From Chaetoceros tenuissimus (Eukaryota > Bacillariophyta > Thalassiosirophyceae > Chaetocerotales > Chaetocerotaceae): a stretch of 64,000 nucleotides of DNA. Shown here piece by piece: positions 1 to 64,000 of the stretch; within the stretch, counting starts at the first letter, position 1; each line of letters opens with the position of its first letter. The position numbers and the translations under genes are program-made. The notes beneath the pieces are model-generated. The model did not search any database. It saw only the letters and a program-made list of their open reading frames with translations, and was not told where the DNA came from. The stretch spans positions 3,472,001 through 3,536,000 of the forward strand of contig BLLK01000047.1 of NCBI GenBank assembly GCA_021927905.1. The letters run 5' to 3'.

Positions 1-1889
1 CGATTGCTGCGTGCTAGTGCATCTACACAAATCGCATATGACAGTGGTTTGACCATGTCTATGGATTCCATTTTTTCTAAAATTTTCAAAACCTTCAAAA
101 TTGATTGATCATTCACATTCTTTCCATAAGCATTTAGAACAGAATTGTAGCAAATAATATTGGGTCTGACACCCGAGGCTTGCATTCTTTCTAAAATTGA
201 TTCCGTCTTTTCCGGTTTCCTACTTATTTGATAAGCACAAATGAGGTGATTGTAAGCAACTGCGTCAGGCTTTACATTTTTATCACCATTTTCCATTAGC
301 GTAATTATGTCTTCACACTTTTTATCAATATCTGATTTTCTGTCTTTTAAAATAGTTCCCATAAGTGATGTATAAGTATGCATGTCAGGTAATAAGGAGT
401 CATTCTGTGTCTGCATTGCCAAATCTTTCATTCTTTGAACAATAGCTCTTGCATGTTCTTCCCTATTGACCATTGAACCTTTACGACTTCTTGTCCATGC
501 ATCTATGCATAAGTTATACCCATAATTATTCAATGAAAATGATTCATCTTCTGCGAATAGATTCTCTATCCGTGTAAGTACTTCTTCTGCCTTTTCTGAC
601 TCTCCTGCTTTTGAAAGTGCATCTAGATATATGACAAAACATCGATAGTCTGGCTTCACTTTGTCATTGCCAGCTTGGTATAAAGATTCCATCTGAAATA
701 GCAATTCTTCAATTCGCTGAATATCTTGTCTTCTCTGATAGGCTAGTAGGCATGAAACAAAATGACCCGTACCGGGTTCTGTAGAATAATCCATTTCTTC
801 TTCAGTTGACAATAAATTACCTTTCAAAGACTCCTTCTCATGAAATTCAATCAGACGCTGTAAAATTCTATCCGCATCTTTGGCATTGCTCTTAGATGGA
901 CTAGTTGCGAATAAACTAATCGCAGTTCCGAATGTATATTGATTTGGTCGAACTCTAACATCTCCAGTTTCTTCATACCGCTTCATCATTCTATCCAAAA
1001 GTTCTTCAGCACGTAATGACAAAGGTTTACCATTAACTTTGCCTTTATGTTTCGAGTATGCATTGAGACAACTTGAATATGTCAATACATCCGGAAAGAT
1101 TTCTGAATGATTCTTGCTAGCTTTTTCAAGGTTGTCCAATATTTTCTCCGCTTCGACCACCATTCCTCGGAGAGCACATCCATGAATAGCACTATTTTGA
1201 ATCCGAACAGATGCGTGTGAATCAAGATTTGTTTCCAATTCATTTAAACAAGCAATAGCTTTCAAGGCTCCATTACTTCCATCACGATCTATACTTATCG
1301 AATAAGCTTGAATGACTGATCCATACGCAACTTCAAGTTTTTTCCTACTGGCTCTGGATACATCTAAGACACCTTCCTTAATCATTCTACGAAGCAATGC
1401 TTCTGCCCTCTCTCCATTTTCAAGAGAAGGAGGACACTTGGACCAAAACGACAACGAAAGCGAGAGTGCGTGGTCATACATTGTCCGATCTTGCTTTGTA
1501 TTTGAATAAACTTTTCGTACATCTAGTAACAAATGAGCTAATCTATCCAATACATCAGCACCGCTACTTCGTATGTCATCTTCCCGTGAATCATGATTTC
1601 TAACGAAATGTTTCCCTGCACTTGCCCAAAGTGGTGTCCATTCTTCCATCAATTTGATGATATCTGCAGATAATCTTGACTCATGTAGATTGTCTTTGTT
1701 CTCTAATAAATCTAAACATTTCTGATTCAACTCTTTGAATGACTCAATATTTGTACTGAAAAATCGAAATTTGGAGCTTGTGGATGCAGGTGCTACCAGT
1801 ACATTGTTTATCGGCTGAAATGTCGAAGATGTAAACAGGTATCTCCTTGCCAAAGAAGTAATGGCATTTCTGGCTCGTATTCGAAACAT
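1..1889 (-). CDS. Pentatricopeptide repeat (PPR) protein, C-terminal part beyond the window
   Basis: An uninterrupted frame runs from an ATG at 1889 to the window edge, at least 629 codons, so the C-terminus is missing. The N-terminus (MFRIRARNAITSLARRYLF) is rich in Arg and hydroxylated residues and lacks acid, as expected of a mitochondrial presequence. The rest is helical, with about 35-residue repeats of the PPR type, for example the segments beginning KPDAVAYNHLICAY and RPNIICYNSVLNAYGK near the edge and VKPDYRCFVIYLDALSKAG earlier. PPR proteins bind organellar RNA one base per repeat and act in processing, stability or translation. The RNA target cannot be told from this sequence. The family call is secure; mitochondrial location is inferred. 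Confidence 0.85.
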   Translation of the reverse strand, partial: MFRIRARNAITSLARRYLFTSSTFQPINNVLVAPASTSSKFRFFSTNIESFKELNQKCLDLLENKDNLHESRLSADIIKLMEEWTPLWASAGKHFVRNHDSREDDIRSSGADVLDRLAHLLLDVRKVYSNTKQDRTMYDHALSLSLSFWSKCPPSLENGERAEALLRRMIKEGVLDVSRASRKKLEVAYGSVIQAYSISIDRDGSNGALKAIACLNELETNLDSHASVRIQNSAIHGCALRGMVVEAEKILDNLEKASKNHSEIFPDVLTYSSCLNAYSKHKGKVNGKPLSLRAEELLDRMMKRYEETGDVRVRPNQYTFGTAISLFATSPSKSNAKDADRILQRLIEFHEKESLKGNLLSTEEEMDYSTEPGTGHFVSCLLAYQRRQDIQRIEELLFQMESLYQAGNDKVKPDYRCFVIYLDALSKAGESEKAEEVLTRIENLFAEDESFSLNNYGYNLCIDAWTRSRKGSMVNREEHARAIVQRMKDLAMQTQNDSLLPDMHTYTSLMGTILKDRKSDIDKKCEDIITLMENGDKNVKPDAVAYNHLICAYQISRKPEKTESILERMQASGVRPNIICYNSVLNAYGKNVNDQSILKVLKILEKMESIDMVKPLSYAICVDALARSN

Positions 1890-2203
1890 CTGGATTATTT
1901 TGTAGACTCCTATTCAATTCATTTGCTTATCTTCAAAGCACACAGAAGGTAGTTTGGTACCATACTCGATATCTATTACCTATCTTTCATCTTTCTCATC
2001 ATGTGATGATTACGAGTTATGAGCCACACGAGGATTTGAATTTTGACAGAGGCCTTTTTTTCAGAAAGGGTTCGCATCATCAAAAGGAGATCTTCATGCT
2101 TTCAACATGAACACACACACAAGACATGATCATCATCTGTGAATTCAAAAAGATTGCTGCACTACCTAAACCTGTGCAAATATTATTCATAAATTTATCT
2201 ACT
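1890..2203. promoter_or_regulatory. Divergent intergenic region
   Basis: This 314-bp stretch separates the divergently transcribed PPR and pyrroline-5-carboxylate reductase genes and must hold both promoters. It contains a short CA run near 2107-2120. I recognised no defined element. An in-frame upstream ATG for the reductase lies at 2126. Confidence 0.4.
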
Positions 2204-3314
2204 ATGCTTCGTCAATTTCTGAATGTAACACGTTTTGGACTTGGGCAGAAAACGAGGGCGCACATCTCATTTTTCTCAACTTCAGCAAATAGTGTCTATG
2301 AAAAGATTGCATTCATCGGAGCTGGTAAGATGGCTCAAGCTCTAATGCATCCACTTATTGAGCAACAAGTGCAACCGGCTGAAAAGATTACTGTATATGA
2401 TGTTTCAAATTCCACAATGAAGAAAATATCAGAGCAATACGATGGAAAGATTAACACAAGTGAATCTATCCCTCATGCCTTACAGGATGCAGACTTGATT
2501 ATCCTTGCAGTTAAACCACAAAATGTTTGCAAGGTTTACGAAGAAATGAGGAAAGCAGATATTAGCATAAACTCTACATTATTGAGTGTGATTGCTGGAA
2601 AGCCCATTAGCGTGAGTAGTTCTAGTGATGAAATCTTTTTACCTTTGTTCATTATGATGTTAATTTTATTTATTTGAATAGAGTTTCACCAATGGCACCG
2701 GGATGGCAAAAATTGCAAGAAGTATGCCAAATACTCCTGCTATTATTGGACAAGGACTGACCGTATGGTGTTCTACACCAAATATTGAATCAGAAGAAAA
2801 GGAGCGTATCGAAAAAATATTAAATTCATTTGGTAAATCCATTTTTGTTGAAGATGAAAGCTATATTGACATGTCGACAGCAATCAGTGGATCAGGTCCA
2901 GCATATATATTCTTACTTATGGAAGCTATGATTGATGCTGCTGTACATATGGGTTTTAGTAGAGAGACAGCAACAACTTTAGTTCATCATACGATACTTG
3001 GATCGACAATGTATGCGATGGAGTCGAAGGAACATCCTGCTGTCTTGAGAAATAGTGTAACAAGCCCAGCAGGTACAACAGCTAGCGCAATTTATGAGTT
3101 GGAGAATGGTAAATTTCGAACTGTGATAAAGGATGCCATCTGGGCATGTTATCGAAGATCCTTGGAGATGGGAGGATCTGATTCAAATGTAGGGCCTGGA
3201 AGAGTCTCTTTTCCACCTCCACTAGCTACTAGCTCTACTACAGTATCTCATCATCCAGTCGAAGCTCCTCATGGCGAAATGATTGAAAATGGAAGTGCAG
3301 ATAAGAAACAGTAA
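2204..3314 (+). CDS. PYCR: Pyrroline-5-carboxylate reductase (one intron)
   Basis: The enzyme catalyses the last step of proline synthesis, reducing pyrroline-5-carboxylate with NAD(P)H. The Rossmann motif IAFIGAGKMAQAL is near the N-terminus, followed by LAVKPQNV. The C-terminal half has the family signature: ARSMPNTPA, the AISGSGPAY helix and the SPAGTTASAI loop. A 70-bp GT-AG intron at 2612-2681 (phase 0) joins KPIS to SFTNGTGMAK. I chose the ATG at 2204 because it gives a basic, Ser/Phe-rich presequence (MLRQFLNVTRFGLGQKTRAH) of mitochondrial type; an in-frame ATG at 2126 adds 26 residues. From 2204 the product is 346 residues. The extra length over the usual ~270 lies in this presequence and in a low-complexity C-terminal tail after GPGRVSF. 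Confidence 0.93.
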
Positions 3315-3751
3315 TGATCAAATGGATGTTGATAATAGCAGGGTTATTACAGCATTTCATTTCAAAGCAACTAATAATTGTACGTCCGTCAGCCAACTTG
3401 AGAATTTTCCAACGCATGCATGCAATTAAAAATTATTCCGCTTATTATACCATTTTATTTAGTACCAAATGTTGCTAAATTAAACATTAGTATCCATAAT
3501 TCTAGTCTAACTACACTTATTGGTCTTCATGAGGCCTTTTCATTCCGCACTTCCTATTGATCTGACGTATGAGAAGTACGTACAGGTTGCTCAATCCTGA
3601 TTTTTGTGTTGTCCTTGTTGCTGCCTAGCTAGACGAAAGAAGGAAACTGTTTGGCATCTCATTCACTTTCTATCTCCTGCCTACTTAACTACCAAAGATT
3701 TAAAAATATACAAAAAAGCGAATAAAAAATTTTTTTCGTTATTTTCTCATC
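3315..3751 (+). promoter_or_regulatory. Intergenic region upstream of the giant gene
   Basis: This 437-bp stretch holds the reductase 3' end and the promoter and 5' UTR of the giant surface-protein gene. It is AT-rich, with a GCATGCATGC palindrome near 3413-3423 and an A/T run just before the ATG at 3752. Nothing coding is visible; the small open frame at 3604-3801 does not begin with ATG. Confidence 0.4.
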
Positions 3752-6700
3752 ATGAAAAATCTGACGGGAGGAATGAACCCGTTCATCCTGCTCCTCAGTA
3801 GTCTTCTACTTGTGGATCATGGAGTGCTGGCTATTGTCCAACAACAACGAGGTGCACCACATCATCATGAAATGCTACATCATGATGTGAAACAATCAGC
3901 ACCCGCTGCACAACAAGAGGAGAATCACTCCATCACCAACCAAGACACAAATATAGATTCCAACCTCAATGGAAATAGAAAAGTTTTCCGTGATAGAGAT
4001 TTCTCTACACTTGTTGGGGATGGAAAGGTATTGAGGACTTCACCACAAGCAGATGGCACTGACTACAACTGGCGCAAAAAGCAGGATCATCTTCATGAGG
4101 CTATTTCCGATGACGTCACTAGCACTAAGCACGGTGACATGCCAAATAAAAAAGTACGCCCGGCTAGTACCACTTCTTTGTTTCGAAATCTTCATACTGG
4201 GGACAGTCAGTATGATGCCTTGAATGATCAAAAGTCCATGAAAGCAACTGACCTTCGAGACTTGAAAAGAGTTGATAATATCTTTACTCATGACTCTTTG
4301 AACTTTGATTCTCTCAAGGAACATCAGAATAGTAGTGATGAAGAGGAGGAAAAGGTTGCCAATCTTGTCCTCAATGAAGAAATGAAAGATCGATATGTTC
4401 AGAAACCTCAATCAAGGAATGAAAAGATTACTCCACTTGCACGCATAACTTTTGACAAGAAACTGTCGGAGAGAAATCGGCTTTCATCTTCTCGATCTGG
4501 AGCTATGCAAATGCCACTCACTGCAGTACGCTTCATTTCGAATTACAACTATGATGGCACAGATACACTACACTGTCTAAAGGTTAAAAATCTTCGAGTT
4601 CCAGCCAAGTTGCAAATCAGACCTTGTGATGACATTACTGATCAGAGTAACTGGTTTTACTTTGACTCCAATCAGTATCTACGCCTTAGCATTGATTCGA
4701 CAAAGTGTATCAGATGGGTAAACACACGCTTGTTTCTTGACAATTGCCCTTTGGAAGCGACAAATCTAAATAGAGCAAAGTTTCAATTCAACAGAATACT
4801 CAGAGGTATTGAAGCTCAAAAAGGTGAAAATACTAGACAATGGATGATTGGAATTGACCCAACTGATAAATTCGAGTTGGTTCGTCTGTTTCTGAGAAAT
4901 GGTATTAGAGATAATAAATCATGTTATGCTTGGGAGATGGATTATGCAAGTGAAAGTCCATCTCTTTCTCCGACGGCATCTCCTTCTGCCACTCCAACTA
5001 CCAAACCTTCATCCAGACCATCATCTCATCCGTCTGCTAAACCTTCCAGCGAACCCTCACTACGTCCGAGCTCATCACCTTCAGTGACTCCGACAGCTGA
5101 ACCTTCTATGCGTCCCAGTGCCTCTCCTACATCTAAACCATCTAGTTCACCTTCATCAGAGCCAAGTTTACTTCCTTCAGATCAGCCTTCTTTGCTTCCG
5201 TCATCGATGCCATCTGATATTCCAAGCGGTAAGTGATTTGGGATTGTATCTTTATTCGTTGGTTGTTTTGCAAACCTATATCTATCGTTATTGCTTTGCT
5301 TTTGGTGATCGGTCTTGACGAAGTGTGTTTGTCTATGCTTGTCGGAAAGAAGATAAAAGTACAGTGCACACTTCTCGAAACTTCTCTCCCAGCATCTTTA
5401 CATTTACTAACTACAATGTTTCATAGACGTGCCTTCCGACGTTCCATCTGATATACCATCGGATCAGCCTTCTTTGCTTCCGTCATCGATGCCATCTGAT
5501 ATTCCAAGCGGTGAGTGGAATGGGGATTGTATCTTTAGTGTTGGGTCTTGACTGTGCTATGATGAAGTGTATTTGTTTATGCTTACTTCTTTTCCTTTAC
5601 TTTTACTAACTACAATGTTTCATAGACGTGCCTTCCGATGTTCCGTCTGATATACCATCGGATCAGCCTTCTTTGCTTCCGTCATCAATGCCATCTGATA
5701 TTCCAAGCGGTGAGTGGAATAGGAATTGTATCTTTAGTCGTTGGTTGTTTTGCAAAGCTATTGCTTTTGGTCTGGTCTTGGTTCTTGACTGTGCTATGAT
5801 GAAGTGTATTTGTTTATGCTTACTTCTTTTCCTTTACTTTTACTAACTACAATGTTTCATAGACGTGCCTTCCGATGTTCCGTCTGATGTACCTTCTGAT
5901 CAGCCAAGTCTGTTACCATCTGTAGGTCCATCGAGCCTTCCAACAAGTGAACCAAGTTTGATTCCGTCATCTGAGCCATCGACTATTCCTTCCGACGAGC
6001 CTTCAACTGTACCAAGTGATTCGCCTTCGTCTTTGCCAAGTGCGTCTCCATCGGATTATCCTTCTGAATGCAGAGTAAGTGAACTTTTGATGAATACAAA
6101 GATGGTCGGACTAAACTTGCCTCATCTTCTCAATACATTGTTCGTCTTTCTTGTACATTATATATCATCATACTCACTAACAATGGTAACTGTATCTAAT
6201 CCTTTACACAGGATGAACCAGGATGGCAAGTTGGAGGAGAAAGTGACTATGCTGGAATGAACTGTACACAAGTTGAATCTGAGCAGCTATGGTGTGATGC
6301 TATTTGGTCAATCAAGGATCATTCCTACAATGGGAAAGGTATCAAGGAAGCTTGTTGTTATTGTGGGGGTAGCAAATTCTACAGTACATATCCGTCCACT
6401 GCTCCCTCAAGTAAACCTACAATTTCTTCTCGTCCAACAGTCATTAGTGAGTCACCTTCCGCAGCACCATCGTCACAACCCTCTGAATGTATAGATGAGC
6501 CAGGCTGGGTCTTCAATAGTAATCAAGGACTTGGTTGTGAAGCAATCAGTGAAGAACCAGATACTTACTGTCAGAAATTTAGTGATATTTGGTACAAGGA
6601 CAAGAATACATTTTTGGCCTGTTGTGTATGTGGAGGAGGTCGTCATCAGTCTGTTGCTCCGAGTTCTTTACCCACGTCTTCGCCGTCGGTTTCGCCAAGT

Positions 6701-9700
6701 GCTAAGCCTACTCTTAGCTTTATTCCGACGCAAGATATTACTCAAAAACCGTCTTCGAATCCTACGCTATCAATTGCACCAAGTTCCTATCCCAGTATGA
6801 AGCATGGAACTCTATTTGATGGAGAGTCTTGTAATTATGACGTCGAATGTTACAATGAAAATAGCATGTGTGTAGAGAAAGTTTGTACGGCTGTGAGTAG
6901 ACGTAGAGATAGAGATCTTGAAAGGAGAAAAGGTATTTGGGCAAATGAAAAAGATAGAGATCTCAATGTAAGTCATTATCTTATTATTCCAAACTTATAT
7001 GAAAGAATCACTTCGAGCTTTTCCTAAAACTCATTTTTCTTTTTTTCTTATTCAGGTGAATAGAGTTGCTCTTAATTGGAACGACTTTGGACAAACAAAC
7101 AAAATTGTAAATTATCATACCACTGCTTCCTTTGTGCGTGGAGGGCTCTTGGAAGATCCCGACAAAAGTGAACAATTTACCTTTGTGGGTAACGCTTGGA
7201 AGGCATATCCCTTGTTGCAACCATATTACATCTCGAGAAACACTAGGTTGAAGTTTCAATTTTCGGTAGAAGTAAAGGCGCAAGGACATGCTCTCTGTGT
7301 TGATTCTGACGCCATTCTATCTGATAGTAGAAAATGTATTTGGTTGACTGGTAATGAGTTTGATCGTTATCAGCCATTTACAACTGAATCGGAAGAGTTT
7401 GATTTAAGACGTTCCAAATTTGCAAATCTTGCTCTTGGAATGCCAGCTACACAGTCGTCCACTAGTCACTTTGGGATTAGCGATGCACGAAAAGCTGTTG
7501 ATGGATACATTAATCCTCGATGGAGTGATAGTCTTGATATTGAAAAGAACTCCATTTCCGTCACCAATAAAGAAGCAAATGCGTTTTGGGAAGTTTCCCT
7601 TTCAAGTTTGCAAACTATGTCCAAAGTGATCATTCATGAGTGGTTCATGAAACCTTTGGTCCCTTTTGTGCTGAAAATCTTTTCTGGGGTAACTGTTGAG
7701 CAAACTACTGAGTCTACTGAGTTTACTTATATTGATAATGTGTACACGATTTCACTACCTGATGAAACACAAGGAGACAAGGTTCGCATTGAGCTGAAGC
7801 AAGAAGGAACCTTGGCATTAGTTGAGGTCCTTGTTCTTGGAGATGAACCTGCAGCAAATACGAGACAATACGATATTCCAATTGGTGAGATGATCTTGGA
7901 TGGTGTTAGCTTTGGCCATCCTATTTGGGATGGTATCAAAGTTGATTTGACTGTTGGCGACTACAAGTATACAATTGGAGGAAGCACTGATTCCCATGTA
8001 CGTTTTGATGCAAACCATATACTCACTGATATTCTCGGAGAAGTAGGTGCTTCTTCTCCAACGGATTGTACAATTGTAGTTCACAAAGATGCTTCGCGTG
8101 ATATTTTTACAATGAGCATTACTCCATCCAATGATTTTTTTCACATGGAATTGCCTCCAGGTGTAGTTGGATCAGAGGTAGAAATTCAAGGCTGCATTCC
8201 TACCAATGTACAGGTCTTTGGGAGAGGAGAGATTGTACAAGCTGGAAGCGCTTTTGATAATAGTAGACCATCTATCAAGTACATTGCGTTGATTCAAAAT
8301 TCTACCATACCAACTGGTGATGAACCTCTGTCAAAGTCTATTTTCAACAATGTTGAATTGTATGATGATGTAGGCTTTTCGAGAGTGGAAACGTCAAAGG
8401 TAAGTCGACTTTATAATTTGTAATTTAATACTTGCGACTTGTCCTAATCATGATGATTGTTACAGTTCCGTCCTTTAAGGGTGAATGGACAGAAAACATT
8501 GAGTGCCATTTCATATGGTAACAATGGAGCCTTTGATCAAGATACAGGAGGTGAAGTTCATGTCACGGCTGATTTGAATAGTGCTACTCTAAAAGGAAAT
8601 GCATGGAAAGCTTTCAAATTGCATACTCCTTACCTTGTCAAAGAGAATACCCGTCTCAGATTTAATTTTGAATTGAAGAATGAAGCAGAAGGACATGCCA
8701 TTTGTGTAGAAGACGATCTCGTGGAAGATCCTTTTGCTGGCAAACACGTACGCTGTTTGCTTGTTGGCGGAACTCAGTATAATGAATGGAGCCATGTAAA
8801 AAGGGAAAACCTATCATTAGGTAGAACCGCAACACAATCACATGATATTCCCAATGACCTACGTGGCTTAGCTCCAAAGGCAATTGATGGAAATATGAAT
8901 ACATATACCAACACAGGTATACCAAGCAATCCAAAGACTGACTTTTTTGTAGTCATTCAACCGGGATTTACCATTACAGAAGTAAAGATCTACAACCGCA
9001 TGGATTCCTTTGCAGATCGTTTGAATAATTTCAAGATTTATGTAAAAACCATGAGTGGTATTGAAATATACAATGCGAATCTTGATAGGTCCTCAGTAGA
9101 TGCTTCTGGGTTGGTTCATGTGAATGATATCACAATAGATGAAGCTACAATACCTCCTGGTGAAACATTGAAAGTTGGGATGGAATTGAACAAAGAGGGC
9201 AGTTTAACAGGTTATCCTCATATGATTGGCGAATTCGAAGGTGTGTACTTTCACAAATATGCAATTACTTTCCACGCAGTAATATTCTAACCCTCCTTTC
9301 CTCTTTCGTAAATTGAAGTATTTGGAAAACCTATTCATAACAAAGTAACTGCTTTCGATATTCATGTTGCAGAATTATTTCCAGAGACAAATTCAAAAAT
9401 TAATTACATTATTTTGATTCAGGATAATGACTTTGAAAAGTATCTCGGAGAATCAACGTTTAGTAATGTGCAGTTGGTAGACACCAATCCTACTAGTCCA
9501 TCCACTTCTATTAGTCGTCCATTTCAGGCAGAAAGAGATAACAATCCAGCTTCTCCTCGAGCTCATGTGAATTTTGGAACACTGGATGTTCCACATGCTC
9601 AAAGTCCTTGGACTGCAGCAAAAAGCAAATTCCCATTGAGAGAAGAAGGCTGGGATGTCGCATATGATGTACTGGAAGATCCAAAAGATTATTGTTATTT

Positions 9701-12700
9701 TACAGAGATTGAGACAAGTGGCTTTAACGCAAATAATCCGAAGGAGACAAATCTCAATGATTTTTGGAAGGACCTCAGTGGTAATGTAACTCCAGAAAGA
9801 GTAAAATCAGATGGTGGTAGAGCACCATGTTTGGAGGGATCAGTATCATATGGGTTTTCATTTGAGTTCAGACCTTTAAAGTGTCATTTGAAAGTTTTTG
9901 AAAAGAAAGAAGCGGAGAAATACCTTCGTTGCCAAGGTACGTACTTATCGATGAAGGTAAAATTGAACACTTATCCAACTCACTCATCTGAATGCACTTA
10001 TAGGCCATTGCGAAACGGACGACGACTGCGCATCTGGCCTGAAATGCTTTGTCAATCAATTGGATGGGAAAGGGGTAAGTTGAATCTAATTTATTTCATT
10101 GATCATATAATCTTTGCAGCTCACATTTTTTCGTAGGGGAGAAGAGAGACTGATGCAAAGCCTAGTGATTGTGAAGGGACACCGACATTAGGAACAAACT
10201 ACTGTGTTAAGGCACCGATTTATAAAGATACAGGATTAGGTGGTACTAATTATGGACAATGCGAGGGTGATTGTGACGAAGATACTGATTGTAAGTTTCA
10301 AAGAAATTCCTAGTACTTCCATTTTGTGATGGACTGTCTAACGTTTCTTACACTAAATATAGGTGGGCCTGGTTTAAGATGCTTCCAAAGAGATTCGTAT
10401 ACGGTAAGTAAACATTGACAAAATCGTTTCTTTTTATATGCATTTTGGATTTCAATCAAAATACTAATTTGTTTCGCATTATTGTAGAGAAGGCTAGACT
10501 ATGACTACTATCACCCAGATTGCAACACTCAAAGCAATCAATGTTATACAACAGAAGAGTACAATTGTAATTCTTATCAATGGTAAGATATATGAAGTGT
10601 TTTATTGTTGAAACCCTCACCTGAATCATTGACCCAAACATTCTTCCTGGACAAAAAGTGAACCACACGACTGTAATTGTGACTGGCATTCTTTTATTTC
10701 TGGTTGTGATACCTGCTATAATACATGCTGGAGAAAATGTACAAGAAAGAATTACTATCGTCAAGACTGTGATCAATGTTACAGATCGTGGTGGACCGAT
10801 ACTTCCCACGCTCAGAGAGGACCAGACAGTTGTGCTGGGATTGTTCGTGATGATTGGGATTACTGCTATGACCCTCGTTACCCGTACACAGATATTTGCA
10901 TTGATGGAGTTACATTAGAGGACCCGAATACTGAATTTCCCAAATATATTGCAAGTAATGGTTTCAGCTCCCCTTATGAAGAGGTATTCGCTAAACAAAT
11001 GGGACCTGTTTCGTGCTCAAGTGACTTGGACAAAGTAAAGTTTCATAAATTTCTATGTGAAGAAAGAACTGGAACTATTTATTACAACCAAGTTCCACGG
11101 TCTTGGGACATTCCTAGCTATTGGCCGACACTGGAAGAGTTTCAAGATTTGCTGCGAAAAAAATTCCGAGAACTTTATCCTGCACCTACGGATGAAGTGA
11201 GGGTTGCTGAAGCAGCAGATATTGTCTACAACAATTATGTGAACTATAAAGAGAAATACAATGCTAAAATGCAAAATATTGCAGCTGGGAATGCACCTTA
11301 CTCATGTCCAGTACGTCAAAATGAAGAGATAAAAAGGCATCAAACATACGATTGCTTTTCGAAAGAAGAAGAGTATCCAACTTTGACTTTCAGATACAAC
11401 AATGGTTTCATCAATGAGAATGAAGAAGAATTCAACAAATTACCCAAAAATGTAAAAGACCAGAACGCTTTCGGTTTTGTTTTGACAGGAGAACTCGGTG
11501 ATGAAGCTTCTTTTCCAAAATACCTCAAACCTGGCCAAGATGCAAATATTCCACTAAAAAAGAAATGTTATGAAGCAGTAATTACATTTGATGGTAATTA
11601 TTTTCATGTCGACGAATCCCTTCCTGTAGTGACGGGGATCGGACCACTACCTGATGAGTGCAAAAAGACTCTGCGTTGCTCTGTTCATTGGTGCGGAGAT
11701 GATCCAAGTTTTACTCTTGAAGCTCAATCCAACAGTGCTTTCAAATTTAAGGTCGAATCACAACAAAAAGGGATAGATATAAACATGGTTCCGTTTACCT
11801 TCCAAGAATCAAACCCTTACGAAGCAAATCTCACTCCTTATTATTGTTTACAAAAGGCCATTACTGTAGCAGGATGTAAAAAGTCAATTTACTTCACAGC
11901 TCCAGAGCTAGATTCTCCAAGGAGTCTTCATACCAATAGGCTGGCCATTGTACTTTCGGAAAACTCTGATGCAACTGTCAAACAAGAGTGCTTCAAGTTT
12001 CCATTTCAATGGAATTTTGGTAATTGGCAATTGAAACGAGACCAAGGTGGTGCTCACAGCGTATCTCAATTCTTTCAAACAAGCTTCAAACCTCCAATTG
12101 AAATTACAAAACAATCAGACGTTTCGCTTCTCGACATTGCCCATAATGTAGGTGGAGGGTTGGCTGTATACAAAGACGTGCTGGAAAATAAATTTATTAT
12201 CCAAGCGTGTAATCCAGCAGTTAATTACCATAGTAGTGCTAGTAGTGATGTGAATGATGACGATCGCAAGGAGAATTACTACATGGAACTTGAAAAGCAG
12301 GTTACAGAACCAAAAGCAGTTGCAATTTCTGATAGTGGAACTGTGGCAGTGATTAATGATGGATCAAACAAATTCCGTGTCTATGTCTTTGATTTGGTGA
12401 AAGCAAAGTGGATACAACCAACCACTATTACACCACCCACTATTGGGTCTACATGTCGCATTGCTTTATCTACTCATGGTCACTTCTTTGCAATTTTGAC
12501 ATCGAATAGAGCATACCTTTATCAAAAGGATCTTCGAGGTTCGGATTATGCAATAAGAAATTTTGAAGGGGTGAACTATCTTTCGGTTAGTTCCAATCAT
12601 GACCAAATTTCAATTTATGCTTCAGAGTCTGGTGTTGTTTCTTTACAAACACGAGATTCAAGTACGGTCGAAAATGAAAATAGCGATGTGCGAACGACGA

Positions 12701-15700
12701 GAGTGACAAGAGAGGTACGTTTCACATGATTTTTCGTGCTTGAGCAGGTTTATATATGCATCTAATTTTACTTCTTTCTCTTTCACTAGCTTCATTTTAC
12801 ATGCTCAGATACAAATTCGAGTAAGTTGTGATTTGTTATTTTTCTTTGTGGAAATGCGATCACTTTGCCTGACTTTATTTTTGCCAAAACCTTAATAGTC
12901 TATCGAGAGGGTGGATGTATTTGCAAAGATGGTAAGTTTAATAGCTTTTCACAGTGTTTACTTTTTCTTTTATACTTAACAACCAGGCACTGACCACACA
13001 TTGTTTGAAATCATAGGGTTTATTCTGAAGAACTCGCAAGGTGTTCTCAAGAAATACCTTACTGCAAATGTAAATGATGTCTGTGTTCCTGAAATTCATG
13101 CCGATATGGTGAAGGTTTTACCAACATCCGCTTCCTTTCCTCTTGACAAGGTTGCAACTTATAATCACGAAAATTTTAAAACCACCAAAACAGAAGATGG
13201 CGAGACTGTGAGTGAAGGTATTAAACTGGAGAAGAGAAATGCAGATGGAAGTTTTAGTATTATGCCTATCGAAGACGCGTATCAAACTAATATCGAACAT
13301 GCTGATGATGCCGGCGCTGAGGACGAAAAGGTTACTCTGGACCTCCTTGGCCTTCTACCAGGTCAATTATACATCTTGACAATTCAGTATTATGATGGAT
13401 CTATGCATGTACGCTTTGTAACGAGATGGTAAGTGCTCCTGTTACGAAATATCCATAGTACCATTTCTTCTTTTGCACCATCTGACTCAAGTGTTGATTA
13501 TCTTATTCTTTTAGCACCTGCGACGACAAGGCTGATGACAGTACTGGAATGCCAAAAGATTTCCATATTTTGCCACAAGATGATGGCAGAGTGATGGTTG
13601 AGTTTTATGATAATTCCTTGTGTGAAAATGTCTTCACATTAGTCAGATATACAGCCTACGAAGAATTCTCGCAAAGTATTGGAGATGTGGTCAACATTGC
13701 TTCGTATAAAGTTGGCTCAGATAGCAGTTGTGAAATAGCAAAGATTGCTCCTTTGGACAAGGCCATGGACGATCAACGAATTTCAAAATTGACAGTTGGT
13801 TACACATACATCTATTGCATCCAAGCTGGCAGTGATTCTGGCACATACATGCCTTCTCCTTATGACACGACGAAGGGAAGTATCGATCTCAATCATAGTG
13901 AGCGTAATTGCCTGCCTCATACTATTCGTTGGGAAGGAAGTTACGCTGGTATAGTGACTACAGAGCCTCACGCAGGTACTCTTCCAGTGGACGAAGTAGA
14001 AATCAGCTATCAACTATTGTCCCTTGATTTTGAAGAATTGAATTGCAATGGATGTTCTGGAAGAACGAAAACAACTGCAGGTGGTTCCTTCTTCATTGAG
14101 TTCAATGTCGATCATCCATATCTGAAGGGAGTGACGTATAAAGATGAGATCCCTGTGCGAATTCTTTTCTCCAAAACTACAGAAGGCATCAATCCAATAC
14201 CTCACTCATTTTTATGCAATTGGGGCGAAGATGTTTGTGATAATAGGCCATTATATCTAAAACATTTAGAATTCGACAAAATTCTGCACATTTACGACAG
14301 TACACAAGTATTGTTCACTGGTACGGTGTATATACAGGACACTGCTTATCCAGGAGCTAGAGGATGTGGTGTCAGTGGTGCTGAAGTTGCTCTTATGCAT
14401 ATGAGTACTGATGGACAGGAGGAGGAGCTTGTTAGGGTAAAAACTGATGCTTCTGGCTATTATGAAGCGAATGTTGTTTTAGGCTCTGTCATTACTGAAG
14501 TAAAAATTAGTGAGTATACTTGTATGAATGAGTTTACGTTTTGGGTTGAAATCGTCTTTTCCATGGAAATCGCTCACTCTCAAATCTTTTTAAAATTACT
14601 AGTCTACCATGGTCACGAATTCAGCCAAGCAAAGCACAACTGGAATAATTATAGAGACGGCCTCCTCATCAAGGATGGGGTACTATACAATGGAAATGAC
14701 TTTGAAGATATTTCAAAATCTGAAATGATTTTAGAAATCGCTGGAGGCAAATGTGACGAGACACTAGGATTAGCTGAAACAGTCATATCAGTGATGGGAT
14801 GCAAATGGGAAGGTATCCTTCACGAGCTGAATACATTTAGTAAAACTATGTCCGATCTGCCTGCTGCTGTTTTAGAAGTCAAAGTCACCGAAGTTTTAGA
14901 TGAGGAGAATAAAAGGATACAAAATATTTGGGACTTTTTCCAAGGACAGATTCACACAATCAATTTGCTTGACACAGGAGCCATGAAACAGTTTGTGGAA
15001 GACGAGGAAAAGGCCGAAGTTAAAACTGAAACTGGAACCGAAACCGATGGAGCTGAAGATCCATTGAATCCAGATGCAGTGAATGAATTTGAGAGAGTTC
15101 GATTTCAGTATGATGGAGAACTGATGATGGATGTGAAATTAAGTTTGAATACAACAGGTACAATATATGAAGAAGATTGCTATTTAGATGAAATGAATTT
15201 GTCAGATAAAACGAAATACTTTTTGGATTTAAACAATTTAGACAAAAAGACAAGTAGACACAAGTCCTTTTGGATTGTAAGGTATCTTACAGGCTTTGGG
15301 GTTGAAATAAAGTTGAAGCACAAGCTGAAAGAGAACTTATACTGCAACAGGGTTGACGAAGAGAAATATAAAATTGTTATCGAAAATAATGTAGGAAAGG
15401 ATACAATGAGCGGATTTGATGAATTCTGGGAGACATTGGATGAGACAACACAGCAATCACTACAACTTTGCTCTCCCGAAGGTGTTGGTCCATGTACCTA
15501 TGATATCAAATATGATGAGTCTAAGGACAAAACTTCTCTCTATGCAGCCTTTGTTGCGTAAGTCTATCAATCCTTTTTATTATGTATCAATGACTATGCA
15601 TCTCTAACTTATTCTCACCCATCTCCTTGAAAAGTGGTCGTCCAAATCCATTTGGAACTTTTACGAGAAATATGTTTTTTGCTGTTCGAGGCTCTAATAT

Positions 15701-18700
15701 TCAGCACACTGCAGAAATCTTTATCGAAGGATTATATCAGAAAAAGCCAGGCAACTCTTTCAGCATTCCAACGTAAGTATTGTAGAGTTATCACTTAGGA
15801 ACAGAGACAAGCATAAACGAAGACTCTTTCTAACAGCACTTTTTACTCCAGATTTGAACCAGTTATGATATTACGTGATCCGCCTGGGGGTCTATCATCC
15901 GCTACATATGAAAACATTGTAACAACAACACGACTCGTACAATCTGCAACTGCAGTAAGTGCAAATACTCATTTAGGTCTGACACTCAGTGCAGGAGCTT
16001 CGTTTGAAGGAAGTCTTTGCACTGGTGGTGGTGAGTTCATTGTGCAATTTGTGTTTGAATTACTTCGCAACCACACGTCCCTAATCTTTCAATATGTAGG
16101 AATGGGGGCAATAGTACTATTTTGTACAGAAGTCGGAGATGCTGAGTTAGAAGGTAGTGTGCCACTTTCAGGAGATTTGAATTCTGATTTTCTCAATGAA
16201 GAGTACAATACCGAAAATTCCATCACTACAACTTGGGTACGTGTCTTTTCAATGTATCACTCTACTATTGATCAAGAATTTTCTAACCTCTTTTGGTTCA
16301 TTGAACCTGAATTTAGTCCTATACAACTAGTGACGAGCCAGCTCGGGCAGGTGAAGAGTCTGACGTTTTTGTTGTGCCTAATTTGAATATCGAATACAAG
16401 GAGGTATTTTTAGTCGAATGGGACGGTAATGAGTGTAGACCAAAGCTTGATTATGAAAATGATGTCAATACATATTTGGAATTTCCAAGTACTGTAATTT
16501 TTGATTTGAAAGGCAGCAAAAACAAACCTGCTCTGTCTTTTTACTCTTTATACCACATCGATCTTGTTATAATACCAGAGCTTAAAGATGCCATCACTGG
16601 TCAAGAAGCTCTTAAGAAAAGGGTAGAATCTGGCGAAGCAATATGCTGTAAGACTGGAGGAAAAGGCTCTTGTCTGGGAAAAGAAGACCTGGGAAAAGAA
16701 GACGAGAAAAATGGAAAAGAATTGACTGGTAGAAAATGTGATTCGAATGATCTAAAAGTGGAACAGGAGAAATTGGATACTCTAAAATTAACAAAAGATG
16801 GATGGGAATATATGAAAGCCAGGAATAAAGAGACTAAAGATAACGCTGTAAACGCGCGTACAAAGATATCACAGTGGTTTGATTCAACAGACAGTTTGAG
16901 CCAAGTTATAGATAGAAAGGAAGATGGAGAAAAGGACACTGATACAATCAATAGCCTTCGAGAGGATGTGGGGATAGTAAGAGATGGTCAAATTGAATCT
17001 CACTACGGCAATTTACTACCAGAAACTTTAATCGAGGGGGCTAGACCTTATGAGAAAATTCAGGAACTAGAACTGGACGGAACTGCCGTCGATAAGCAAG
17101 GTCTAAGAGATACTATGAGGGTCCAATTCGTTGGGGATGCAGGTAAGAGATTGATCACTACAGTTGTTCTCTCATTACTTCGAAACAAATCGACACAAAT
17201 CTAATACTTTATTCAGGAATGTACACAATATCACTTGGCTCAGCAGCAATGAGAAGCTATGAAAGTCAAAATTGCAACATTTTATCCCCGCTCCAAGTAG
17301 CTGGTGTGGCCGGTCTAGTTGGTATAGGTGCTGGAGCTCTGTTGATGGGTCCAGCGATGGCACTTGCGGCGGGAGCTTTAGTTTTTGGACCAGCGATTGC
17401 AGGCTGCAATTTTGAAATGGACTTGTCAGCTGGAGTTGGAGACCTTTCTGCAGAGGGAAAAGTTTTTGGTGTTTTGATTGGAGCAGAGGCGGAAGCGGAA
17501 GCAACTCTTCATATAGAACATAGTAGTTCTATTTCTACCACTAGAGAAAGCGAAACAGAAATTTCCTTCTCACTTGGTGATCCCGATGATGGAGATGAGA
17601 TTGCTGTTGAAATCTTTCATGATCCAGTATTTGGTAGTTTTGTTTTTAAAACTATTTCTGGCCGCACCCGTTGCAGATGGGAGAAAGAAACGTCTAAGAG
17701 CGAAGGTAAGTTTCTATTAATTTATGGTTGGCCTTGATTTGAGCACAAGTAATACCAACATTTTCCTTCGATTAGATCCAAGAATACGAGTTTTATCCAG
17801 GCCATCGCAATACATTTTTCCAACGGATGACATGATCTTTGATGTTGAAATTGCTAATATTGGGGAACATACCTATTCCTATTTCCTTTTGGCTCAAGAT
17901 ATAGATTCAACGACTTCTTCACTAGAAATGAGAATGGATAGTGGCATTCGCCTGGATTATGAGGGGACAGATATCAAGCTTTACAAAGAGCAGCCAATTC
18001 AAAGACAAGTCCGAGTCACTAGAGGCTTGACTGGATACGAGTTTAAGCCGGTAAAGTTTGCACTAAGAAGTGCCTGTGAGTTTGCGATGGATTATGAGAC
18101 TGTAAGTAAAAATGAAACTTGAATGAAATTTATTCCTGTGTGAAGAAACACTGCTAATTTATATTTTCAACAGGAACCCGTCGCAGAGACTCTCTATAAT
18201 TATGTGCGAGATGGTGCGAATGGTCCTGAGCCGCGTCTGAAATGGTTAGAGCCTTGTCCAGCTATACAATGGGCTGGCGAGTTGAAACGAGACAGAAGCT
18301 TCTTGATCAATTCCTTATCAAATGATCCAGGACATCTTCATGTTAAGATTTTTAATCCTCTTGGTGGAAGGGGTATAAAATTGAAAGGTATGAAAGATCC
18401 GAATGGTCGCATTTTGGACGTTCTATTGAAATATCGAAAGCACGGTGATGTCAACTGGAAAAAAGCAATGTCTGAAGTTGGAGGTGGAACTAAATTGTAT
18501 GAAATGGACTTTGTACACGAAAGTACAGTAGAGAATATCCCAGCTGTCGAAGAAGACATATTTGGATACATTGGTATGGATTGGTACATTGGAGGAGGGA
18601 CTATTGTCGATGGAACTTATGAGATTGTGGTTGAAGTACAATGTACAAATGTTGGAGGACCTGACGAGTTTAAGGTAAGTGGCTTGAAAGCTACTTTTCT

Positions 18701-19924
18701 TTATTCTCATTTTCTGAACCAATCTCACTCTTTACTTTTCAGTTTTATCGAGATGACATCATCACAGGTATTTTCGATAGAACGAAACCAGAACAATACG
18801 GTAAAGCTTTACCTTTGAAAGAAGAAATTCTTTTTGGAGAAGATATTGTAGTAATGTTTACAGAGGACATTGACTGTAGCTACCCATATACTTTTGATAT
18901 ACTAGTAGATGTAGAAGATGATGAAGATGCAGATACTGACTTGAAGCTTGAGAAGGGACAGTTACACATCATTTGTGAAGGAAGACAAATCAGATTCCAG
19001 GTTGATTATACTCAAATCGATCTAGATCTGATACAAGGTAGACAATTTGAGGTCTACCTTGGAAAAGTAGGAGTCGATAGCAAATCTTATGTCGCCGATA
19101 AGAATGGAAATCCGCTCGATTTGATAACTGGATTCATTAGATTTGAGAAGAAGTTTGCAGCAATTGATGCACGCAGAACCCTGACAGAGTTTGTCTTTTC
19201 CAAGGAAGATCCACTGATTGACTGTTTGAATAACAATGGAACTATTGCGTCAAATGAGTTGGTATCTAATCTTTCTACTCTTACCGGTGTTTCAGACCCT
19301 GGTAGATTGAGAGTATCTGACGTACAATGTTACCAATCCGACTCGACAATACATGCGAAAGTAGAAATTCTACCAATTAATGAAGGTCGACGCAAGTTGA
19401 AGGGACTTTCGAATGCAAATGTATTAGGTTCGACTACTTTGTTTTCAAAACTTTGCAACACTATGAATAATGATGATACTCATTCAAGAAAACTCCGTGA
19501 AGAGATACAAGGTAATATCAGTATTAATCAGGTACGGTTTGTTTACTCATCCGAGGATTTGAAAAGATATGGAAGCACAGAGGCACAGAAGGAGGAAGAA
19601 GAAAGACTTTTATCAGCGATACTAGAGCAAGCGAATGAGAAGGAAACTTTAACAGGTAGCATTATTGAGGCTATCAATTCAAAAAATAGTTATGAAATTA
19701 CAGAACTTCAATCACTCGCAGAAAGGCTGAAGCATGAGAAAGAAGAAGAGCAAACTAACATTGAAGAATTGAAAAAAGAACTAGAAGCTAACTCAGAATC
19801 ATTGCGTCAGCTAAGAGGTGACGTACAGAATTCATCAAAGTATGAGATCATACTGCAATTAGTCATTTTCTTTGGTGGTTGTTCTTTAGCATCGTTGGCA
19901 ACACTTCATATGACTAGACGATAA
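3752..19924 (+). CDS. Giant modular surface protein, 26 exons, C-terminal membrane anchor
   Basis: I joined 26 exons by GT-AG rules and frame; they sum to 14,001 nt (4,666 residues) with no internal stop, which supports one gene. Exons: 3752-5228, 5427-5510, 5626-5709, 5863-6074, 6212-6967, 7056-8399, 8466-9240, 9319-9936, 10004-10074, 10137-10290, 10363-10403, 10488-10582, 10659-12714, 12790-12820, 12899-12931, 12987-13428, 13515-14509, 14603-15557, 15635-15772, 15852-16030, 16100-16236, 16317-17142, 17217-17705, 17776-18101, 18174-18674, 18743-19924. The N-terminus is a signal peptide (LLLSSLLLVDHGVLA). The C-terminus has a coiled coil (about 4545-4640) and one hydrophobic segment (LQLVIFFGGCSLASLATL) followed by a short basic tail, so the protein is probably type I, with nearly all of it outside the cell. 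Ligand recognition, adhesion or a wall role is likely but unproven. Its intron density contrasts with the mostly intronless neighbours. Confidence 0.8.
4516..4953 (+). other. Ricin-B-like (beta-trefoil) region of the giant protein
   Basis: Residues about 255-400, within exon 1, read like a ricin-type lectin region: LHCLKVKNLRVPAKLQIRPC, a WFYF core, then CIRW and LFLDNCPL. Spaced Cys and Trp and the pattern residue-CL..-L..C are usual in diatom proteins with this fold. Only one or two of the three trefoil lobes are convincing, so this is a moderate call. It follows a polar, acidic linker rich in Asp, Ser and Lys (residues about 30-250). Confidence 0.5.
4972..6074 (+). repeat. PSxx tetrapeptide array with a duplicated exon-intron unit
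   Basis: Residues about 407-617 are almost entirely Pro-Ser-x-x tetrapeptides (SPSATPTTKPSSRPSSHPS and similar), probably an extended, O-glycosylated stalk. Exons 5427-5510 and 5626-5709 are both 84 bp, phase 1 at each end, and differ at only a few bases. The end of exon 1 carries the same segment and the start of exon 4 matches too. The introns after them (5229-5426, 5511-5625, 5710-5862) are also alike and end in the same stretch with a TACTAAC branch site. The block therefore arose by tandem duplication of an exon plus its intron. Each copy adds 28 residues and keeps the frame. Confidence 0.9.
6212..6967 (+). other. Two Cys-rich DEPGW modules plus PSxx linkers (exon 5)
   Basis: Residues about 620-871 hold two copies of a short Cys-rich module that starts with DEPGW and ends in CC.CGG: one around 6212-6380 and one around 6497-6645. 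Each has about six Cys. They are separated and followed by PSxx linkers. Small Cys-rich modules of this design recur in diatom secreted proteins; I know no assigned function. A further Cys-rich stretch (ESCNYDVECYNENSMCVEKVC) ends the exon, followed by a basic RRRDRDLERR segment that could be a processing site. Confidence 0.6.
7056..9936 (+). other. Repeated jelly-roll plus discoidin-like modules (exons 6-8)
   Basis: Exons 6 (7056-8399) and 7 (8466-9240) encode two copies of the same composite module. Each opens with a block reading GNAWKA...NTRL.F.F...GHA.CV and continues with a galactose-binding/F5/8 type C-like block (NLALGMPATQSSTS...AVDGYINPRW; NLSLGRTATQS...AIDGNMNTYTNTG). A linking segment at the end of exon 6 and the start of exon 8 is also repeated (VFGRGEIV...IKYIALIQ against VFGKPIHN...INYIILIQ). 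The fold suggests carbohydrate or glycoprotein binding. The homology between copies is visible directly; the binding role is inferred from the family. Confidence 0.65.
10004..10998 (+). other. Cys-rich region on short exons (exons 9 to start of 13)
   Basis: Residues about 1784-2015 are densely Cys-rich: GHCETDDDCASGLKCF, GQCEGDCDEDTDCGPGLRCF, then pairs such as CDTCYNTCWRKC and CDQCYRSWW. The first two are copies of a short disulfide module of the C-D-D-C-GL-CF type. They sit on very small exons (71, 154, 41 and 95 bp), so the frame is recovered only after splicing, which supports the exon model. I read the region as extracellular and disulfide-bonded. Confidence 0.65.
11000..19550 (+). other. 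Large beta-rich ectodomain of the giant protein (exons 13-26)
   Basis: Exon 13 includes a propeller-like stretch (EPKAVAISDSGTVAVINDGSN, then similar blades). Exon 17 ends with a carboxypeptidase-regulatory-like segment (VLFTGTVYIQDTAYPG...DASGYYEANV) that continues across the 14510-14602 intron. Exon 22 carries a charged Lys/Glu-rich insert. Exon 23 has a 36-residue Gly/Ala-rich hydrophobic segment (17302-17409, VAGVAGLVGIGAGALLMG at its start). Exons 24-26 hold beta-sandwich-like sequence with conserved Cys (ACEFAM-type and CSYPYTFDI). Most of this I can describe but not assign to a family. Confidence 0.5.
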
Positions 19925-20312
19925 TAGCTTTCCTTTGTGATGATGACGTACTTTATTAGGATTTACTGTAGGAAAAAATCAGGGAAAATATATATCATAA
20001 TTTTAATAAAAACAAGATTCAGATGCAAAACACAAACGATTTACGTAGAATTTCCAATGAAGAAACAATGACATTTTTTCATGGATTGAAATTGGCTCTC
20101 AATAGACGTCATGACTCTTGTCAAAAATTAACTCTCGTCATTGTCAATGTGGACGATGTTGTTTTGTTTCATCTAAAAAGAGCATGGGTGGAAAATAGCT
20201 TTTCATTCATTATCTTTCCTACACTAACTAAGTAAACAAGATATCTACGCTTGAAATCATTAAACTTAGCGGTGGGAAAATTGGTTCAGCTATGAAATAC
20301 GAGTAGAACGTA
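19925..20312. other. Intergenic region without a recognised gene
   Basis: This 388-bp region lies between the giant gene and the hydroxylase gene. It is AT-rich. A 70-codon open frame at 20023-20235 has no recognisable features or homology and is probably chance. Confidence 0.5.
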
Positions 20313-21026
20313 ATGGCGAACGAGATCATAGAAAGCATTAGCTTCAGATGTGTGGTTGCTGCCAATGCCTTTTACTGGTTGATTTCTACAATAGTGCTGC
20401 ACATTGATTCTTTGGTTGCTAAAAACAAGTCACCTTGGTTGAAACAATATAAGATTAAGCCAAATCACTACATATCTGGTAAAGAAAGGCGAGATTTAAT
20501 AATGCTTTCAGCATTCAACATGCTCATGGTTGCTCCTTTGATCAGCGTTCCACTGTTTGAAATTTTATGGGACAGGGTACATGGTAATTTTCGGCTTTCA
20601 GAGAATGACACATGGGTATGGGAGATCGAACTACTGCAAAAGATTCCAATCCAGATTCTGGTGACCGAGGTGGGCTTTTATACCATACACATCATTATGC
20701 ATTCGTCGCCTCTGCTATACAAACATGTACACAAGATCCATCATAGATTTCAGGCTCCTACTGCAATGGCATGCGTTTATGCTCATCCGCTGGAATTTCT
20801 ACTCGGAAATTTACTTCCAATTTATATGGGGCCGATACTAACAAACGCTCATCCTTTCACGAGCTACTTTTGGTTCGTTGTTGCAATGGTCGGTACATGT
20901 AAGGGTCACTCTGGATACAAAATATTTGGTCATGCAGATTATCATGAAGAGCATCATTACTACTACAAATACAATTATGGTGGTATGTATATCCTTGACT
21001 TTTTGTTTGGGACAATGAGGCTGTGA
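20313..21026 (+). CDS. Sterol desaturase / fatty acid hydroxylase family membrane enzyme
   Basis: The 237-residue product belongs to the di-iron membrane hydroxylase superfamily (C4/C5 sterol oxidases, fatty acid 2-hydroxylases). The three His clusters are all present: HIIMH at about 126-130, HVHKIHHRF at about 138-145 and HADYHEEHH at about 207-215. They bind the two irons on the cytosolic face of the ER membrane. Hydrophobic stretches at about 12-35, 62-85, 112-130 and 160-195 fit four membrane passes. The GTCKGHSGYKIFGH block before the last His cluster is typical of the sterol desaturase branch. The substrate is unknown. The gene is intronless and its 3' end is about 55 bp from the convergent galactokinase stop. 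Confidence 0.85.
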   Translation: MANEIIESISFRCVVAANAFYWLISTIVLHIDSLVAKNKSPWLKQYKIKPNHYISGKERRDLIMLSAFNMLMVAPLISVPLFEILWDRVHGNFRLSENDTWVWEIELLQKIPIQILVTEVGFYTIHIIMHSSPLLYKHVHKIHHRFQAPTAMACVYAHPLEFLLGNLLPIYMGPILTNAHPFTSYFWFVVAMVGTCKGHSGYKIFGHADYHEEHHYYYKYNYGGMYILDFLFGTMRL

Positions 21027-21081
21027 ATAATAGTGTAAATCATGGTAGTAAATTGTATACATTGTACTATTACTCTATTAG

Positions 21082-22512
21082 TTATGATAATTGAATCTCT
21101 CTTGCTCCAACACCAGGAGAAGATTCAAAGCAAGGGCATAAGTTGTCATACTTTGCTGCATATTCTTTTTTCAAATGCTCACATAGATCCTTTACTCTTG
21201 ATTTATCAACTAAAGTCACAGTGCAGCCGCCAAAGCCTCCACCAGTCAATCTGGATCCATAAACACCTTCAAACTTTTGGGCCGTTTCTACTAGAAAATC
21301 GATCTCATCGCAGCTTACTTCATAGTCACTTCGCATTGATTCATGTGATTCATTCATTAAAGCTCCGAATGATTTCCAATCTCCAGATGTCAGAGCTTTC
21401 TTTGCATCAAGAGTACGTTTATTTTCAGTAACGACATGCTTTGCTCTTTTGTAAATCAAATCATCCATGAGAGCTGGTCCTTCATCTTTTCGCTTCTTGT
21501 GTGCTTGTTCTACATCTTCCAAGGTAGCATCTCTCAATGTTTTTATCCTGTCACCACATACGGATTGAAGAATTTTGGTAGCTTCGGCGCATTGCTTTAC
21601 TCTGACTGGATATTCCCCACCACCAATACTATGTTTTACATTTGAATTGCAAATTACAAAAACAGGCTTCTCATCACCAGTATCTGCCATTCTAACGCTT
21701 TCAAAGTCTAGACTTCTACAATCAATCAATATAGCATTATCTTTGGATGCACAACAACTGACGTATTGGTCCATGATTCCACAAGGTGAATTGCAAAAGT
21801 TGTTTTCTGCACTTTGACAACGAAGAGCTTTATCCTTTTTCTCCCCTAGGTCAAAATTTGGAAATTCCTTTTTGATTGCTACCTCGAGAAAAGTAGCAAC
21901 AGCAACTTCCAACGCAGCAGAGGAAGAAAGCCCAGAACCCAAAGGCACATCACCACAAATGGAGATTTCCATGTTGATTGCAGTCTTTTCTGGAAGCAAT
22001 TTTATGTACTCATAAACAACCCCAGCTACATAATTAGACCATGAATCTTTATCATCATTTGGTAATGGTTTCATATCTCTACAAGACTTGAATGAAATAG
22101 TTTTTGGTGCATCACTATTGACACTAATTATTTTGCATTCCCCTTCATTCTCTTTTACAATGGAACAGGTTCCCACACAAGCAGTTGAGAATGCAATGCC
22201 AATCGGGAACACATATCCCAGAGTGTAGTCTGTATGCTCCCCAATCAAGTTGACTCTTCCAGGTGCCACAGCACAGGATATATCTGATGAATTTTCAAAA
22301 GTATCATCGTAGAGCTTTTTCGCCTGTTCTACAAGAGATTGGATAGATGGCGCTTCATCAGAGAGATGATATGTCTCCTCTCCAGTGGGTTGACTTGATA
22401 GCTTCATAGTTCTAGAAAAGGGTTTGCTATCGTGAAATGAAGATGAGAAGGCACGCGATTGAGGAGGTGCAACAAGTATGCACCATAGAAGATTCAGTAT
22501 CCAGCCTTTCAT
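21082..22512 (-). CDS. GALK: Galactokinase (GHMP kinase)
   Basis: Galactokinase phosphorylates alpha-D-galactose at C1 with ATP, the entry step of the Leloir pathway. From the ATG at 22512 the protein has 476 residues. The family signature GRVNLIGEHTDY is at about 85-96, the GHMP ATP loop PLGSGLSSSAAL at about 190-201, and the C-terminal GHMP motif GSRLTGGGFGGCTV near the end, so it looks active. I chose this ATG because it opens with a hydrophobic leader (MKGWILNLLWCILVAPPQSRAF); the frame extends 74 codons further upstream with no conserved sequence. The leader suggests entry to the secretory route or, with the A-F junction, the plastid, which is unusual for a normally cytosolic enzyme. Confidence 0.93.
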   Translation of the reverse strand: MKGWILNLLWCILVAPPQSRAFSSSFHDSKPFSRTMKLSSQPTGEETYHLSDEAPSIQSLVEQAKKLYDDTFENSSDISCAVAPGRVNLIGEHTDYTLGYVFPIGIAFSTACVGTCSIVKENEGECKIISVNSDAPKTISFKSCRDMKPLPNDDKDSWSNYVAGVVYEYIKLLPEKTAINMEISICGDVPLGSGLSSSAALEVAVATFLEVAIKKEFPNFDLGEKKDKALRCQSAENNFCNSPCGIMDQYVSCCASKDNAILIDCRSLDFESVRMADTGDEKPVFVICNSNVKHSIGGGEYPVRVKQCAEATKILQSVCGDRIKTLRDATLEDVEQAHKKRKDEGPALMDDLIYKRAKHVVTENKRTLDAKKALTSGDWKSFGALMNESHESMRSDYEVSCDEIDFLVETAQKFEGVYGSRLTGGGFGGCTVTLVDKSRVKDLCEHLKKEYAAKYDNLCPCFESSPGVGAREIQLS

Positions 22513-22905
22513 GATATCTTCATAAAGTTCGATGAGGTGGAGAGAAGAATTATTATGAAAATTCTGAGAACAAAATTGCCTTTGTGTGGTCTGTGTGACT
22601 TCAGATTGGTATCCTTCGGATCCTACCGGGTGTCTTTTCTTCAACATACTAAAAAAGCTGCTGCAAATGTCTTTTTCGGTCATTTCGGCTTTTCTTTTTT
22701 CCTGAAATTTGCTCATTTTTCTTTCGACTTTCACTTCTTCTATTTGTACGGCTGTTGGTGCCGAAAGGCAAATGCAATTACTTCATTCACAACCATTGTT
22801 TGTGATGTCAAAGGATCTTGGCTCATAAGTCAGTCGCAGAGCAGCATACTCAGTATCTCCATCGAAATAGAGAATCATTTCTTGTTGCTTTTCCATTCAT
22901 CTTTC
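22513..22905. promoter_or_regulatory. Bidirectional promoter region
   Basis: This 393-bp stretch lies between the divergent starts of galactokinase (22512, minus) and the membrane propeller protein (22906, plus). Long open frames cross it on both strands but carry no conserved residues. Shared regulation is possible, since both neighbours have carbohydrate themes. Confidence 0.45.
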
Positions 22906-24618
22906 ATGCCAGGGACTTATTCATCAACTAGACGCTCGAAACTTTATGATGATCTGTATGATGACGTAGAAGAACCATATCCATACAATCGAAGGAAAGG
23001 ATACGGGTCTAGACGTTATTCCTCATCTTCTTCAAACAGTACACAAATTTATATGTTCATTGTATTCTTTATAGTGGTTCTATCTTTTGGATTGAGTCCG
23101 GAGTTAGTCATCAAACTGTCTAAGAAATCTATTGTTACAAAAAGTAAAGAAATTGAGAAGAAACAGGATACAGAGGAGAAAGAGGAGGCTAAACCTGAAG
23201 AACCAAAGGTATGGATGCCATGCGAAAGTAGTGACCTGATATTGGAAAGGCATGATTTCGAAAATCGCCACGGTGATATCTGCAGAATGAAGAATAATTC
23301 ATATAAGTGTCCTGTAGATTGTAGAGATACAGGAGGAAACGCTCCTTTTTGTGCAAACAAAGATGGTGGTCCATGTCGAGTAAAAGATCCCTCCGAGCCA
23401 AAAGAATTCCGATGTGATTTAGGTGGTATATGTATCTTATCTGTTCATACAGAGCAAGAAAGAAAAGCAGCGAAATATAAAGACAGCACTTGTGATAATA
23501 AATGTGGAAATGCAAGAAGTGGTCAGCTGACGGAATGGAAAATCAATGGAGGGACATGTAGAAATGATTTCGACTGTTCTTTAGCAGGTGTATGTACACA
23601 AGATGGAACATGCTTATGCGATGCTTGGGCTTCTGGTATAGACTGTTCTTTTCTCAATTTTCAAAAAGTAGACAAGTCTCGTCTGGGGTATCTCCATCCA
23701 CATATATCGAGCTGGGGAGGTTCCATTGTGAAATCCAAAAAGTTTAATTTATATCATATGTTCACGTCCGAGATTTTGTGTAAGGATGATCCATCTCGAA
23801 AAGAGCGATGCGGTCTGAATGCTTGGGAAACTCATTCACGGATAGCCGAAACTGTAGCTGAAAACATTGATGGGCCATACCAACGAATAAAGACAGTATT
23901 TCCAGCGGAACACCACAATCCATCAATACATATATCACCAAGAACAGGGGACTGGCACCTTTTTTCAATATCAGGATCGACCATAGAACGGACGATATCT
24001 ACAGACGAAGGGGATACTTGGAGCTCACCAATTACTATATCACCTCGACAGAATCCAGGACCATTACTACAAGAAGATGGATCGACTTTACTTTATTATC
24101 GAGCGGATGGACTTCCATTACCAGAGCCTACTTGTTCGGATGAAGGAATATCAATTCAATACTGTCCTTCCGAAACTGGGCCATGCGAACCACCGCAAGA
24201 TATTCCGCTTTTCTCTCATACAGGTGAAGATCCAAGTGTATTTCGGGATCATCGGGGTAACTTTCACATGTTATTTAATGCGCATCCATTCAAATGTCAA
24301 CCAAAACTTAACCAAGGAGCACATGCGTGGTCTCTCGATGGAATTCATTGGTCCACTCGTGTAGGTGCTTTTGATACAACTGTTCACTTCACTGACGGGT
24401 CAAATATGAAATGCGAACGTAGAGAAAGACCACAAATGGTACTTGATGATGACGGAAAACCATTGGCATTGATTTCAGCAGTCACTGGATGCCCACAATC
24501 TTTGGGAGACAAAAATGGCGATGGAAAGCATTATCGCGGTGCAGATGACTGCTTTACATTGATCCAAAAGATGGGATCAGTCGAGACTTCAATGTACAAC
24601 AATGATAATATAATATAG
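22906..24618 (+). CDS. Type II membrane protein with EGF-like Cys region and glycosidase-type beta-propeller
   Basis: The 570-residue product starts with a basic, Tyr/Ser-rich cytosolic tail, then one membrane segment at about 47-63 (QIYMFIVFFIVVLSFGL) and a Lys/Glu-rich linker. The lumenal part has Cys-rich, EGF-like segments, including FDCSLAGVCTQDGTCLC. The remainder (about 245-560) reads like the five-bladed propeller of GH43/sialidase-type enzymes: GYLHPHISSWGGSIVKS, HNPSIHISPRTGDWHLF, GEDPSVFRDHRGNFHML, a SLDGIHWS blade and RRERPQMVLDDDGKPLAL. Asp and Glu typical of such active sites (GEDPSV, ERPQ) are present. It probably acts on glycans in the Golgi or at the cell surface; activity and substrate are unproven. 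I chose MPGTYSSTRRSK as the start because the upstream open frame is not protein-like. Confidence 0.7.
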   Translation: MPGTYSSTRRSKLYDDLYDDVEEPYPYNRRKGYGSRRYSSSSSNSTQIYMFIVFFIVVLSFGLSPELVIKLSKKSIVTKSKEIEKKQDTEEKEEAKPEEPKVWMPCESSDLILERHDFENRHGDICRMKNNSYKCPVDCRDTGGNAPFCANKDGGPCRVKDPSEPKEFRCDLGGICILSVHTEQERKAAKYKDSTCDNKCGNARSGQLTEWKINGGTCRNDFDCSLAGVCTQDGTCLCDAWASGIDCSFLNFQKVDKSRLGYLHPHISSWGGSIVKSKKFNLYHMFTSEILCKDDPSRKERCGLNAWETHSRIAETVAENIDGPYQRIKTVFPAEHHNPSIHISPRTGDWHLFSISGSTIERTISTDEGDTWSSPITISPRQNPGPLLQEDGSTLLYYRADGLPLPEPTCSDEGISIQYCPSETGPCEPPQDIPLFSHTGEDPSVFRDHRGNFHMLFNAHPFKCQPKLNQGAHAWSLDGIHWSTRVGAFDTTVHFTDGSNMKCERRERPQMVLDDDGKPLALISAVTGCPQSLGDKNGDGKHYRGADDCFTLIQKMGSVETSMYNNDNII

Positions 24619-24726
24619 GTTAAATCAAGTGACAGAAAAGATGTCAACGAGATTTTGTATTGGAAGCAAAACCTGAAATTTGAGATTGAATATTAATGGA
24701 ACCTTACTCCTATTTCCCATACCTAC

Positions 24727-25341
24727 TTACAAAAGCTTTTCCCATTCTTTCCAAAAGTAACGGCGATGCAGTTGCTTCATGAAGCCTAAATCATCATATT
24801 CCAATTCACCACTGGAGTTGCAATCTGGATCAAATCCTATACTGACAAACTCAATGGCATAATACTTCAAGTCTGATTCCGTTAGCGTCAATATGGAAGT
24901 CAAAAACTCCTGTATCTTGCTCAGTTGTAGTTCATCTATTTTTCGATTTTCTTCTCGACTTCTTGACAACATGCCATCATCCATTTTCACACTTTCCTTG
25001 AAATCGAGAGACTTCAAGTCTTGTTGCTCATCAATGTCTGAAATATTGCCGCTATTAGTAGAAGCAGCATAGTCAACTTTCAACAATGAAGTAAGTTGCT
25101 TCTGCGTCTCCGCCACGTTGAGTAACTTAGAAGACGATTCATCGCCACTAGTACTACTATTGGAATCGTTATCATTTAGACCACCAATTATAAAGTCTCC
25201 ATCTTCATTTAATGTTGAAAATAGCATAGTACTGCATTGCCTCCTTGATGGTGGTGGCACTACGAGTGAGGTTCCCACGGATGAAAACAAGTCACTTGAG
25301 CAACACGCAAGTGAAGAGGATATTATTTTTAATAGAATCAT
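24727..25341 (-). CDS. Hypothetical protein with N-terminal leader
   Basis: I do not recognise this 204-residue protein. From the ATG at 25341 it begins with a short hydrophobic leader (MILLKIISSSLACC), which may direct it to the ER or plastid. The middle is Asp/Ser-rich and probably disordered. The C-terminal ~50 residues look folded and end in paired basic-aromatic motifs (QLHRRYFWKEWEKLL), preceded by LTESDLKYYAIEFVSIGFD. The frame continues 16 codons upstream without another ATG. It is convergent with the propeller gene, with about 108 bp between the ends. No function is proposed. Confidence 0.55.
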   Translation of the reverse strand: MILLKIISSSLACCSSDLFSSVGTSLVVPPPSRRQCSTMLFSTLNEDGDFIIGGLNDNDSNSSTSGDESSSKLLNVAETQKQLTSLLKVDYAASTNSGNISDIDEQQDLKSLDFKESVKMDDGMLSRSREENRKIDELQLSKIQEFLTSILTLTESDLKYYAIEFVSIGFDPDCNSSGELEYDDLGFMKQLHRRYFWKEWEKLL

Positions 25342-25650
25342 ATCTCTTGTTGTTGTACAATGTAGATTTCTAGTAGCGGACAAGGTCAACCACTAAGCAC
25401 TATATATTCATACAATTAATACTCGTCAGCCTTCGGCAAATTTTTGGTGCTGGTGGACTAGATCATCACATTATCTCTAGAAACGCTTTTTGTTTTTTAA
25501 GCGTGAAAGCTAGTACACCACAAACGAGCGATGGTCAGACGAAACAGATTCATTCACATTTTAATCCTTTCTCCCCTTTAAATTTTTCTTTGTTTCATCC
25601 AGTTTTTTGAATATAACCTTTCTTTCAGATAGATAGTATAATTAAAAAGT

Positions 25651-28600
25651 CTATGAACTCTTGTGGGTATTTTGCCATGAATGAGTAGCGGCCCCCTTCT
25701 TCTCTTTGACCCTAAGCCACTCGTTATCATAGTAAGATTCTACTTTTTCTTCCAAAGATGGCAGGTTATGGAGCTGGTCCAGAAATTGCTGAGAAGAATT
25801 CAAACCAACATACTTTTCGAGGCTTGAAAGCATAGACCGAAGCGCATTCAACAACTCATGGAAACAATTATACAGAGAAATTGCTGTACCGTCATTTTCC
25901 TCGAAGAATATCATTACTCTCCTCAAAATGTTTTTCCATTCGCGAAGTAGTTTCATGTCATTGGTTTTAATTGTTTTAATGCAATAAGTGAGATACCAGA
26001 CCAACTCCGTCTCTTCATTTCCATGATTATCTTTGATTTCATGACATGCAGAAACTAATGCATCACAATTTGAGAGCATTTTTGCAACTTTAGGAGAAGC
26101 AAGCATTCTCTCAAAATCCTCATGAAAGCAGTTGATGTCATCTTTGTTCTTTTCAAATGGCACTGGTAGGTAATGGCAGATACTATAATTATTCCCGAAA
26201 GAATCAGAAGAATTTTGAGATACTTCCGTCGTATGCTTATCTGGTGATTCGCCTCCAGTCGAGTATTGGATGTTGATGACAGCTCTCGTGTATTTCATTG
26301 CTTTGTTTACTGCCGATGTCCACACGCTATTTAAATGAGAAAATACCATTCTTCTATGCGCCTGAAACATCATCTGTAACTTCATAGGAGAGATAACCTC
26401 GTCATGAATTTTCCCAGCAACATGTAACGCGTCCAAGCTATACTCCATTGCCATTGTATTTTCAACTTCAACAACGGAGAACAACAAACTGCACCAGGAT
26501 TTGAAAACGCCATCCATGTTCGTTGTTTTTTCCCCATCCAAAATCAGAAGTGGTATGGGAGAAAATGAAGGCATCTTCAACTTTCCTACCAAAAGAGTTG
26601 CTAATTTTGCATTCAATCCTTGTGATCGATGATGCCGCACTGCTTCCCAAGCTGTCGTTGCATCCATCCCATAATACGACTGAAGAATACGTGTTCCTCC
26701 TGGATGAACAAACGAAGCTACATCATACACTTTGTCATTTATTGCCATGTAAAGGCCCTCTGATTCCACAGTCTCAATAACATTCTTGGTTGTCAGCTCT
26801 GAGATAGTGATAAAAGGAAGAGTCTTCGGCGGCTTATCATTAAATGCTTCATAGACAATCCTCTGGTCTGACTGGAGATATTTCGTAAGCCATTTTTGAG
26901 ATGTCTGCTGCATCTTTTCGTTCATGAACGCTTCCAGATTATCACCGTCATCGAAAAGAGAGAAGTCCATAAGTATATCGTCGATAACATCTAGAGTAGA
27001 GTGAATGAAGCTAGCAGATCCACATAGATAACAATATCCATTGTTACCACCAAATTTCTTAGGGTGAAGCATCCTATGAATTTTCTTTCGGAGCTGAATC
27101 TTTCGCATCATCAGATCAGTAATTCTTTCTTTAGGATGACTTTTCATTTCGAATTGACCATCACTAAAGACCGGCCAACTATTCTCACGAGTGACAGCTA
27201 CAATTACCTCAATGTCTAGAGAGCTACTTCTCAATTTTTCCTCAATTTCCTTCAAAATGTACTTTCCTTCCTTCAGATATGGAATAGACCAAATAAGCAA
27301 TATTGGAGCCTGTGAATGATCAGCAATGCGTTGTTCCAAGTAACCAAGGAATGGAGAGATACCCGAACCTAAGAGAGAAATATGAGATGCATAGTTTACG
27401 CTTGCCTTTTGATAGTGTCATTCCCATAAGGTACTTACCTGCAGCAATCATGATGATTGGCTGTGATGAAGAAGGGGCATGGAATGAAACATTGGTGTTT
27501 ATGGAAAACATGAGATCAGAATTTGTCATGTCTGTCAAATAGTTTGAAGTGACTCCCTTCATAGTTTTCTTTTCTCTTTTACCCATGAGATCATTTACAA
27601 CAAAACGAACAACAGAATTCCTCCTTATCATTTTTCTTTTCTTCAAGGCTTTGGATTTCCATTTGCTGAAATATTTTGAAGCAAGAGCTGTAGCTCTTTC
27701 TGAGCCCATTCTAGTTGTCATTGATTTGATGTCTTTTTGTACAGCATACTTTTCATAGCTCAGATTTGCAACGACAAGCTTAAGTACCATTTTCTTTTCA
27801 TTTTTTGCATTTGCGATAGAATATTGCCTTTGCTTGATTGGTCTCAGTATATCCAGCACATTACAGTTTGTTGCTGCTAAACTTGTTAGGATTGGATACA
27901 CCTTATCTTCAAAAATTTCCAGAGAAATTACTGGATCGTCGAAGATAGGAATATCTTTGACTCCCATTACCATAAGCATTCTAGCAACTGAATGTGCCAA
28001 AGGGGGATCTTCATTATTAGATTTCAGTAAGTTGTAATACATGGTAGGATCATCTTTCAGAAGCAGATCAGGGATATTTCCATCTCTCCCTACTCCAAGA
28101 GTGTCTAGACCTCGAATAAAACTAATATAACCAAGTAACTCAGGCACGTCAAAGAATGAATCAGGCTTAACATGGTAAGCAACATCAGGGCAGTATCTTG
28201 TGAAGTACATGAATGTTTCCTTAGGTAGAGGTGATAAAGATGCAAAGCGAAGAATGTCTCTCAACTTTGCTTGCAATGGTTTCTTGCCTCTTTTCATTCC
28301 TAGTTGAAGGAACTTCTTCAGATGCTTACGCCATTCTTCCGACAATGGAATCAATTCGTCTCCTGATGCATTCAAACGTTCAATGGTCCTTGACACTATC
28401 TCATCAGAGTTTGAGGGCCATACTGAAACAGTATCACCTGGTTTCCAATCAAAGGCGTCATGTGGAAGCTGATATAATAAAGTTTTTATGTTTCCTTCAC
28501 CTTCAGCTTTCTGTAGACTAGCCAATGGCAACTTGAGTGTGGAATTCTTTGCCACCAGTCTCTCCTCGCGAGATCTATCTAGCATATCCATAATTTTGTC

Positions 28601-30139
28601 CCACATGCGGTCAGCGAATCCGCCTTTGAATCCACCCAAAGTTTCTTCCCTTCCAGTTTTAAACGCGAGCTCAAGAAAGTTGTAGGTCTTTTGGAGATGC
28701 TTTCCTAAGAGTCCATTCCATGATGCATATGTATCTATAGCATGACTCCATGCAGTATGGAGCTCCTCATTGTCACTAGTAGCTACATAAACATGAATCG
28801 AGGTTGAGGCAATACTATTCAGAGCTCCAATCCATGTCTCAGGGAAAAAAGAACGAGCTCCCACAGCATCTTTGCCAAGAGTAGACGCGTAAAGACCTCT
28901 CGAGAAAAATACATCAAGACAGTGGAAAAATGGAGTGCCTAACCCCGATGGACTTGGCATGCCTTTGTTGAAGCTGACACCTACTGGAGCGACAGTCTTT
29001 GCCCAAACAAGAGGTTCAATTCCTGTGTCAGCATTTGGATCAGGAATGATTTTCATAAATGCCACTTGAATATTTTGAACACACTTTCCAATGTCATGTA
29101 GAACACGAAACATTGTTTCATCGTCACCACGCTGTACTGCATCTTGAGCAAGACACATAAGTGACAGTAACGGGGCAGCAGCTTTCGCCATCTCACAGAA
29201 AGCAAGATGAAATACAATCTCCGCCTTATTTCCCCACATTGATTGCAACATGTTTAAATTTCCAATTTGAAATTGTTCTTCCTGCGCATTAAATGTCTCC
29301 CCACTACTTAAACTGATATTGTCTTTGTATGAGAAATTATAAAGTTGCACGTCTTCACCAGACAAGTACGATCCCTTTCTTCCTAGGCGGGAGTTCACTG
29401 TATCCCATGGCTCCTTCAAAGATGGAGGCAATTCTTTTGGTTCATTTGGGCCGCAGTACCAATAAGCATGAGATGCGAGTCCAAGGATGAGGGCAGCCCT
29501 AAACAAATATCTATCTTCAAGATCCTCTTGTTTGGCCGAAAGTAAAGGCAATTCATTCTCAATATATGGTCTGAGTGTCAAATCAGATACCATGGTATTC
29601 AAATTGGCTCCAAGTTCATCCCATAAAATATGAGTATCAGGAAGTGAATGTTCGGGGTAGAGCATTGGTAAAAATCCATTCCGAAAAGAGAGAAATCCTC
29701 TATTTTCATTACCCTTCTGAATTGTTTCCTCTTCTACTTCTCGAATGTAACGAGCTAAAGGAACGTCCAAACATCTCACATTTTCATCATCAACACTTTC
29801 ATACAGATGCAATGTACGTTTCAAAGAGCTGTCTTTAGACGATGAATCTGAAACAAATGTGGACAGGGTTGTATCAAGATTGTGTAGATTAAAATGTTCT
29901 TTCTCTACTTTCAACAAATCTTCTGGCAGTAGCTTACTTTTCACGAGACTGCGAGTACTTGCAACTTTACTACGCAGTTTGGAAATCTTTTCCTCTTGTC
30001 TCTTCTTTTCATTCTTTAAAATCTGAATACTTGACATACTCATGGAAGAACTAAAAGTTCTCACACTGTCATCATCATCTGTTTGTTCATGACGAGAAAC
30101 ATTTACATAGGCACTAGCGTTGCTGGTTGACTCGCTCAT
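25651..30139 (-). CDS. IDO-like dioxygenase / P450-reductase-type FAD-NADPH / cytochrome b5 fusion
   Basis: Two exons (30139-27439 and 27368-25651) flank a 70-bp phase-1 intron and give 1,472 residues. After a coiled-coil N-terminus, residues about 120-530 resemble indoleamine 2,3-dioxygenase: LARYIREVE, SPSGLGTPFFHCLDV and HLQKTYNFLELAF, whose His (about 481) matches the proximal haem ligand, with a GGFKGGF loop after it. Residues about 535-1035 are a P450-reductase-type module: the FAD motif RQYS (771-774), GVTSNYL (about 862), the NADPH motif AAGSGISPFLGY completed only by splicing, and YCYLCGS near 1012. Residues about 1087-1165 are cytochrome b5 with the haem-binding HPGG (about 1122-1125) and a second His pair near 1146. 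About 300 helical residues follow. No FMN flavodoxin domain is present. The likely role is NADPH-driven tryptophan or indole oxygenation in the cytosol. Confidence 0.8.
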
Positions 30140-30698
30140 TTATGTCGGATTTCAGTGGAGGGCAAGGATGTGTATGGCTCGATTTTTGGAGAGTAGAGTA
30201 AGGTAAGGTGTAAAAGACGAAACGAAGGTAGTGGTATTGATTTTTGCCGTTTCAATTGATTGGGGTTCCTTCTACTTGTGTATGTGCAAACAAGGCAAAT
30301 GTTTCCTGTTTTTTTCCTTCCGGCAAAAATCTCGGCCCAATGTAGATACGTGGCAAAAGATAAGAAAAGAAGAGGAAAGAGAAGAGAGGGGAATGTCATG
30401 CATAGACTTCTCGTTGAATGTCGAATGACTACAATAGACTTCTCTTGGAAAGACTGACACACGAACTTCAAAAGACTTATTTTGGATCTCAACGGATAAA
30501 TGGGACACTTTCACTTTACTTATCCATTATTGGAAATTGGTATTTTTTTTTACAAACATGTAACCAATGAACTAAATGTTTCATTGCAACTCTATATTCC
30601 ATACTGAAAGCATTTTCACTAGAAAAGAGAACTTTCTTTATTTCGAACCATAGTTTTTGCTTCAAGTACACTCGTCGTAGATAGTTACCAAACATTTT
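30140..30698. other. Intergenic region upstream of the IDO fusion gene
   Basis: This 559-bp stretch holds the promoter and 5' UTR of the IDO fusion gene (minus) and the 3' end of the gene at 30699. It has a purine-rich run near 30355-30395 and T-rich tracts near 30305 and 30545. Several open frames of 60-118 codons overlap on both strands and none looks like protein. Confidence 0.4.
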
Positions 30699-31581
30699 TC
30701 AAGCTTCTTCTTCAAATTCGTCTTCATTTGAACTTGCTTTAACATAACGACGAGGTACAAGTGCAGACAACCCCCAGGTAACAATGAAAATTACTGGAAC
30801 TGCAACGCAAATCAATAGAGCAGCAAGAATACCAGCACCTTTAGGTCTTTCATTCCAATTGAGAGTGCCGTATAAAGCGTCGTCATCAGTGGCATCTGGT
30901 CTATCATTATGCAAAGAATTTCCAATTCCAAGCTTTGAGTGAATAATAGACCAAATCAAGAAAGGGATGAGAACGGACCAAACGAAAAAGATCTGCTTGA
31001 ATCTCAATGGATAGCGATGAATAGCAAATCCATCAAGGGCGAGAAGGATGAAAAGAATTCCATGCTAAAAGGTAAAATGGAAAAATATTTGTTATAAGAA
31101 AGAAAAGCATATAATAGTTTGCTGCTAGTTGTCACACGTAAAATGCATGATGTGGAATTATCTCCGCTCCACTTACCTCATAATAAGAACTGAATGGCTC
31201 TGTGGAGCCATCATAGACCAAAACCCAAAAGTTGATTGTGATAAACATCTGGATATTAATACTGGCAGCGAACAATCCCCAAGTAAGCTTCATCAACTTC
31301 AAAGGGGCAATAACTGTTACAGTACTTGACAGCAAGTAGGAGTATCCCAACATGAATCCCCACTTTGTCAGAAACATTGGCCACATTTCTTTGCTATCAT
31401 TGTAGTTCAAGATGGAAGTTACAAAGTTGAAAGTCGAAACTGCAAGCAACATGACCTTTGCACCAATAACTAAACCTGTTGGCGATGGACTGAAGGTTTC
31501 CAATAGGTCAATTTCTTTCCCGTTGGCATCCTCTTCACTAAATAGAGATAGCTTGAACTCTTTCTTGATGCGATCCAACAT
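30699..31581 (-). CDS. Rolling-stone-like multipass membrane protein (one intron)
   Basis: Exons 31581-31177 and 31064-30699 join in phase 0 across a 112-bp intron to give 256 residues. Six hydrophobic segments are visible: GLVIGAKVMLLAVSTFNFV, a KWGFMLGYSYLLSSTVTVI segment, LTWGLFAASINIQMFITIN, HGILFILLALDGFAI, a QIFFVWSVLIPFLIWSI segment, and ILAALLICVAVPVIFIV. The order, with a conserved HG..F.LLALD at the fifth-helix start and a final acidic tail, resembles the rolling stone-like family. Its biochemical role is unknown to me. The tail EDEFEEEA is strongly acidic. Another small multipass family cannot be excluded. Confidence 0.6.
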
Positions 31582-32416
31582 ATTGTTCTATGATTCTTTG
31601 CTCGATAGCACTGCTATTCTTAATCGGTAGAAGTAAGGCTCTTCAAAATTTATGTTGCTGAAACCTAATGGAGAAATAAATCCACACCAACACCTGCTTG
31701 AGAGAATTCAACGCATGTCGCATGAAACCTTCGATCCGAGAAAAAGAAAGCTTGTATGCATTTTTAGAGGAGGATAAAGGATATCTATTTGACGTAATAT
31801 CTTCCTGTTTCCCTATCATAACAAAACGTAGAATTAATAAAGTTTTGTTGAGAAATATTACAAGGGTTGAGAAATATTACAAGGAGTAGGGATAATTAGC
31901 TCGACGGACAAATTGCTTTTTATTTTTTTATGGAGTGAAATCCGAAATTTTCCCCGAACCTCAAAGTTCAAGCAGGTTCGCTTTCAAAGTCCCGCTGACT
32001 GCCTCGACAGACTCATAAAATTAGTACAAAAAAGGCTCTTTTGTCAACTTTCGACAAAAAGTACGTCAGTCATCAGAAACAAGCAAACAACGGAAAATGA
32101 CGTCACGGTGTAAAGAAAGAAGACACGGCGAAAGTCTTTTCTTCCTTCCTCATCGTTGCCACAAAAAGAAGCGAAGACGCAAAAGCATGATGCGATAGTA
32201 CAGTAGGAGTGTTTCATAGCTTGTAGTAAATATTGGTTCTTCACTACAATTAATAATACATTTTAAAAAATCCTGAGATAACGATAAATTCAAAATAGAT
32301 GTAGACGCTTGCAAGATGTAAACCATCAAAATGGAACAAAAGTATACAACGACTGTTTATGTCTCACAGAGTCTCACAATAAATTTTTACCATAAGCAGC
32401 CACAATAATAAAAGAC
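31582..32416. other. Long intergenic region with a CRE palindrome
   Basis: This 835-bp region lies between two divergent genes (31581 minus and 32417 plus). It contains the palindrome TGACGTCA at 32098-32105, a full cAMP-response-type element. It also holds a 19-bp direct tandem duplication (TTGAGAAATATTACAAGG, about 31848-31884). Open frames of 60-70 codons are present but none resembles a gene. Confidence 0.5.
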
Positions 32417-33034
32417 ATGCAAAATAAACAACAGAATAAAAGAGTGACTCTAATCAAGCAAGTCATTGGAAAACCGAAAACTGCAGGATATCCACTGCCT
32501 GAACACAAAATATATGGGATACCTTCGCAGAAAAACACAGTAGGGGCTGGCCAAGTTGTTTCGTCATGGGCGGAAGCAAATTCCAATTTCAAAAAGTCTC
32601 AGATAAAGGATTTTCCTTCCACGAATACAAAAGCTTTGCAACATGGTTGTTTAACAAGTAAGACACAAAGAGAATATGGGTTGACTAAGCCAGTCATGAA
32701 AAATCTGAGTAAGCCTCCAAGTAATGATTCTTCTAATCAAAACAGTATTATCTACAATCAAGATACCGTCTTTGGAATCAAGAATCCAGAGAACGACGTT
32801 CCTATCAAAGCGTTGTTGAAATGTCCAGATTTCGAGGAGAGTGACTATCCTGATTTATCCAACAGGTTGAGAAAAGGAAGGCTTCCGCCGTCAAAGAAAA
32901 CTAAAGCTTCCAAATTATTTGAGCAATCCATAAAACAAGGGAAAAGAGATCTATCGAAGCACCCAAAAGAAGCATTCAAAATGAAGAAATTTCTCAAAGT
33001 GGATTCAAAGGTGAAGAAAATGATGGCTTCATGA
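32417..33034 (+). CDS. Basic protein resembling CFAP77 (DUF4483), axonemal
   Basis: The 205-residue, Lys-rich product is intronless and has no signal peptide or membrane segment. Its core resembles the CFAP77/DUF4483 family of axonemal microtubule inner proteins: an early G-KP-T-Y-LP...YGIP motif, GAGQVVSSWAEA, a TSKTQREYGLTKPV helix and VFGIKNPENDVPIKALL. The C-terminus is a basic helix rich in Lys. If the match holds, it supports motile flagella in the life cycle, which only centric diatoms have (in male gametes). The family call is by motif memory and moderate; a short basic cytoskeletal or nuclear protein is the alternative. Confidence 0.5.
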   Translation: MQNKQQNKRVTLIKQVIGKPKTAGYPLPEHKIYGIPSQKNTVGAGQVVSSWAEANSNFKKSQIKDFPSTNTKALQHGCLTSKTQREYGLTKPVMKNLSKPPSNDSSNQNSIIYNQDTVFGIKNPENDVPIKALLKCPDFEESDYPDLSNRLRKGRLPPSKKTKASKLFEQSIKQGKRDLSKHPKEAFKMKKFLKVDSKVKKMMAS

Positions 33035-33110
33035 TACTTGTCATTTAGTCGAATAAAAATTGTTCAAAGGAAAATATGGTATGCAATAAAGTAAGTTTAC
33101 TTTCAAGTCT

Positions 33111-34925
33111 CTAGACGTAGCATGGGAATGATAATATTTCAGCAACCCATGGCTCTAGCAAGGCCCTTGTTGTGAAGAAGAAAATGACTCCAAGAAAGAT
33201 ACTGATTGGAAGTGCTGGAAGCGCAGCGTGATAGACCGATAATAATACCAAAGTTCCACCAAGCCCAAACAAAATTACAAGCATACAAGCTGCAAAAGTG
33301 GTAAAACTATTGAGTGCTGCTTTTGCCACAAGGACAGAATAGAAGATAAAATCTCCAAGCCCCAACTTGATTGTATTCGACATGGGAGCACTAGATGTAG
33401 CTTCTTGTTCACCACGCATTTCTTCAAATACTTTTCCTTCTTCATTCATGACCAAAACTCGTTTAATCTCGTTGTTGCGGTCGAGGACAATGTAGCGAGG
33501 TAGTACAGATCCATCTCTACTATTCCATCTTGGTCCTGTGGAAGCCCCGGAGTCAGGATTGTCGACTAAAATTCGACCCCCATTTACGGGAAAGTGAACA
33601 GTAACTTCGGTACGCAATTCCGAGGGTGTATATTGCGGTTTTACAGCTGCATTATCTCTTGGTCGATATTTATCCAATACAAACTGTGGACAGCCTTCTC
33701 TTGCAACTTGTAATTTATATATTTTGACGATTGCAAACGGCAATGTTACGGATGGTTGCTCAGAAGGGTAATTCCGTTCATCAACTCCATGATTGGTATT
33801 CGATTGAAAAGAGCCAGTCATTCTCGATGCAAATTGTCTCGATTCCGCCATTGTAGGAGGATGCTCTTGCATTCTGTTTGAATCATCTTCTTGACGAGAT
33901 GAAGTTGTTGGAGGGTTACTCATCGAAGAATCTGTTCTTTTGTCATTCCTATTCTCTGTGGCATTGTTGTTTGAATTGTCAGGTACTTCATTACTCGCAC
34001 CATTCTCGTTTGCACTTTGACGTCTATCATTACTATTTTGGTTGTTTTGCCTAGATGCATTTCCACCTCTTCCTGGTCGATCCACACCTTGTGGCAATCT
34101 AGCTTCGTAAAGTAATCCAGGCATTTCTGGAGAACCTTCCTTCTGCATAAGATTCACCAAAAATCGAAGTGGTCCGCATGGAGTAAGGACGGCACATAAA
34201 TCATACAATGCCAATAGTACCAATAGCATCCATGCAGTCCAATCATTGAAGAAACTCAGTTGCCAAGCTAAAATCGATGATGTAAAAATGAGATACATCT
34301 GAGTGATGTAACTTGGAATTCCTTTCCCGTAGAAAATTGATATGGTACCAACTGCTGCGAAATTTACCAACAAGAAATAAAAGGTAATTTGATCTATAAC
34401 TACCCCATAGCGTTCAATAAAAGTCTGAAACATGACACCGCCCAGCAGACCAAGCAAGGCAGCAGAGGAAAAGATCATGTACCCCACTAAAAGTTTCATA
34501 CACCTGTATTTGTACAAGAGCACAATTAAGAATGTAGCTGCTGCAATCACACTGATGATGATGAGACCATTGACTAAACTGTAGCCAAAATTTTGTGCAT
34601 TGGTATTTTCAGAATTAGATACGTCAAATACAGTATAGAAGGAGGAGACTTCTTGTCCTTGTGTCGACTGCGATTGAATGTATGTGACTGCTAGGGCAGA
34701 GAGTATCATGGTGATTGACACCGGAGTAGAGATTGCAAAGTAAGATGCGAAACCATATTTCAATTCTTCAAAACTAATTGCTTCGTTCTGGCTTTCTTGG
34801 TTTTGATTGTTATTTTGTTCTACTCCAAACACACTTGGAAGATTGTCTTGAGTGTTGCTAGGGTTGGCAGATGTTGTCTCATTTTGGCTTGGAAGCGTAG
34901 CTTGTGCCCCCTCTTGAGATCCCAT
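33111..34925 (-). CDS. PSEN: Presenilin (gamma-secretase-type intramembrane aspartyl protease)
   Basis: The 604-residue protein has the three presenilin hallmarks: YDLCAVL with catalytic Asp at about 242 in TM6, GLGDFIFYSVL with catalytic Asp at about 525 in TM7, and PAL at about 570-572 in TM9. The sequence after the first site (TPCGPLRFLV) also matches. Nine hydrophobic segments fit the fold. A Gln/Asn-rich cytosolic N-terminus and a long polar loop of about 250 residues between TM6 and TM7, with Arg/Asn/Ser low complexity, make it longer than animal presenilins (~460). Both catalytic residues are intact. It would act in ER, Golgi or endosomal membranes on single-pass substrates. The gene is intronless. 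Confidence 0.95.
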   Translation of the reverse strand: MGSQEGAQATLPSQNETTSANPSNTQDNLPSVFGVEQNNNQNQESQNEAISFEELKYGFASYFAISTPVSITMILSALAVTYIQSQSTQGQEVSSFYTVFDVSNSENTNAQNFGYSLVNGLIIISVIAAATFLIVLLYKYRCMKLLVGYMIFSSAALLGLLGGVMFQTFIERYGVVIDQITFYFLLVNFAAVGTISIFYGKGIPSYITQMYLIFTSSILAWQLSFFNDWTAWMLLVLLALYDLCAVLTPCGPLRFLVNLMQKEGSPEMPGLLYEARLPQGVDRPGRGGNASRQNNQNSNDRRQSANENGASNEVPDNSNNNATENRNDKRTDSSMSNPPTTSSRQEDDSNRMQEHPPTMAESRQFASRMTGSFQSNTNHGVDERNYPSEQPSVTLPFAIVKIYKLQVAREGCPQFVLDKYRPRDNAAVKPQYTPSELRTEVTVHFPVNGGRILVDNPDSGASTGPRWNSRDGSVLPRYIVLDRNNEIKRVLVMNEEGKVFEEMRGEQEATSSAPMSNTIKLGLGDFIFYSVLVAKAALNSFTTFAACMLVILFGLGGTLVLLSVYHAALPALPISIFLGVIFFFTTRALLEPWVAEILSFPCYV

Positions 34926-35498
34926 GACAAATAGAAGCTGTTATAGATTGAACTTTGTTCTTTTAACAGTGAAACAAAATGTAACTGTCTACTTCAGGTA
35001 CATAATAGCAGTACTTGAAGTGTTGATTGTTTCGTGTTTTACTCCGTTCTCCGTTCGCCGTTCGTCCAATAACGGCCAAAATTTTGGTGAATGACATTGT
35101 ATTGATACTTGTCCTATGAGCTAAAATATACAGAACTGAAAAGAATTTCTACGTCATTGGATTTCCATGTCTTGCAAAATTCGTGAAGATGCATTTGCTT
35201 TGCATACCGCTTCAAACAGACACTTTCATTGATATCCAAAAGATTACTCATAAGCTGTAAAGTCTAGCTTGAGAACACTGTAGCTGAAATTTCAACGAAT
35301 ATATGAATTGAGTATTATTTATGAATTCAATGTATAAACTGTTTAAATTAGTAATGATGTGGTAGAATAGAGATCACATGAGTTGCATATACTCGTATGA
35401 AAAAATAAATGATAATAAGGCGCTAGTACCTTTACTACAATGTCTCTGCTCAGAAGCTCCCCTTCCACCGATGTATATACTCTGAAATCTATTTTCCA
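34926..35498. other. Intergenic region
   Basis: This 573-bp AT-rich region lies upstream of presenilin (minus) and downstream of the DNAJC9 gene (minus). A short direct repeat of a CCGTTC unit occurs near 35043-35065. I see no gene or RNA in it. Confidence 0.45.
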
Positions 35499-36473
35499 TT
35501 ACTTTCTACTTTTCCTTTGAGCATCTAATCTCTTTTGAATCTTTTCAAATTCATCATCTGGAATATCCTCAGTCTTTTTCTTTTTACCTTTCTTCTTACT
35601 ATTCTTTGGTGCATATCTTTCTTCCAACCCAGCCAGTATACCACCAAATCCTTGGCCGCCACCACTAGCACGACCTCTAATAGCTGCAATCAAATCATCA
35701 CTCACACCTGCATCCTTCTTCTTGTTCTTTTTCTTTGCTGGCTTCTTTTGCGTTGTCTTTGTTTTTCTCTTTTTCCCTTTCTTCTTGTCGCTGTCCGAGT
35801 CTTCTTCTTCTTCTTCTTCTTCGGTTTCGGTCTCATCGGCATCTTTGTCGCTCTGTTCAGACGATTCATCAGATTCTACAACCCCAAGGGTACTTTCAAC
35901 TTTCGACATGTAGTCATCCACATCGCCTTTTTCTATAGCTGGTTTAATATAATCTTCGACCCATCGTCTTTTGTCCACATCATCGGAACACATGACACAC
36001 TCCAACATTTTATTTAAATCACCTCGAAACTGTTTGTAATATTTCAACACATCCTTCTCTTCCTCATCTGAACATTTGTATGATTCAGTAAAACGGTCAA
36101 TATCTGCAGTTGTAACTTTGCCAAAAATGCCTTTGAAGTAATCTTTCCACGCATCACTATTGGTTTGATCGACCATGTCATCATTGTCGTCCATTTCACC
36201 TGTTTCATCATAAAGTTTACGTCGTTCCTCATCGGATAATATAGAATATGCAACACTTATTGCTTGAAACTTTTGTTTTGCATCTTTTATTTCCTCACTA
36301 GACTTATCGGATTGTTTGTCTGGATGATATTTGAGTGCTTGACGATAGTATGCTTTTCGGAGTTTCGCAGCTGGGATGCTCGAGTAGTCATTGGACTCTG
36401 GTAGTTTGAGCACTGTGGTGTACAGGTTTGCCTCTGGCCCAAAGGCCTCTTCAATAATTGTTGCCGCTGACAT
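35499..36473 (-). CDS. DNAJC9: DnaJ-domain protein, DNAJC9 homologue
   Basis: The 324-residue protein begins with a J-domain (about 15-93) containing HPD at 50-52 and the helix AKLRKAYYRQALKYHPDK, which stimulates Hsp70 ATPase. The region after it (AWKDYFKGIFGKVT..DIDRFTESYK, then DLNKMLECVMCSD and RWVEDYIKPAIEKG) is the DNAJC9-type segment; DNAJC9 is a histone H3-H4 co-chaperone in animals. A Lys/Glu-rich, nuclear-type stretch (about 215-250) and the conserved C-terminal motif (LIAAIRGR..GGQGFGGILAGLEERY) complete the match. It is intronless and most likely nuclear. Confidence 0.9.
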   Translation of the reverse strand: MSAATIIEEAFGPEANLYTTVLKLPESNDYSSIPAAKLRKAYYRQALKYHPDKQSDKSSEEIKDAKQKFQAISVAYSILSDEERRKLYDETGEMDDNDDMVDQTNSDAWKDYFKGIFGKVTTADIDRFTESYKCSDEEEKDVLKYYKQFRGDLNKMLECVMCSDDVDKRRWVEDYIKPAIEKGDVDDYMSKVESTLGVVESDESSEQSDKDADETETEEEEEEEDSDSDKKKGKKRKTKTTQKKPAKKKNKKKDAGVSDDLIAAIRGRASGGGQGFGGILAGLEERYAPKNSKKKGKKKKTEDIPDDEFEKIQKRLDAQRKSRK

Positions 36474-36886
36474 TGTTAAAGATTGGTGAGTTTATGTATT
36501 CTACAGTACTTCAAGTCGATGAAGCTGAAATGATATCCAGATGTTTTCAATGTTGTTCATGTTTAATCCAAAAAGATTTGGCGGGCAAAGGATTGATTTT
36601 TTGACTCACGCTGAATGACTCCAATTTCAGTGTAATTTTGCACTGTCATAATTCAAAAAAGGCCTTGCTTCTCATCTAAGTTTTCTCGCGATCACAAAAC
36701 GAGGTGATGGAGACAAAAGACCCTTCTTTTGATTACTCTTCCTTGTGCACTTTGTGAGTACTACCTCATCAAGTACATGAACGCAGTCAAATTCAACCAA
36801 ATTGAATTGAAGACAGTAGAGTTTTTACAATTATAACTACATCACTAATAGATCTCCTACGCGTACTACGAAATTTTGAATACAAA
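36474..36886. promoter_or_regulatory. Divergent intergenic region between DNAJC9 and cystinosin
   Basis: This 413-bp region separates two divergent genes and holds both promoters. It has an AT-rich tract near 36815-36850 but no element I can name. Confidence 0.4.
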
Positions 36887-37963
36887 ATGAAGGACAATGC
36901 AAGCATACAATCTCAAACTTTAGAAGACGATGCAAGTGTATCTTCTCATCTGCTTTCTCATGATTCATCAGAATCTGATAGAACCTATTCTTCTCTTTCA
37001 GACGAAGATATAGAACTTACCAACCAATCACAACACGCTTCAGGATATATAGAGACGCCAAAGACGAATAGAATAATAGACAAGAGTAAGAATCCGGTTG
37101 GTTCTCCACTCGTCGGGTGTTTAGTCTTGGTTACAGCAGGCATTATATTAGGAGTTCTTGCTCAAAAAGATACCAATATCCGATCTCAAGCAGAGCAATA
37201 TCTGTCGTCTATAATCGGTTACACATACTTTCTATGCTGGCTGTTTTCCTTCTGTCCACAAATCATTCAAAATAGTCAAAGAAAGTCAACGGAGGGTTTG
37301 AGTACAGACTTTTCAGTGATTAATGTGATTGGTTTTGCATGCTATACAGTTTATACATGCGCCTTCTTCTATAGTAAAGAGATTGAACGGGAATATGAGG
37401 AAAGGTTTGGAAACAAGAACAATTCTGTACAAAGTAATGATGTCTTTTTTGCAGTCTTTGCTTTGCTAATGAGTTCCTATCAAGTTTGGCAAATATGGTC
37501 ATATACTCCATCATTGAATTGGACGAATGAGTTGGCCAAATGGATGTGGGCTTTTATTATATGCTTTGTGATAATCTACAGTATATTTGGTACTCTTGTC
37601 GTTCTAGGGATGTACGGTCTACAATACATTGATATGCTATATCTCATGTCTTCCACGAAATTATTTATCACATTCATCAAGTACATCCCTCAAGTTGTAT
37701 TGAACTATGAACGGAAAAACACAATGGGCTGGAATATTTGGAATACTTTGCTAGATATCAGTGGAGGTATTCTGTCCCTTTTACAAATAATCATAGACTC
37801 TATTGCCATGGGCGACTTTACAGCGATCACTGGCAACTTTGTGAAATTTGGATTGGGTCTAGTGAGTATAGTATTTGACGTCATTTTCATAGTGCAGCAT
37901 TATGTCATCTACCCACATCGAGATGAAATGAGCACAGTCTACACAGAAGTTGAAAATGTGTAG
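36887..37963 (+). CDS. CTNS: Cystinosin-like PQ-loop lysosomal/vacuolar transporter
   Basis: The 358-residue protein has an acidic Ser-rich N-terminus and seven membrane segments. Two PQ-loop motifs are clear: FSFCPQIIQN (PQ at 124-125) and IKYIPQVVLNYERK (PQ at 268-269). The C-terminal segment NFVKFGLGLVSIVFDVIFIVQHYVIY closely follows the cystinosin pattern, and the Asp before the sixth helix is kept (DISGGILSLLQ). Cystinosin exports cystine from lysosomes with protons; here the vacuole is the likely site. The C-terminal tyrosine sorting motif of the animal protein is absent, so sorting differs. It is intronless. Confidence 0.93.
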   Translation: MKDNASIQSQTLEDDASVSSHLLSHDSSESDRTYSSLSDEDIELTNQSQHASGYIETPKTNRIIDKSKNPVGSPLVGCLVLVTAGIILGVLAQKDTNIRSQAEQYLSSIIGYTYFLCWLFSFCPQIIQNSQRKSTEGLSTDFSVINVIGFACYTVYTCAFFYSKEIEREYEERFGNKNNSVQSNDVFFAVFALLMSSYQVWQIWSYTPSLNWTNELAKWMWAFIICFVIIYSIFGTLVVLGMYGLQYIDMLYLMSSTKLFITFIKYIPQVVLNYERKNTMGWNIWNTLLDISGGILSLLQIIIDSIAMGDFTAITGNFVKFGLGLVSIVFDVIFIVQHYVIYPHRDEMSTVYTEVENV

Positions 37964-38083
37964 ACTCTGAGAATTGTACGAATAGTCCAATCGCTTGGTC
38001 CAATATACACAGTTAGGATCACAATTAAAAAAAGATTTCTTTCTCTACCATCCATGTGTCTTAGTAGCGATTCAATTATGAGT

Positions 38084-38602
38084 TTATTTTTGACTGTTTT
38101 GTAATGTTTCTTCCCATTCGGTAAATGTTCTAGTAACTACAAATTTCTCAATCTTCAAATCATCATTTACAAGGAATCTAGTCTGACCTTCTACAGCCAT
38201 TGGATTACCAGTAGCCTTGATACCTCTCGAATCACCAGTCCAATGACCCGTCTCGTACCAATGTGCTACGACCCAGTTACTTTCTCTTCCACATTCAGGG
38301 CCATAATGAAAATCAACCACACAGTCAGGATGTGCCTCTAGAAATTCCATACATCTATCTGCTAAATCATTTGGATTAACTTTTCTTTCTGAAGCGTTGA
38401 TACTGCAAATATCTTGAATGATTGCATCATCTGCAAAGCAGTTTGCGATTTGATCTCTATCTTTCTTGTTAACTCCATCGAAATAGGATCTGACTACATT
38501 CTCACGCTGCATCGGTGTGGGTGATGTGAAAGCCGAGGCAACTTTGAAAAGAAATAAAGGAGCTGTGATTGCTAAAAGGATTGGTGCTATTTGCTTATGC
38601 AT
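38084..38602 (-). CDS. SnoaL/NTF2-like protein with plastid-type presequence
   Basis: The 172-residue product starts with a hydrophobic leader ending in VASAFTSP, which matches the ASAF cleavage motif of diatom plastid proteins. The body is a single NTF2-like alpha/beta-barrel: the first helix ENVVRSYFDGVNKKDRDQIANCF, then ADDAIIQD, VVDFHYGPECGRESNWVVAHWYETG and a final strand LKIEKFVVTRTFTEWEE. Proteins of this fold include limonene epoxide hydrolases, ketosteroid isomerases and polyketide cyclases, but the fold alone does not set activity. Its substrate is unknown. The plastid location is inferred from the presequence. Confidence 0.75.
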   Translation of the reverse strand: MHKQIAPILLAITAPLFLFKVASAFTSPTPMQRENVVRSYFDGVNKKDRDQIANCFADDAIIQDICSINASERKVNPNDLADRCMEFLEAHPDCVVDFHYGPECGRESNWVVAHWYETGHWTGDSRGIKATGNPMAVEGQTRFLVNDDLKIEKFVVTRTFTEWEETLQNSQK

Positions 38603-39120
38603 TTTGAGTATGTAAGGTTATTACTTTCAATGCAAAGTGTTGAAGTCTAAATACTAATACGGAGAGTGGTAAAAGGGTAAGTTACAAGATACATGCGTGG
38701 TGCTAATCGACGATCGCTCTCCGCTATCTCTAGCGCATTTTGTGACGAGAATTGAGTCGGAGACAAGTCGGACTCCTGAGGTCGGACAGAGAACGAAGAC
38801 ATCTTGACAGATATTCATTATTAACGTCATTGGTACTGTCATTGGCATTGACGCATTGACGAAACACAAGATCATGGAACATAAAGATCCAAGATCATTT
38901 CCATCGTAATGATGGTATAAACTCGACATTCACCAAATAGTGTCACTACATCTCACTAGCAAAGCCATTCGGCACGGATTATATTTCAAATAGTAGTATC
39001 ATTCTAAGTGGAAAATCAACGATTGGAACTATTGGAACAAGTAGGAACAATCTCATCATTGTTCTGATATCAATAGTTGCAGTTTCTTGGCTTACTTACT
39101 CTACTTCATTTCAAGCCATC
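38603..39120. promoter_or_regulatory. Divergent intergenic region
   Basis: This 518-bp region lies between the NTF2-like gene (minus) and the TDP2-like gene (plus). It has clustered GTCATTGG and ATTGACG half-sites near 38825-38865, one flanking an AACGTCAT (CRE-like half). No gene is seen. Confidence 0.4.
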
Positions 39121-40050
39121 ATGGAACCGACAATACCGAAAGAAGCTACAGAAAATGTATCGCCCTCGAAATACTCATTGAAAATAACTTCCATGAATAT
39201 TGCTGGATGTGTCCCTTCCAAATCTGCAAATGATTGGACCAGACAGCACTCGGAAGAAGCCATCAAGCAAGAAATACTCAATACAGATCCAGATGTGATT
39301 GCATTACAAGAATGTCGAGGCGGTGAAAATTGGGCCAAGAGATTATTCCCTTCATATCAATTCATGGGTTCCGTATACAGTCATATGGATTTAGTAATGC
39401 TGTTGGTAAAGCAAGGAATTTCAGCTGAGCCTGTTTCTTTACATGGAAAACATTTACCCGCTGTCATTGCAAAACTGAATTTAGGAGATGGACAGAATCT
39501 ACTTGTTGCCAGTGTCCATCTAGCTCCTTTTGCATCTGGTGCAAATCAGCGACTATATGAAATGGAAACTCTACTCGATAAAGCATATTATCATTCACTT
39601 CCTATGTTGATTGCCGGCGACACGAATATGCGAGTTGCTGAAGATGCGACAATGGAAAAACATTTGAAGCTTCAAGATGTATGGAAAGCTGCTGGGAGTG
39701 ACATCGAGACCAAATTTTCATGGAATACCAAGGACAATCGAAAAGAAAATAAAGGTTTCAATAGATTCTATGGAGATGGGACTAGGGAATACAATGCAAG
39801 ATATGATCGCATTTACATGTATGGAAATGGGTTTGTACAAATTGAAAACGAAGGAACGACATTTGATCTTATTGCAAACAAACCAGTCAATGGCAATGAG
39901 TTGCATTTTCTCTCCGATCATTTTGGCATGACTTCGCAAATCAGTTTTGAGTGGGACGAAGGCAAAAGAAAACTTCTCCAAGAAGAAGCGAAAAAAGACT
40001 CTGCCTATCAATTCAGTACACCCGTAAAGAAACAAAAATCAATACCGTAG
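39121..40050 (+). CDS. TDP2-like endonuclease/exonuclease/phosphatase family protein
   Basis: The 309-residue protein has the complete EEP active-site set in order: Asn in TSMNIAG, Glu in IALQECRGG, His in VASVHLAP, Asp and Asn in LIAGDTNMR, and LSDHFGM at the C-terminus. The GDTN block followed by LQDVWKAAG, FSWNT and ARYDRIYMYG is close to tyrosyl-DNA phosphodiesterase 2, which frees topoisomerase-linked 5' DNA ends. Other GDTN-type EEP enzymes exist, so the specific substrate is tentative. No signal peptide is seen; the protein is probably nuclear or cytosolic. The gene is intronless, and its C-terminal tail is basic (VKKQKSIP). Confidence 0.8.
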   Translation: MEPTIPKEATENVSPSKYSLKITSMNIAGCVPSKSANDWTRQHSEEAIKQEILNTDPDVIALQECRGGENWAKRLFPSYQFMGSVYSHMDLVMLLVKQGISAEPVSLHGKHLPAVIAKLNLGDGQNLLVASVHLAPFASGANQRLYEMETLLDKAYYHSLPMLIAGDTNMRVAEDATMEKHLKLQDVWKAAGSDIETKFSWNTKDNRKENKGFNRFYGDGTREYNARYDRIYMYGNGFVQIENEGTTFDLIANKPVNGNELHFLSDHFGMTSQISFEWDEGKRKLLQEEAKKDSAYQFSTPVKKQKSIP

Positions 40051-40112
40051 GCAAAATGTAAACTAAGCATATGTTTTTCAATCTCATATAATATTTTCCT
40101 AGTGGTTGCATC

Positions 40113-41288
40113 CTATAGTAGCCCTTCCAAGTGACTTATTTCATTTTGTCTTATGACATAGGCCTTTGGTATTTGTAACCTGAAATCAGCTGGGGCTTGT
40201 GATAGCAAACCTCCAAATACCGAAGATTTATTTGTAATAGTCACTACTTCCTTCATGCTCACGTCAATTACATTGATGCAGCAATTCTTCTGTTCGATAG
40301 TTTTGGCAGCTAGAAAAGGCAAACCTTGTACCAAACACAATAACACTCGTAAATAAGCTGAATGCGTGACAGCTACAACACTACCTGTAGTGTCACTTGC
40401 ATACTGTCTCAAGACAAATAAAGCTTTTGCAACTCTCTGTAATACGCTTCGACCATCTTCTCCACCGCCATTACTTGCATCGATTTGACCTATTGCCCAC
40501 TTCCCAAAAGTGCTCATCATTTCTTTTTTTGCTTCTTTTACATCTTTACCATCTATTGATCCAAAGTCTATTTCAGCCAGTGAAGGTTCACTCATCAACT
40601 TTAATGTATCCCTTTCAACCTCCATGAATGGCAATGTAGGTGTATCAAAGTATTTTCTCACATAATCATAGTTTGCATCTTCATCATATGTGCCCCTACC
40701 AATCATCAATGATGCTGCTTCAGCTGTTTCCTGCGCTCTCAAAAGAGTAGAATGTAAACCTAACTTTGGAAACTCCAAGTTTTCAACTCGACTTTGTTTT
40801 AATCTAGATAATGCTTCGCCTAATCTAATAGCTTGCTTTCTTCCAGTTCCATTTATAGATGGATTGACTCTAGCTCCTTGAACTAATCGCAACCTATTGT
40901 TTTCAGTTTGTCCATGACGACAGAGATAGATTCGCACACAACCTGGTGTTATCGGTGGGAGATTCAAAAGGCAATCCAGATTAGGTTTCTCTTCGGTGAA
41001 ATAGGATGTTGATGCTTCATCGTTTGCATATACTGGCAGCGCCTGTGAGATCAGAGGAAGCATGAATGTAGATGCGGCTGCAGTCTTCTTTATCACCTCC
41101 CTTCTTGACGAAACTTTTTTATCAAAACTATCATCTACATTACTGTCATGGTGAGCAGCCATTTCGGAAAAACTTGCATGTGATGAACTTGCTACATGTT
41201 CTCTGAACAATACTTTCGATGATGAGCTGAAGGCATGGGCACTGGCAGCTAAAAGCGCAAAGATGATCAATGGTTGCATTCTATGCAT
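40113..41288 (-). CDS. Histidine phosphatase with tripartite (thylakoid-lumen type) presequence
   Basis: The 391-residue protein is a branch-1 histidine phosphatase (phosphoglycerate mutase fold). The catalytic set is intact: YLCRHGQTENN (His 125), LHSTLLRAQETAE (Arg near 184), SLAEIDFGSIDG (Glu near 239) and VVAVTHSAYLRVLL. The N-terminus is in three parts: an ER-type leader ending in ASAHAF (15-20), a Ser-rich transit segment, and a twin-arginine signal (SRREVIKKTAAASTFMLPL, ending ALPVYA near 88). This arrangement fits import through the plastid envelopes followed by Tat export to the thylakoid lumen. Substrate unknown. A full CRE palindrome lies upstream at 41449-41456. Confidence 0.85.
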   Translation of the reverse strand: MHRMQPLIIFALLAASAHAFSSSSKVLFREHVASSSHASFSEMAAHHDSNVDDSFDKKVSSRREVIKKTAAASTFMLPLISQALPVYANDEASTSYFTEEKPNLDCLLNLPPITPGCVRIYLCRHGQTENNRLRLVQGARVNPSINGTGRKQAIRLGEALSRLKQSRVENLEFPKLGLHSTLLRAQETAEAASLMIGRGTYDEDANYDYVRKYFDTPTLPFMEVERDTLKLMSEPSLAEIDFGSIDGKDVKEAKKEMMSTFGKWAIGQIDASNGGGEDGRSVLQRVAKALFVLRQYASDTTGSVVAVTHSAYLRVLLCLVQGLPFLAAKTIEQKNCCINVIDVSMKEVVTITNKSSVFGGLLSQAPADFRLQIPKAYVIRQNEISHLEGLL

Positions 41289-41633
41289 TACGCATACAGA
41301 CTAGAGACTAAAGCGGGGAGATTATATATCAAACTAAAAACTCTTAGCAGCCAAAAGAAATAAAAGGAGCATCGAGCATCCAGAGTACTTAGGTACAACT
41401 CACATTCTACATTTTCCTCCAATGTTCAATGTCACTCCATGTTGTGTGTGACGTCAGCGATCTCCATGTTGAGTCCCAACTTTGAAAACTGCTCTAGTAA
41501 TAATAGAAAAATGAACGTTTCTTTCGATAGAAAAGGTATTACTGCACAGAAATACGATAGGAATATCTACTTTACAATTGCAAAGTACCAATTACAAGTG
41601 CAAGTACTAAGCAATTATAATCACCTATAGTTA
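41289..41633. promoter_or_regulatory. Intergenic region with a CRE palindrome
   Basis: This 345-bp region holds TGACGTCA at 41449-41456, about 160 bp upstream of the histidine phosphatase start on the minus strand. In the diatom Phaeodactylum, TGACGT elements mediate CO2/cAMP and light control of plastid carbonic anhydrase genes. Function here is untested. Confidence 0.4.
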
Positions 41634-43109
41634 CTATGCAGAAAGTACTGTGATCTCTCCGGACTCTACATTGCACTTATCCAAGAATTCCCTCGCAGCT
41701 TGATTGAAAGTATCTGGACCTGAAACGACTACACGAAAAGGCTTTTCCAAACGGAGTAAAGAATTTTGTACAATATCAATATTCAGGCGCTGTGAATTCA
41801 TAATTGATGCATTTGGAACATCTGCTAAAATTATATCAGGTAGATGCTCCCGAGTATTTTGAAAACATGGAAACGGAGAGGCATTTAGATCCTCCTGCTC
41901 AACAGAGTCTGTCAATAAAAGCGTGTAGTTTCGAATACCTCGGTACGGTTTCCTTTTATCTGTCTGTTGCAATCCTTCAATACAATAGTCTTTGATTTTT
42001 TTCAAGAGTAGGATATCGTCCTTTCTACAAGACTGTATAACATCGATTGGGCACAGCATTTGATTGTACCTAGCAGTGGAAATGCCAAGTTTGTTTGCTG
42101 GGTCTCGATGTGCTAGAATTTGTGGAAGTGCAACAATGCCACTTCCGGCGAGTAATAGGAGTACACTTTTCGGTCTAAGCCCATCACCATCAAGAGTTAA
42201 TGATGGAATTGAAAGCGTTGTTCTTGGTTTTGATAACCAGAACTTTCTTCCCAATTGAGCATGATTTTGATGAAGCCACGATGTAAGATTTCCATTAGGG
42301 TAAACCTTTATCAAAATATCGCATTGACCTCGCTCCCACTCCAAGCCTCCGCTAATTGGAGTATAATCTCGCTCAATCCATGGTAAGGGTCCTTCTTTAT
42401 TCCATCCAATTTCTCCAAGCATAGATATATGCCATGTTACTGGTTCTATCTGTTTCCCATATCCACGAGGATGTGGCGTTCCACGCTTAAGATTGTCTGA
42501 TTTGAATTGAAAGATTGCCGAGTGTTTTGAGACAACTTTAATACCCTTTAATTCCCATGCAACATAATTCTCAATAGCTGATGGTATATTTTGAAAACAT
42601 GCAAATGGGGGACTAACAAATGCATAAGATGAATGTATCTTATAACCGATCTTCTCCACTAGTGATTTGAAAGATTCCCATTCATTCGAATCTTTGATAT
42701 TTTCAAGGTCGTAGGTAGCAAGAGCTTTGTTCCACTGATATGTATCTACATAAAGTTGTCTTTGTTTTTGTGTTCTAATATATGTCAACTGTCTTTCCGT
42801 TTCCACTGGCAATGTTGATGTATCTACCTGTTGACGAGATGCTTGTTCCACAATCTCTTTGCTCCTTTGAAAAGTGTTGACTCTGACTTTCACAACTCCC
42901 TTCTTGCTTTTCGTTTTTCTCTTGTCCGAATGTTGAATGTATACAGCTGGACCTTGGCTACAATATCCCATGCAACCTGTTTCTTCGACGACACAATTTC
43001 CAACAATCTTTGCAAGCTCCTCAATTTCTATCAAGGTCCCTTCTGAACCCTTTCCTTTGCACGTTCGAGATTGACAAACATATATTTCAGCTTCAGTACG
43101 CGCATTCAT
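41634..43109 (-). CDS. Thioredoxin-like 2Fe-2S ferredoxin fused to a flavin reductase (FNR/cytochrome b5 reductase type)
   Basis: The 491-residue protein opens with a thioredoxin-like ferredoxin: Cys 12 and 17 (VCQSRTCKG) and Cys 46 and 50 (GCMGYCSQGP), the usual four-Cys [2Fe-2S] arrangement. The rest is a flavin reductase: IERDYTPIS (FAD motif R-x-Y-T), LLLLAGSGIVALPQIL (pyridine nucleotide loop) and FRVVVSGPDTFNQAAREFLDK near the C-terminus. A long insert sits between these. No signal peptide is visible at this start, so a cytosolic role is likely. Electrons would pass between NAD(P)H, FAD and the iron-sulfur cluster. Direction and partner are unknown. Confidence 0.8.
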   Translation of the reverse strand: MNARTEAEIYVCQSRTCKGKGSEGTLIEIEELAKIVGNCVVEETGCMGYCSQGPAVYIQHSDKRKTKSKKGVVKVRVNTFQRSKEIVEQASRQQVDTSTLPVETERQLTYIRTQKQRQLYVDTYQWNKALATYDLENIKDSNEWESFKSLVEKIGYKIHSSYAFVSPPFACFQNIPSAIENYVAWELKGIKVVSKHSAIFQFKSDNLKRGTPHPRGYGKQIEPVTWHISMLGEIGWNKEGPLPWIERDYTPISGGLEWERGQCDILIKVYPNGNLTSWLHQNHAQLGRKFWLSKPRTTLSIPSLTLDGDGLRPKSVLLLLAGSGIVALPQILAHRDPANKLGISTARYNQMLCPIDVIQSCRKDDILLLKKIKDYCIEGLQQTDKRKPYRGIRNYTLLLTDSVEQEDLNASPFPCFQNTREHLPDIILADVPNASIMNSQRLNIDIVQNSLLRLEKPFRVVVSGPDTFNQAAREFLDKCNVESGEITVLSA

Positions 43110-43670
43110 TTTAGATGCTGATCAGTTTGTTAAAGTATGCAGTTTAAGAATTTTTTCTACATCAGTATTGTCCAATATTGCCTTTAATGGCACCAATGCT
43201 ATTTCTTCTCTACAGATGCAGAAAAAGAAGAAAAAAATGAGTAGGCTCTTCCATAAAAGGCTTAGTTCGGTAAAGAGACGTTAAGTATTCTTCATGAAGC
43301 TTCATGATGACGTTGAAGTGATCCTCAAACCAACCACTTCGGGTTGGGACGTTGAACTATCTCCAGCGCACACATCAATCTATGATGTAACTTCTGGAGC
43401 TTTCTCTTTTTCGTTACAATCATCTTTTGATGATACAAACTGAGTAAGGCATACCAAGTGTTCAGAAGTACAATTGTTTAGATCACGACTTCTAAGAGAT
43501 AAGAGAAGATCTGGACAACCTCTAGTAACTACTTCTTCTGCTTCGTTGTCAGGGTTTCATACAAAAAGAATCTATAAAAGCTCCAGAGATTTTACTGCGA
43601 AGGCCATCTCCTCAAAGAAAATTTTCACGCAGCTGGTTGAAGGAAAAATATTAAATACTGTATAGAGACA
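43110..43670. promoter_or_regulatory. Divergent intergenic region
   Basis: This 561-bp region separates the ferredoxin-reductase fusion (minus) and the TPR protein (plus). A 65-codon frame at 43474-43665 starts with TTG and stops just before the TPR ATG; I regard it as 5' leader. No element is identified. Confidence 0.4.
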
Positions 43671-46395
43671 ATGAAAAGTGAACAAATAACGTACAATAAT
43701 GTATCCAATTCCGTTGGTGAATGCCTTGGTCAAAGGCGGAAGCTTTCAAGGAGGTCATCAGATATATCATTACAAGTCTTTGTAGTCACTACTTGTTTCC
43801 TTCTATTTACAGCACAAACATGTTTAGCCTTTTCTTTTACAAGAAGCACAAGCATTCGACATGAACTTATATCAAAAGATATCACGAATAATCTATCAAA
43901 ATATGGGAGAAGTAGATCGCATAGAATATCCCAAATAGATATGTTATTATCTCCAATCCATAGGTCGACGAAACAAAAGTCGAGTGCGACCACTGTCATG
44001 GTCATGACTTCGCCAGATGATATTCAAAATACATCAAATATCTCCTCAAAATCATCAAGATCAGCGAAAACTTCATCAGCATACATGAGCAAAAATGAAA
44101 ATGATGAAAGTCCCTCTCCACAAAAGATTAAGCCTACACTAAATGCGTTACCAACAAGTCAAAGAAGAAAGCGAAAAAAGTACAAGAGAAAGAGGCCGAA
44201 AAGGGGATCAGAAGAAGAATCGAACAAGTTGCAAAAGAAGCGCCAAGCTAAATATGAAGTCATTAGAAATAAAGATGAGGTCAACATCTGGGATTTCGAA
44301 TCCTTGTTTCCTGAACCAGTATGGGATGATGAGACTATAAAGAAAGATTTACACGAAGTGAGTGATCGCGATGCTAAAACTGAGCAACGTCATAAGAAGA
44401 ATGGTTCTACTTCATCAAAAAAGAAAGAGAAGAATGGCTCTACTTCACTGAAATCTGACAAAACTTCGACTGCAAATCTCTCAAAGTTACAATCTGAGCC
44501 AAAACTTCAAAAGGCAAAGTCTGCATCAGCATTCTTTGGTGACAACAGTACTGAGGCTATTTCCAATTCAACCAAGATTGATAGACCACTCACTCGCATG
44601 GTAGAAGATAGAATGTATGGATTTCGTCGCGATCAAATGGGAGAATTCGAATATGATACCTCTCTTATGGGCGATGGTGCAGTACAATTTCGTGATGGAA
44701 AAAGACTTGGCCATGCACTAACAGTTAATGTGGATAGACTGAATTACTTCGCAAAGAAAGAATTGGCAAAGAATAAGCTGGAAGAAGCTGAAGAACTTTA
44801 TGAAATGGCTGTTAAAATGGCTCCTCATGATGGAAGAGCATACCTTGGATTATCAAGAATTGCTCAAAAGCGTAGAGATTTCAAGTATGCAAAAGATTGC
44901 TTGAGAACAGGAATTGCTAGATCGTATGGCGATGGGAAAAACACCAAGAAAGCTTTCAAAATTACCGATAAAGGAGCAAACCCATTCCTTTTACAAGCTC
45001 TCGGAACTTTGGAAGAAAGAATGGGACATTTAGCAGAAGCAGAGAAGCTTTATATTGCAGCTGCGAACTCTAGACCATCACACGCGGCTGCATGGGTTGC
45101 GCTGGCACAATTGCGAACAAGAAAACTGCGTCAAGGACCAAAAGCTGGGAGAGTTTGTTACAGAGAAGCAGAGCGTGAATTAGAAAAAGCTGGCTTACCA
45201 CCATCTTCTCATGTATATACAGCATGGGCTTCACTAGAGTGGAAAGCAGGCAATATTCCTGAAGCAAGAAAACTTTTTCGCATGGCACTTGATATTGACC
45301 CAAAATGCTCTGCTGCGTGGAATCAACTTGGTGTTATGGAGTCCCAACAAGAAAATTGGGATCGATCAGAGGAATGTTTTAAAACTGTTCTCAAATATGA
45401 TAGGCGTAATTCACGGGTTCTCCAGGCATATGCGATAATGGAAACAAAGAGACCTGATAGTGATAGTAGAAGAGCTATTGGTCTGTTTGAAAAGGCTTTG
45501 AAGGTCAACCCACGCGATGGAGGTGTTCTACAAGCCTACGCACTTTATGTAGCAAAACTTGGTGATATCGATTCTGCTCGTGACCTGTAAGTACTTTTGC
45601 GAAGTCTACATTTTTTCATGTTTTCGTGTTCACTAATCCATAATAATTTGCAGGCTAAAAAGGGGAACTGAAATAGACAAAAGACATGCAGCTCTCTGGC
45701 AAGCGTGGGGAGTTCTCGAAACCCGCCATGGTACGCCAAGTGCAGCAAGAGATGTTTTCCAACAAGGTATTTGGGCATGTGCACAGTCAAGTGGAGGACA
45801 AAGTGGAGGAAGAAGATGTGCACGATTGTGGCAGGCTTGGGGTGTCTTGGAGTCATACGAAAAAGATTATTCAGCTGCAAGAAGATGCTTCAGCAGAGCC
45901 CTTGATGCAGATAATAGAAATGTAGCAGCTGTAACAGCCTGGACATTGATGGAAGAAGAACTTGGCAATTTCAAGGATGCTAGATTAATTTTCGAGCGAG
46001 CACTAAGACAATTTGGCCCTCAGAGTGAAGAAAAGATGGCACTTTGGCGTGCATATGAATTAATGGAATCACTAGCTGGTAATCAACAGGCTGCGCAAGA
46101 AGTGAGTTGGAGATCTATTAGAGATAGAGATGTCGATGATGATTCATATTATAGTAGTAGAAAAGGAAATACACAAGTAGAAACAAAGGCTGAGACCCCT
46201 CAAGAAGATATTTTGAAAGAAAGCCCATCTAATGAAGTAGAAGTAATGGAGTGGAACTCGAGTAGAAGTCCAGGTTTTGGTTCAAGGACTGAGGTTTGGA
46301 TGAACGAAGGTTCAATAGAAAGCAAAGTTCCTGCTGCCACCATGAAGAAAAAGAGTAATAAACCCATGACCAACAAAGAGGATGGATTAAGTTAG
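43671..46395 (+). CDS. Plastid-type HAT/TPR RNA-maturation protein (Mbb1/HCF107-like), one intron
   Basis: Exons 43671-45586 and 45654-46395 join across a 67-bp intron (phase 2) to give 885 residues. The N-terminus has a hydrophobic leader ending in CLAFSF, similar to the plastid ASAF motif. A Lys/Arg-rich stretch (residues about 155-190) follows. From about 350 the protein is a run of TPR/HAT repeats: AEELYEMAVKMAPHDGRAYLG, AEKLYIAAANSRPSHAAAWV, ARKLFRMALDIDPKCSAAW and others, ending AARRCFSRALDADNRNVAAV. This matches the Mbb1/HCF107 group, which stabilises plastid mRNAs such as psbB and psbH. The specific target here is inferred. The last 100 residues are low complexity. Confidence 0.75.
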
Positions 46396-46445
46396 CGAAT
46401 CACACAATAGAAGAAATACCTGAGACTAAACAAAATAATGCTATC

Positions 46446-47057
46446 TCATATCCTCTTGATCACGTTGAAACCAGTAACAGAGCTTTTTGCCGCACATATC
46501 GTTTCATCGGCATATAATATATCCCACCTACTTGCACTTTCTTTCCCCCGCACAGTGTATTCAAGTGCTCCCTCTTCCTTCCAGGTAAGGTTGTCGCCGA
46601 AAATATCAATGCTTGGAACAAATGGCAGAGTCTGGACAATTAGAGACATTTGCTTCTCGTTGAAATCAAAGGTGATAAGCTCTTTGTTTGGCATGTATCC
46701 TTTCACCAACCCTCCAATTATAGGCAGATCAGCGACAGCAGAGCTAAATATTAATTCGAATTCACCTTCGACATTCTTTTTCTCTATTTTTTCACCAAAG
46801 CCCTTCTGTCTATCTATGTCCAGTTTCATCAACAAAGATATTATGTCTTCTGGCGCCGCAGATTTCTCGGCACATTTTTCAATGATAGACTTCTCTACAA
46901 ATATATCACTGTCTCTCTTACTTCTCAGCATTGGTCTGCTTCTAGAATAAATAGAATGAGGTTTTGAAATGTCCGTACTGAAACTAGTAACTTGACAACT
47001 AAAAAAATAGGTTGTGCAAGCTGCAATAATGAGAAAGCAAGAACAAGAGACTGTCAT
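46446..47057 (-). CDS. Plastid lipid-associated protein / fibrillin family
   Basis: From the ATG at 47057 the product is about 203 residues and opens with a hydrophobic leader (FLIIAACTTYFFSCQV) ending near VTSFSTD, a plastid presequence type. The body carries the fibrillin fold: EGEFELIFSSAVADLPIIGG, LPFVPSIDIFGDNLTWKEEG and YTVRGKES. Fibrillins bind lipids and quinones at plastoglobules and thylakoids. The frame continues 26 codons upstream to 47135 without clear sense. Its 3' end faces that of the TPR gene at about 50 bp. Confidence 0.75.
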   Translation of the reverse strand: MTVSCSCFLIIAACTTYFFSCQVTSFSTDISKPHSIYSRSRPMLRSKRDSDIFVEKSIIEKCAEKSAAPEDIISLLMKLDIDRQKGFGEKIEKKNVEGEFELIFSSAVADLPIIGGLVKGYMPNKELITFDFNEKQMSLIVQTLPFVPSIDIFGDNLTWKEEGALEYTVRGKESASRWDILYADETICAAKSSVTGFNVIKRI

Positions 47058-47392
47058 TTTTATAGAACACCTAGATCTGACTGATACCTTATCCTTTTGA
47101 TGTAGTAACTCGAGCTGCTTCTGATGCCGTATCAATTGAAAAATCGACTAGGATAAAAACAAAAACAATGAAATGAACAACAATGATGATGAATGAGAAG
47201 ATACGTTTTCATTTATGTTGAAGTTTGTAGCGGTTAAAATACGGGTAAAATATGGGATTCAATGTTTTTCTCGTCACTTTCCTCGTCATTGTTGTGTTTG
47301 GATCGTACACCAAAACAAACTAAACTACCTTGGAACTCAGTACGTATATTATAAATAAATTTAAGATTGCAACTGTTTAGACAATCCATTAT
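47058..47392. other. Intergenic region
   Basis: This 335-bp region lies between the fibrillin start and the end of the next minus-strand gene, so it holds the fibrillin promoter. It is AT-rich and shows no gene. Confidence 0.4.
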
Positions 47393-48556
47393 CTAGACTG
47401 CTATTCGTGGATCAAATACCAGAGCCTGATTCATACCTTCAAAATCAAGTGTATGTTTTGTTATTCTGTCGTCTTTTTCCATCAAATATATAATGAATTC
47501 GTCGTATGTTTGTACTTTTATTCCATTCTTTAAAGTTCTATTTGGAAACAATGATGAAAATACACAGCATGGAATTATAGCAGCAGGTGTATTTGTGCTG
47601 ATAGCAGCATCCATTATGTCTTCAGTACATTGATCTGGATGCAAACCTAGTATCATGATCGAATCTCTCACAAGATTCAGACATTCCTCACTCAAAACAA
47701 AACACTTTGCAATATGTATTGGTATGAGACCATTAGCCTTCTCTATACGCTTGATGTCTCTTTTACGAAATTGCTGTTCTTCTTTCTTTCCCCTTATTAG
47801 CGGGTCAATTATGGAGCATTGAGTTTGTGTCAACAATGATAATTCAAAAGATAGGAATCCTTTGCCACCAGCAACATCGAGAATATGAGTGTGATTGTAT
47901 TTCCCTTCACTGCTAGTTTGGAAAAAGTCATGACCAAATTTCTCCACCAAGAATAAAGCAAAAATTTTAGCTCGAAGTCCTTTGTCTCTTCCATGTGAAA
48001 AAGTCATCATATCTTTCCCACATTGAATAGAAGAAGACGAAGGTAGCTTATGCTTTTTCTTAATATCTGTCTGTTTTTCCTTGGTCGATGTTGAATGAAA
48101 CTTTAAATATTGGTTCATTCTTGACTCAAAGTACTTAGTCTGTGATATGCCATCAGAACAATCAGGATTTCTTTCGTTCGTTTCCAATGATTTTTGTTTT
48201 GCATTTTCAATGGCCTCTGTTCTAGGATCTTTCAGCATTTTCCATCTGATAACTTCATATTGAGGAGCATTTTCGTTTTGAGCAGATTCTTTATCGTATT
48301 GACATAGCTCCAATTCAACCATAGCCCCATACGGTAAAGACGACTTCTTTGTTGGAAATATGGTGTCGTTGCCCCAGTTATCCGAATCTCGTCGAAACAC
48401 AATTTTAACAGTATCTAATTTGACTAGTAAATCGCCACTTGTATCCAATTCATTTTCATTTGTAGCCTGAGTCATATGTACCTCGCAAAACATGAGATGC
48501 TTTCCACATGAGCGCCTCGAGACTATTACAGCTTTAGCTAAAAAAGACTCCATCAT
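47393..48556 (-). CDS. SAM-dependent methyltransferase with N-terminal OB-like region
   Basis: From the ATG at 48556 the protein has about 387 residues. The N-terminal ~100 residues (FLAKAVIVSRRSCGKHLMFCEVH...VKIVFRRDS) look like an OB-fold, as in some tRNA-binding or synthetase-like proteins. The C-terminal part is a Rossmann methyltransferase: THILDVAGGKGFLSFELSLL (SAM loop), CSIIDPL (acid after strand 2), DSIMILGLHPDQCTED and AAIIPCCVFSSLFP, then a TYDEFIIYLMEKD tail. The paired Cys in PCCVF occur in RNA and tRNA methyltransferases such as the Trm13-type group. I suggest an RNA substrate but do not claim it. The frame extends 42 codons upstream to 48682; the conserved sequence begins just after the internal ATG. 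Confidence 0.7.
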   Translation of the reverse strand: MMESFLAKAVIVSRRSCGKHLMFCEVHMTQATNENELDTSGDLLVKLDTVKIVFRRDSDNWGNDTIFPTKKSSLPYGAMVELELCQYDKESAQNENAPQYEVIRWKMLKDPRTEAIENAKQKSLETNERNPDCSDGISQTKYFESRMNQYLKFHSTSTKEKQTDIKKKHKLPSSSSIQCGKDMMTFSHGRDKGLRAKIFALFLVEKFGHDFFQTSSEGKYNHTHILDVAGGKGFLSFELSLLTQTQCSIIDPLIRGKKEEQQFRKRDIKRIEKANGLIPIHIAKCFVLSEECLNLVRDSIMILGLHPDQCTEDIMDAAISTNTPAAIIPCCVFSSLFPNRTLKNGIKVQTYDEFIIYLMEKDDRITKHTLDFEGMNQALVFDPRIAV

Positions 48557-48839
48557 ATTTACTGCATGAATGCATGTATGCATGTGTATTCCATTCGTCA
48601 AAGTACCACTGACAAATTCAACAATGTATGGTACACAGATGTGTAATGAATGACACCCACACACATGGGCATCATCTCTCATTATTTTTTTTCACTCTCT
48701 CGTCTCTCTCGCTGTGTTGTATTGTACTTCCGGACAGGCGGACAGACGTTAATGGTAGAACAAGTTTCAAGTCATTGTCGTCATTGTTCTGCTCAAGAAA
48801 GATACAAATAGTACATTCAAAGGACTCTATCATATACAC

Positions 48840-50345
48840 CTATGCCCCACCAAAATGGTCTTTATCGTCCCCAATCATGTATTCTTTAGTGATTTCCACC
48901 ATTTTAGCTGCGGCCTTATCATTAGGGCAAGATTCTGTATCGCCTTTCGCATTCCGATGTACAGCTCTACATCTATTGCCTGAAAGTGCAGCCGCAAATG
49001 AACCAAAACTTCCAACTCCATGAGCTACACATTTACTTCCGCCCATAATCAACAAGTCTTCAATGACTGGATATAAACTAGTCGCAGTATTATTGGAACT
49101 ATATTCCATATGTAAGATTTCATCTCGCGAATCAACTCCAACTGCATTCACCTTTCTGACACCATCAATGACCAAGGGCGTAGAGCTGACATATTTTGTC
49201 AAATCAGCGGAATCTGAAGAGAAAAAGAATTTGTCTTGATTCTTGTCTAATAATACACCACATCGAATTGCGTTATCACTGTATTCTGTCAATGCTGCCT
49301 TGTATTTCCCTTCGAAAGAAATATCCTGATGATTTTTGTCATGAGCAATAGACTCTTTGAAGCCCAAGATTGTCTGCATATGATAACAGGGGTATCGTGA
49401 TCTTACATGTACAGAAGTATACTCTCCTTCAACTAATCCAAACTTGTCCATTGTAGAATTAATTAGTTGTTGAATAGGTTCTACAGGTTCAAACATGACT
49501 CGAAAAATATGTTCCATAAGCGGAACATGCATCCAACCTCCCATCTTTGGCATTTCTTTTTGATAACTATATGCTTGAAACAACATATTCACATCATTCA
49601 CCTTGCCAAAATCCAAATCTTTGAAACGTATCGATACAAATTTGGCTGAATTTTTCCTCATGTACTCTACATTTGAAGTAGCAGTTTGTGCACCTGTCCC
49701 AGGTTTATTCCCTTTGAACAATATATAATTAGAATAATTCGTCTGACGTCTAGAGGGTATGGAAGAATCTACCAATTTAGAAAAGTCACTAGGACAACGC
49801 CAATCTATTCCATCTTTCATGGGTTGAAAAAACTCTTCGAGCATAGTTGGCTTTTGCCAATATATACATAGTACCCGATCAATTTTTGATGCTAGCAAAA
49901 GGAAAAAGGGCAGTGGTCGAAATCTATCGGAGAAGCCTCCACATTTATCTTTTTGCAAACATGGAATAACGAGATACTTTTGTTCCTTTGAATATTTGTT
50001 GGAAGTTTGTTGTTTGTGCCAGGTAAAGTATTTCTGTAACCATGTTGGCAATTTCTGAAACGATGATATGGCCCTATGATTGCCATACATTGTAAGATAT
50101 GATGAAGAGTGAACTTTGGTAACTTGTTTTATCTTTTCTTCGTCCTTGATCCTTTCATTCATGGAAACATCTATTATTGGCGTTGTTCTTGTATTGTAGA
50201 CACTGACCCATAGGTAGCAAGTACTACAAAGGAAACATAATTGAATCGAGAGAAAGAAAACTTTACTTCGTACTCGTATTCCTTTTTTTCGCCTTGTTGG
50301 AGATGGAGATGTCACTCTTTGTAAATCCTTCGTCATGTGAGCCAT
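48840..50345 (-). CDS. Type II membrane glycosyltransferase, fucosyltransferase-like
   Basis: The 501-residue protein has a basic N-terminal tail and one membrane segment (VFFLSIQLCFLCSTCYLWVSV, about 29-49), so it is a type II Golgi or ER protein. The lumenal domain contains CGGFSDRFRPLPFFLLLAS, LEEFFQPMKDGIDWRCPSDF, a VHVRSRYPC motif (about 320) and FFFSSDSADLTKY. The H-V-R-x-R peptide and downstream S-D-S are typical of alpha-1,6- and O-fucosyltransferase-type families, which bind GDP-fucose. Donor and acceptor cannot be set. A Cys-rich acidic-basic C-terminus follows. Confidence 0.6.
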   Translation of the reverse strand: MAHMTKDLQRVTSPSPTRRKKGIRVRSKVFFLSIQLCFLCSTCYLWVSVYNTRTTPIIDVSMNERIKDEEKIKQVTKVHSSSYLTMYGNHRAISSFQKLPTWLQKYFTWHKQQTSNKYSKEQKYLVIPCLQKDKCGGFSDRFRPLPFFLLLASKIDRVLCIYWQKPTMLEEFFQPMKDGIDWRCPSDFSKLVDSSIPSRRQTNYSNYILFKGNKPGTGAQTATSNVEYMRKNSAKFVSIRFKDLDFGKVNDVNMLFQAYSYQKEMPKMGGWMHVPLMEHIFRVMFEPVEPIQQLINSTMDKFGLVEGEYTSVHVRSRYPCYHMQTILGFKESIAHDKNHQDISFEGKYKAALTEYSDNAIRCGVLLDKNQDKFFFSSDSADLTKYVSSTPLVIDGVRKVNAVGVDSRDEILHMEYSSNNTATSLYPVIEDLLIMGGSKCVAHGVGSFGSFAAALSGNRCRAVHRNAKGDTESCPNDKAAAKMVEITKEYMIGDDKDHFGGA

Positions 50346-50566
50346 CTAGGATTATGATTAGACTGAATAGAGTGCTGGCTCTAGCTTCAAGTCGTTGTAG
50401 TTACTTATGAAAGCATAACATGTTATGGCATACATCATCAGCAATCATCCAATGCGTTTGTTTATGTTGCTGTCAATTAGACAAGATTGATTGGTAGTAA
50501 ATATAATCCTACACATTATCCTACCTCGAGCAGCCAACAGCCAACAGCCAACAAAAGCAAAAAAGC
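50346..50566. promoter_or_regulatory. Divergent intergenic region with short tandem repeat
   Basis: This 221-bp stretch precedes Cactin. Three tandem copies of CAGCCAA occupy 50531-50552, in the probable 5' UTR about 15-35 bp before the ATG. They may be neutral. Confidence 0.45.
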
Positions 50567-52618
50567 ATGAACATCTTGAATTCATTCACATCTTCTAAGA
50601 AGTCAAGTCTAGCTACTCATAACATAGAAGTTGATCCACCGTATGGAAAGGAGATAGAAGATATGAGTGACGACGAAGAGAAGAAATCGTCCAAGCCAGA
50701 AAAGGAATCCTCTTCCTCCAGAGAAGAACATAAAAAGCATCGAGATGACTCTTCTAGGAAAGTAGAAGAAAGGGGACGACGCCGCCATCGCAAAAGACGT
50801 GATGATGATTCAGACTCTCGCTCATCATCTTCAGATTCAGAAAACAGTGATGATCGTCGTAGAAAAAGACATCGTAAAAAGAAACATAAGCGAAGAAGTA
50901 AAAGTCGACGTAAAGATCGTAAACGAAGAAAACATAAACGCCGACGAAGGAAATATTCCAGTGATTCAAGTAGTAGTAGTAGTAGTGACGAGAGTAGTTC
51001 AGATGAATCGAAATCAGAGCAGACAAAGAAAAAAGTTGTCAATCAGCGTCTCTTGCAGAAATTAGCAGAAAGAGGAGAGACTCTGGAAGAACGTGAACAG
51101 CGTCGTGCTGAACGACGTGCGGCGAGAATCACGGCTCAATTTGGGTATACCAGTCAGGATAATCCCTTCAATGATCCTAATATTGCAGAAACATTTACTT
51201 GGAAGAAAAAGGATGATGTCAAACCTGCTGCTGGGAAAAAGAAGGATCAGACTGAAATTATTAATGAGATTGAAAAGGTACGGAAGAGGAGAAGCGATTA
51301 CGAGGAGCAAAAGGAGGAGATGGAGCGTATTCGAGCTGAGGAGAGTCGAATGAAGGAACTTGAGAACTATGATGAATGGGCTAAAAAGGAAGAAGAATTT
51401 CATTTGCTTCAGCAAAGACAGAGGAGTGCTATTCGTTTGGTAGAGGGGAGAGAAAAACCTATTGACGTATTGGCCAAGAATTTACTCATGTTTGGTTTGT
51501 CGGATAGAGAAAAGGAGGATCGTGCCAAGGTGAAATACCAAGAAAAATACAATGCCTTCAATGAACTTGAAAACCTAGAAGCTGAACTGGATGAACCTCA
51601 TGTGTTTTTGAAAGATTTAAAACTTCATGAGTTGGAACAGCTTTTGGTGGATATCCACTCTTTTCGAATGTTGGAGCGTGATGTTAGTGGAGATGAAGAA
51701 AATACAGTCACCAAATACTGGGATGCTATTCATCTAGTGACAAAGGCAGAAATTCAGGATCTCAAGAGTACAGAGAATGGAAATCAAGGAAACACTCTGC
51801 AGCTGAAAGAAGATATTCAGAAAATGTTTGCTGGGCAGAGTAGACCAGCTTTGGATAAAATGAAGATAGAAATAGAAACAAAGATTAAAAAGTACATCAT
51901 GGGCGGAGGAAACTCAGTTACAGATGATGATGGAAGTGTTATTGATATGCCATACTGGCAAACAGTTTTGGATGCATTACTTGTTCATCTTGCAAAAATG
52001 GATTTGTCCGACATTCATTCCAAGATGCTCGTTTGTCAGTTAGAACAACTCGAGAAGAAGAAGGAGGAACTTTCCAAAACAGCTGCACTATCTTCGGGTG
52101 ATAAGCAAGATGAAGAGGTGAACAGAGCAGAAGACGAAGTACTCGCGGCAGCTGTACCAGATAATGTGGAACCTGACTTTGGTAATCTCGAAGAAGAACT
52201 TGGTCTCGCAGATGAGCTTGATATGGGTGAATCGTCATATACATGGCAAGATAGATTCCGTCCGAGGAAGCCACGTTACTTCAATAGAGTCAAGACTGGG
52301 TATGATTGGAATAAATACAACCAGACCCATTACGATCATGATAATCCTCCACCAAAAACTGTACAGGGATACAAGTTTAATATTTTCTATCCTGACCTTA
52401 TTGATAGGACTCAAACACCACAATTCTTCTTGGAACCAACAAAGTCAAAAGAATATTGTATCATCCGATTCCATGCCGGTCCTCCTTACGAAGATATTGC
52501 ATTTAAAATCATTAATAGGGAATGGAATAAGAGTAGGAATCGTGGATACAAGTGCACTTTTGAGAGAGGGGTGTTGTCTCTATACTTTAATTTCAAGACA
52601 CATTGGTATAGAAAGTAA
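50567..52618 (+). CDS. CACTIN: Cactin, spliceosome-associated protein
   Basis: The 683-residue protein has an Arg/Ser/Lys/Asp-rich N-terminal region (about 30-160) with RS-like and KHKRR tracts. The middle carries the cactin domain: LAKNLLMFGLSDREKED, DEPHVFLKDLKLHELEQLLVDI, HSFRMLE and YWDAIHLVTKAEI. The C-terminus is highly conserved and diagnostic: WQDRFRPRKPRYFNRVKTGYD, YNQTHYDHDNPPPK, GYKFNIFYPDL and PYEDIAFKIINREWN, ending HWYRK. Cactin is a nuclear factor of the late spliceosome needed for splicing. The match is very strong and the gene is intronless. Confidence 0.97.
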   Translation: MNILNSFTSSKKSSLATHNIEVDPPYGKEIEDMSDDEEKKSSKPEKESSSSREEHKKHRDDSSRKVEERGRRRHRKRRDDDSDSRSSSSDSENSDDRRRKRHRKKKHKRRSKSRRKDRKRRKHKRRRRKYSSDSSSSSSSDESSSDESKSEQTKKKVVNQRLLQKLAERGETLEEREQRRAERRAARITAQFGYTSQDNPFNDPNIAETFTWKKKDDVKPAAGKKKDQTEIINEIEKVRKRRSDYEEQKEEMERIRAEESRMKELENYDEWAKKEEEFHLLQQRQRSAIRLVEGREKPIDVLAKNLLMFGLSDREKEDRAKVKYQEKYNAFNELENLEAELDEPHVFLKDLKLHELEQLLVDIHSFRMLERDVSGDEENTVTKYWDAIHLVTKAEIQDLKSTENGNQGNTLQLKEDIQKMFAGQSRPALDKMKIEIETKIKKYIMGGGNSVTDDDGSVIDMPYWQTVLDALLVHLAKMDLSDIHSKMLVCQLEQLEKKKEELSKTAALSSGDKQDEEVNRAEDEVLAAAVPDNVEPDFGNLEEELGLADELDMGESSYTWQDRFRPRKPRYFNRVKTGYDWNKYNQTHYDHDNPPPKTVQGYKFNIFYPDLIDRTQTPQFFLEPTKSKEYCIIRFHAGPPYEDIAFKIINREWNKSRNRGYKCTFERGVLSLYFNFKTHWYRK

Positions 52619-52747
52619 ATAGATAGTAACGTAAAGTAGCTTGAGAGGGAGTCAAAGATTTATGGATGCTAAATAATAATATCAATAAATTGCAGAAAAA
52701 CTTGCTGCTTCATATTCATGTATCAATCCTTTTGGTAGTATAGTATT

Positions 52748-55322
52748 TCAAAACATTTCGCGGTTCCAGTCATTTTCGTTAGGTTTTGGACAATTATTTT
52801 CCTCAAGATATTGTGCAATTTCGACACAATCTGGCGTTGGCTTTGTAGGGATTTCTTCATTTTGTCCTAGCCTAGAAAGACCGTAGTATCTCAAGCAGTG
52901 GGCATAGGTATTCTTGTCCCATTCACATCCATTTTCGTGTGCATACTTCAAAATTTCGAAGTTCAATTCATAAGCACGAACTGCTCCTGTACAAGTTTCC
53001 GCATCCCATGGACAGTCCATATATTTCAACCATTTCAATACTCGAAGTCTACCATCAAGAGCAGCTAGAGCACACGCATGTGTAGTCAGTTGAAGTCCAA
53101 AGCTGTGAACAAGTTTCAATTTTGTAATGATTAAATCATCAGATGCAGTGGTGTCAAGGTGTCCAAGGTATCTACCTTGAATGTATGCACCTTTTGTGCT
53201 ACTGTGAAAAATTGCCTCGAAGATACCATCACGGGAAAGAAGCTGGTTTTCAGCACGAAGAAAATATTCTATTGTGGCAGTAGATCCGTAAGACAAAACT
53301 TTCAGAAAAGCGTTTCGATTCCATGGACAACCATTGTTTCTTGCCCAGATCATTGCTTCAAAGTTTCCATATCTAGCAGCGTCCTCGCAAGTTTCCTCGT
53401 CCCAAGGACATGAATACTTGCGCAGCAATTTCAGCACCTCGAGAGCTTTTGAATCATCCTTATTGTGCATTGCTCTTTGACAGGCACGACTACTCAATGG
53501 GCATCCGTTTTGGAGACAATATTCAAGCATCTCCATGTTACTATTACTGGAACAGTTTCCAGCAGCATATACCAATGTTTCTTCATCCCATAGACATCCT
53601 TGGTCTCTTGCCCACTTCAAAGCGTTCAGGTTATCGTAAAATACTGCTGATAAACAGGTGTTTGCGTCCCATGGAAAATCATGGCGACGGAGCCATTTCA
53701 AAGCTGCAAAGGATTTTTCTGTATGCACCGTTTGCAACGCCTGTGAACATATATCACTATTGAATGGGCAATTGTTTCGATAGAGATAATCAAGCATTTC
53801 AATGCTGTGACCATGGGCTGCTGATTCGAAAATTTCCTCATTGAATACAGGTTGATAGTGCCCTTCGATTGCTTCAAAAATTTCTACTTTTCCCCTGTAG
53901 GCTACTATTTCATTTATTCTCTCGTCCTCGATGTGGAAATCTACATTATCTATGAACCATTTGATTGCAGCAAGATTTCCTTCAAACAACACATCACCAA
54001 ATTTGTATTCGCCATTTTCGTAAAACATGTATTCGTGCTCATCTTCAGTCAGGTTCAAGTATTTTGGAAATTCATTATTTATCCATTCTAATATTTCTAG
54101 ATTTCCTTCCTTTATAGCAACACTAAAAGCACCTTCTAAACACCGATAGCTACGTTTCATGAATGAACTGAAATTCTCATCAAGATATTTCATCATATCG
54201 AGGTTGCCCTCTTTTGCCAAGTCCCACATGATTCCATAACTTTTAGTTTGAAAGACCTTGTTGCAGTTGATTCCAAATGTTTTAGAACATTCAAGAATAT
54301 CCCTGTGACTCTTTTTAGCTGCCATGGTACAAACCTTTTCCATAAACTTTTCTGGAGCGTCGACAATGAAGCAGTACTCTGTCAGCTGCAAGTCACTCGA
54401 TACCGCATCCGCAGTAGTTCTTCTATTCTTTCCAATCTCTAGCAGTGTCTCGGCTGAGTTGAATGAAGCACTTTCATGAATACTACGAATTCGTGAACAA
54501 TTGAGAAAAAGGAGTTCAGTGGAGGTTCCGAAGAAGAGAGAAAAGGAAAAAAGAGGGTGAAAAAAGTTCTAAGGAGTTCCGAAAAGTTCTGATGAGTTCT
54601 TTGGCAGTATTCAAGTATGTACATCAAGCTCAATTTGCATTCATAAGTTCCTCAGACTCTATCCTTGCCTCTCACTACTATTTATTCGTTCAGAGCAGCA
54701 AGAGGAAGGATAGTCAACAGCTTGGATTCCATTCATCTGTCCAAATATCCATTCAAAAGTACTTCTTCTTCATGGTATGTTTTCTACGTACGGAATCGAA
54801 TGAAAACTCAGACCGTACCGTACTTGAATGCTGGTACTGACAGTAACTTTACAAAAAACACATCCGAGCCTATCCAAAAGGCAAAACAATCTCAAAATGT
54901 AAACAGGATATGTTGGTATCTTTAAATTAGTGATGAATGTTATTTTCTAAAGAAAAACGTGTTTCGATTGACTTTATGATGATGCACGTAGAAAAACATA
55001 CCACGCAAGTACGTGAACGGAACTCCTCAGAACTTTTTTCAGCTTTTTTCACCCTCTTCTCTCCTTCTCTGAAGTTTTCTAAACTTTTCTCAGCTCAAGA
55101 TTTCTCAATTGTTACCGAATTCGTAGTACCTAATGTAGAGTAGTTACTGTAGAAATGCTTTGAAACTGGACCGACGGTGATGTAGCTGCCAGGAATGAAG
55201 CTGAAGCAGTACTTCAAGACATCATTCGGCAGATCCTGGAGAGACGCATATGGCTTTTCTCTATTGTCACATGCAGGTGATACTCTCAATCGTTTATTAC
55301 TCATGCTTGGATTTGTATTCAT
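52748..55322 (-). pseudogene. F-box-like/ankyrin-repeat gene split by an inverted-repeat element
   Basis: The N-terminal part begins at the ATG at 55322 with an F-box-like motif (LPNDVLKYCFSFIPGSYI) and then runs into a stop inside the element, at 55095. The C-terminal part is open from 54480 to 52748 and holds ankyrin-like repeats of the diatom type: GNLEILEWINNEFP, ALKWLRRHDFPWDANTC, NLNALKWARDQGCLWDEE, VLKWLKYMDCPWDAETC. No ATG opens this part. If the element and one TA are left out, the two parts are in one frame of 643 codons with no stop. The gene was therefore intact before insertion and carries no other lesion, which implies a recent event or a heterozygous allele. Proteins of this type often act as ubiquitin ligase substrate receptors; expression is unknown. 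Confidence 0.75.
54483..55126. mobile_element. Non-autonomous inverted-repeat DNA transposon (MITE-like) with TA target duplication
   Basis: The element is 644 bp. Its ends form an inverted repeat: the first bases CTACGAATTCG at 54483 match the reverse complement of the bases ending at 55126, then AACAATTGAGAAA agrees after two mismatches. Looser similarity (GAGGGTGAAAAAAG and AAGTTCT.AGGAGTTCCG) extends to about 110-120 bp on each side, with indels. A TA flanks each end (54481-54482 and 55127-55128). The ~400-bp interior holds no transposase; open frames there are short. TA duplication suggests a Tc1/mariner-type or Stowaway-like origin. A GT and an AG lie near the ends, but splicing there would shift the frame and give an early stop. 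Confidence 0.8.
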
Positions 55323-55594
55323 GTTTAGAATATGGTAAGGTATGCAATGCGATTGAATTTGGAATAGAGCTGATTTGAAATGAAATTCGGAGACGAATTC
55401 TTTGATGTTCTCGACTGATCTTGACAGCTGTCAAAATTTGAAATCTACCAAATTGATATGGTCAATGAAAGTTCGACGGACTATGTACCACCACAAAAAA
55501 GCCATCTCATCATCATCTCAATGTAATCAATTCATTTAATTGAATACGCTGCCGTATGGTACCTTCATGCAATAGTTACTAGTTGAAAGAGATC

Positions 55595-58045
55595 ATGGGG
55601 AAAAACAAGAGACAAAATAAAGGACAGCCTTTTCAGAATCAATCGAAAAAGAAAAAGACCAATCCAGGTCAAGGTGAAAAGAAGCAACCATCAAAGACAT
55701 CGTTCGAGTTGGGAAAACTCAAGAAACCTTTGGCGAATTTTTTATATCCTCCTCCTTTCCCTAAAGATCTTCCAGTTCCAAAAGATGATTTTTTGACATA
55801 TACAGGCAAATACAAAGAGTCGTTTGCAAGGGCAATAGATACATCTTATGAAGGTTTTGCAGTAGATAAAGGACCTTCGTCGACCAACGATGAGAAGGAT
55901 GCTATTTTCAACAATGAAAGAATACAGCAAGCATTGAATGTTATGGATGCTCATGGGCTTTTCCGCACTGATGTGACTCAGCCATTTGGATTAGGAACAA
56001 AATGTGCAAAGACATATGTTACGCGATGTCTACTTGGTGAAGATGGTACAACTTACAAATATCTGGGTTTGCGCATGTTTGCTTATCCTTGGAGTCCAAA
56101 AAAGAGACAAAGTGAAGTAACAAAAGATTCTGAAATAAAATCGTTAGATGATGCTCTAACTGAGATAGGATACTTGAACAAAACATTGACAAATAGAACT
56201 GAAATTCATTTAAAAGATTTGGAATCACAACGAAGAGATAGGCTTGGTGGTGCATCACAAAAGGGGTCATTCATTCGAGGAAGGGCTAAATTTGATGTAG
56301 CTTTGATTAATAGGATGGTGAACTCGCCGGACCTGAAACTCGAACCAACACAAAGAAAAGACAAGTGTTCAGTGTCTTGGCATGCAGATAGTTCTCTAGA
56401 GCACTATTCTAGTATTGCTGTATATCAGACTTACATTACAGAAGAAAATGGTCCTAGCAGAATCGAAGAGGAGAATAAACTGGCAAATAAGTGGTCCATA
56501 GCTTTAAGGGTGGCACATGAATCAGAAGGACCTAGCGCTTCTAGACGAGGAACCAGTATTGATGCAGCTGTGATCACAGATACACCCGCAATCAAGGCAT
56601 CTCTGCCATCTAGGTCCGCATATTATCTCTTGGACGACTTTAATCATCACCATCAGCATGCAGTTCTTTGTAATAATGAGAATATTGAATCGAAGGGTGT
56701 TAGATATGCTTCTACCCACAGATTACTCCGGGAAAGTCATAATATTTCATTTGTCTTGGACAGATGTAAAAGTGTAATCAATCAATTCAATAAGAAAGGT
56801 CCAAAACAATGGAAATCAGAACAACTCTTATTGACACACATCGAATCAGAATGGATTAGACAATTTTATATTCAGGGCAGTGGGCACAAAGAAAACCTTT
56901 GGAAGTACTGGGAAGTACCAATGTGCCAATTGCTCAAGTACTGGAGCCAACTTGAAAATAGAACAAATCAAGTAATTGAATTACTTTGCAATGCCTCGAT
57001 GGCTCGGTGTGGCATGCACGAGAAAAAGGATGACGCAGATACAATACCATCTCGACAAGAGAGAAAGAGGCGAGAGAAGCAAAAGAAAGCTTTGGCTTCT
57101 ATAGAAGATTTGTTAAATAGAAACAGCAATGAAGGAAGTAAAAATGTAGATGCTCATTCTCTACTTTTTGAGCCAATATGCGCAATGTTAAAGGAGCGTA
57201 CAGAAATGCGTACATTGTTCACAGCTAGAACAAGCGATGGCGTTTTCCATTCATTAGATGAGGATTATCATCCACTTCCGATTCCATTTTGCTTTGATAG
57301 CATAAATCATGCTTCAAAAGGGAAAGAATTTGTACTCTCCCCTCTGCCAAGTGATTTATCTGAAACATGCGAAAAGATATTAAAATATGGAAAAGCTTTC
57401 ATGTCCAGAAATCCAAATGATTTGCCACCATCCATGAATGAAAATAAGAGAGAAAAGAAAGCATCCGATAAAGATGTTGCCTCGAAACCATCAGAGGAAT
57501 CGATCCAGAAGGAATTGTCGAAGGGAGAGGAAATCATTCAACGACCAATTACTACACCAGATGATCACAAGAATAGTCTCACATGGAAAGGATGGCGCTC
57601 GTGTAGCATTGGTTTAGAAATGCAAGAGCCTTGGGCAGGAAAGCTTCTGAATGGTGAGAAGAAGATCGAGACTCGAGCGTATGATTTACCAAAAGCATTG
57701 ATCGGGAAAAAGATTGACATACTCCAATCCAAAAAAGGGAAAGATGCTGTGAGCTCCATGCCTGATGTTTTAGTGGGCACTGAGATTGATTCATCTTTGA
57801 AAAGAATAGGCTGGTGCATTTTTGACAAAGTTATAGTATATAGGTACAAGGCAAAATTTGAATCAGATGAGGATAAACACCTTGTCAAAGCGGGATCAGG
57901 GTATAGCTGGAACAAAGATACCAAAGTTATTTATGGATGGGTGGTGAAAAAATATGGTTTATATTCAAAGGAAAAAGAAGATAGAACAAAACCAAAGGTT
58001 ATTATCAGGCGTATGAGATCTCTCTTTGAATTAAAGAGAAAATGA
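55595..58045 (+). CDS. FTO: FTO-type N6-methyladenosine demethylase with C-terminal ASCH domain
   Basis: The first ATG in frame is at 55595 and gives 816 residues. A Lys-rich N-terminus precedes an FTO-type 2-oxoglutarate/Fe(II) dioxygenase. The iron ligands and 2OG site match FTO: SWHADSSLEHYSSIAVY (HxD at about 263-265), LLDDFNHHHQHAVL (His at about 355) and RYASTHR (about 370-376). FTO's helical C-terminal domain follows (IESEWIRQFYIQG...HKENLWKYW). FTO removes methyl groups from N6-methyladenosine in RNA. Beyond a charged linker, residues about 665-800 read as an ASCH domain: LEMQEPWAGKLLNGEKKIETR and VIYGWVVKKYGLYSK, a PUA-like fold that can bind nucleic acid. The fusion would give the demethylase its own RNA-binding arm. 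It is intronless. Confidence 0.9.
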   Translation: MGKNKRQNKGQPFQNQSKKKKTNPGQGEKKQPSKTSFELGKLKKPLANFLYPPPFPKDLPVPKDDFLTYTGKYKESFARAIDTSYEGFAVDKGPSSTNDEKDAIFNNERIQQALNVMDAHGLFRTDVTQPFGLGTKCAKTYVTRCLLGEDGTTYKYLGLRMFAYPWSPKKRQSEVTKDSEIKSLDDALTEIGYLNKTLTNRTEIHLKDLESQRRDRLGGASQKGSFIRGRAKFDVALINRMVNSPDLKLEPTQRKDKCSVSWHADSSLEHYSSIAVYQTYITEENGPSRIEEENKLANKWSIALRVAHESEGPSASRRGTSIDAAVITDTPAIKASLPSRSAYYLLDDFNHHHQHAVLCNNENIESKGVRYASTHRLLRESHNISFVLDRCKSVINQFNKKGPKQWKSEQLLLTHIESEWIRQFYIQGSGHKENLWKYWEVPMCQLLKYWSQLENRTNQVIELLCNASMARCGMHEKKDDADTIPSRQERKRREKQKKALASIEDLLNRNSNEGSKNVDAHSLLFEPICAMLKERTEMRTLFTARTSDGVFHSLDEDYHPLPIPFCFDSINHASKGKEFVLSPLPSDLSETCEKILKYGKAFMSRNPNDLPPSMNENKREKKASDKDVASKPSEESIQKELSKGEEIIQRPITTPDDHKNSLTWKGWRSCSIGLEMQEPWAGKLLNGEKKIETRAYDLPKALIGKKIDILQSKKGKDAVSSMPDVLVGTEIDSSLKRIGWCIFDKVIVYRYKAKFESDEDKHLVKAGSGYSWNKDTKVIYGWVVKKYGLYSKEKEDRTKPKVIIRRMRSLFELKRK

Positions 58046-58659
58046 TGCAAGAGAGGAAGGATTGTTATTCCTTGAATATTTTGCTCGATTTATTTATTTT
58101 CACTAATAGAAAATTAAAATTGCAAATATGTCGACAATTATCTGTTTTTACATTGAGCGGAGGGTTGCTTGATGTTGTCATAGGCTAGCATTTAGGAAGT
58201 AATGCATGCACATTTGCGAGAGCCATAAGCAATCATGTTTATGTGGGGCTGTGTATACCATATGAATAAAAATAAAATGTATACTCCTAAATTTTGTGAG
58301 CTAACTAGTGTATTTTCATTATCTCTTTTCTATAAAATGTTGAGAAGTTTTGAAATGAAAATGAAAGTTTTTAAAAAATGCTCGGAAAATCGGAGTGAAT
58401 TCCTTTTCCTTCTTTACTCTTTTCTGTTTCAATGAAGTTGAAGTACGTAGCTATGCGTGGCAAGACATATTTCTCCGCGCCACCTACAATACCGTAGGAC
58501 GTGCGTGTACTTTTGGCGGGGACATGAACAGGAGTGATAGTAAAAAACTGATGTGGCAACCAAGAAACTTAGAGGCAAAAAACACCTGACTGCCATAAAT
58601 TTTGCAAGGGCTTGTTTGAACTATAAACTATACTTGTGGTTTATTACATCTAAAAAGAA
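58046..58659. promoter_or_regulatory. Intergenic region upstream of the FMO gene
   Basis: This 614-bp AT-rich region lies between FTO and the monooxygenase. It has A/T tracts near 58080-58130 and 58340-58380 and no gene-like frame longer than 66 codons. Nothing else is seen. Confidence 0.4.
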
Positions 58660-60953
58660 ATGAATGGAAAGAAAAACGTATTCGTCATTGGTGCAGGACC
58701 ATCTGGTCTTTGCGCTGTAAAAGAAATGGCAGAGGCAGGTCTGAATCCTTTGTGTGTTGATTCCAAAGATGCTATTGGGGGTCTTTTCAATTCAAGTTAC
58801 AAGGAGCTATACACAACTACTACCAATAACTTCATGGCTTTCTCTGACTTTCCTCCAAAGGAAGATCTCAAGTACTGGTCAAAAGAAGAGTATCTCCAGT
58901 ACATGAATGATTACGCTGATCATTTCGATCTAAGAAAATACATCAAGCTGAACTCAACCGTTGAGAAATGTGTTCTTGACGAAAGAACTGGGCGCTGGAA
59001 ACTCAAAACAAGTGAGGTAATGTATGCGCAAGAAGAGCCACAATTTCTGCCGTTCACTAGGAATGCTGAAGATGGTTTTACCTATGATGCGGACTATCTC
59101 ATCATTGCAACAGGTACTAATCAGATTCCAAACGTACCAAAATTCAAAAACCTAAGCGCTGATGTTAAGGTTATCCACAGTTCTGTATTCAAGGATGCTA
59201 GTTCTCTATGTAAAGGAAAGAAGGTTCTCGTAATTGGGAACGGAGAGAGTGCTGCTGATGTTGCTGCTCAGTCAACTGATGTTGCTGAAAAAGTAACCCT
59301 ATGGTCTCGTAGAGATTTTTCTATTGGGATGAGATTTCTCAATAAATTTCTCACTGAACATGACTACGACGAAAGAAAGGTCCTTCATGAGCAGGATTCC
59401 CTGAACTTGCAGCCTAATGATTTTCTTGAGTGCATTTCAAACAGTCGTATTTTGAGTAGATTGCCCCTTGGAGTTTTCTCCGCAGCCCTTAATGCAATGC
59501 TTTCAGATGTAACTTCCTGGCATGGCAAAGAGTCTCCAGCTGGAATTACCGCAAGTATCATGAAGAAGAATTTTCGTCCTGATTTTTTCGCATTAGATAC
59601 TTCAGCGCCAACCAAGTCTGCTTGTGTAATTGCACATGCAGCAGCTTCGAAAGGTCTTGATGTAGTCATTAGTCCATCAGTAGAATTCATCAATGATGGA
59701 AAAACAGCAAGTTTCCAAGATGTGACATTCCAAGGAAAATCTGAATCAAAGAAGGCAAAGCTTGATATGGACGTTGATGTCATTGTTCTTTGTACAGGTT
59801 ACAAGTTCAACTTCGATTGGATAAAGATCGAGGGTGGTGACAAGATTGAAAACAATCCTAGAAAATGGTTCAAACATTGCTTTCCTGCTGACCTTGGAGA
59901 TAAACTTGGTCTTCTTGGTTACGCTAGGCCAGGTAAGTGAAAAGATGCGGGAGTTACTAAAAATGATTGTCATAATATATTCACATCTATTTGTCTCTTT
60001 TTGTAGCACAAGGAGGTATTCCCCAGTGCTCAGAACTGCTGGCAAGATACATTGCTCTCTTGTTGAACGAGGAAAGAACTCTTCCAAAGAATTATGACGT
60101 CCAGGCACTGATTGAAGGAAGAGCAGAAGCCGAAACATTCTATGCTACCCCTCATACCTTGGCTCTAGTTGAATTTTCGCCATTTGCAAACTCTGTAGCA
60201 CGTCTTATTGGATGCGAACCTTCTGTCCCTATTTTCTCCCCGACTCGCTTCATCAAATTTTGGACACTTCCTTTGTGGACTTGTTTTTACCGTTTGAATG
60301 GACCTGGCGCTAATCCTCGAGCATGCTGGAAAGTTGTGGACAAGTACCGCGTAAAAGATACGCTTGTTCCGATGCCATTACTAATTATCTTTATTGTATT
60401 TGGAACTCTTATGCAGCCACTCATGATCCTTGAATACATCTTTGGTCCATCATTGCTAGACCGTGGCCAATCATCTTCAGAGGTACTTCCTCGCCTCTTT
60501 CACTGGAGAGTGGGATCCCATTATCATCAGCTCTCCGGAAACAGTCTAAGATTCAAAGACCTCTTGTTTCCATCTTCTGGTTGGCTTTTGGCTGAGGCAG
60601 TTTTATTCACATCTTGCGACGACCTTGGCAAGATTGCCATGGCGCATTTGATCTTCGCTGCTATTGTAACATTTATTACTACTTTACATTTCTGCAGAAA
60701 CCCAATCGGTAACTTTTTGAAAAGCAAAGGTATCATCAAGACAAGGTCTAGTGAAGTCGTCACTACAGAAACTGAAGTGATTCTTGGTATGGATAATGAT
60801 AAGAAAGATAAAATGGAGGATGTTGAGCATGACGCGGCACGTGTGAAAGGTAGTGCACTCACATTCTCTGGAAAGAAAATTAATGTTGACGAGACTGATC
60901 ACACCACACCACTCATTGATGATACCAAGCATTCAGTCACTTACACTGTTTAG
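58660..60953 (+). CDS. Flavin-containing monooxygenase (FMO-like) with C-terminal membrane segments (one intron)
   Basis: Exons 58660-59932 and 60007-60953 join across a 74-bp phase-1 intron to give 739 residues. The FAD site is FVIGAGPSGLCAVKEM (about 6-21), and the NADPH site is KKVLVIGNGESAADVAAQS (about 187-205). The signature around YLIIATGTNQIPNVP and VIVLCTGYKFNF also fits. The intron lies just after LGYARP. The second exon has hydrophobic segments (LLIIFIVFGTLMQPLMILEYIF; AHLIFAAIVTFITTLHF) that suggest ER attachment and make it longer than typical FMOs (~530). It oxygenates soft nucleophiles on N or S; the substrate is unknown. Confidence 0.85.
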
Positions 60954-61061
60954 AACTCACATCAGTGTATATTGAAATCACGCAATTTTGCAAAACATGA
61001 ACAGATTTTTCCTTTTGACTTGCTCTATTTTCCCTTTATTAGAACATCGTCATAATTTTAA

Positions 61062-62189
61062 CTACTGTTTTGGTTCATCCGTCATCCCCTTTACATTCTT
61101 TTTAATGATATCAAGCCATGCATCGTCCATCTCCTTGGTCAGTGCGATTGGAAGCATGGAATCTGGTACTTCTGTTTCTCCTTTATCTGCTCTACATGGT
61201 CGATTGAATACAATTTCAGGCGGTGGTCGTTTATCAACACACCCTGGTTCTGGAAATAAGTGCGAATGTTGCGGTAAAGCTGCAACCATTGGATTGACAA
61301 ACACCATCAGTTTTGATCTGATATAAAAACCATCAAAATATTGTCCATTTGGAGCTTGATAATCTTTTTTCGTTGCCTTTGCCAAATCCCGTATGTCTTC
61401 TGTTAATGCAGTGTCATATCTAAACCCATAAGATTCATATTTCCGTATCCACCAATCCCTCTTATGAACTTCAACATGGTGCCATCCAGTATTCCTTGAA
61501 GCAGTGACAAACAACAAAGCAGCTTTACGAAAAGCACTAATGTAATTGAATTGATATTGAACAGGCACATGCTCCAAAAACTCAACAGACCAAGCTGCAT
61601 CAAACGTTTTGCCTGGCCACCATGGTCCTCGTGAAAAGTCATGTTCAACAAGTCTCGTTTCAGAATCGGGAATTAAAGTCCGTTCAACACCATCATGCGA
61701 TCCCTCAACACACATGGCATCTACCCCATGAGTAACGAACCATGACGTACTAAATCCCCTACCGCAACCAACATCGAGTAAAGATCTTACACCTATCTTT
61801 TCAACCATGTGTTTAAAAGTGCCAGGACTTATACCTCCAGTATCCATTTCTGCAAAGCCACCAAGATGTTGTTTATCACCTGCTCCGCCATATCCTCCAC
61901 GCTTTTTATTCAAATGATTATCATCGATTCTTATGGAAGGAAGGTTAGGTGCTTGTCCTTTTGGAATTGCGAGAGGATTCATTGGATCTTGAAAATATGA
62001 TGGACTTCCTATGGAATTTGTAGCGGCAGCGGAAGATGAAGATATATCTTGAAGAAATAGCGAACGTATGTCATTTCTGGAACGAGATATAAAGATACTG
62101 CATCCGCCAAGGACTAGGAGCACTAATAAGGGTGTTATGATTCGTAAAACAGATCTGTTCCCACGCCGACTTCGTTGGATGGCTGCCAT
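61062..62189 (-). CDS. Type II membrane SAM-dependent methyltransferase
   Basis: From the ATG at 62189 the product is 375 residues. A basic tail is followed by one membrane segment (IITPLLVLLVLGGCSIFI, about 18-35). The lumenal domain has a Rossmann methyltransferase core: RSLLDVGCGRGFSTSWFVTHG (SAM loop), MCVEGSHDG, a WSVEFLEHVP motif after strand 4, FVTASRNTGWHHVEVH and WIRKYESYGF. Golgi-located methyltransferases of this kind modify glycans, but lipids or small molecules are possible. Its 3' end faces the FMO gene end at about 108 bp. The upstream frame has only GTG. Confidence 0.75.
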   Translation of the reverse strand: MAAIQRSRRGNRSVLRIITPLLVLLVLGGCSIFISRSRNDIRSLFLQDISSSSAAATNSIGSPSYFQDPMNPLAIPKGQAPNLPSIRIDDNHLNKKRGGYGGAGDKQHLGGFAEMDTGGISPGTFKHMVEKIGVRSLLDVGCGRGFSTSWFVTHGVDAMCVEGSHDGVERTLIPDSETRLVEHDFSRGPWWPGKTFDAAWSVEFLEHVPVQYQFNYISAFRKAALLFVTASRNTGWHHVEVHKRDWWIRKYESYGFRYDTALTEDIRDLAKATKKDYQAPNGQYFDGFYIRSKLMVFVNPMVAALPQHSHLFPEPGCVDKRPPPEIVFNRPCRADKGETEVPDSMLPIALTKEMDDAWLDIIKKNVKGMTDEPKQ

Positions 62190-62950
62190 CTCTTCTAAGT
62201 ACACTTATAAAAAAGAAATTGTTAGGGTATTGCGTTGAGTTGATGATATAGTTATGAATGTAATGCAAACAATCAAAATAATCTAAAAAAAAAGTGATAT
62301 TAAGAGCGAGCAAGTTCAAGTTTGGAACGAAGGACAGACGTAAAAGCCCCCAGTTCAAAGGTTGAAATGACAGAGCAAGATCATAGACCTTTGATACTTC
62401 ATGCATACTATGCAATATTTATTATTATTATAATCTATTTGAGTAATCAAACACAATATTCGCACAATTTCTACCTAATAATGCATTAGCAAAGTTCATT
62501 ATTATTAAAAGAAATACATATTCAGTAAACGTTAGAAGTTAAATCGCGTTCTTTGATTATATATATATAATATATATATGATTTACTCAAATACTTTCGT
62601 TCAATCTTTTAAGAATGCAACAGAAATGACAATCCTTTAAAGCTCTATCATTATTGATCCTATCTACCAAATAAAAAAAGTTACGATTGGGCTTTCAACA
62701 CTGAACCTTCGCTTCCTTCAGAGGGGTCATAATGATTACCAAAATGAAATATTGAAGTCGAGTCGTTGACATCTTCAACCAGAACAAGAAAGAAGTGTCA
62801 AAGGAAGAATGGGATCAAGCAATCAGAACACCAACAGCTGCAAAGTTCAAAGTATGCCAATGCACATCAACTTTGGTTTCATAAAATCACAAATACTACA
62901 TAAGAAACAACAAACTATTCAAAACAAAACCAAACTAACATCAATTTACA
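62190..62950. promoter_or_regulatory. AT-rich divergent intergenic region with TA microsatellite
   Basis: This 761-bp region lies between the methyltransferase (minus) and the repeat-protein gene (plus). It contains an (AT)n tract at about 62557-62579 (two AT runs around a central AA) and TTATTATTATTATAA at about 62420-62433. No gene is seen; the region holds both promoters. Confidence 0.5.
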
Positions 62951-64000
62951 ATGGGAAATCTAATCACTAGTGAAGCGCAGCTGATGGACGATCTTGCAAA
63001 GGCTACAAATGATAGTCCTTCTGTTTGTCACGAAGGAGAAGAGATTGATGAATGGATCGATCTAACCGATGACGATGATGATTCTATTGAAGAAGATGAA
63101 GACGTAGAACTGGAAGATGACCAAGGTATGTCTCATTCATATGCTTCATTGCTCTTTCCTCATGTCTAAATCTATTTCATGCAACTGACACATCTTTCCT
63201 AAAGATTTTGAAGAAAGGCTTCTGATTCTACATGACTGTGAAAAACTCAAAGAACTTGCAAAGGCATTTCTTCACCCTGAATTGCCAGTGCAAGTAGACC
63301 CTACAACCAAAGCTAGATGCTACTTTGATAGATACTCTGCTCCAGTGCAGCAATCTCGTGAAGAAATGGAAGAGCAATCACTGTTGGAACATGATGTCAT
63401 GAATTTGAAACGTTTAGCAAGAGATTATCTTCATCCTGAATTGCCAGTACTATCCAATGATGCGACTGCTATAGCAAGATGCTACTTTGATCGCTACTCT
63501 GCTCCTGTTCAGCAATCTCTTGATGAAATGGAGGAACAGATTCGTGTTGAGCAAGATATCCAGAACTTGAAACGTTTGGCTCAAGATTACTTGCATCCGG
63601 AATTACCAGTTACGTCTCATGTTTCTTTGCCACAGGGAGACTTTTACACCATGGGATCTGTATCAAGTAGATGTTACTTTGATAGATATTCTGCACCACA
63701 GCAAATGTCTATCGAGGAAGCGGAATATATTAACACTTGTTTACAAGATACAAAATTGTTGAAACAGTTGGCTGTAGATTATTTACATCCCGAATTGCCA
63801 GTTGAGACAAAGGATGCAACTGCATGTGCAAGATGTTACTTTGACCGCTACTCCGCTTCCAAATTGGATGAGAAGGAATCTGATGAAAATGAAAAGGCAG
63901 TGGTGGAAAGCTCTCCAACCAGTACTGTTGTACAAGAGGTGGTGGCAAAGCAATTGGAACAGAGTATTGGATTCCGTCATGCTTCCGAGCATTCTGCTTC
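62951..64000 (+). CDS. Protein with tandem RCYFDRYSA repeats, 3' end beyond the window
   Basis: The ATG at 62951 opens with MGNLITSEAQ, a possible N-myristoylation site, and an acidic segment (EIDEWIDLTDDDDDSIEEDE). A 79-bp GT-AG intron (63126-63204, phase 1) links exon 1 to a long open exon 2. Exon 2 holds at least four tandem units of about 50-70 residues. Each reads: basic or helical LKRLA.DYLHPELPV, a short variable spacer, then ARCYFDRYSA, then an acidic Gln/Glu helix. Units lie near 63235-63345, 63400-63510, 63565-63700 and 63755-63860. I do not recognise the family. The even spacing and invariant Cys-Tyr-Phe-Asp-Arg-Tyr suggest a solenoid or binding array. The reading is open to the window end, so the gene is partial. 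Confidence 0.75.

Follow-up and report, generated by a model that had tools for sequence, protein, structure and literature searches.

The locus analyzed here lies in a 64,000-nucleotide stretch of DNA from the diatom Chaetoceros tenuissimus, which we refer to as the window. A single gene in it combines an indoleamine 2,3-dioxygenase (IDO)-like haem domain, an FAD/NADPH reductase module and a cytochrome b5, and the original prediction read the product as a possible self-sufficient tryptophan oxygenase. The locus raises the question of whether this fusion is a real and recurrent protein and which reaction its attached electron supply would serve.

Domain layout and reality of the gene

The presence of all three parts in one gene, as first proposed, was borne out by Pfam matches, cofactor motifs, a paralogue and bacterial relatives that read through in one frame (Table 1). 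A profile search of the protein for IDO (PF01231) gave a match of 76.6 bits against a cut-off of 26, with only positions 8-210 of the 412 in the profile aligned. Among the other three profiles suggested for this protein, Cyt-b5 (47.3 bits) and NAD_binding_1 (26.4 bits) were also recovered, but FAD_binding_1 fell slightly under its cut-off (29.2 versus 32.3). The cofactor motifs HLQ (481), RQYS (771), GSGISPF (901) and HPGG (1122) were all located, in agreement with the claim that they are intact. The description of the reductase as lacking an FMN domain also held, as no flavodoxin family was among the Pfam matches of the window protein or of 31 aligned relatives and a flavodoxin-like pattern was found in none of 69 long family proteins. 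The best fold match of the reductase module, taken from a 1086-aa Chitinophaga relative, was 1ddg (E 3.9e-17). The model of that relative is helical in residues 901-1085, to which the C-terminal region of the window protein corresponds by position. No membrane segment was evident, the 19-residue Kyte-Doolittle mean over the whole protein peaking at 1.57, under 1.6. The fold and the candidate proximal histidine place the protein in the superfamily of His-ligated haem-dependent aromatic oxygenases, with haem binding predicted.

Table 1. Features of the fusion gene, with positions in the window and residues of the 1472-aa protein.
Feature	Position	Strand	Basis or remark
Whole gene	25651..30139	minus	two exons, 1472-aa protein after splicing
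Intron, 70-bp GT-AG	27369..27438	minus	inside codon 901 (G of GSGISPF); intron of 65 bp here in paralogue L058
N-terminal extension, residues 1-104	29828..30139	minus	outside IDO domain
IDO-fold haem domain, residues 135-530	28550..29737	minus	Pfam and fold comparison
Signature EPLVWAKTVAP, residues 375-385	28985..29017	minus	aligned to human IDO1 F226...R231 segment
H481 (HLQ), predicted proximal haem ligand	28697..28699	minus	His in 82/82 family domains
TLGGF loop, residues 500-504	28628..28642	minus	region of IDO/TDO GTGG motif
FAD-binding and connecting region, P450-reductase/sulfite-reductase type, residues 531-880	27500..28549	minus	Pfam; fold from Chitinophaga relative
RQYS, FAD motif, residues 771-774	27818..27829	minus	motif match
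NAD(P)H-binding domain, residues 881-1040	26950..27499 (intron included)	minus	Pfam and motif
GSGISPF, NADPH motif, residues 901-907	27349..27439	minus	split by intron
Cytochrome b5 domain, residues 1090-1168	26566..26802	minus	Pfam and motif
HPGG (b5) with axial His candidate H1122	26695-26706	minus	second axial candidate H1146 or H1147
C-terminal region after b5, residues 1185-1460	25690..26517	minus	position

The paralogue, L058, lies on the opposite strand of this contig at a distance of 190 kb, and its protein is 91% identical over 1467 aligned codons. The two introns differ in length by a number not divisible by three, yet both frames are open, and the pair has a dN of 0.047, a dS of 0.200 and a dN/dS of 0.24 (dN 0.019 and dS 0.172 in the IDO part), indicating that the two near-identical copies are under purifying selection, which bears on both the intron and the function. 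Eleven matches to silicon transporters in this genome agree with its diatom origin. A third and divergent fusion in the same genome encodes 1427 aa in one frame with matches to IDO and Cyt-b5. Its reductase motifs are visible by eye and not by Pfam, its EF-hand match is weak and below the Pfam cut-offs, and F and V occupy the positions of W379 and K381.

Distribution of the fusion family

A protein search identified 32 relatives among 7974 scored candidates. All carry the IDO domain and 30 carry Cyt-b5, the two without b5 being shorter (943 and 809 aa). When the IDO domain alone was used as query, 17 shorter proteins were obtained, of which three are IDO-b5 proteins and several consist of IDO alone, perhaps as fragments; P0038, P0040, P0041 and P0044 are such IDO-only entries and represent either fragments or stand-alone forms. 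Close relatives also occur in records of probably eukaryotic origin. The EukProt record P0005 bears a name that reads like an assembled transcript, and its 1457-aa fusion carries IDO, FAD and b5 domains.

Bacterial and archaeal genomes, one per species, were scanned with the peptide patterns VWAKTVAP and GHENxGFLS, a search that relatives lacking both patterns escape. Of the 87 candidate stretches obtained, 57 encode relatives, and these fall into 54 loci. Based on record titles, these comprise 14 loci from Chloroflexota, 11 from Bacteroidota, 11 from Actinomycetota, 6 from Myxococcota, 4 from Pseudomonadota, 3 from Cyanobacteria, 2 from Oligoflexia, 2 from Poribacteria and 1 from Sericytochromatia, or about nine phylum-level groups; individual assignments may be wrong, as many of the records come from metagenome bins. 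At 40 of the 54 loci, one frame spans 1000 aa or more. Nine others, whose titles are all actinobacterial, carry frames of 660-794 aa that retain HPGG and lack any reductase motif, and one of these short forms (L040) matched IDO and b5 in Pfam. The other five loci are short, split or truncated, and for one of these no frame was listed.

Among 31 long aligned proteins, which were chosen by hand and five of which were entered without their extra N-terminal part, Pfam detected IDO and b5 in every case, FAD_binding_1 in 30 and NAD_binding_1 in 29. The motif patterns for FAD, NADPH and HPGG were missing from six, four and four of the 69 long proteins, respectively, and HPGG together with the second axial histidine pattern was found in 65. 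Many bacteria, and at least this diatom, retain the three parts in one protein. With relatives at 54 bacterial loci, a diatom-only invention is rejected, and the singularity implied by the original prediction was not sustained; the observation itself is confirmed and is more general than first stated. A scan of viral contigs gave four pattern matches and no relatives. No IDO-reductase-b5 fusion is named among the matches listed in the open-access literature, and the fusions look like an unstudied enzyme family.

A tree of 85 rows, with three canonical IDOs as the outgroup, placed the diatom-type rows in one group of eight with a support of 100/100. This group joins cyanobacterial-Kitasatospora and Anaerolineae proteins at 93/98, which is below the mark that the tool sets for a firm fork. 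The third diatom protein sits on a very long branch, and given other long branches (L060, 6.93; canonical stem, 8.67) the tree was used for the diatom-type group only.

Active site and genomic context

According to one reading, the protein would be a self-sufficient tryptophan (indoleamine) 2,3-dioxygenase that forms N-formylkynurenine, with reductase and b5 serving only to maintain the ferrous haem. The IDO fold and the proximal histidine speak for it, and P450 reductase with or without b5 is reported to support human IDO1 in vitro (PMC13142367), with the same kinds of carriers acting there as separate proteins and here joined in one chain. The pocket, however, argues against it. The window protein is about 21% identical to canonical IDO, and a profile-profile comparison and an L-INS-i alignment agree in matching the canonical segment DPYIFYNRLRP with DPVVWAKTVAP of the family. 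In this register, which derives from sequence and profile alignment and from 82 rows that include near-identical sequences, the position of human IDO1 Phe226 (W379) is Trp in 81 rows, K381 is Lys in 81, and the position of Arg231 (384) holds Ala (77 rows) or Gly (5 rows) and in no row Arg. HMMER against IDO structures picks a different register, likewise without a conserved arginine, and no conserved arginine occurs in columns 362-395, where at most 14 of 80 rows have one in any column. The W379/K381 motif partly guided the locus search, and independent sets agree with it (32/32 word-search proteins and 22/22 loci without the exact first pattern). Arg231 of human IDO1 is described as pairing with the carboxylate of tryptophan (PMC5700043); K381 could replace this lost residue.

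The GT[GS]G motif is found in 0 of 82 family domains as against 3 of 3 canonical IDOs, and the loop in this region reads TIGGF in 49 of the 82 and TLGGF in 14. The counterpart of Thr379 varies with the anchor used: L-INS-i gives Phe504, alignment on the glycines gives Leu/Ile501 (as in MarE SLGGR), and alignment on the threonine gives T500. The tryptophan-recognition elements of IDO thus appear, from the alignments, to be changed in the family.

Host genomes also weigh against tryptophan dioxygenation. In 16 hosts, hand-chosen from the 54 loci, a match to tryptophan 2,3-dioxygenase (TDO) was found in nine, canonical IDO in three and either of them in 11. Full-length canonical IDO (296-343 bits) occurs near the fusion in Chrysosporum, Limnofasciculus and Kitasatospora, adjoining it in the latter two and lying about 8 kb off in Chrysosporum. 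The three clusters have in common a 369-aa protein without a Pfam match and an Amidohydro_3 protein; a GT90, a PhyH and a second Amidohydro_3 are common to Chrysosporum and Kitasatospora, the Limnofasciculus contig being cut. Pfam annotation of the clusters covered the cyanobacterial copies. Pfam gave no match for L027:11290-12474, most likely owing to a wrong frame, and the canonical IDO there was located otherwise; as simple frame calls are unreliable in high-GC actinobacteria, little was drawn from those neighborhoods. A tryptophan-cleaving oxygenase beside the fusion suggests that the fusion may act at a different step. A gap of 38 bp separates the Chitinophaga fusion from a downstream trpE-like gene, after which come trpG, trpD, trpC, trpB and trpA, and this gene order keeps tryptophan chemistry in play.

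In favor of tryptophan dioxygenation, a search of the diatom genome matched IDO in the three fusions and nowhere else and matched no TDO, so the fusions are its only candidates for this activity. A NadA gene is present, however, as in the aspartate route to NAD, to which a survey also assigns diatoms (PMC4217691). NAD synthesis in the diatom thus probably does not depend on the product of the fusions, and housekeeping tryptophan degradation for this purpose is unlikely. The same survey describes characterised IDO homologues outside a branch of mammals, fungi and two bacteria as very slow with tryptophan and doubts that homologues outside it degrade tryptophan, a description that may extend to the present family. 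Five frames neighboring the diatom gene were scanned and yielded a galactokinase, a presenilin and three proteins without a Pfam match, with no functional link seen. On balance, we regard tryptophan 2,3-dioxygenation as doubtful, at perhaps one chance in a few.

A less probable reading is a regulated signaling or redox device, in which the protein would act as an NADPH-dependent haem sensor of O2 or redox state or make a small signal (superoxide, H2O2 or an NO-like species). A CBS-type protein is encoded directly upstream on the same strand at 17 of the 54 loci (Pfam was run on two of them), single members have extra front domains (FHA in L008, GGACT/AIG2 in L006 and PAS in P0006), a PAS-histidine kinase gene ends where the L001 fusion frame begins, and the weak EF-hand match of the third diatom fusion points the same way. 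Yet the pocket segment is near-invariant at W379 and K381, no signaling Pfam domain was found in the 26 of 31 proteins scanned untrimmed, and the genes that cluster with it elsewhere (canonical IDO, amidohydrolase, GT90 and PhyH) give the impression of a metabolic cluster. A DsbA-like protein precedes the fusion at 11 loci, ten of them on the same strand; two of these proteins were checked, one giving a weak match.

An artefact, either a chance join of two genes through a wrong intron call or a duplicate in decay, is very improbable and is rejected on the frame-preserving intron difference and low dN/dS of the L058 pair, the intronless bacterial relatives with the same domain order in one frame and the transcript-like P0005 record.

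A candidate electron-consuming oxygenase

We favor, with a probability of roughly 55%, a self-sufficient, NADPH-driven and electron-consuming His-ligated haem aromatic oxygenase with an indole or aryl metabolite as its substrate. In this enzyme, NADPH would pass hydride to FAD, the b5 haem would take single electrons from FAD at the place where diflavin enzymes have FMN, and the b5 haem would in turn reduce the IDO-type haem, which would bind O2. A covalent NADPH-FAD-b5-haem path is plausible and, as a reading, better supported than a self-sufficient tryptophan dioxygenase. The reaction is most likely not tryptophan 2,3-dioxygenation but an electron-consuming one, by insertion of one oxygen atom or by reductive activation of O2, whose substrate may be an indole or aryl metabolite. 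An electron-consuming reaction is favored because the supply is dedicated and the tryptophan-recognition elements are changed. The need of IDO for ferrous haem, originally given as the reason for the reductase, is weakened as a full explanation: in human IDO, dioxygenation takes no electrons past the first reduction and monooxygenation does (PMC12921851), so that an electron-consuming reaction would account for a dedicated supply no less well.

Monooxygenation by MarE needs an outside electron donor, and MarE differs from TDO in the same GTGG-region loop (PMC12312684). MarE retains the carboxylate arginine (PMC11904535), so loss of this residue in the family bears on the substrate and not on mono- versus dioxygenation. 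Some observations count against the electron-consuming reading: MarE favors dioxygenation without ascorbate (PMC12312684), and PrnB, of the same superfamily, yielded no product with separate b5 and P450 reductase (PMC11791213). The reductase-less IDO-b5 and IDO-only forms indicate that the family can do without an attached reductase, W379 and K381 are absent from the third diatom fusion, and a few long proteins miss cofactor patterns. The fused reductase could also serve just to rescue autoxidised haem.

The family shares PF01231, the IDO fold and the proximal histidine with human IDO1 and IDO2 and canonical bacterial IDO, but the canonical IDOs compared here are stand-alone and the diatom protein has a fused reductase and b5. 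Diflavin reductases (sulfite reductase flavoprotein and P450 reductase) share the FAD/NADPH module, with 1ddg as the best fold, and differ in having an FMN domain where the family has none and b5 follows instead. Enzymes of the P450 BM3 type and nitric oxide synthase have a Cys-ligated haem and an FMN carrier. They unite a haem oxygenase domain and an NADPH reductase in one chain, as the family does, but the family would use a His-ligated IDO fold and a b5 carrier. MarE and PrnB belong to the same IDO/TDO-type superfamily with His-ligated haem, and their chemistry is on indoles; no fused electron supply is noted for them in the available text, and MarE, unlike the family, keeps the carboxylate arginine.

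More tentatively, and at somewhat less than even odds, the family may form a new class of self-sufficient haem monooxygenases on the IDO fold, in which b5 replaces the FMN domain between FAD and haem. Such a class would take in at least one diatom besides about nine bacterial groups, differ in its controls (Ca2+, CBS, FHA and PAS) and, in one cyanobacterial/streptomycete cluster, act in sequence with a canonical IDO on a tryptophan-derived product.

The cellular reducing system for IDO-type haems is described as unclear (PMC13142367), and the available reports on MarE and PrnB leave their donors unsettled. A family with its own NADPH supply offers a direct test of whether dedicated electrons shift an IDO-fold haem enzyme from dioxygenase to monooxygenase. 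It could also serve as a self-sufficient biocatalyst resembling P450s, with a His-ligated haem and b5 as the carrier, and it suggests that a diatom and many bacteria have an aromatic metabolism that is still unexplored.

Bacterial gene neighbourhoods

In Chitinophaga, a trpE-like gene lies 38 bp after the gene for the IDO-reductase-cytochrome b5 fusion and is followed by trpG, trpD, trpC, trpB and trpA (L022). A different cluster, common to two cyanobacteria and one Kitasatospora (loci L021/L080, L047 and L027/L081), comprises the fusion, a canonical, stand-alone IDO, an Amidohydro_3 protein and a 369-aa protein without a Pfam match. GT90 and PhyH genes are present in two of these three clusters, and in Hormoscilla (L051) they adjoin a broken fusion frame. 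A CBS-type protein is encoded immediately upstream of the fusion at 17 of the 54 bacterial loci (L007-L010, L012-L019, L028, L034, L048, L049 and L054).

Variation in domain content

Two myxobacterial-type members, P0008 and P0013, carry approximately 130 additional C-terminal residues that by eye resemble a STAS-type domain, although the Pfam scan matched no family there. An actinobacterial IDO-b5 short form without the reductase motif was found at L037, L040-L046 and L050, with the Pfam check covering one locus. At L041, from Streptomyces coelicoflavus, the short form is followed by an N-hydroxyarylamine O-acetyltransferase-like gene scoring 132 bits, below the model cut-off of 493.

Copies in the diatom genome

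Features of the window, the diatom genome and Chitinophaga
Feature	Location	Strand	Score
Galactokinase gene	window 21082-22782	minus	
Presenilin gene	window 33111-34940	minus	373.7 bits
Tandem repeats of silicon-transporter domains (two stops in one repeat match)	C17:442278-446357		
Third IDO-b5 protein (contig C33)	L060:2230-6513		
Fusion and trp genes, Chitinophaga	L022:7941-17155		

An inverted, near-identical paralogue of the window gene (L058; contig C34, at ~3.31 Mb) lies 190 kb away, with 91% protein identity and a 65-bp intron at the identical position. The third diatom protein (L060) is divergent, with visible reductase motifs. It also showed an EF-hand match under Pfam cut-offs, which hints at calcium control of this protein.
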